Shown one piece after another: positions 1 to 34,169 of a DNA stretch of 34,169 nt. The notes under the pieces are model-generated. The model had not been told where the DNA came from. It made no database searches and saw only the letters and a list, made by a program, of their open reading frames with translations. The DNA is taken from contig CANPZX010000009.1 of NCBI GenBank assembly GCA_947589195.1, positions 1 to 34,169 of the forward strand, given 5' to 3'. The translations under genes were made by a program, and so were the position numbers. Numbering within the stretch: the first letter of the stretch is position 1; each line of letters opens with the position of its first letter. This DNA is from an uncultured Bacilli bacterium. Its GTDB lineage: Bacteria; Bacillota_I; Bacilli_A; RF39; UBA660.

Positions 1-13
1 TTATCATTTTATT

Positions 14-63
14 ATAGCGACATTTTCACTAATTATTCATTTTTTAAATAGCGACATTTTCAC
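14..63. repeat. Two direct copies of atagcgacattttcac (14-29 and 48-63), possibly the terminal repeats of an IS truncated by the window edge
   Basis: 16-bp exact direct repeat, period 34 bp, at the extreme left edge in non-coding DNA. Confidence 0.5.
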
Positions 64-208
64 AAATTTTTCACACATAAAATAATTAGAAAGTAATCAA
101 AATTTAACAAATAAAAGAATTTAGATTATAATTAATTTTTTTGCTTAAAAAAAATGTTAAAAAATAATTTCTTATTTTCTAACATCATATCCTAAATTTA
201 AAATTTTA

Positions 209-937
209 TTAAGGTTGTAGATTTGCTTCTAGTGTTATTGTAAATTCTTTACCTTGCTCGGTATTTTGATTATCTGATGTATTATTAAAATAGTCAACTA
301 CAACATAATAAGTATCATCAGTACTTCCACCAACATCTTCTATTAAAATTGTCACATCTTCAGAGTTATCTTTTGTATTAAACGTTCCAGAGTAACCAGT
401 TTCTTCGATTTTACCAGATTTTATGGAATCAGCAAAATCTTTATTATTACTATTATATTGTGTAACATCACTACCGGCTGTACAGGTACCTTCATAATAA
501 TATTTAACCCCACCACTCGATTCATCTGTTAATTCTTTTTTTACGTTATCACAAGAAACTGCTTCTGAATTTGAAGTCGATGATTTATAAACAGCATATT
601 TAATATTTGAACCAAATTCTGCAGGAATATTTGGCTTTAATGTCAAAACTAAATCAACTGTTTTACAATCATCTCCACTGTCAGTACAAGTTCCTTTAAC
701 TGTTACTTCTTTTAAAAATTTATACCCAGGATAAATGTCTACTCCTGAAGTTTCAATTTTATCTCCATAATTAAATGTAACTGTTGGTAAAACGGCTGCT
801 TTAGCACTTACAGTATTATATTCTTCATTTTGTGGTTTAAATGTCGCCGTGAAATATGCGAATGTAGCTCCTACTACTGCAACTAATAATGTTGCAATTG
901 CGATAACTGTTAACAATATGGTATTTTTTCTTTCCAT
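209..937 (-). CDS. Secreted TasA/camelysin-like protein with SipW-type signal peptide
   Basis: N-terminus MERKNTILLTVIAIATLLVAVVGATFAYFTA; start at 937 has AAGGAGG upstream (cctcctt 947-953), so the track's 964 start is probably too long. Confidence 0.6.
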   Translation of the reverse strand: MERKNTILLTVIAIATLLVAVVGATFAYFTATFKPQNEEYNTVSAKAAVLPTVTFNYGDKIETSGVDIYPGYKFLKEVTVKGTCTDSGDDCKTVDLVLTLKPNIPAEFGSNIKYAVYKSSTSNSEAVSCDNVKKELTDESSGGVKYYYEGTCTAGSDVTQYNSNNKDFADSIKSGKIEETGYSGTFNTKDNSEDVTILIEDVGGSTDDTYYVVVDYFNNTSDNQNTEQGKEFTITLEANLQP

Positions 938-1135
938 TTTATATATCCTCCTTACTATAATCATGTTATCAAATTAGTTTGAGTTATGCAAGTATATTTT
1001 GTCATTTTTTTAACCTTTAATTTATAATTTAACCTAGATTATACCTAGTATTTTTTAATATTTAAAATTTTTTTATAAATTTAACTTTATAGATGTTAAG
1101 TATACATGATACAATACCTCTAAGGAGTTGATTGT

Positions 1136-2674
1136 ATGAAAGAAAAAAAATCCGAATTAGATTATAAGTATGCTTTTAACAAAGTATTTACTGGATCATA
1201 TTTAATTTATAATCTAGGCAATGAATTGATTAATTTTATAAAAACCGATAAAGGTAATAATGAATTTTGTAATAAAAGATTAGTATATCTAAATCCATAT
1301 GGAAATCGTAGTGATAAAGCCGCGAATGAAACACAATATGTTTTACATATTATGGAATCAACCTACGATAATAAAAATTATTATGAATTAGTTGCCATCT
1401 CAAAAATATCAGAGAAAAATATCTATTATAATAGACATAATATAGCTATAGAAAGAGCTAACTATCGAAATAAAGGATTAAACTTTGAAGATCTTTTTAT
1501 CGGTGATATTTTTAATGATTCTAAAGCTCATTTATGTAGTTTCCTAGCTGAAGAACTTTTAGGGCCTAAAGAAAATACTCACATTTTATTTAAAGGAAAT
1601 GTAGATAAAAAAGATATAAAAAATACTATTATAAAAAATGGTACAAATAATATCTTAATTATTAATATTGAAAGCAATCTTTCCGGAAGTAGAAATTTAT
1701 GTTATTCAAGAAAAAATGATTTAAATATTTTAGATGAACTAATATCAAAAAAATATTTAGAAAGTAAAGATGATACAATTAATCTTAAAAAAATAAATGA
1801 TGAACAATGCTTAGCGGTTATATGTGATAGAACAAATCTTGAAGATTCAATGTCCAATCAAATTGCTTACTTTTTAAGTAGAAATGAAGATATATTAAAA
1901 ACTTTTATTGATTTATTAAATAGCAAAAATAAAGATATTAAAATTAAATGGCCAAATAAAGGAAATTTTAAAATAATCAGAGAACATAATAAAATTGATA
2001 TTTTATTAGAAAGTGATACAGATATTATAGTAATTGAAAATAAGATAGATTCTAGTATTATTGTCTACAATAAAAATGATAAAAACAAAAATAAAAGGCC
2101 AAAATACGAAGATCATATCTTGTATAAAGATGAAAACAATCACTTACTTACAAATAAGGAACGAAAAAAATTTTTTGAATCAAGTAAAGAAACTTTCTCT
2201 CAGCTAAGTAAATATTATAAATATATAATGGAAGATTATGAGATTTCAAATGAATATAAAGATAAAACTGTTAAAGATATCAAAAATGAATTATCAACAT
2301 TTAAACCAAAATCAACCAAAAAAGAAGATCTAATTAATGAATTAAAAGAAAAAACAGATTTTATCGAAAAACATAATATAAAGCAAAAACATTTCTTTAT
2401 ACTTAAACCTGAATATAATTCTATAAATGAAGATGAATTAAAAAATTATTATAATGGAAAAAAATATAAAATTATTACTTATACTGAATTATATGAGGCA
2501 TTACGTAATAGAAAGCCCTATAAACAAGAAAATGAATCAAAATTTTTGTATGATCAATTTATCCAAAGTCTTGAATATGTAAAATCTTCCCAAGCAGAAC
2601 AAATGCGTAAAACTGCATATATACGACTTAAACAAAGAATAAATGAATTAAAGAAAGATAATTTTAACAATTAG
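1136..2674 (+). CDS. PD-(D/E)XK nuclease family protein with a SAP-like segment
   Basis: Motif IDILLESDTDIIVIENKI (D...ExK); later segment KTVKDIKNELSTFKPKSTKKEDLINELKEK resembles SAP; aaggag upstream of ATG. Confidence 0.6.
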   Translation: MKEKKSELDYKYAFNKVFTGSYLIYNLGNELINFIKTDKGNNEFCNKRLVYLNPYGNRSDKAANETQYVLHIMESTYDNKNYYELVAISKISEKNIYYNRHNIAIERANYRNKGLNFEDLFIGDIFNDSKAHLCSFLAEELLGPKENTHILFKGNVDKKDIKNTIIKNGTNNILIINIESNLSGSRNLCYSRKNDLNILDELISKKYLESKDDTINLKKINDEQCLAVICDRTNLEDSMSNQIAYFLSRNEDILKTFIDLLNSKNKDIKIKWPNKGNFKIIREHNKIDILLESDTDIIVIENKIDSSIIVYNKNDKNKNKRPKYEDHILYKDENNHLLTNKERKKFFESSKETFSQLSKYYKYIMEDYEISNEYKDKTVKDIKNELSTFKPKSTKKEDLINELKEKTDFIEKHNIKQKHFFILKPEYNSINEDELKNYYNGKKYKIITYTELYEALRNRKPYKQENESKFLYDQFIQSLEYVKSSQAEQMRKTAYIRLKQRINELKKDNFNN

Positions 2675-2931
2675 AAACAAAGAGTTAAGAAGCTACTTAT
2701 AAATCTAGTTTAGGTATGATTAATAAATATTATATAAAGAATTATAACTGGCTTCTTTCCACCTAGATAATATCTTTTATAATAATATACAAAAAACATG
2801 AGAAATATAAAAATAATAATAATTTTAAAAGTATCCGATAAATTTAAAATATAATTGACCTAAAATTATAAAAATGTTATAATTAACCACGTGAAATAAA
2901 TCTTAATTCACGCATATAATAAAGTAAATAT

Positions 2932-3005
2932 GGGTCTATAGCCAAGTGGTAAGGCGTGGGACTGCAACTCCCTGATCGTTGGTTCAAATCCGACTAGGCC
3001 CTCCA
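2932..3005 (+). tRNA. tRNA-Cys (GCA)
   Basis: Acceptor gggtcta/taggccc, loop ctGCAac, T-arm ggttcaaatcc, encoded CCA. Confidence 0.93.
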
Positions 3006-3097
3006 AAATTGTTTATAACTTGCTTAAATGATGTTATGTACTTAGTACCGGAACATTCAATATCGTGTTATTAATTGTAGCCTAATAAATTTTGACT

Positions 3098-3125
3098 CCA
3101 CCTAAATCATCACTGATTTAGGTGG
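3098..3125 (+). terminator. Hairpin after tRNA-Cys
   Basis: ccacctaaatcatcactgatttaggtgg followed by attactttta. Confidence 0.6.
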
Positions 3126-3266
3126 ATTACTTTTATATAGAGTTAAAAAATATTTCTTGTTTATCCTTATTAAATGTTCTAATAATAATTATAATTTGAG
3201 AACAAATGAACAAATTAAAAATTTTTATTGCTTTTTTGTTAATCATTTGATATTATTTTAATGCAC

Positions 3267-3341
3267 GCAGGTGTAGTACAATGGTTAGTATACGACCTTG
3301 CCAAGGTTGAGATGGCGGTTCGATCCCGCTCACTTGCTCCA
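3267..3341 (+). tRNA. tRNA-Gly (GCC)
   Basis: Acceptor gcaggtg/cacttgc, loop ttGCCaa, T-arm cggttcgatcccg, encoded CCA. Confidence 0.93.
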
Positions 3342-3385
3342 TTTGGTATTTTAGTCGAACTTTTTAGTTCGATTTTTTTGTTGCC
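3336..3385 (+). repeat. Candidate attL: tRNA-Gly 3' end plus terminator hairpin (partner 7845-7893)
   Basis: gctccatttggtatttta[g/a]tcgaactttttagttcg...gttgcc occurs at both positions. Confidence 0.75.
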
Positions 3386-3413
3386 GAAAAGTTGCTAAAA
3401 AGTTGGCGAATAA

Positions 3414-3462
3414 ATTGATAAAATAATTTTCTATAATTTGAAAAAGTATAGTGAACGAAAAG
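3414..3462 (+). repeat. 49-bp direct repeat copy A (partner 6221-6269)
   Basis: attgataaaataatttt[c/t]tataatttgaaaaagtata[g/a]tgaacgaaaag, 47/49 identical; partial third copy from 3484. Confidence 0.85.
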
Positions 3463-3501
3463 TGAACGAAAAGTGACCGAATAAATTGATAAAATAATTG
3501 T

Positions 3502-4048
3502 GATAAAGTACGAATTGAAAAAGTATTTGGTAATGAATATTCAAAATATAGAATAAATGAACGACTATATTTATCAAGACAAATTGTATTTAAACCTATG
3601 TCACATAAATCTATATTTGAAGAGTATTCTAAAACTAACAAGGTTCATAAAGGTATTTATGGCTTATATTTATACTATTATTATTTACTAGAATATTTCC
3701 AAAGAATCATCCAAAACAATATCTTCCTTATTCTATAAGGCAAGAAATAAAAAAGTTAGATTTATGGCTACTAATAAAATTGAAACAAAAGAAGATTTAG
3801 ACACGTTTTCTAAAAATAATTATGAAGAATATAGAAATCTTTGGAAAAGATACCATAGAATAAACTCTGCAGAAAAACAATCTGAAATACTTTCTGAAAT
3901 AAATGATATTCAACCTAAAATAAAAGAACTTCATAAATATAATAATTATTGTAAAAATATTAAAAAACAATCTGAATCTATACAAGAAAATCTTAATAAT
4001 TTTGATAAGAATATACAAAAAGAAAAAGACAATTCTAGAATTCTCTAG
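3502..4048 (+). pseudogene. C-terminal remnant of a mobilization relaxase, spread over three frames
   Basis: Successive frames read ...GIYGLYLYYYYLLE / IFPKNHPKQYLPYSIRQEIKKLDLW / NKIETKEDLDTFSKNNYEEYRNLWKRYHRINS..., which resembles the C-terminus of Firmicutes IME relaxases. Confidence 0.6.
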
Positions 4049-4063
4049 CTAGATTGTCTTTTT
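4023..4063. terminator. Bidirectional terminator between relaxase remnant and restriction gene
   Basis: aaaaagacaattctagaattctctagctagattgtctttttt. Confidence 0.7.
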
Positions 4064-4066
4064 TGA

Positions 4067-4906
4067 TTATTTATTATCTATATCAGAAAAATAAAGTTGT
4101 TTAATTCTTTCTAACGAGTCTTTAATGTATTGACAACTAATTTTATATTGATCAAATACAATATTAAATCCCTCATCATCGTTACATACAAAATTCCAAT
4201 AATTATAGCCGATAAGTAACTCTTCTTCTGAAAAATATTGTTGGACTCTTTCTTGTTTCCATTCGTTACCTTCACCAAATTTGTTATAAGCAGTTCCTAA
4301 AAATATACTGATTTCTTCATCTGTTCCAATAATTTTATTTTTTAACAAAAAATATTCTTGTAGTAATTCTGTTTTTTCAGCTTTAGATTTTTTGTTATCT
4401 AAATCTCCTCCTGCTTTTAATTCTATAATATAATGTTCCTTCTTCTCTGGATTATAAAAGTAATTATCAGTTTCATGATTTTTCATATAACTTTCAACAT
4501 TGCTAGGTTTTACCCATGTAAAAGAGGCATAATCATTAACTGTTGGTTTAACATGTTTATCATATTCAGCAAGCAAATAATCAATATGTTGACTTTGTTG
4601 CGGTAAAAGATAAGAATCTATTCTTCCACGCACTTCGTATGACAACTTAGCAATAGAATTTCCAATATTTTCTAAAACTTTTCCAAAACTTGAATCAAAA
4701 GAGCGTACAAAAGCAGAATAAAACATAAATTCCTTGCCCAATTCTGCCATAAAAACGTTATTCTTCTTTGAATTAATTACACCATTTGGATCATTGACTT
4801 CCAAAGTATATCTTGCTTCAAAACCTTCAGCAAAACTTTTAATGTTGGAATCTACAATAATTTTAATTGCTTCAATTTTTTGCTTTCTTATAATATCATT
4901 ATTCAT
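4067..4906 (-). CDS. Type II restriction endonuclease, TdeIII-like
   Basis: Next to and overlapping an adenine MTase (TAATG); KEHYIIELKAGGDLDNKKSKAEKTELLQEYFLLKNK is a PD-(D/E)XK-like core recalled from TdeIII-family enzymes. Confidence 0.65.
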   Translation of the reverse strand: MNNDIIRKQKIEAIKIIVDSNIKSFAEGFEARYTLEVNDPNGVINSKKNNVFMAELGKEFMFYSAFVRSFDSSFGKVLENIGNSIAKLSYEVRGRIDSYLLPQQSQHIDYLLAEYDKHVKPTVNDYASFTWVKPSNVESYMKNHETDNYFYNPEKKEHYIIELKAGGDLDNKKSKAEKTELLQEYFLLKNKIIGTDEEISIFLGTAYNKFGEGNEWKQERVQQYFSEEELLIGYNYWNFVCNDDEGFNIVFDQYKISCQYIKDSLERIKQLYFSDIDNK

Positions 4907-6045
4907 TATTTTCCCCCCATTTCATAATTTGTTATTATAAGATGTTCAACATCTTTGTTATTTCTATTTTGAAAACTAACTATATATTTTTTATCAAAAG
5001 ATTTAATGTAAAAACCACTATTATTATATAAATTGTAAATAAAATCTGTATTTTTGATTATTAACATAAACTTTGCTTTAGTATTTTTTAAAAAATTTGA
5101 TAATCTTATCTGATCATTTTTATTAAAGTCATTTTTTGCATAAGTAGAAAATTCAGTATCATAAGGTGGATCTAAAAAAATGAAATCATTTTCCGTCAAA
5201 TTTATAGTATCACAAAAATTTTCAAAATCCATATTATAAATTTTAGTTTTATTCATATACTTTTTTATATTATCTGAACTTATATAATCGATTTTTTTAT
5301 TAAAATCTTTTCTATTATAACTTATTCCACCATAAGGAACATTAAATTTTCCTTGTTTATTATATCTAAACATTGAGGCATAACAATATTCTCTTATAAA
5401 ATAGAACATTGCTGAAGCAAATTCTTGTGATATATTTAGTTCATTTCTATTATTATATAAATATCTAAAATGCATATAAAATGCACTTTTTAACGATGCT
5501 TCCATATTTTCAAGTATATTATTATCCGTAAGATTTCCTTTATTTTTAGATATTTTACACATACGTCTTATCTTTGATAATAAATTTTTCTGAATTTCAT
5601 GTATAAAATTATCAATTCTTATATTAAAATGATTAGTTAAAACCCCATTGAATTCTTCTGAATGAGATATTACGAATTCACAAATTTTATCATTATATTT
5701 TATTTTTAAATTGTTATCTTCAACTATTTCATTACAATAATTTTTATATAAATCAAGTAATTCTTTTGAATTATTTTCTATTACTTTTTCTAACAAAGAC
5801 CAATTATGAAATAATTCATTAAGTTTTAATAAAAATTCTTTATTTCCACTTTTAATAAAATTGTATAAATTAATTAACTCGTCACATTTATCATTTATAA
5901 TAGAATTAGGTTTGTTTAAAGCAAAATATACTGCTCCACCGCCTACAAATGGTTCAATATAACGTTCAAATTTTTTGGGCAAATTTTCTAATATTATAGG
6001 CAATTCTTTTTCTTTACCACCTGCCCATTTTATGAATGGCTTCAT
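4906..6045 (-). CDS. DNA adenine N6-methyltransferase, Dam/DpnM class
   Basis: [30 protein letters not shown] and [13 protein letters not shown] motifs; start at 6045 preceded by gaggtg. Confidence 0.85.
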
Positions 6046-6220
6046 TTTTAACACCTCAATTCTATCAATATAATTATACATTTTAATTTAACATTAAGCA
6101 ATGCTTTCAAGTCATATAAAATAATTTATTGTTACAGTTTTGTGACTAGCACATAAAATTATGTTAATCTACACATAATTTCATGCAAAAATGATATATG
6201 GTTGAAAAGTGGTCAAATGC

Positions 6221-6269
6221 ATTGATAAAATAATTTTTTATAATTTGAAAAAGTATAATGAACGAAAAG
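6221..6269 (+). repeat. 49-bp direct repeat copy B (partner 3414-3462)
   Basis: 47/49 identity to copy A by direct comparison. Confidence 0.85.
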
Positions 6270-6452
6270 CGTTGAAATTCAAAGTAGCCCAAATAAACCG
6301 GCTGACAAGGGTCTAAAGTGGTGTATATTTAAGACACGGTTCTTCATCTTATTCAAGCATCTAATGAAATAACAAAAAAATGATATTTGAACATACTGAT
6401 AAAGATATACAAAAGGGAAAAAACAATGGTCCATCACTATAAAATGATAATG

Positions 6453-6629
6453 CTAATATAAAAATTCTTTATCATTAGCATAATCAAAAGCAAAAATTGC
6501 TTGTAATATAGTAGTTTTACCTGATTAATTTGTCCCAATTAATGGAACAAGTTTATTTTTGTTTATATTCATTTCTATTGGCCCTTCAATAGCTCTATAA
6601 TTTTTAATTATAAATTTATTATATTTCAT
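6453..6629 (-). pseudogene. Truncated AAA/OLD-like ATPase with a nonsense codon in Walker A
   Basis: Reads MKYNKFIIKNYRAIEGPIEMNINKNKLVPLIGTN*SGKTTILQAIFAFDYANDKEFLY*; ATG at 6629 overlaps the end of the DUF1016 gene. Confidence 0.75.
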
Positions 6630-7638
6630 CTACCTCCAATCTTTTTTCTATATATTCAATACTTGGTAATGTATTTTCTAAAAACTCAGGTATTTCAGAT
6701 AATATTTTATATTCACTTACGCCAATAGGTTTATTTATATCTTTCAAAGCTAATTCTGCAGTTACTTTCTTTTTATCTTTGCAAAGTAATATCCCAAACG
6801 TTGGGTTATCATTTTCATCTTTAACATATTTATCTACAGCGCTTAAATAAAAATTCAATTTACCAGCATATTCTGGTTTAAACTCAGTTGTCTTTAATTC
6901 TATAACTACATAACTTTTAACTTTCAAATTATAAAACAATAAATCAATATAATAATCTTCATTTTCTATTTCTAAATGATATTGTCTTCCCACAAACGCA
7001 AATCCGTTACCTAGCTCTAATAATAACTTGGTGATATTAGCAGTTAATTCTCTTTCAATATCAAGTTCTTTAATATCTTTATCAGCATTTATAAAATCAA
7101 AAATATAAGGATCTTTTAGTAATTCTTTAGCTTGTTCATTATTAGGTGTTGGTAAAGTTTCATCAAAATTAGTAGTTTTATTTTCTAAAAGAGCTTGCCT
7201 TTCATATAATTTGAGAGAAATCTGATGAGTTAATATAGAAACAGACCAGCCATTTTCAATTGATTTTTTTGCATACCACATTCTAATTTCCTTATCTTTA
7301 ATTTTATCTAATAATACTTGATTATGGTTCCAAGATAATTTTGCAAGGACTCCTTGCAAAAATTCATCATTATCAAATTCACTAGCAAATTTTTGCATAT
7401 ATCTTAAATTTCTTGCTGACATACCTTTAATTGTAGGAAACTCCATTTTTAAATCTTTTGCTAAAGTATCAATAAAAGATGATCTCCATCTATTATTTTC
7501 AATTAATTTTAAACCGATATTATATTACATTAAAATTAAATCTTTATTAGCATTTTCAACTATTTTATTCCTAGTTGTTATTAGAGTCCTTTTAATATCA
7601 TTTAGTACTTCAAAATATCTATCATTACTATCTAACAT
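6619..7638 (-). pseudogene. DUF1016 (YhcG-like) PD-(D/E)XK nuclease interrupted by a single in-frame TAA
   Basis: The 275-aa track ORF extends upstream in frame as MLDSNDRYFEVLNDIKRTLITTRNKIVENANKDLILM*YNIGLKLIENNRWRSSFIDTLAKDLK; GGAGGT precedes ATG 7638; stop at 7525-7527. Confidence 0.85.
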
Positions 7639-7844
7639 ACTGACCTCCTTCACCAGTTTTTGTTGATATAATCATACTATAAATATCAATAAATTCCTAT
7701 ATTGCCATTGAATTTTTATTAGATATTTATCTATTTTTGGTGAGTTTCTTAATAAATCTTGATTTATGTATAAAAATAGATATAATCTGTTTAACGAGTG
7801 AGGGATATTTTTTTGATAAAAGGTTTAAAACCCTCTTATCATTC

Positions 7845-7893
7845 GCTCCATTTGGTATTTTAATCGAACTTTTTAGTTCGTATTTTTGTTGCC
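7845..7893 (+). repeat. Candidate attR (partner 3336-3385)
   Basis: gctccatttggtattttaatcgaactttttagttcgtatttttgttgcc. Confidence 0.75.
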
Positions 7894-7941
7894 AAATAAT
7901 TATTAATACTATAAAAAATGGCCTATTTTTTAAGCCTTTTT

Positions 7942-9144
7942 TTATATTTTTCTAGTTAAAGTCTTTCCAGCCTTAAACTTACAATCATTAGCACAATCAA
8001 AATCCGGAAAAGTACATCTTGCCCCATGTGAATATTTTTCAATATCTAAAGCAAGAGGATCATTAGCTTCTTCTAAAGCTTTTTTATATTTAAGTAAAGT
8101 TTCTTTAGTTTGAAGCATAATTTCAAGTTGAGCTGCCGAACATAATCTTTCTTTACACTTTAAAATAAAATCTTCATATTTTCCCACTTCACTAATTCGA
8201 ACTAATTCACCTTGAGGATTCACATTTCTTACTATTTGCATATCCGAAAGCCATTCATCAACTAACACTTTTTCCCCTTCAATAATTGGTGGTACAAAAT
8301 ATTCTTTTTCTTTTAATATTTCCATTTGATAATCAAGAGTTCTATGTCTATGAGCTTGAGCAAGTTGAGCAAAAGATCCTTTATATCTTGTAGAATATAC
8401 ATCTCCAAAATACTCTTTCTTTTTATCTAAATTATTTCCAAATAAAGATATTTCTCTATATTTTTCATTTTTCATTAATCTTATATCTAAAACATTTAAT
8501 CTCTCTAATTCATCTAAAAATTGTCTCATATAATAAGCTAACTTTAATTCAAACAAATCATTAATATTAACTTCATCTATATAATTTTGCATCCAAGTAG
8601 CAATATAATTAATTTGTCTTAAAGAAGTAGAATAAATCATTTGCGTTGGCATAAATACCGTTACTAAATATCTAGCATTTTCTTGAGCTAATTTTTGAAT
8701 TTTCGCATCATTATAAATATAACCATATTGTTCTTTAATTCTAACTTTAAATATATTAATCCATTTATTATAAAGTCTTTCTTCATCTTCCGTAATAATT
8801 GAACCATCTTGTCTTACTACCGGTGTATATCTTGCTGATTTTTCACTAGTTGTATATTGATGCTCATTATTTAAAACCATTGCTAATATTTTAGGTATAT
8901 TTTGCAAATTAAAATTTATTAAAATATGATCATATACACTATGATGCCCATTTTCTAATGTCATATTTACTCTACGTATCGTTTTTTCCCTTGGTTCATT
9001 TTCTAAATGAGAAAAACCCTCTTTATCATAACAAACACCCGCTATTTTACCAGCTAAATTAAGAGCTTCATCTTTATTAAACGTCCCATCAGTTTTTAAA
9101 AATAGATTAGGCAAAATATCTATTTTAATTTTTGTTTTCTTCAT
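7942..9144 (-). CDS. thyX: Divergent FAD-dependent thymidylate synthase
   Basis: ENGHHSVYDHILINF, TTSEKSARYTPV, AQAHRHRTLDYQ are ThyX hallmarks, but the motif is split. Confidence 0.8.
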   Translation of the reverse strand: MKKTKIKIDILPNLFLKTDGTFNKDEALNLAGKIAGVCYDKEGFSHLENEPREKTIRRVNMTLENGHHSVYDHILINFNLQNIPKILAMVLNNEHQYTTSEKSARYTPVVRQDGSIITEDEERLYNKWINIFKVRIKEQYGYIYNDAKIQKLAQENARYLVTVFMPTQMIYSTSLRQINYIATWMQNYIDEVNINDLFELKLAYYMRQFLDELERLNVLDIRLMKNEKYREISLFGNNLDKKKEYFGDVYSTRYKGSFAQLAQAHRHRTLDYQMEILKEKEYFVPPIIEGEKVLVDEWLSDMQIVRNVNPQGELVRISEVGKYEDFILKCKERLCSAAQLEIMLQTKETLLKYKKALEEANDPLALDIEKYSHGARCTFPDFDCANDCKFKAGKTLTRKI

Positions 9145-9245
9145 TTTTTTCCTCCTTAATGATATTTTCCCTTTCTTATTCTTTTGTCAATATATCTTAT
9201 TTTATCAAGCAATTAAATCCAATTCTATATTAAGAAGATACTTTT

Positions 9246-10457
9246 TTATTTTTCTTTAGAAACACTTTCCCCTGCTATTAAACCACTCATCCAAGCAAAA
9301 CCTAAATTATAACCTCCACAATCACCATCTACATCTAATAATTCACCGACAATATAAAGATTTTTAATTTTTCTTGATTCCATTGTTTCCGGATTAATTT
9401 CCTTTAAACTAATTCCCCCACGACAAACTTGCGAATAGTCATAATCTTTGGTTCCGGAAATTTTAATTCTAAAATCTAAAAGTAAATTAACTACTTTTTC
9501 TTTTATAACATTTTCCCACTTTGTATTAGTATCAATATTTAATATTTTTAAAATTACATTAACTATCTTATAATTTAAAAAACCTTCTAAAATATTACTT
9601 AAACTATAATTAATTAATCTTTCTTCAGCTTCATCTAAATATTTAATTAATGCTTTTTTATCTTGTTTAAACCATGGTACTAAATTAATCCCTATTTCTA
9701 CTTTCTTTTTTTCATTTAAATATTGGTTAACTTCCCCACTTAAATTAAAACTACATATGCCACTTATTCCTAAATTAGTAAATTGAACTTCCCCCATTTC
9801 TTGCTTAACTAAATTATCATCAACAATTAAATTTAAAATAACATTACTTCTAACTCCCTCTAAATCTTTTAAATATTTACTTTCTCCTATTATTGGAACT
9901 AAAGAAGGATATATTTTAGTTATATTATAACCTAATTTTTTAGCTAATTCATAACCATTACCATCTGATCCCGTTTTAGGCATCGCTTTAGAACCGGTAG
10001 CTAAAATAACAGCCTCAGCTTTATAAGAATTTTTATCAGTTATAATTGTAAAATTAGAAGAACAAACTATATCTTTAACTTTTTCTTCATAAATAAAATT
10101 AACATTTAAGTTTTTAGCTGTATTAAAAAGGGCATTAACTACACTTATAGCCTGATTAGTAAAAGGATAATAATAACCATTTATAATCTTAGGTACTATT
10201 CCTATACTATCAAAAAAAGGTAAAACTAAATCTTTAGATTTAGAAAGTATAATTTTAACCATATCTATATTATTAGAATGATATTTTTCTAAACTTTGAT
10301 CTTCATTCCAATAATTACATCTTCCATTACCTGTTAATAATAGTTTCTTTCCTACTTTTTTATTTTGTTCAATAACATGAACTTTAAATCCCCTTCTTGC
10401 TAAAATAATTGCACTAGTTAACCCTGATGCCCCAGCTCCAATTATATAAACGTTCAT
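9246..10457 (-). CDS. HI0933/BaiN-family NAD(P)/FAD-dependent oxidoreductase
   Basis: MNVYIIGAGASGLTSAIILARRG; GKKLLLTGNGRCN; VCRGGISLKEINPETMESRKIKNLYIVGELLDVDGDCGGYNLGFAW. Confidence 0.88.
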   Translation of the reverse strand: MNVYIIGAGASGLTSAIILARRGFKVHVIEQNKKVGKKLLLTGNGRCNYWNEDQSLEKYHSNNIDMVKIILSKSKDLVLPFFDSIGIVPKIINGYYYPFTNQAISVVNALFNTAKNLNVNFIYEEKVKDIVCSSNFTIITDKNSYKAEAVILATGSKAMPKTGSDGNGYELAKKLGYNITKIYPSLVPIIGESKYLKDLEGVRSNVILNLIVDDNLVKQEMGEVQFTNLGISGICSFNLSGEVNQYLNEKKKVEIGINLVPWFKQDKKALIKYLDEAEERLINYSLSNILEGFLNYKIVNVILKILNIDTNTKWENVIKEKVVNLLLDFRIKISGTKDYDYSQVCRGGISLKEINPETMESRKIKNLYIVGELLDVDGDCGGYNLGFAWMSGLIAGESVSKEK

Positions 10458-10546
10458 AACACCACCATCTTCATTATATCAAAAATTCTAGTGTTATTTA
10501 ATAATTCGTGATATAATGCAATCGATATATGAGGAGGTGCAAACTT

Positions 10547-10663
10547 TTGAAAACCCTAAAAAAGAATTTACCAGATGGTGTTAAAAAGCAATTTTCTACT
10601 GTCAAAGGAGTAAAAGTAAGACTTATTAATAAAAATTTAAAGAAAAATAAAAAGACTAAATAA
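10547..10663 (+). CDS. Basic 38-aa small ORF (TTG start), not in the ORF track
   Basis: gaggaggtg SD; MKTLKKNLPDGVKKQFSTVKGVKVRLINKNLKKNKKTK*; upstream gatataat -10-like box. Confidence 0.55.
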   Translation: MKTLKKNLPDGVKKQFSTVKGVKVRLINKNLKKNKKTK

Positions 10664-10683
10664 ACAAAAAATTAGTCTTTTTT
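10654..10683. terminator. Shared bidirectional terminator
   Basis: agactaaataaacaaaaaattagtcttttt between convergent ORFs. Confidence 0.65.
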
Positions 10684-11328
10684 TATAGTTCTTTTTAAAG
10701 CATTATTATCTATATTTGAAAGATATTCTTCTTTACTTATAAATTTAATATAATCATTTTCATAATAATAGTAACCAAGAATATAATTAGGATTAATATA
10801 ATTATAACCATCTCTTTCTTCATATATAACTATATTATCATTTTTAGGAATATTAACTAAAACTCCTCTTATAATATTAGGATAATCATATTTTAAAGTT
10901 ACAACTGAAAAAATTGCACTATTTAAATAAGTTAAACATTTATTTTCTCTTGTTTTATAATTAGAGCCAAACTTTAAACCACCTTTAAAAATTTCATCTA
11001 TAGATTGTTCTTGGTCTAAATTAGTAAATTTTTGCACTGCTAAAATATGATCTTCATCTTTAATTAATTCTTCTAATTTTAAACCATATTCTAAAGATAT
11101 AAATGGTGGTCGATTATCAATATTTTCATAAGTAGCCAAGAAATTCTTAATATTAAAATTTTTATAATGGATATTATTTAATTTAGCTAAATTATCTTGA
11201 CAACACATCAAATAATAATTACCATCTACTTTTTGTTTTTCTTGATAATATTTAACTCGTTCTTCCAGTATTTCTCTTTGAGTTTTAATTTGTTCTTTTT
11301 TAAATTTATTTAATAAAGTTTTTTTCAT
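10672..11328 (-). CDS. Hypothetical protein
   Basis: 218-aa ORF, no family recognised. Confidence 0.7.
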   Translation of the reverse strand: MKKTLLNKFKKEQIKTQREILEERVKYYQEKQKVDGNYYLMCCQDNLAKLNNIHYKNFNIKNFLATYENIDNRPPFISLEYGLKLEELIKDEDHILAVQKFTNLDQEQSIDEIFKGGLKFGSNYKTRENKCLTYLNSAIFSVVTLKYDYPNIIRGVLVNIPKNDNIVIYEERDGYNYINPNYILGYYYYENDYIKFISKEEYLSNIDNNALKRTIKKD

Positions 11329-11362
11329 AAAATCACCGTACGATATAGTATATCATATAATT

Positions 11363-12667
11363 CTACTTTTGTGCGCGAAAAGTTAAATAAGTATATTTTA
11401 AATTAGCATTATACTCTTTTAACTCCTTAAATAACCTTTCTTCTTCATTATTTAGTACTTCATACCAAGAATAAAAAGTAATATTTTTATACCCACAACT
11501 TTCTAATAAACTTTGAATACTTTTTTTATTACCTAAATAAGTATTAAAACTTAAATCTTCTTCTTTTAATAATTTATAAATATTTTTAATATTACTTATA
11601 TTAGGCATTTCACCTATTATATAACCATCACTTGTTAATAATTCTTTTAATTGTTTTAAAAAAATACTTGGTTCTTTCATATTTTTTAGAGTATCTTTAA
11701 TTAAAATACAATCATAAGTTTCTTTAACTTCATCTATATTATTATAAACTTTACCAAATAAAGAAGCCCATTTGGTAGTTAAAGGATTTAAAGAAATTCC
11801 CCAAAATTCCCCTGATGGATAAATATATTTTAAAGCTAACATATTAGTTCCTATCCCACAATCAAAATCTAATATTTTATGAGGATTAGTTATCAGGGGA
11901 AAAGAAGCACTTTTTACTTCATCAAATAAAAATGTTTCAAACCCCCATTTATTTTTAAAATATTCTCTATTTTTATTTAAGATAGGATAAAATTCATTTA
12001 AATTTTTCCGAAAAGTTGTTCCTAAATAATGATGAATAAAACTATCATGACATAACATTAATTTATAACCTAAACTAAGTATTCTTAAACTTAAATCATT
12101 ATCTTCAATATAGCCTGGAGTATAGGCTTCATCTAAAAAGCACAATTCATTCATTACATCTCGTTTAATTAATAAACAATAACCAATTAAAAAGTTTTTT
12201 TCTTCCCATTTATCTTTATTAGATATATTATTTTTGAATGCTAATTCTTGCATTTCTTCTAAAGTATTATAACTAAAATCTACGCCTTGTCTATTTTCAT
12301 CGTTATTACTTACAGCTCCGACAGCCCCGATTAAATTATCACTATTTAAACATATTTTCAAATTATCTAACCAATTAGAAGTTGTAATAGTATCATTATT
12401 TAAAAATAATATATCGTTATCCAATTCTGCAAATTTTAAAGCTTGATTTACTCCTTTTGGAAAACCTAAATTTTCATCATTATATATTATCTTATAACTA
12501 TCCTCATAATTTTCTAACCATTCTTTAGTTCCATCTATTGAATTATTATCGACAATAATTATTTCATAAGTATCTTTTTTGGTATATTTTACAATACTTT
12601 CTAAACATTTTTTAGTATATTCTAAATTATTATAAGTAAGTATTATTATTGATGTTTTTGTCTCCAT
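11363..12667 (-). CDS. Family 2 glycosyltransferase fused to a C-terminal SAM methyltransferase-like domain
   Basis: TSIIILTYNNLEYTKKCLESI...IIIVDNNSIDGT...ENLGFPKGVNQ; C-terminal KILDFDCGIGTNML. Confidence 0.85.
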   Translation of the reverse strand: METKTSIIILTYNNLEYTKKCLESIVKYTKKDTYEIIIVDNNSIDGTKEWLENYEDSYKIIYNDENLGFPKGVNQALKFAELDNDILFLNNDTITTSNWLDNLKICLNSDNLIGAVGAVSNNDENRQGVDFSYNTLEEMQELAFKNNISNKDKWEEKNFLIGYCLLIKRDVMNELCFLDEAYTPGYIEDNDLSLRILSLGYKLMLCHDSFIHHYLGTTFRKNLNEFYPILNKNREYFKNKWGFETFLFDEVKSASFPLITNPHKILDFDCGIGTNMLALKYIYPSGEFWGISLNPLTTKWASLFGKVYNNIDEVKETYDCILIKDTLKNMKEPSIFLKQLKELLTSDGYIIGEMPNISNIKNIYKLLKEEDLSFNTYLGNKKSIQSLLESCGYKNITFYSWYEVLNNEEERLFKELKEYNANLKYTYLTFRAQK

Positions 12668-12719
12668 ATAAATCTCCTTTATAAATATATATGTTTTCGA
12701 AAAATAAAAAAAACTAGTT

Positions 12720-13472
12720 TTACATCACTAGTCCACCATCTACTTGAATAATTGTTCCCGTTGTAAACTTTGCTTCGTCACTTGCTAGATATAAGTAAGC
12801 CCCCACTAGATCCTCACATTCTGCAATTTTATGAAGGGGTGTCATTTTAATAAGCATATCTTTCATATCTTGACTTACACTATCTCTCATCATATCAGTC
12901 TCAACTACTCCCGGAGCTACCGCATTTACCCGAATATTATACATTCCTAATTCCTTGGCTAAAGATTTAGTTATACCATTCACGGCAAACTTACTAGCAG
13001 CATAACTTACTTGATTCCTTCCCCCATTAATTCCTACCATACTACTCGTATTAATTATAACTCCTCCGGTTTCTTTCATATATTTAACAACTTCTCTTGT
13101 GGTTTTTAAAAGGCCAAAGACATTTACCTCAAACATATTATAAAAATCTTCATCAGTACTATCTAATAAAGAAACATTGGATGTAATCCCAGCATTATTA
13201 ACTAAAATATCGATATGCCCCCATTTTTTAATAACTTTATCAACCATTTCTTGAATACTTAAAGTACTTTTCATATCTACCCCGACAGGTAATATATAAT
13301 CTTCTTTTAAATCCATTTCTTTTTGTAAATTATCTATCGCTTTTAAAGCATTCTCTTCTTTACTCCCACATATTACTACTTTAGCTCCATTTTCTAAAAA
13401 ACTCTTAACTATTTGGTATCCTATTCCCCTAGAACTACCCGTTATAATTGCTACTTTCCCTTCTAATTTCAT
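12720..13472 (-). CDS. fabG: 3-oxoacyl-ACP reductase / SDR
   Basis: TGSSRGIG, NNAG, YAASK and C-terminal GTIIQVDGGLVM. Confidence 0.85.
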   Translation of the reverse strand: MKLEGKVAIITGSSRGIGYQIVKSFLENGAKVVICGSKEENALKAIDNLQKEMDLKEDYILPVGVDMKSTLSIQEMVDKVIKKWGHIDILVNNAGITSNVSLLDSTDEDFYNMFEVNVFGLLKTTREVVKYMKETGGVIINTSSMVGINGGRNQVSYAASKFAVNGITKSLAKELGMYNIRVNAVAPGVVETDMMRDSVSQDMKDMLIKMTPLHKIAECEDLVGAYLYLASDEAKFTTGTIIQVDGGLVM

Positions 13473-13594
13473 ACTCTAATCCTTTCTTTTTTAATTATAA
13501 CTTATTTTCTTAATTATTGTTAAAATTCTTTAAATTAAATAATAATTTAGTAATATTTTTTTCTTAATTGGACACTTTATTATTAGGTGAGAAA

Positions 13595-14263
13595 ATGGAA
13601 ATTATTATTCGTTCGATAGTTATGTTTATTGCTTTATTTGTAATTGTTAAACTATTAGGTAAAAAACAAATCAAAAATCTTACTTTATATGATTATATTT
13701 TAAGTATTACAATTGGATCTATTGCCGCGGATACTATTATTAGTTTAGATACTCCCTTAGGTGATGGACTTACTGCTCTCATAATTTTTGGCTTAATTGG
13801 TTATATTGTTTCCCTATTAACTTATCAAAATCATAATTTAGAAGAAATTATTGATGGTGAACCCATTATTTTATTTGAAAATAATAATTTTAATTATGCT
13901 AATTTAGAAACCGCCAAATTAAGTGTCGCTAAAGTTTTAGAGAATTGTCGCTTAAAAGGTTGCTTTGATATCAATGAACTTGACTGTGCCATATTAGAAC
14001 CATCTGGTGATATATCAATTCTTTTAAAAGGAAATGCTCAACCTTTAACTAGTAATGATTTAAAAAAGAAAAATAGCCCCAAACAAACATTAAGTCATTT
14101 AATAATTGTAGATGGTATTCTTAATGAAGAAGAACTTGTAAAAGCCAAAAAAAGTAAAAGTTGGTTAAACAATTACTTAAAGACTAAAAAAGAAAAAATC
14201 GAAAATATTATGCTTCTATCTATTGATAAAAATAATAAAGTAACTATTTTAAATCGTAACTAA
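13595..14263 (+). CDS. DUF421 (YetF-like) membrane protein
   Basis: KLLGKKQIKNLTLYDYILSITIGSIAADTIIS; ATG 13595 with aggtgag upstream. Confidence 0.85.
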   Translation: MEIIIRSIVMFIALFVIVKLLGKKQIKNLTLYDYILSITIGSIAADTIISLDTPLGDGLTALIIFGLIGYIVSLLTYQNHNLEEIIDGEPIILFENNNFNYANLETAKLSVAKVLENCRLKGCFDINELDCAILEPSGDISILLKGNAQPLTSNDLKKKNSPKQTLSHLIIVDGILNEEELVKAKKSKSWLNNYLKTKKEKIENIMLLSIDKNNKVTILNRN

Positions 14264-14380
14264 AATAGAATCTTTTTTTCTATTGAAAATATTTCTTACA
14301 TTCCTACTAATTTTATGATATAAACATAATCTGATTTTGATTTCAAAGATTTAAGACTCATTTAGAACTTAGACAAATCA

Positions 14381-15130
14381 TTATTTTATAATAAAATTAA
14401 TAGTTTCTTTTAAAGCCAAGTCCATACTATTTTCATCATGAAATCCATGATCAGCATTTTTAATCAATACTAATTTAGAATTTTTACATTTTTTAGAAAT
14501 TTTTATAGAAGATTTATAATTTACATAAGAATCATTAGTACCATGAATAAACAATTTGGGAACCTCCCATTTATATAAATTTTTATAGGCAAAATATTTT
14601 CTTTCATCGACAAAATAATTGTAACTTAATTTTATTCCTTTTTCTATACAATAATATCCTTGTCTTTTAGCTATTTTTTCCTTTTTTGAAGGTAAATTAA
14701 AGATTTTCCTAAAATAGTCTAAGGCGCCATACCAGAGAACTATTTTTTTTATGTTAAATTGATTATAATTGACAAGAGATATAATTCTTGCACCCATACT
14801 ACATCCGATTAATATAAAATCTTTAAATCCATAGTCTACTTCCATTTTATATAATGTATCATTTAGATTATTAACCATATTTGTAACAGTATAATCTGAC
14901 ATATTTCCAGAAGATTCTCCACATGCAATAAAATCAAATCTAAAATTATTAATATTAGACTTTGATAACATATCAGCTAATAGTGTTGTTGGTCTAGAAT
15001 CCTTACTACTGGTTCGTGCATGACAAATGATAACTAACTCATTCGTGTTATTAACTTTATTTAGTATTCCGCACAACTTTGTCTTACCTGAAAAATAAAA
15101 TATTTTTCCTTTCATATTTTTATCATCCAA
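14381..15130 (-). CDS. Alpha/beta hydrolase
   Basis: LIGCSMGARI nucleophile elbow, C-terminal NADHGFHDE. Confidence 0.85.
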   Translation of the reverse strand: MDDKNMKGKIFYFSGKTKLCGILNKVNNTNELVIICHARTSSKDSRPTTLLADMLSKSNINNFRFDFIACGESSGNMSDYTVTNMVNNLNDTLYKMEVDYGFKDFILIGCSMGARIISLVNYNQFNIKKIVLWYGALDYFRKIFNLPSKKEKIAKRQGYYCIEKGIKLSYNYFVDERKYFAYKNLYKWEVPKLFIHGTNDSYVNYKSSIKISKKCKNSKLVLIKNADHGFHDENSMDLALKETINFIIK

Positions 15131-15302
15131 TTCTATTTTTTCAAATATTGCATATTTAGTTTATCAATATGCAAATATGTTTCCTCAATTGTCATAAATT
15201 TAGTAAGTGTTGAATAAAGAACGCTTGCTTGATATAGCTTTATTAGGAATTATTTAATAGTTGGGTGCTACCTCTATCTTTACAGATTGGAGGTGATGCT
15301 TA

Positions 15303-15386
15303 ATGAATAAGAAAGATTTTTTAATCTTTGCTTTAATCGTTGCCATCCTTTTACTTATAGCATTACTTTTCGTAATTCTAAATTAA
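15303..15386 (+). CDS. Candidate type I toxin, 27-aa single-TM peptide
   Basis: MNKKDFLIFALIVAILLLIALLFVILN*; strong ggaggtgat SD; 5' agttgggtgc (15259-15268) complementary to 3' gcacctaact (15391-15400). Confidence 0.6.
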   Translation: MNKKDFLIFALIVAILLLIALLFVILN

Positions 15387-15445
15387 AAGTGCACCTAACT
15401 CAAACAGTTTAAATTAGGTGCTACACAAGTCATTTGGGTAACACT

Positions 15446-15480
15446 CAACACTGCAATATTGAATGTTCCTTTTTTATTTT
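15446..15480 (+). terminator. Rho-independent terminator after the small ORF
   Basis: aacactcaa...ttgaatgtt stem followed by ccttttttatttt. Confidence 0.55.
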
Positions 15481-15510
15481 ATGCAAGTTTTCCGAGTTTA
15501 CAATCAATTT

Positions 15511-15860
15511 TGGTGGAGCAGAGGGGATTCGGACCCCTGTCCAATATACCCTATCATACAATTTCTACAAGTTTAGCTAGATTTTTTATTTCATTATATA
15601 ACTGGCTATAGCTTACCTATTATATAACTAGTTTAATAAATATTCATTATTTAATCTTAAACAAATTAAATAATATATCTTATATAAGCGAACCTCTAAA
15701 CTATCCTATAAGCAAAATAATCTAGAAGTCTCCAAGCCTTTAACTAGGCAAATACAGGAGTGAAACCTTTAGTTTCGTTATTTATTTTTGGGTGCATTTA
15801 AGGTATGCCTACCACTTGCCATCATATGTAGTAATAACTGTCGAAACCAAATACTGCCCC
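15511..15860 (-). ncRNA. ssrA: tmRNA (ssrA)
   Basis: RC 5' GGGGCAGTATTTGGTTTCGACAG...; 3' GGACAGGGGTCCGAATCCCCTCTGCTCCACCA; acceptor GGGGCAG/CTGCTCC; tag frame ends ...KINNETKGFTPVFA*. Confidence 0.95.
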
Positions 15861-15960
15861 ATATAAGGTTATTTTATCATAAAATAGCCCCTAATATCAA
15901 TAAAATTAGACAAAAGGATTTATATCGTGTATAATATGGGACAAAAAAGAAGGAATATTT

Positions 15961-16524
15961 ATGTATGAAGATAAAAATATTAAAATAACCAAACGGGTTA
16001 AGCCTAAAAAAATCAAAGAAAAAAAAGTTAAAGTTAAGAAAACTTCTTCTAAAAGAAACAAAATTCATCTATCAAATATCGAACCAATTTTTAAAAATGT
16101 TAATTGGAAAGTAGTCTTAATAAAATTAATTATTCTCTTTGCTATTTTAACTTTAATTGTCTTTACTATTTCCCGAATTCAAAATATAAATAAAAACGAT
16201 AATAATAGTAAATCAACCGAGAATTACCAAGAAAATTTATCTTATTTAACAGATACACTATTAAATTACTATAATTTGAAAAAGCTTCCTAAAAAAACTA
16301 ATGATTCTGTATCAATGATTTTTCAAGAAATGTTCGATTTTAATATTATTAAAGAAATAAAACCTAATGAAACAGAAAATTATGACTTACGTAATAGTTA
16401 TATTATTATTACTAAAGAAAATGAAGACTTTAAATTTAAAATCAATTTAAAATGGAGTAATAATGAACTTATATTTACGCAATATATCACTTGTACCGAA
16501 AAAAATTGTACATTAAAAAAATAA
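15961..16524 (+). CDS. Membrane-anchored hypothetical protein, basic N-terminus
   Basis: Lys-rich N-terminus then VVLIKLIILFAILTLIVFTIS TM. Confidence 0.7.
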   Translation: MYEDKNIKITKRVKPKKIKEKKVKVKKTSSKRNKIHLSNIEPIFKNVNWKVVLIKLIILFAILTLIVFTISRIQNINKNDNNSKSTENYQENLSYLTDTLLNYYNLKKLPKKTNDSVSMIFQEMFDFNIIKEIKPNETENYDLRNSYIIITKENEDFKFKINLKWSNNELIFTQYITCTEKNCTLKK

Positions 16525-16540
16525 CTAAAAAGTTATTTTT

Positions 16541-16729
16541 TTAATTGGGATTATTTGAATCATCCATATTCATATTAACATTATTATTTTCGTCTTTACT
16601 AGCTAATGTTCCATCTTCTTTTCGTTCATTAGTATCTACTAAATAGCCAATTAAAGCAAAAATTAAAATTAAAGTAATAACTAAAAACCAAATATAATTA
16701 TTTACCAAAAAATCAATTAAAGCTTCCAT
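16541..16729 (-). CDS. Small single-TM protein, 62 aa
   Basis: MEALIDFLVNNYIWFLVITLILIFALIGYLVD; aggagg upstream. Confidence 0.65.
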   Translation of the reverse strand: MEALIDFLVNNYIWFLVITLILIFALIGYLVDTNERKEDGTLASKDENNNVNMNMDDSNNPN

Positions 16730-16763
16730 ATAGTCCTCCTTTTAAATTTTATGATTACTAAAG

Positions 16764-17858
16764 TTATGAAATACTTAAAGTTTGGTTCATTGGTTGAATT
16801 TGAATATAAGTATTACCATCATTAACTTGAAGTTCTTTGCCATCTAAAGTTTTATAAACAGTTTTGCCTCCTCTTGTTTTCTTTTCCCAAGTAATAGGTA
16901 TTGCATAACCTTCACTAATATAATAACCTTTCCCACTGCCAATATTATTTAAATTTTGTCTTCCTTTAGCATCACCACTTATTGTATCATTACTTACTTG
17001 ATAAGTAATGATATTTTTCGCAGTATATTGTTTTTTGGTCACATAATCAATATGGGCTTCCCCATTCACACTTCGTTTATAATTTTTATTTTCAGCATCA
17101 TATTCATAACTAGTTGTCGCGGAAGAAGAATATTTAATAGACACTTTATTAGCCGGAATGGCTCCTTCTTTAGTTTGCATATCTAATTCATCAACACTAT
17201 AATTTAAAAGGGGTTTAACGGTCGTGGTATCGCGATAACCAAATTTTTTAATAGCTTTCTTAATTAACTCCATCGAAGTAAAGGCCCGGTGTTCCGTACT
17301 GACATTTAAAGAATTATCTTTCCAAAAATAGGTACTACCATAATATAAACCATTAATATTATTAATGCCTAATTTTTTAATATCTGCTTGCGCTTGTTCA
17401 CTAAATCCCCAATGAACATATATTGCATCATTTTCTAAAGCGTAGTCTAAATAATAATGTCTTGAACTTCTTATCGAACCAATTCGAGCTGTCTCGGCAT
17501 CTTTATAAAGAGCCATTAAGCGGGTGATGCCACCTTCAACAATCATTTCATAAACCATATAAGCATCTTGTAAACCACTGTGATATTTTCTGGCTACTTT
17601 AATATTATTAATCATCACGGCGATAGGTCGACTATTACTATTTAAATCCAAAATTTGTAATTTCTTTTCAGAAACAGTTGGCGTACTAGTTTCACTATCA
17701 CTATTATTTTGCGAATTATCAATTTGACTATCGGTAGTTTCTGGTTTTTCTTGACCAAACATTTTATAAGTTAAAAAGCCCCCACCTAAAACTAAAATGC
17801 CTATTAATATATATAATCCAACTTTTACTTTTAATTTCACATTAACCACCATCCTCAT
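16764..17858 (-). CDS. DUF3048 (YerB-like) protein; start codon uncertain
   Basis: RPIAVMINNIKVARKYHSGLQDAYMVYEMIVEGGITRLMALYKD. Confidence 0.85.
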   Translation of the reverse strand: MRMVVNVKLKVKVGLYILIGILVLGGGFLTYKMFGQEKPETTDSQIDNSQNNSDSETSTPTVSEKKLQILDLNSNSRPIAVMINNIKVARKYHSGLQDAYMVYEMIVEGGITRLMALYKDAETARIGSIRSSRHYYLDYALENDAIYVHWGFSEQAQADIKKLGINNINGLYYGSTYFWKDNSLNVSTEHRAFTSMELIKKAIKKFGYRDTTTVKPLLNYSVDELDMQTKEGAIPANKVSIKYSSSATTSYEYDAENKNYKRSVNGEAHIDYVTKKQYTAKNIITYQVSNDTISGDAKGRQNLNNIGSGKGYYISEGYAIPITWEKKTRGGKTVYKTLDGKELQVNDGNTYIQIQPMNQTLSIS

Positions 17859-18304
17859 TATAGCAAATTTAAAAGTCTAAATATACTTTTTGCTTCTCTT
17901 TTTTCCGTTTTTTCTTTTAAACTAGCTCTTTTATCATAATTTTTCTTACCTCGAGCTACCCCGATTAAAACTTTAACATAACCATTTTTTAAATATACTT
18001 TTAAAGGGACGATACTATAACCTTCTTGGCTTACGGCTTCCTTTAACTTATTTATCTCTTTTTTATGTAATAAAAGTTTTCGTGTTCTTGTTTCTTCATG
18101 ATTAAAAATATTACCCTCATCATATTTAGCAATATACATATTTAAAAGATATGCTTCATTATTTTTGATAATGACATAACTATCTCTTAATTGGCCGGAA
18201 TTTTTTCTTAAACTTTTTATCTCGGTTCCTAATAACTCTATTCCTGCTTCAATTTCTTTTTCAATATAATAATCAAAATAAGCTTTTTTATTCTTTATTT
18301 CCAT
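17858..18304 (-). CDS. smpB: SsrA-binding protein SmpB
   Basis: [29 protein letters not shown] and [16 protein letters not shown]. Confidence 0.97.
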
Positions 18305-20405
18305 TGTCTTTCTCCTTTTCCACTAATTCGAAGTCAATCATTGCTGTTTCTTTCGAAGAACTGACAACTTTTACCCAAACTTTATCACCAATCCGATATT
18401 GTTTTTTACTTTCTTTACCAATTAAAGCTAATTTTTCGGGTATATAATTATAAAAATCACCTTTTATGCTACTTACATGGACTAAACCTTCGATTAAATT
18501 AGGTAATTCCACAAAAAAGCCAAAATTAGTTACGGTGGAAATCATTCCTTCATAAATTTCGCCAATATGGCTTTCCATATATTCAGCCATTTTCATATCT
18601 AAAACATCGCGCTCGGCATTCACACTAGCTACTTCCATTTCACTAGAATGCTCGGCAATATCCACTAAAGCACTTTCATAATAACTAATTGTATTCATTG
18701 TTAAATCATGTTCAATTAAATATTTTTTTAACAACCGATGGACTGTTAAATCCGGAAATCTGCGAATAGGACTTGTAAAATGGGTATAAGCCTTACTGCC
18801 TAGACCAAAGTGTCCAATATTATCTTTACTATAGATAGCTTTTTTCATACTTCTTAATAACATACTAGATAAAATTTCAAATTCTTCTTTGCCTTCTAAT
18901 TCTTTTAAAAGTTTTTGCATAGCAATTGGGGTAAGGTCTGTCACTTTAGTTTGTAATTCGTATCCTAAAAGTTTAACTAAATTTACAAAATCATCAATTT
19001 TTTCACTATTAGGCACATCATGAACCCGATAAATAAAAGGTAAATCCATATTATAAATATGGGACGCTACCGTTTCATTAGCTGCAATCATAAAATCTTC
19101 AATTAAATTTTCGCCATCTTCCCGATTTCTTTTTACAATATCAATGGCTACTCCATTTTCATCTTGAACGACTTCGGCTTCATCCAAATCAAAATTGATA
19201 TATCCACGTGATTCTTTTTCTTTTCGTAAAATATGGGCAAGTTCATTCATCTTTTTTAAAGTTGGTACAAATTCTTCATATCCGGGACAGATTTTATCTC
19301 GCATTAAAATATCATTTACCGCTTCATAAGTCATTTTTTTGCGACTCTTAATAAAACTTGGCGTTATATCATAACTTACAACTTTTCCTTTATTATTTAT
19401 TTTCATAATACAACTCATCGTAAGCCGGATAACTCCTTCATTTAAAGAACAAATTCCATTCGAAAGTTGATGAGGAAGCATCGGAATAACCGTATCCGCT
19501 AAATAAGAGGAAGTGCCTCGATTATAAGCGGTATCTCCTAAAGCAGTATTTTCTTTAACATAATGTGAAACATCAGCAATATGGACTCCTAAAACATATA
19601 AATCATTATCCATTTCTAAACTAATTGCGTCATCAATATCTTTAGTATGCGACCCATCAATTGTAAATATTTCTTTATTAGTTAAATCAAGTCTATTTTT
19701 TAGCTCATCTTCTTTAACTTCACTAGGAATAGTTTCTAACTCCTTTAAAACTTCTTCATTAAAATCAGTTTCAATTCCATATTTATAAGCAATAGCTAAA
19801 ATATCTACTCCGGGATCATCTTTATGCCCAATAATTCTTTTAACTTCCGCTAAATAACGACGATTCCCTAAATCTTTTAATAATTTGATTACGACTTTAT
19901 GTCCTGGTACACAATTTTTTAAAGTTTCTTTGCGAATTATTAAGTCAATATCTTTTTTATCATCATCTAAATCAACAGTTAATTTATCATTTTTTAATAC
20001 TACTTCTCCAACTAAATCATGAATATCTCTTTTTAAAATTTTTAAAATTCGCCCTTCTTTTTTTACCCCATTTCTAATTACTTCAGCCATAACTAAGTCA
20101 TCGTGAATAGCTCCATTTAGATTATCATTAGCAATATATAAATCGTCTTCTTTTTCTAAAATAACAAACCCAAAACCTTTTTTATTAACTGTCAATTTAC
20201 CTATTTTAAGGCCCGGACAATTTTTCATTAATATATATTTATCTTTTTTTGTTTTATAAATAATATATTCTTCTTCTAATTTTTCTAAAACTACCATTAA
20301 ATCTTGTAAATCACTAGCTGTTTTATAACCTAACATATCCAATATTTCATTGATGTCTTTCGCTTCATGTATATCATCTAAAACTCTTAAAACTTCTTCT
20401 CTCAT
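18288..20405 (-). CDS. rnr: Ribonuclease R
   Basis: [37 protein letters not shown]-terminal S1 domain. Confidence 0.96.
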
Positions 20406-20416
20406 AATATCACTTC

Positions 20417-20770
20417 CTATTCTGTAAATGTACAAGTTTTTACTTTATTATTATATTGAACTTTAACCGTATAAGTAGTTTCTTTAACTCTTTTATTATT
20501 TCGTGGGTCTTTTAAATTTTCATCAATTAATCCATTAGTTATTAAATCATTCATTGTAATGGTACAACCACTTTGACATCTACTTTTAAAACTATTACTT
20601 TCTGATAAAACACAAGCTGCATCTTGTAATTGTTTTTTAAAGTTGTCAATTGATTTATCTTCTTCTTTCGAAAACATCCCACTCATATTTGAAGCAATAA
20701 CTACACCAATCATCGCCATTAAAGCTATAGTAATAATAAGTTCAATTAAAGTAAATCCTTTATTTTTCAT
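20417..20770 (-). CDS. Type II/IV prepilin-like protein (ComGC-like)
   Basis: MKNKGFTLIELIITIALMAMIGVVIAS. Confidence 0.85.
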   Translation of the reverse strand: MKNKGFTLIELIITIALMAMIGVVIASNMSGMFSKEEDKSIDNFKKQLQDAACVLSESNSFKSRCQSGCTITMNDLITNGLIDENLKDPRNNKRVKETTYTVKVQYNNKVKTCTFTE

Positions 20771-20836
20771 ATTTTTTCACCTTACTTTAATTATTATACT
20801 CGAGATTAAAGCAAAAAAAAAGAGTGTTAATAAACA

Positions 20837-21055
20837 CTACTTAACAAATAAAAGAAAAGATACTATAAAAAATACTATTCCTAAAAATAAGGTCATCCGA
20901 CTAATAAATAATTCTAGTCCTCTTTCTTTCACATTTTGAAATAAACTTTCATTCCCACCAGTAATAATTTGGGAAGAATCACTAGCTTTGCTACTTTGTA
21001 ATAAAACTATAGCTATTAAAAGTATTGATACAATAAGTAAAATAGTTTCTAACAT
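20837..21055 (-). CDS. secG: Preprotein translocase subunit SecG
   Basis: Two TM helices around SSKASDSSQIITGGNESLF; upstream of rnr. Confidence 0.85.
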   Translation of the reverse strand: MLETILLIVSILLIAIVLLQSSKASDSSQIITGGNESLFQNVKERGLELFISRMTLFLGIVFFIVSFLLFVK

Positions 21056-21110
21056 AAATTCACCTTCATTCGCGTACCATTAATTTACCACACAAAACCT
21101 TAAAATGCAA

Positions 21111-21692
21111 TTATAAATAACTTTCGATTATGGCATAAACTTCATCTCTACCTTTTTTCGTTATTGTAGAAAAAGGAATAAACATTTCATTTTCGGTTAA
21201 TGATAGAGCATCCATAATGGCTTTATCTTTTTTTAAACGATTATTTTTAGATACTTTATCATATTTTGTCGCAATAATCGTAATTGGTAAATTATAAAAC
21301 TTTAAAAAATTATACATTAATATATCATCTTCACTGGGTTTATGCCGATAATCTATTAATAAAAAAACATGTTTTAAATTGCTTCTATTTTTAATATATT
21401 CTTCAATCATTAAGCCCATTTTCTTAGAAGTAGATTTAGATACACTAGCATAACCATAACCTGGTACATCAATTAAATAAAAATTATTATTAATTAAATA
21501 AAAATTAAGGGTTTGAGTTTTTCCGGGTTTGGCACTAGTTCTAGCAAAGTTTTTACGATTTATTAAAGTATTAATAAAACTACTTTTCCCCACATTACTT
21601 CTTCCCACTAGTAAAAATTCCGCAAGATTATCTTCAGGATATTGACTTTGTCTTACCGCGATGTGTTTTAAATCTACCGTATCTATTTTCAT
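21111..21692 (-). CDS. engB: Ribosome biogenesis GTPase EngB/YsxC
   Basis: LVGRSNVGKSSFIN, KPGKTQTLNF, DVPGYGYA, ATKYDK. Confidence 0.95.
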   Translation of the reverse strand: MKIDTVDLKHIAVRQSQYPEDNLAEFLLVGRSNVGKSSFINTLINRKNFARTSAKPGKTQTLNFYLINNNFYLIDVPGYGYASVSKSTSKKMGLMIEEYIKNRSNLKHVFLLIDYRHKPSEDDILMYNFLKFYNLPITIIATKYDKVSKNNRLKKDKAIMDALSLTENEMFIPFSTITKKGRDEVYAIIESYL

Positions 21693-21819
21693 AATATTTT
21701 CCACCTAACTAAATTATATAAGATTTACTTCTATTTTGCAAATTTAAAAATTACCGCATAATATTGCCTTTTTTAGAAAATATGCTATAATAAATTGCAT
21801 TTGAAAGGGGAAATCCAAG

Positions 21820-23064
21820 GTGCATATCAAAGAATTATCAATTACGGAATTTGAAAGCTTTGTTGAAGAAAATCCACTTCGTAGTCATTACCAAACTATT
21901 AACTATGCTCTTTTGATGGCTGAGAATGGTTATGATTATGATTTAATAGGATATGTCGATAACAATAATAAAATATATGCTGCTTCTTTAATTCTTATCA
22001 AAAAACTAAATTTAATTTTTAAATATGGTTATGCTCCTCGGGGATTTATTATTGATTATTTTGATAAAGAGCTACTTACTAACTTTACTAACGATTTAGT
22101 AAATTATTATCAAAAAAGAAACTTAGTTTTTATTAAGATTAATCCGGAAATTGCTATTGCCAAAATTGATACTCAAACTAAAGAAAAAACATCTACTTCT
22201 AACTTTGAAATTAAAAATATTTTAAAAGAATTAGGTTATGTTGCCTTGAAAGAAAATTTATATTTTGAATCAACCCTTCCAAGATTTAATGGTATAGTTA
22301 ACTTAAAAGATTTAGATATTAATAAATTTGATAAAAATACCCGTAATAAAATAAAAAGAGGCGAAAATAAAGGTTTAAAAATTGAAATTGCTGACCGCAG
22401 TGGCATTGATATCTTTTTTAATTTTATTAAGAAAAAAAGAAATAAAGATGCTATTTATTACAAAGATTATTATAATGTTTTTAGTAAAAATAATGCTATT
22501 GATTTATTCTTAGTTAGTGTCGATACGGAAGAGTATTTGATAAATGCTAAAACTACTTATGAAAAAGAATTACAAAATAATACCGATTTAATTAATAAAC
22601 TTATGAACAATCAAAATGAAAAAACTCTTAATATTAAAATGAATTCTGATCAAAAACTATTATGCTATAAAACTGATGTTCTAGAGGCTACCAATAAAAA
22701 TAATATTAGTGCTAAAATTTATATCGCGGGAGCTTTAGTCGTTAAATATAAAAATCGGGTTAATATTATTATGAGTGGTTTTGATACCAAATATCGGCGG
22801 TTTAGTCCTAATTACTTTCTACACTATAAAATAATGGAATACTATCAAAAATACTATGATTATTGTGATTTAAATGGTCTTACGGGTGATTTTACCAAAG
22901 CTAATCCTTATCATGGTTTAAATGAATTCAAACTAGGCTTTAAACCAGATATATATGAATTTATTGGCGAATATGACTTAGTTATCAACTATCATATTTA
23001 TGAATCAATGTTAAAAAATGGTAAACTTGCTAAAACTTTTAATAAAACAGACATAAAAAAATAG
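21820..23064 (+). CDS. FemA/FemB/FemX peptidoglycan bridge transferase (GTG start)
   Basis: NTRNKIKRGENKGLKIEI and GLNEFKLGFKPDIYEFIGEYDLVIN; aaggggaaatccaag upstream. Confidence 0.88.
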   Translation: MHIKELSITEFESFVEENPLRSHYQTINYALLMAENGYDYDLIGYVDNNNKIYAASLILIKKLNLIFKYGYAPRGFIIDYFDKELLTNFTNDLVNYYQKRNLVFIKINPEIAIAKIDTQTKEKTSTSNFEIKNILKELGYVALKENLYFESTLPRFNGIVNLKDLDINKFDKNTRNKIKRGENKGLKIEIADRSGIDIFFNFIKKKRNKDAIYYKDYYNVFSKNNAIDLFLVSVDTEEYLINAKTTYEKELQNNTDLINKLMNNQNEKTLNIKMNSDQKLLCYKTDVLEATNKNNISAKIYIAGALVVKYKNRVNIIMSGFDTKYRRFSPNYFLHYKIMEYYQKYYDYCDLNGLTGDFTKANPYHGLNEFKLGFKPDIYEFIGEYDLVINYHIYESMLKNGKLAKTFNKTDIKK

Positions 23065-23067
23065 AAA

Positions 23068-24078
23068 TTAACTTGCTATTTCATAAACTTGGGCATAACA
23101 AGTTTTTTTTCTACTTTCTATAAACATATCATGTAATTCTTTAACTTTAGCATGAATATTTTGGACAACTTCTTGATAATTTCTTCCTTCATGTAGAGTT
23201 AAAATGGATATGGCATAAGGATTTTCAATATCTAAATTAAGGCCAATATCATGATAATAAATACTCCAACTTCCATATTTATGATAAATTTTGATATCAT
23301 CAGTATTAAAAGCATTACGATTATTATTTCCCATAATTTCTTTTAAGAAAGGGCCATATTCTTCACTCTCGGTAATAATTCGATAAGCTTCTTTTAAATA
23401 AATATTAGTATCATTGGCCGTTTGATTACCATATTTATCGCCTCCACTTAAAATAACTTTTGCTCCTAAACTTTGACCATAACTTTTTAAATTATTAAAA
23501 CCAATATAATCAATTAACATCATATGAGCCGTATTATCACTTACCGTAATCGCATAAGTAATTAAGTCTCTTAAACTAATAGCTTCACCAATGTGTCTTT
23601 TATCCATTTCTATACTCGAATCTTTTTTATAACTAGCCTTATACACTACGGTTTCTTTATCTAAATCAATCTCTCCCAAAATAGCTTTATTAATTAAATA
23701 AATAGCATCGACTAATTTAATTAAACTACAACCATAATATATTTTAGATGCATCATAAGAATAAGTAAAATTCGTTGTTAAATCTTCATATTTAAAACTA
23801 GCTTGGTAATTTTTAGTTTTAATAAATTCATTAATTTCATTTTCTTTATTTACTAAATCAATAGTTAACTCTTCTTCTTTAAAAGGTTCTTTTAAACAAG
23901 CCTCATAATCTTCTTTTTGTTTTCTTTCAATTTCTTTTAAATAAGTTTTATTAACAGGTAATAATCCTTTGATATCATCAAGTTCATAGTAAGATAATAA
24001 AAAAGCACTAATTATAACTAAAAATATAATTACACCTAAACCAGCTTTATATTTCTTTTTAATTTTTACTTTACGCAT
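23068..24078 (-). CDS. Class A beta-lactamase-like serine hydrolase, membrane anchored
   Basis: YYGCSLIKLVDAIYLINK (SxxK) and VSDNTAHMMLIDYIG (SDN). Confidence 0.8.
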   Translation of the reverse strand: MRKVKIKKKYKAGLGVIIFLVIISAFLLSYYELDDIKGLLPVNKTYLKEIERKQKEDYEACLKEPFKEEELTIDLVNKENEINEFIKTKNYQASFKYEDLTTNFTYSYDASKIYYGCSLIKLVDAIYLINKAILGEIDLDKETVVYKASYKKDSSIEMDKRHIGEAISLRDLITYAITVSDNTAHMMLIDYIGFNNLKSYGQSLGAKVILSGGDKYGNQTANDTNIYLKEAYRIITESEEYGPFLKEIMGNNNRNAFNTDDIKIYHKYGSWSIYYHDIGLNLDIENPYAISILTLHEGRNYQEVVQNIHAKVKELHDMFIESRKKTCYAQVYEIAS

Positions 24079-24126
24079 TTTAAAGCACCTTTACTTTATT
24101 CGATTATAACATCATTTTACCAAAAG

Positions 24127-24150
24127 AAAAAGTCTCAAACTGAGACTTTT
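24127..24150 (-). terminator. tuf terminator
   Basis: aaaaagtctcaaactgagactttt. Confidence 0.75.
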
Positions 24151-24159
24151 AATTTTTAA

Positions 24160-25326
24160 TTATTCAACAATTTCAGAAACTACACCAGCACCAACAGTAC
24201 GGCCACCCTCACGAATAGAGAATTTAGTACCATTTTCAAGAGCAACTGGGGCAATTAATTCTACAGTCATATCAACATTATCACCAGGCATAACCATTTC
24301 AACACCTTGAGGTAATTCGATTACACCAGTAACATCAGTAGTTCTAAAGTAGAATTGTGGTCTGTAATTTGAGAAGAATGGAGTATGACGTCCGCCTTCT
24401 TCTTTACTTAAGACATAAACAGAAGCTTTGAATTTATGATGAGGAGTAACACTTCCTGGTTTAGCAAGAACTTGTCCACGTTCAACTTCTTCACGAGCAA
24501 TACCACGTAATAATACACCAGCATTATCTCCAGCTTGAGCATAGTCAAGTGATTTTCTAAACATTTCAATTCCAGTAACAACTGTTTTCTTCGTATCTTT
24601 AAGACCAACGATTTCAACTTCGTCATTTAATTTCAATGTACCACGTTCAACACGACCAGTAACAACTGTACCACGTCCAGAAATTGTAAATACATCTTCA
24701 ATACTCATTAAGAATGGTTTTTCGGTATCTCTTACTGGAGAATCAATATAAGAGTCAACTGCAGCCATTAAATCACGAATAGATTGAGCAGCTGCTTCAT
24801 CACCTTCAAGAGCTTTTAATGCACTACCACGAATAACAGGACAATTAGAATCATAATCATATTCTCCTAATAATTCTCTAATTTCCATTTCTACTAAATC
24901 AAGTAATTCTGGATCATCAACTTGATCACATTTATTCATGAATACAACAATTTTAGGTACCCCAACTTGTCTAGATAATAAAATATGTTCTCTAGTTTGA
25001 GGCATTGGACCATCAGCTGCAGATACAACTAAGATTGCACCATCCATTTGGGCAGCACCAGTAATCATGTTTTTAACATAATCGGCATGTCCTGGGCAGT
25101 CTACGTGAGCATAATGACGTTTTTCAGTTTCATACTCAACGTGAGCAGTATTAATTGTAATACCTCTTTCTCTTTCTTCTGGAGCTTTGTCGATATCAGC
25201 ATAATCAACGAAAGTACCAAAGTATTTAGTAATAGCAGCTGTTAATGTTGTTTTACCATGGTCAACATGACCAATTGTACCAATATTAACATGTTCTTTA
25301 GAACGATCAAATTTTTCTTTTGCCAT
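24160..25326 (-). CDS. tuf: Elongation factor Tu
   Basis: [47 protein letters not shown]. Confidence 0.99.
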
Positions 25327-25395
25327 CGTTTATTTTCTCCTTTCAATTTACTACTATATTTTATCTAATGCTTGAATGTTTTTCAAGTATTATTT

Positions 25396-27471
25396 TTAGT
25401 TAACGCTGTTTTTCTTAACGATTTCTTCAGCGATTGATTTAGGTACTTCTTCATAGTGGTCAAGTTCCATTACAAAATTACCACGACCTTGAGTATTGGA
25501 ACGCAAACTAGTTGCATAACCAAACATCTCCGCAAGAGGTACCATAGCCATAATTTGTAAAGCATTACCCCGTGATTCTTGACCAAGAGGACGACCTCTA
25601 CGACTAGTTAAGTCACCCATTACATTTCCCATATATTCATCTGGTACAGTAACGGCAACTTTCATAATTGGTTCAAGTAAAACAACTTTACATTTATTTT
25701 TAGCTTCTTTTAAAGCCATAGAAGCAGCAATTTTAAAGGCCATTTCACTTGAATCGACATCATGGTAAGATCCATCAAATAATGTTGCTTTAACATCAAC
25801 CATTGGATATCCCGCTAAAACTCCACCAGCCATCGCTTCTTGTAAACCTTTATCGGTAACCGGAATATATTCACGAGGAACAACTCCTCCAACGATTGCA
25901 TCAACGAATTCATAACCTTTACCAGGATTAGGTTCAAATCTAACCCAAACATGACCATATTGTCCACGTCCACCTGATTGTTTAATATATTTACCTTCAC
26001 ATTCACCAACTTGGGTAACTGTTTCGCGATAAGCAACTTGCGGACGGCCAACATTTACTTCCACATTAAATTCTCGTTTCATCCGATCAATTAAGACATC
26101 TAAATGTAATTCGCCCATACCACTTATAATGGTTTGACCAGTTTCAGCATCAGTTTTATATTTGAATGTTGGGTCTTCTTCTGATAATTTTTGTAAAGCA
26201 ATTCCCATTTTTTCTTGATCAGCTTTACTTTTTGGTTCAACAGCTTCATCAATAACCGGAAGTGGGAATTCCATACCTTTCATAATAACTGGTGATTTTT
26301 CATCACATAATGTATCAGCAGTTGTGGTACTCTTAAGACCAACGGCTGCCGCAATCTCACCACAATAAACTTCCGAAATTTCTTTACGATTATTGGCATG
26401 CATTTGTAAAATACGACCAACTCTCTCTTTTTCACCTTTTGTGGAATTTAAGATATAAGATCCACTAGTTAAATGTCCTGAATAAACTCTAAAGAAAGCC
26501 AGACGACCAACGAATGGATCAGCCATTATTTTGAAAGCTAAAGCGGTAAATGGTTCACTATCACTTGGATGACGTAAAACATCTTCACCAGTTTTTGGGT
26601 TATAGCACTCAATTGCTTCAATATCAGTTGGTGCTGGCATATAATCTAAAACAGCATCTAAAGCTAATTTAACACCCATATTTGATAAGGCACTACCACA
26701 CATTACCGGGAAGAACTCTGCTGCTAAAACACCTTTACGAATAGCAGCTTTGATTTCTGGAATGGAAACTTCTCCACCATCAAGATATTTTTCCATTAAG
26801 GCATCATCAAATTCAGCGGCAGCTTCAATAAGTTCAATTCTCTTAGTTTCAGCTAATTCTTTTAAATCTTCGGGAATCGGAATTTCTTCCGCTTCTTCGT
26901 GTTCTTCACCATTATAATGGTAGGCTTTCATTGCCACCAAATCAATAATTCCATTAAATTCATTTTCTGCCCCAATTGGCCATTGAATTGGTTTATAATT
27001 AACACCTAAACGACTGCCAATAGAATCAAGGGTAAATTGAAAATCGGCTCCCAATTTATCCATTTTATTAGCAAAAATCATTCTTGGAACTTTATATTCT
27101 GTTGCTTGACGCCATACTGTTTCACTTTGCGGTTCAACACCAGCATTAGCATCTAATAAACAAATTGCTCCATCAAGTACTCTTAAAGACCGTTGTACTT
27201 CTACAGTGAAGTCGACGTGCCCCGGAGTATCAATAATATTTAAACGATATCCTTTCCAATGGGCAGTTGTTGCCGCACTGGTAATAGTAATACCTCTTTC
27301 TTTTTCTTGATCCATCCAGTCCATTTGGGATTCTCCATCATGAGTTTCACCAATCTTATGAGTAATACCGGTATGAAATAATACCCGTTCCGTAAAAGTA
27401 GTTTTACCAGCATCAATATGGGCCATAATCCCAATATTTCTTACTTTATCAATTGAAACATCTCTTGCCAT
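25396..27471 (-). CDS. fusA: Elongation factor G
   Basis: [46 protein letters not shown]; start at MARDVSIDK. Confidence 0.99.
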
Positions 27472-27482
27472 ATTTTCTGCAC

Positions 27483-27950
27483 CTACCATCTATAATGGGC
27501 AAATGCTTTATTAGCTTCTGCCATTCTATGTGTATCTTCACGTTTTTTAACTGCCCCGCCTGTATTTTGCGCAGCATCCATAAGTTCATTAGCTAAATTA
27601 ACAGCCATTCCTCGACCATTTCTAAGTTTAGCATAATTAACAATCCAACGAAGTGCTAAAGCTTGACTTCTTTCATCGCTTACTTCATTTGGTACTTGGT
27701 AATTTGATCCCCCAACTCGCCGTGATTTAACTTCTAAGGCTGGTTTAACATTCTCTAAAGCGGCATTATAAACTTCCATTGGGTCTTTACCAGTTTTTTC
27801 TTTAATAATATCAAATGCTTCATAAAGAATCTTTTGAGCTGTACCTTTTTTTCCATCTTGCATAATTTGATTAACTAACTTAGTTACCACTTTCGAATTA
27901 TACACTGGATCTGGTAATACATCTCTCTTAATTGCTCTTCTCTTACGCAT
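27483..27950 (-). CDS. rpsG: 30S ribosomal protein S7
   Basis: [38 protein letters not shown]. Confidence 0.99.
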
Positions 27951-27976
27951 AATTTAATCCTCCTTTAACTATTTTT

Positions 27977-28390
27977 TTATTTTTTAGGTTTTTTAGCACC
28001 ATATTTACTACGACCTTGTTGTCTTTTAGCTACTCCTTGAGTATCAAGAGTACCACGTACAATATGATAACGAACACCGATTAAGTCTTTAACCCGGCCA
28101 CCACGTACTAAAACAACACTATGTTCTTGTAAGTTATGTCCTTCACCTGGAATATAAGCATCGATTTCTTTCCCATTAGAAAGTCTTACTCTTGCGTATT
28201 TACGAAGAGCTGAATTCGGTTTCTTAGGGGTTTTGGTACCAACACGAGTACATACGCCTCTTTTTTGTGGGCTATTAAGATCCGTTTGCTTTCTTTCAAG
28301 GGTATTTAAACCAACATTTAAAACTGGGCTCTTACTCTTTCTTGTCTTCTTTTGTCTTTTGTTTCTTACTAATTGATTAATTGTAGACAT
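27977..28390 (-). CDS. rpsL: 30S ribosomal protein S12
   Basis: [12 protein letters not shown]...[20 protein letters not shown]...[16 protein letters not shown]. Confidence 0.99.
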
Positions 28391-28408
28391 ATTATCCTCC
28401 TTCCATTA

Positions 28409-28465
28409 ACACACATCCTGGTGTATCAAATATTCTATTAAATCAGGTTCTACCTAAGTAGAACC
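28409..28465 (-). promoter_or_regulatory. Structured rpsL leader: two hairpins
   Basis: ggttctacctaagtagaacc (28446-28465) and acacacatcctggtgt (near 28410-28424). Confidence 0.45.
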
Positions 28466-28526
28466 AAGGTTTAAAACCACAAATAATATAACACTATCAA
28501 TATATGAAAGTCAAGAATAAAAATTA

Positions 28527-29240
28527 CTAAATAGTGATTTCTAAGTTATCATAAGGAACAATAACATTTTTTAGGTTTAATTTTTCTAATTCATTTCTTG
28601 TATCATCTTCTAAATGACTCACAACGAATTTACACTTAGGGTACTTTGCAGATAAATATTTAATATTATCTATTCCCATATGTTTTCTAGTGCTTTTAAT
28701 AAACATACAATCGCAAAATAAGTAATCACATTCACGAGCCATATATTCTACATTTTTACAGATAGTCGTATCTCCTGTAAAACCAACTTTTCTCATTTTA
28801 TCTTTTAATATATAACCATATGCCGGTTTCATTCCACCATGAAACACTAAATACTTTTTGACTTCATAATTATATATCTTAAATGATGGAGCATAAGTAT
28901 ATTTTAAGTTAATTATTTTATTAACATCTTTCATTGCATTAGGAAAAGCTAGTTTTAATAAACTTTGATTTTTTCTTTTTCCTTCTTTACTACAATATAT
29001 ATGAATATCTTTATTATCAGCTCTGGATTTTAATAAAAAATAAAATGGTATATCAAAATAATGATCACCATGAAAATGCGTAAGCAACACGTGTTTTATA
29101 ACTCCCGGATTAATTCCTTCTCTTAATAAAGCTTTACACATTCCATTAGGCATATCCACTAAAATATCCTCATCAATCATATAAGAAGCACTAGCATATT
29201 TGCTCCACATACTTCCACTGCCCACTACTCGTACTTTCAT
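28527..29240 (-). CDS. MBL-fold metallohydrolase (RNase Z-like)
   Basis: HVLLTHFHGDHYFDIPFY, GFTGDTTICKNV. Confidence 0.88.
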   Translation of the reverse strand: MKVRVVGSGSMWSKYASASYMIDEDILVDMPNGMCKALLREGINPGVIKHVLLTHFHGDHYFDIPFYFLLKSRADNKDIHIYCSKEGKRKNQSLLKLAFPNAMKDVNKIINLKYTYAPSFKIYNYEVKKYLVFHGGMKPAYGYILKDKMRKVGFTGDTTICKNVEYMARECDYLFCDCMFIKSTRKHMGIDNIKYLSAKYPKCKFVVSHLEDDTRNELEKLNLKNVIVPYDNLEITI

Positions 29241-29288
29241 TTTATTGCCTCCTATTTTTAAATTATAAAAAACGAGGTAGTTCTCGTT

Positions 29289-29624
29289 TTAATAACCCTT
29301 AGTTTTATAACTATCACAATCTATATAAGCTTTAAAATTGTAATCTTTTACTTCTACATAACCTTCACAAATTTCTTCATTAACTTTAATATCTTCGATA
29401 TAACCATTATTAATCAATAATTCTTTAGAAATGTTTATATTACCTGTACCATCATACAAAGAATAATCATTAACATAATTTTTAGCAATATTTTCTAATT
29501 CTTTTTCTTTATCTTTATAAATTTGTTTTTGTTTTTTATAGAAAAACCCAAATGTGGTTAATGAACCAAAGATAATTAGCATAACAATTCCCCAAACCAA
29601 GGTTAATTTTTGCATTCTTTCCAT
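29289..29624 (-). CDS. Small membrane-anchored protein, pseudopilin-like
   Basis: MERMQKLTLVWGIVMLIIFGSLTTFGFF; C-terminus similar to the next gene. Confidence 0.65.
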   Translation of the reverse strand: MERMQKLTLVWGIVMLIIFGSLTTFGFFYKKQKQIYKDKEKELENIAKNYVNDYSLYDGTGNINISKELLINNGYIEDIKVNEEICEGYVEVKDYNFKAYIDCDSYKTKGY

Positions 29625-29626
29625 AA

Positions 29627-30049
29627 CTACGCCCCGATTCGCCATTCTTGGAATCCTACTGTCATATATTCGCCACATCTAATATAAGCATCACTATTTA
29701 GTTTATTATCTTTCTTCGTAATCAAAGCATATCCATTACAAACAGCACCATTATAGGTAATATCTTTCTCATTTAAATATTTACCATTTTTTAAATTATC
29801 AATAGTAATGGTAATAGTTCCACTACCTATATCTTTATAATTATCTTTCATATATTTTAAACTAGCATTTTCGACATTCTCTTCAATAGATATTGTTGTT
29901 TTGTCTTCTTTTAAACTATCTTTAAATGCTTCTCCTAAAGATTTTGATAATTGTATAATAAAGAAAACGGCTATTAATAAAAAGATTAATAATACTCCAC
30001 ACCACACTAATAATTCTGCTAACCCCCAACCACGATTATCCAATTTCAT
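29627..30049 (-). CDS. Pseudopilin-like protein with atypical GWGLAELLVW N-terminus
   Basis: MKLDNRGWGLAELLVWCGVLLIFLLIAVFF. Confidence 0.65.
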   Translation of the reverse strand: MKLDNRGWGLAELLVWCGVLLIFLLIAVFFIIQLSKSLGEAFKDSLKEDKTTISIEENVENASLKYMKDNYKDIGSGTITITIDNLKNGKYLNEKDITYNGAVCNGYALITKKDNKLNSDAYIRCGEYMTVGFQEWRIGA

Positions 30050-30098
30050 GAAATATCACCAACTTAAAAAATTATTATAAACTATCCCAATTTAATTA

Positions 30099-30371
30099 TC
30101 AATTATTGTTTTCGCATTGTCTTTCTTTAATAAAGAAAGGTCCAAACTCGGTAGCATACAAACAAGTGCGATCATATTTAACTACTTTATAACCAAGTCC
30201 CATACAAGTTGATACTGAGCCATCGCTATAATCTTTAACTGTATTGTTTAAGCAAAACATTGGACTTTTACTTTGTCTTACTCTAAAATAATCGGTAAAT
30301 ACCATCACTATCCAACCAAACAGTAAAACTAGTATCAAAATTTTAATAATAAATATTATTTTATTTTTCAT
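30099..30371 (-). CDS. Small Cys-containing single-TM hypothetical protein
   Basis: N-terminal TM; CLNNTVKDYSDGSVSTCMGLGYKVVKYDRTCLYATEFGPFFIKERQC. Confidence 0.6.
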   Translation of the reverse strand: MKNKIIFIIKILILVLLFGWIVMVFTDYFRVRQSKSPMFCLNNTVKDYSDGSVSTCMGLGYKVVKYDRTCLYATEFGPFFIKERQCENNN

Positions 30372-30424
30372 AACTTCACCCTAGTATAAATTATACCTAA
30401 ACTCTTCCATTTTAGCAATAAAAA

Positions 30425-30444
30425 AAGAGTAGATATCTACTCTA
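30425..30444 (-). terminator. rplL terminator
   Basis: agagtagatatctactct palindrome with an A-run on the left (U-run on minus strand). Confidence 0.7.
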
Positions 30445-30445
30445 A

Positions 30446-30817
30446 TTAAGCAAGTTCTACTTCTGCTCCGGCTTCTTCTAATTGGGCTTTAATTTGCTCT
30501 GCTTCTTCAGCTGGAACGTTTTCTTTAATATTTCCACCATTATCAGCAAGGGCTTTAGCTTCTACAAGACCTAGACCAGTTATTTCTTTTAAGATTTTAA
30601 TAACTTGAATCTTATTTCCTCCAGCACTCTTAAGAACTACATTCTTATTAGCAGGAGCAGCAGCTTCTTCAGCTCCACCAGCAGGTGCAGCCGCAACAGC
30701 TACAACACTAGGATCAATTCCTAATTCATCTTTCATTGCATCAACTAAATCTTTTACTTCAAGAATAGTCATTTCTTTTAAAGCACTAATAAATTCATCT
30801 CTTGTTAATTTTGCCAT
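30446..30817 (-). CDS. rplL: 50S ribosomal protein L7/L12
   Basis: C-terminal [25 protein letters not shown]. Confidence 0.99.
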
Positions 30818-30831
30818 TTTAATTTTCCTCC

Positions 30832-31335
30832 TTAATTATTTTTTTCTAATTCTTCAGCATATAAGTTTAAACCTATAGCTAAATCCTTAACATATTTCAT
30901 CATACCACTAGCAAGCATTGTAAGTAAGCCATCTCTTGATGGAATACTAGCATACTCACGAATCGTATTAATATCAGCTACATTACCACTGATAATCCCA
31001 ATTCTAATTTCCATTTTATCATGCTCTTTCGCATAATCAGAAATTACTTTAATTGGTTCAAGTAAATCTTTACCAAATAAAATTGCATTTGGTCCTTCCA
31101 AGAAGCCAGTTAAATCAACATTTAGTTCATCTAAAGCTCTTTTAAGTAAAGTGTTTTTATAAACTCTTACCGTTGATTCTACTTCTCTTAATTTAGTTCT
31201 TAGTTCACTTAATTCCGCTACTGTTAATCCTTGATATTGAAATAAAATAACTGATTCACTATCTTTAATATTTTTAATAATTTCATCAACAATAGCTTTC
31301 TTTTGTTCTAAAACTTTTGAACTTGCCACTTTCAA
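30832..31335 (-). CDS. rplJ: 50S ribosomal protein L10
   Basis: [40 protein letters not shown]. Confidence 0.98.
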
Positions 31336-31344
31336 TCCTCCTTT

Positions 31345-31470
31345 ACTAAATAGAAAAGCCCTTTTTTTCGGAAAAAGAGCTTAATAAAAGTATTAAGATT
31401 TTCCCTCGGTAGGATAATTAAGATTCATAAATCCCCTACTGTCTTTGGTCAAATTGCTTTTCTAGGTAGT
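31345..31470 (-). promoter_or_regulatory. Ribosomal protein L10 leader
   Basis: Structured region directly upstream of rplJ with attenuator-like aaaagccctttttttcggaaaaagagctt. Confidence 0.75.
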
Positions 31471-31488
31471 ATTATATTAAATTAGTTA

Positions 31489-32187
31489 TTAATTGTCAAA
31501 AGAATTTTGATCAATTTTAATTCCAGGACCCATCGTTGCTGAAATAGTAATACTATTTATTAATCGGCCTTTAACTGTTGATGGTTTCATTCTTAAGATT
31601 GTATTAATGATATAGTCAATGTTTTCACATAACTTATTCTCATCAAAAGAAACTTTTCCTGCAATACTATGAATATTACCAAAAGTATCAGTTTTAAAAC
31701 TTACCATACCTTTTTTAACATCTTCAATAGCTCCAGCAACATTCATGGTAACGGTATTTGTTTTAGGATTTGGCATTAAACCTTTAGGCCCTAAAATTTT
31801 ACCAATTTTACCAAGTTCTGGCATCATATCAGGTGTTGCAATAATAATATCAAAATCAAACCAATTTTCATTAGCAATTTTATCAATCATATCTTTATCG
31901 CCAACAAAATCAGCTCCAGCATTCTTAGCTTCTTCTTGTTTTGCTCCTTTTGCTATAACTAATATCTTTTTACTTTTACCTGTTCCATTAGGTAAAACAA
32001 ATGAACCTCTAAGTTGTTGATCAGCTTTTTTAGGGTCAATATTTAAGTTAATAGCTACATCAATAGTACTATCAAATTTAGTTATACTAGTTTCTTTAAC
32101 TAATTTAACTGCTTCTTTAACACTATATAATTGATTTTTTTCAATCTTTTTTGAAGCTTCCACATATTTCTTTCCTGATCTTTTCAT
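31489..32187 (-). CDS. rplA: 50S ribosomal protein L1
   Basis: MKRSGKKYVEASKKIEKNQLYSVKEAVKLVKE; GKILGPKGLMPNPKTNTVT. Confidence 0.99.
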   Translation of the reverse strand: MKRSGKKYVEASKKIEKNQLYSVKEAVKLVKETSITKFDSTIDVAINLNIDPKKADQQLRGSFVLPNGTGKSKKILVIAKGAKQEEAKNAGADFVGDKDMIDKIANENWFDFDIIIATPDMMPELGKIGKILGPKGLMPNPKTNTVTMNVAGAIEDVKKGMVSFKTDTFGNIHSIAGKVSFDENKLCENIDYIINTILRMKPSTVKGRLINSITISATMGPGIKIDQNSFDN

Positions 32188-32241
32188 ATTTTTCCTCCTA
32201 ACTGTGGTTTATTAGCGGATTTATTTCTTTTTATTTTTTTA

Positions 32242-32844
32242 TTATTCTTCTTCTGTAGTTTCTTCAGTTTCTTCTTCAGCTACTACCGGTACTTCTACAT
32301 TACCACTTGCAAGTTCTTTAGCTTCTTCTTCCATTGCTGCAAGTTCTTCATCACGTTTAGCCATTTCTGCTTCGTGTTCAGCAGCTTCTTTTGCTTGTTC
32401 AGCTAATTCTTTATCGTTAACTCCCTTAATGGCAATACCCATATTTCTTGCTGTACCTTCAATTATATTCATAGCAGCTTCAACATCATAAGCATTTAAA
32501 TCAGGTAATTTAGTTTCCGCAATACTTCTTAAATCTTCTTTTGAAATTGTTGCAACAACTTCATTAGCGCCTTTTTTGCTTCCTTTTTGAATTTTAGCTG
32601 CTTTTTTAAGTAAGAATCCAGCAGGTGGAGTTTTTATAACAAAATCAAAGCTTCGATCTTCATAAACAGATATTTCTACTGGAAGAACATCACCCATTTT
32701 GTCTCTAGTTTGTTCATTAAACTTAGAGCAAAAATCTTGAATGTTAATTCCAGCAGGTCCTAAACAAGTTCCAACTGGTGGAGCTGGTGTAGCTTTTCCT
32801 GCTTCGATTTGTAATTTAATTCTCTTTACGACTTCTTTTGCCAC
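32242..32844 (-). CDS. rplK: 50S ribosomal protein L11 with acidic C-terminal extension
   Basis: [42 protein letters not shown] start at 32844 with ggaggtg upstream. Confidence 0.97.
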
Positions 32845-32879
32845 GAAAAACACCTCCGTTTTATATTTTTTTCTCGTGA

Positions 32880-32916
32880 AAGTGGTCAAGGGCAAATCCG
32901 CGATTCCCTCCCACTT
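32880..32916 (-). promoter_or_regulatory. Candidate L1-binding leader upstream of rplK
   Basis: aagtgg...ccactt stem; RC AAGTGGGAGGGAATCGCGGATTTGCCCTTGACCACTT. Confidence 0.5.
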
Positions 32917-32997
32917 AAACATACTAATCACATAAATATATGCAATTGCACCTAAGATAATAGCACAAATACCGCTAACTTACAAGCAAAATTTGCA

Positions 32998-34169
32998 TTA
33001 TTTGATTAGGAAGCGGGGACGAACACCAAACAAATTGGATGCGTAATGCGTGCTGGCATAGCCAAGGATGTTGACATAATCAAAGCTCGTAGAGTTGGCG
33101 ACCGCTTTTAACCAATAGTTATAGTTAAAACGTTGATTCCCGTAACTATTAATAAACTCTGGTTTTAGTTGGAAAATAGCATACTGACGATTATCGATTC
33201 CAATATCGTATCCAGATGAACTCAATACTGTTGAACCATAGACATTCACTTCGCTCATTAAATCTAACTTACTATCATACCAAGCCCAGCCAGATGAAGC
33301 ACCACCATTATCACCTGAGCTTACTCCAAATTGATTCGAACGATCTGGGTCCATTTGGTCAGCTAGTAGATTAGTATAGGTAATTACATTATCACCGAAT
33401 ACTGGTTCTATATAATTTTTTAAAATATCAGGCAAAATTTCTTGTTTCATTTTACTTCCCACATAAGCTGCTAGATTACTTCTTGTACCATCTTTAGCTG
33501 GCAATGTTTTATCTTTATAAACAATTCCAGTAGTATTACTTTCATTCATTTTCTCATTTTTAAAGGGTGTTGCAGGTATTATTGTCGCATGATTCTCGGT
33601 TAAATCGGTATACCCTGAATGTAAGTAGTTATTTAAGTCAGCTATTAACCAAGTGACAGTATGATTTTCTCCAGTACTATCTGGTTTAGTTGTTGTAAAG
33701 TAATCTCCGACATAGATATCGTCAAATCTACCACTACTAATCATGTCATATAAACCATTATTATTGTAATATTCAGTTATATCTTTTCCTCGATAAGTAT
33801 TTCTTCTTATACTTACTCCTTCAGATATATATTCATCATACTCTGCTTCTGTTATTCCATTGCTTTCAAATTCTATTGTACATTTTGTATCTTTCTTTAA
33901 ATTATCGATTCTTAAATTCCAAGCATTATAATCCCATGTACCTATTACTTTATTATTACAGGTGACATTAGTTTTATATAAATCTCTTGTAGGTATTTGA
34001 GTAGCATCTTTACCATCTATTTTTATAGCTAATTTTACATCATAACCAAAATCTGGAACTATTCCTTTGATTACGTTATACTCTTTGTCTTCTTGATATA
34101 AGGCATAGGTTCTATAGATTAAAATACCCCCCCCCCAGAACAAGCATTAGCCCTAGAGTTAGGAGGATA
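32998..34169 (-). CDS. DUF6273-like surface protein, N-terminus truncated by the window and frameshifted at a G10 tract
   Basis: C-terminus NYWLKAVANSTSFDYVNILGYASTHYASNLFGVRPRFLIK; with G9 the frame reads ILLTLGLMLVLGGGILIYRTYALYQEDKEYN to the window edge. Confidence 0.7.
34127..34136 (-). repeat. Poly-G10 (C10 on + strand) homopolymer, putative phase-variation tract
   Basis: aaaatacccccccccccagaa context: ten consecutive C between ta and ag at 34127-34136. Confidence 0.85.

Follow-up and report, generated by a model that had tools for sequence, protein, structure and literature searches.

We analyzed a 34,169-nt window of DNA from an uncultured Bacilli bacterium, in which a short open reading frame (ORF) lies beside the tmRNA gene. 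The original prediction had proposed a 27-aa ORF with a strong Shine-Dalgarno (SD) sequence at this site, and both proved real (Table 1). The tmRNA gene, which Rfam detects and ARAGORN did not report, is convergent with the putative toxin mRNA and co-directional with the predicted antisense RNA. The locus, which adjoins the tmRNA gene, is one copy of a conserved element of about 250 bp. A second, degenerate copy retains the antisense half and no toxin ORF, directly downstream of tRNA-Cys (2932-3005). In other genomes, this tRNA-Cys site holds copies of the element (L025, L059).

Table 1. Features of the tmRNA-adjacent locus and of the second copy in the window
Feature	Position	Strand	Description and basis
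Toxin promoter	15210..15238	+	-35 TTGAAT, 17-nt spacer, -10 TATAGC; predicted from aligned copies
Predicted mRNA 5' end; long-distance interaction (LDI) 5' arm	15246..15267	+	GGAATTATTTAATAGTTGGGTG; covariation, MFE fold
DR1, 5'-UTR repeat	15260..15272	+	GTTGGGTGCTACC; direct repeat with 15414-15424; covaries with hairpin arm 15391-15400
SD-sequestering stem-loop	15270..15294	+	ACCTC...GAGGT; MFE fold, inner stem covaries in the family
SD	15289-15297	+	GGAGGTGAT; read from the sequence, conserved across copies
Putative toxin ORF	15303-15386	+	27 codons; single-TM hydrophobic peptide MNKKDFLIFALIVAILLLIALLFVILN
Predicted antisense (antitoxin) RNA	15381..15490	-	Read from ~15490 to ~15381; family alignment
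Hairpin H1, predicted antisense RNA terminator	15391..15421	-	ACTTTTAATTT comes next on the minus strand
DR2	15413..15424	+	ATTAGGTGCTAC; complementary stretch of the antisense RNA would serve as seed for DR1; same arm covaries
Predicted toxin mRNA terminator and LDI 3' arm	15437..15481	+	GGTAACACTCAAC (15437-15449), TATTGAATGTTCC (15457-15469), T-run (15470-15481); near-invariant T-run, LDI covariation
tmRNA gene	15511-15860	-	Rfam E 2.4e-48
Second degenerate copy, antisense half only	3023..3165	-	nhmmer E 8.4e-13; covariance model R1 E 8.4e-5

The toxin peptide had no match above threshold in Pfam, NCBIfam, PHROG, PADLOC, or PDB searches, and an Rfam scan of 15190-15510 gave chance-level matches only and no known antitoxin RNA family; known toxin families were therefore rejected as its identity. 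Copies of the element were gathered by DNA search of the window's own genome and 100 relatives, with counts resting on model searches. The 189 loci obtained correspond to 186 distinct elements of one architecture, 127 of which carry an intact ORF, defined as one that passes a filter for SD, position, and hydrophobicity. The intact peptides are hydrophobic, mostly 24-30 aa long, and belong to at least five types: 27 aa (xKKDFLI...), 30 aa (MKTKTFIIKVLKLIAIILFLLIIMIVVIKK-like), 29 aa (MKKKDLLISFL...), 25 aa (MTKREFSQFIIILLLFLVVIILLLK-like), and 24 aa (MTKKDFLIF...). Related copies differ mostly synonymously, and dN/dS across five length classes was 0.16, 0.17, 0.19, 0.18, and 0.39 (from pairs that are not independent), indicating that the reading frame is under purifying selection. 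As in type I toxin genes, the product is a small hydrophobic peptide with an SD and conservation at the protein level. Twelve genomes harbored 6-16 copies each, the maximum being 16 in a genome of ~1.2 Mb.

We then compared the RNA features of the copies. At the toxin promoter position, the aligned copies share TTG..N17..TATAAT, and the -10 of the window, TATAGC, is weaker than the family consensus TATAAT. The predicted mRNA 5' end is GGAA(C)ATTTAATAGTTGGGTG in the aligned copies. The original prediction had set this end at AGTTGGGTGC, which is a genuine pairing arm, and the family alignment moves the start to ~15246 (GGAATTATTTAATAG...), ~13 nt upstream. The proposed foldback between AGTTGGGTGC (from 15259) and GCACCTAACT (15391-15400) is present, and its arms covary in 50 aligned copies: 93.3% of cells are paired and 57 show two-sided change, against 14.8 in shuffles (0/500 reaching the observed value), while the count of pairs showing two-sided change is unexceptional (39/500). 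A second proposed pairing, AGTGTTGA with TCAACACT, was rejected as coincidental. Its arms lie 3-4 nt from where they had been placed, at 15206-15213 and 15445-15452; the first overlaps the predicted -35 box upstream of the predicted transcription start and is thus outside the mRNA, and perfect 8-nt pairing is confined to 3 of 107 copies. CACTCAAC (15442-15449) pairs instead with GTTGGGTG (15260-15267).

The aligned copies have in common the SD stem, H1, and a terminator whose sequence complements that of the mRNA 5' end; on the plus strand, the T-run follows the second hairpin and extends to about 15481. Named pairs were tallied on 50 aligned copies. Across 41 pairs, 87.9% of 2002 cells were paired and 32 pairs showed two-sided change; none of 500 shuffles reached the observed covariation, and slid partner controls paired at 35-47%. 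In the LDI, 26 pairs covary with the terminator region, and H1 shows two-sided changes in 10 of its 11 pairs. Cognate 5'-3' duplexes averaged -27.3 kcal/mol versus -17.0 for partners of other types, and exceeded same-type partners by 4.2 kcal/mol (P 7.5e-9, with related copies treated as independent). Duplexes of the antisense sequence with DR1 gave -16.9 kcal/mol for cognate partners and -12.3 for other types. Compensatory changes therefore support four RNA features: the 5'-end/3'-terminator LDI, the SD stem, the antisense terminator hairpin, and the 5'-UTR repeat complementary to the antisense RNA. Conservation of the pairing arms had been named as a check on the original prediction, and in these copies the arms covary on most measures. 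Compared with dinucleotide shuffles, a 170-nt stretch of the mRNA gave a folding z of -4.1 and the minus strand -4.9, and the LDI, the SD stem, and H1 all form simultaneously in the MFE fold of the whole window mRNA (-58.5 kcal/mol).

On the minus strand beyond the toxin T-run, the family shares a block with a TTGTCA-like -35, N17, and TATTAT, then GTCAAG-GAAA-CTTGCATAAAATAAAAAAGGAACATTC..., which would supply the predicted antisense RNA with a 5' hairpin, CAAG-GAAA-CTTG (stem variant GAAG/CTTC). Promoter-like sites scoring at least 9/12 occur here in 111 of 127 intact copies versus 54 of 150 shuffles, and sites scoring at least 10/12 in 70 of 127 versus 8 of 150. A -10 candidate under the T-run, TAAAAT, was rejected as the family antisense promoter because TTGTCA-N17-TATTAT, further upstream, is better conserved. 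The predicted antisense RNA would cover the T-run, terminator hairpin, and DR2 before stopping at H1, the one terminator-like site in 15100-15560 (minus strand; 0.1 expected in shuffles). At the level of conserved sequence signals, this agrees with the earlier suggestion that a minus-strand RNA ends at the 15391-15421 hairpin. Because DR2 lies within it, the antisense RNA is complementary to DR1 in the mRNA 5' UTR, and DR1 is predicted to be a target of both the antisense RNA and the mRNA's own 3' end. The element thus appears to carry a gene for an antisense RNA that is complementary to the toxin mRNA.

From these sequence comparisons, we consider it highly probable that the element is a type I toxin-antitoxin module, as originally proposed. 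This interpretation is supported wherever the comparison can test it, by the conserved hydrophobic peptide, the SD hairpin, the covarying foldback, the minus-strand signals, and a biased loss of halves described below. The plus-strand mRNA would encode a 27-aa membrane peptide, probably toxic if overproduced. In the full-length message, about 21-25 bp would join the 5' end to the 3' terminator, and a hairpin would sequester the SD; as a result, translation is predicted to stay silent until the 3' end is shortened. The antisense RNA, encoded under the 3' UTR and ending at the 15391-15421 hairpin, would pair perfectly with the mRNA 3' end, while its repeat would pair with the stretch of 5' UTR that immediately precedes the SD; this pairing may block translation, open the duplex to RNase III, or both. 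We infer the transcription of both RNAs, the silencing, the toxicity, and the involvement of an RNase.

The window copy itself may be decaying, given its weak -10 and the absence of the antitoxin promoter and 5' hairpin. It is ~65 nt shorter in this region than tmRNA-linked copies such as L019, so that the usual TTGTCA-N17-TATTAT promoter and CAAG-GAAA-CTTG hairpin are truncated, and its LDI 5' arm contains one inserted base relative to the family. It is a serious possibility, though on balance a doubtful one, that this particular copy is a dying relic, poorly expressed and no longer working: its ORF, SD, and pairing arms are intact, and the LDI still forms in the whole-mRNA fold. Such a state of one copy would be compatible with a type I function of the family. 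With the antitoxin promoter lost and no terminator-like site found by a terminator scan between the tmRNA gene and H1, the antisense RNA of the window may be made by read-through from the tmRNA gene. The window's own TTGTAA-16-TAAAAT is a possible alternative promoter.

To characterize broken copies, we used two models: an antisense (3') covariance model, R1, and a 5' model, R2, which covers types I-III only and uses sequence without RNAalifold base pairs. R1 identified 122 antisense modules at E below 1e-3 in 12 genomes, 65 of which lacked a 5'-model partner. Among the 41 of these that were read individually, 22 had an intact ORF by script and three more on reading, and in at least 14, again by reading, the 5' half of the toxin was replaced by unrelated sequence. 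Conversely, the inspected part of the R2 matches without R1 contained no clean deletion of the antisense half; these were contig-edge cases, a G025 variant with a 3' end missed by R1, and IS insertions. This asymmetry is an approximate count, as R2 is limited to types I-III and visual inspection decided some of the calls. Addiction would be expected to leave copies of this kind, in which the antisense half survives and the toxin half is lost. The G025 copies (L069, L057, L210, L211, and L214) represent a variant element with another 3' end, CCTATATTTATTATATG, and were mostly missed by R1.

Insertions of IS elements into H1 or the ORF were found in L208, L209, L217, and L218. The H1 loop is split by an IS in L074, L208, L209, and L217, separating the toxin from the antisense gene. 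At least three of these copies (L074, L209, and L217) keep an intact toxin ORF despite the split, which counts against the toxin-antitoxin interpretation; a remnant of the antisense gene may persist beyond the IS in them, as traced for L074 alone. In L208, the IS in H1 is accompanied by a mutated SD. Single-TM peptides also act as regulators, and the toxicity of this peptide is a prediction; it could therefore be an ordinary small membrane protein, such as a regulator or stress peptide, that is controlled by antisense RNA and non-toxic. We regard this as improbable in view of the many paralogous copies per genome, the recurrent loss of the toxin half from copies that keep the antisense half, the three layers of translational silencing, which are more typical of toxins, and the coincidence in L208 of an interrupted antisense module with a mutated SD.

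The copies are also linked to genes for translation RNAs. Of 169 copies with enough flanking sequence, 76 (about 45%) have a tRNA or tmRNA gene within 250 nt downstream, convergent in all 76 cases and mostly 95-105 nt from the T-run. The linked genes are Leu, Arg, Met, Thr, Lys, Ala, Glu, and Cys tRNAs and tmRNA, and among loci picked without the 3' pattern, 24 of 75 have one within 160 nt. In tRNA-linked copies, an inverted repeat with a T-run lies between the tRNA and the antisense gene, overlapping the antitoxin -35 region. Most of the same-genus tmRNA loci inspected lack the element beside the tmRNA gene. A tRNA/tmRNA 3' trailer motif, GATTGATA..AAACTCGAA..TTCGAG, is common to many tRNA-linked copies and also occurs at an element-free tmRNA gene (L203). 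This linkage and the high copy number, together with the frequency of degenerate copies and of matches at contig ends, would suit a non-autonomous mobile repeat conserved by recent spread at tRNA ends, with an incidental ORF, but purifying selection in five length classes and compensatory RNA pairs require a function beyond spread and make this explanation very improbable. Spread and toxin-antitoxin function can coexist. An origin as a mobile element carried by plasmids or phages was rejected, as the viral, plasmid, and phage collections searched contained no match to the element.

Within the type I interpretation, fused copies raise a further point. In L055, the toxin and H1 are intact and a tRNA gene directly adjoins the element in a fusion; L013 is fused to tRNA-Met much as the window copy is to the tmRNA gene. 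L013 and L055 are independent of each other, and in both the antisense strand is joined to a tRNA gene without the family antitoxin promoter. We tentatively suggest, as an idea that more probably fails than holds, that the element is a self-multiplying type I module parked at tRNA/tmRNA 3' ends, and that fused copies (the window, L013, and L055) make their antitoxin as a tmRNA or tRNA 3' trailer. If so, toxin repression would depend on the transcription and processing of a translation RNA. The open-literature titles and abstracts searched contained no obvious earlier case of a type I antitoxin linked to a tRNA or tmRNA gene, and the linkage raises the question of whether transcription of a translation RNA can yield an antitoxin as a by-product.

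A single family of uncultured gut Bacilli accounts for almost all occurrences of the element. Among 296 genomes of the class, R1 matched 25 of ~38 genomes of the same family and one genome of another family. The latter, G242, has a single strong R1 match, for which transfer and contamination are both possible. Exact matches to the 3' module came from MAGs, most of them titled uncultured Bacilli and a few Clostridia, Tenericutes, Erysipelotrichaceae, or Ruminococcus; Candidatus Onthousia and Ventrenecus were also among them. The home group of the element is probably the GTDB order RF39.

Finally, we compared the element with known type I systems. The likeness to Fst and AapA noted in the original prediction is apt, in the direct repeats and 5' stem-loop of Fst/par and in the 5'-3' LDI of AapA. 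Fst/par (pAD1 RNA I/RNA II), of the Fst/Ldr superfamily, has convergent RNAs, direct repeats, an SD-sequestering 5' stem-loop, a sequestered mRNA 5' end, and a small TM peptide (PMC7472228). The element resembles it in its predicted convergent RNAs, in having one repeat within the toxin 5' UTR and another opposite the antisense RNA, in its SD stem-loop and sequestered mRNA 5' end, and in its small TM peptide. However, the Fst peptide has a PXXXG(C) motif and a charged C-terminal tail, and by eye the element peptides have neither; the window peptide contains no proline, and no Fst-family match appeared in Pfam, NCBIfam, or PADLOC. Fst/par also uses a shared bidirectional terminator, whereas H1 resembles a terminator solely on the minus strand and the toxin mRNA has a separate terminator downstream of the antisense RNA, which is therefore nested in the mRNA 3' UTR. 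Because of these differences in peptide and terminator, we do not file the element in Fst/Ldr, although the direct repeats and 5' SD stem-loop of that group are present.

In AapA/IsoA and hok/Sok, a 5'-3' LDI closes the full-length mRNA beside SD-sequestering hairpins, and there are several chromosomal copies (PMC6733600). The element shares the LDI, which is supported by covariation, cognate preference, and the MFE fold, as well as the SD hairpins and multiple copies, in a phylum different from that of the Helicobacter AapA/IsoA and of hok/Sok. Unlike in AapA and hok, its antisense RNA lies opposite the 3' end of the mRNA and is predicted to contact the 5' UTR by way of a repeat, and 3'-end activation of their kind is for the element a proposal. 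TxpA/RatA and BsrG/SR4 of Bacillus subtilis are convergent genes whose antitoxin overlaps the toxin mRNA 3' end (PMC4147584). The element has the same layout and overlap, but its 24-30-aa peptides are unrelated by family search, it adds a 5'-UTR repeat and an LDI, and it was not seen in the phage or plasmid collections searched. The type I modules of Clostridium difficile are, like the element, multi-copy and convergent, with antisense RNA over small hydrophobic peptides, and some of their antitoxins are linked to RNA features such as c-di-GMP riboswitches (PMC6563280); their neighbors are CRISPR arrays or prophages, whereas those of the element are tRNA/tmRNA genes.

The type I systems of uncultured gut Bacilli would gain a peptide family that matches none of the searched libraries, and with as many as 16 covarying copies in a ~1.2-Mb genome, there are many natural variants for testing the orthogonality of RNA toxin-antitoxin pairs. 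The best explanation of the module is one that joins Fst/par-like repeats with a hok/AapA-like LDI and this peptide, combining two regulatory schemes that are usually described apart: par-like repeats and the 5'-3' lock of hok and AapA.
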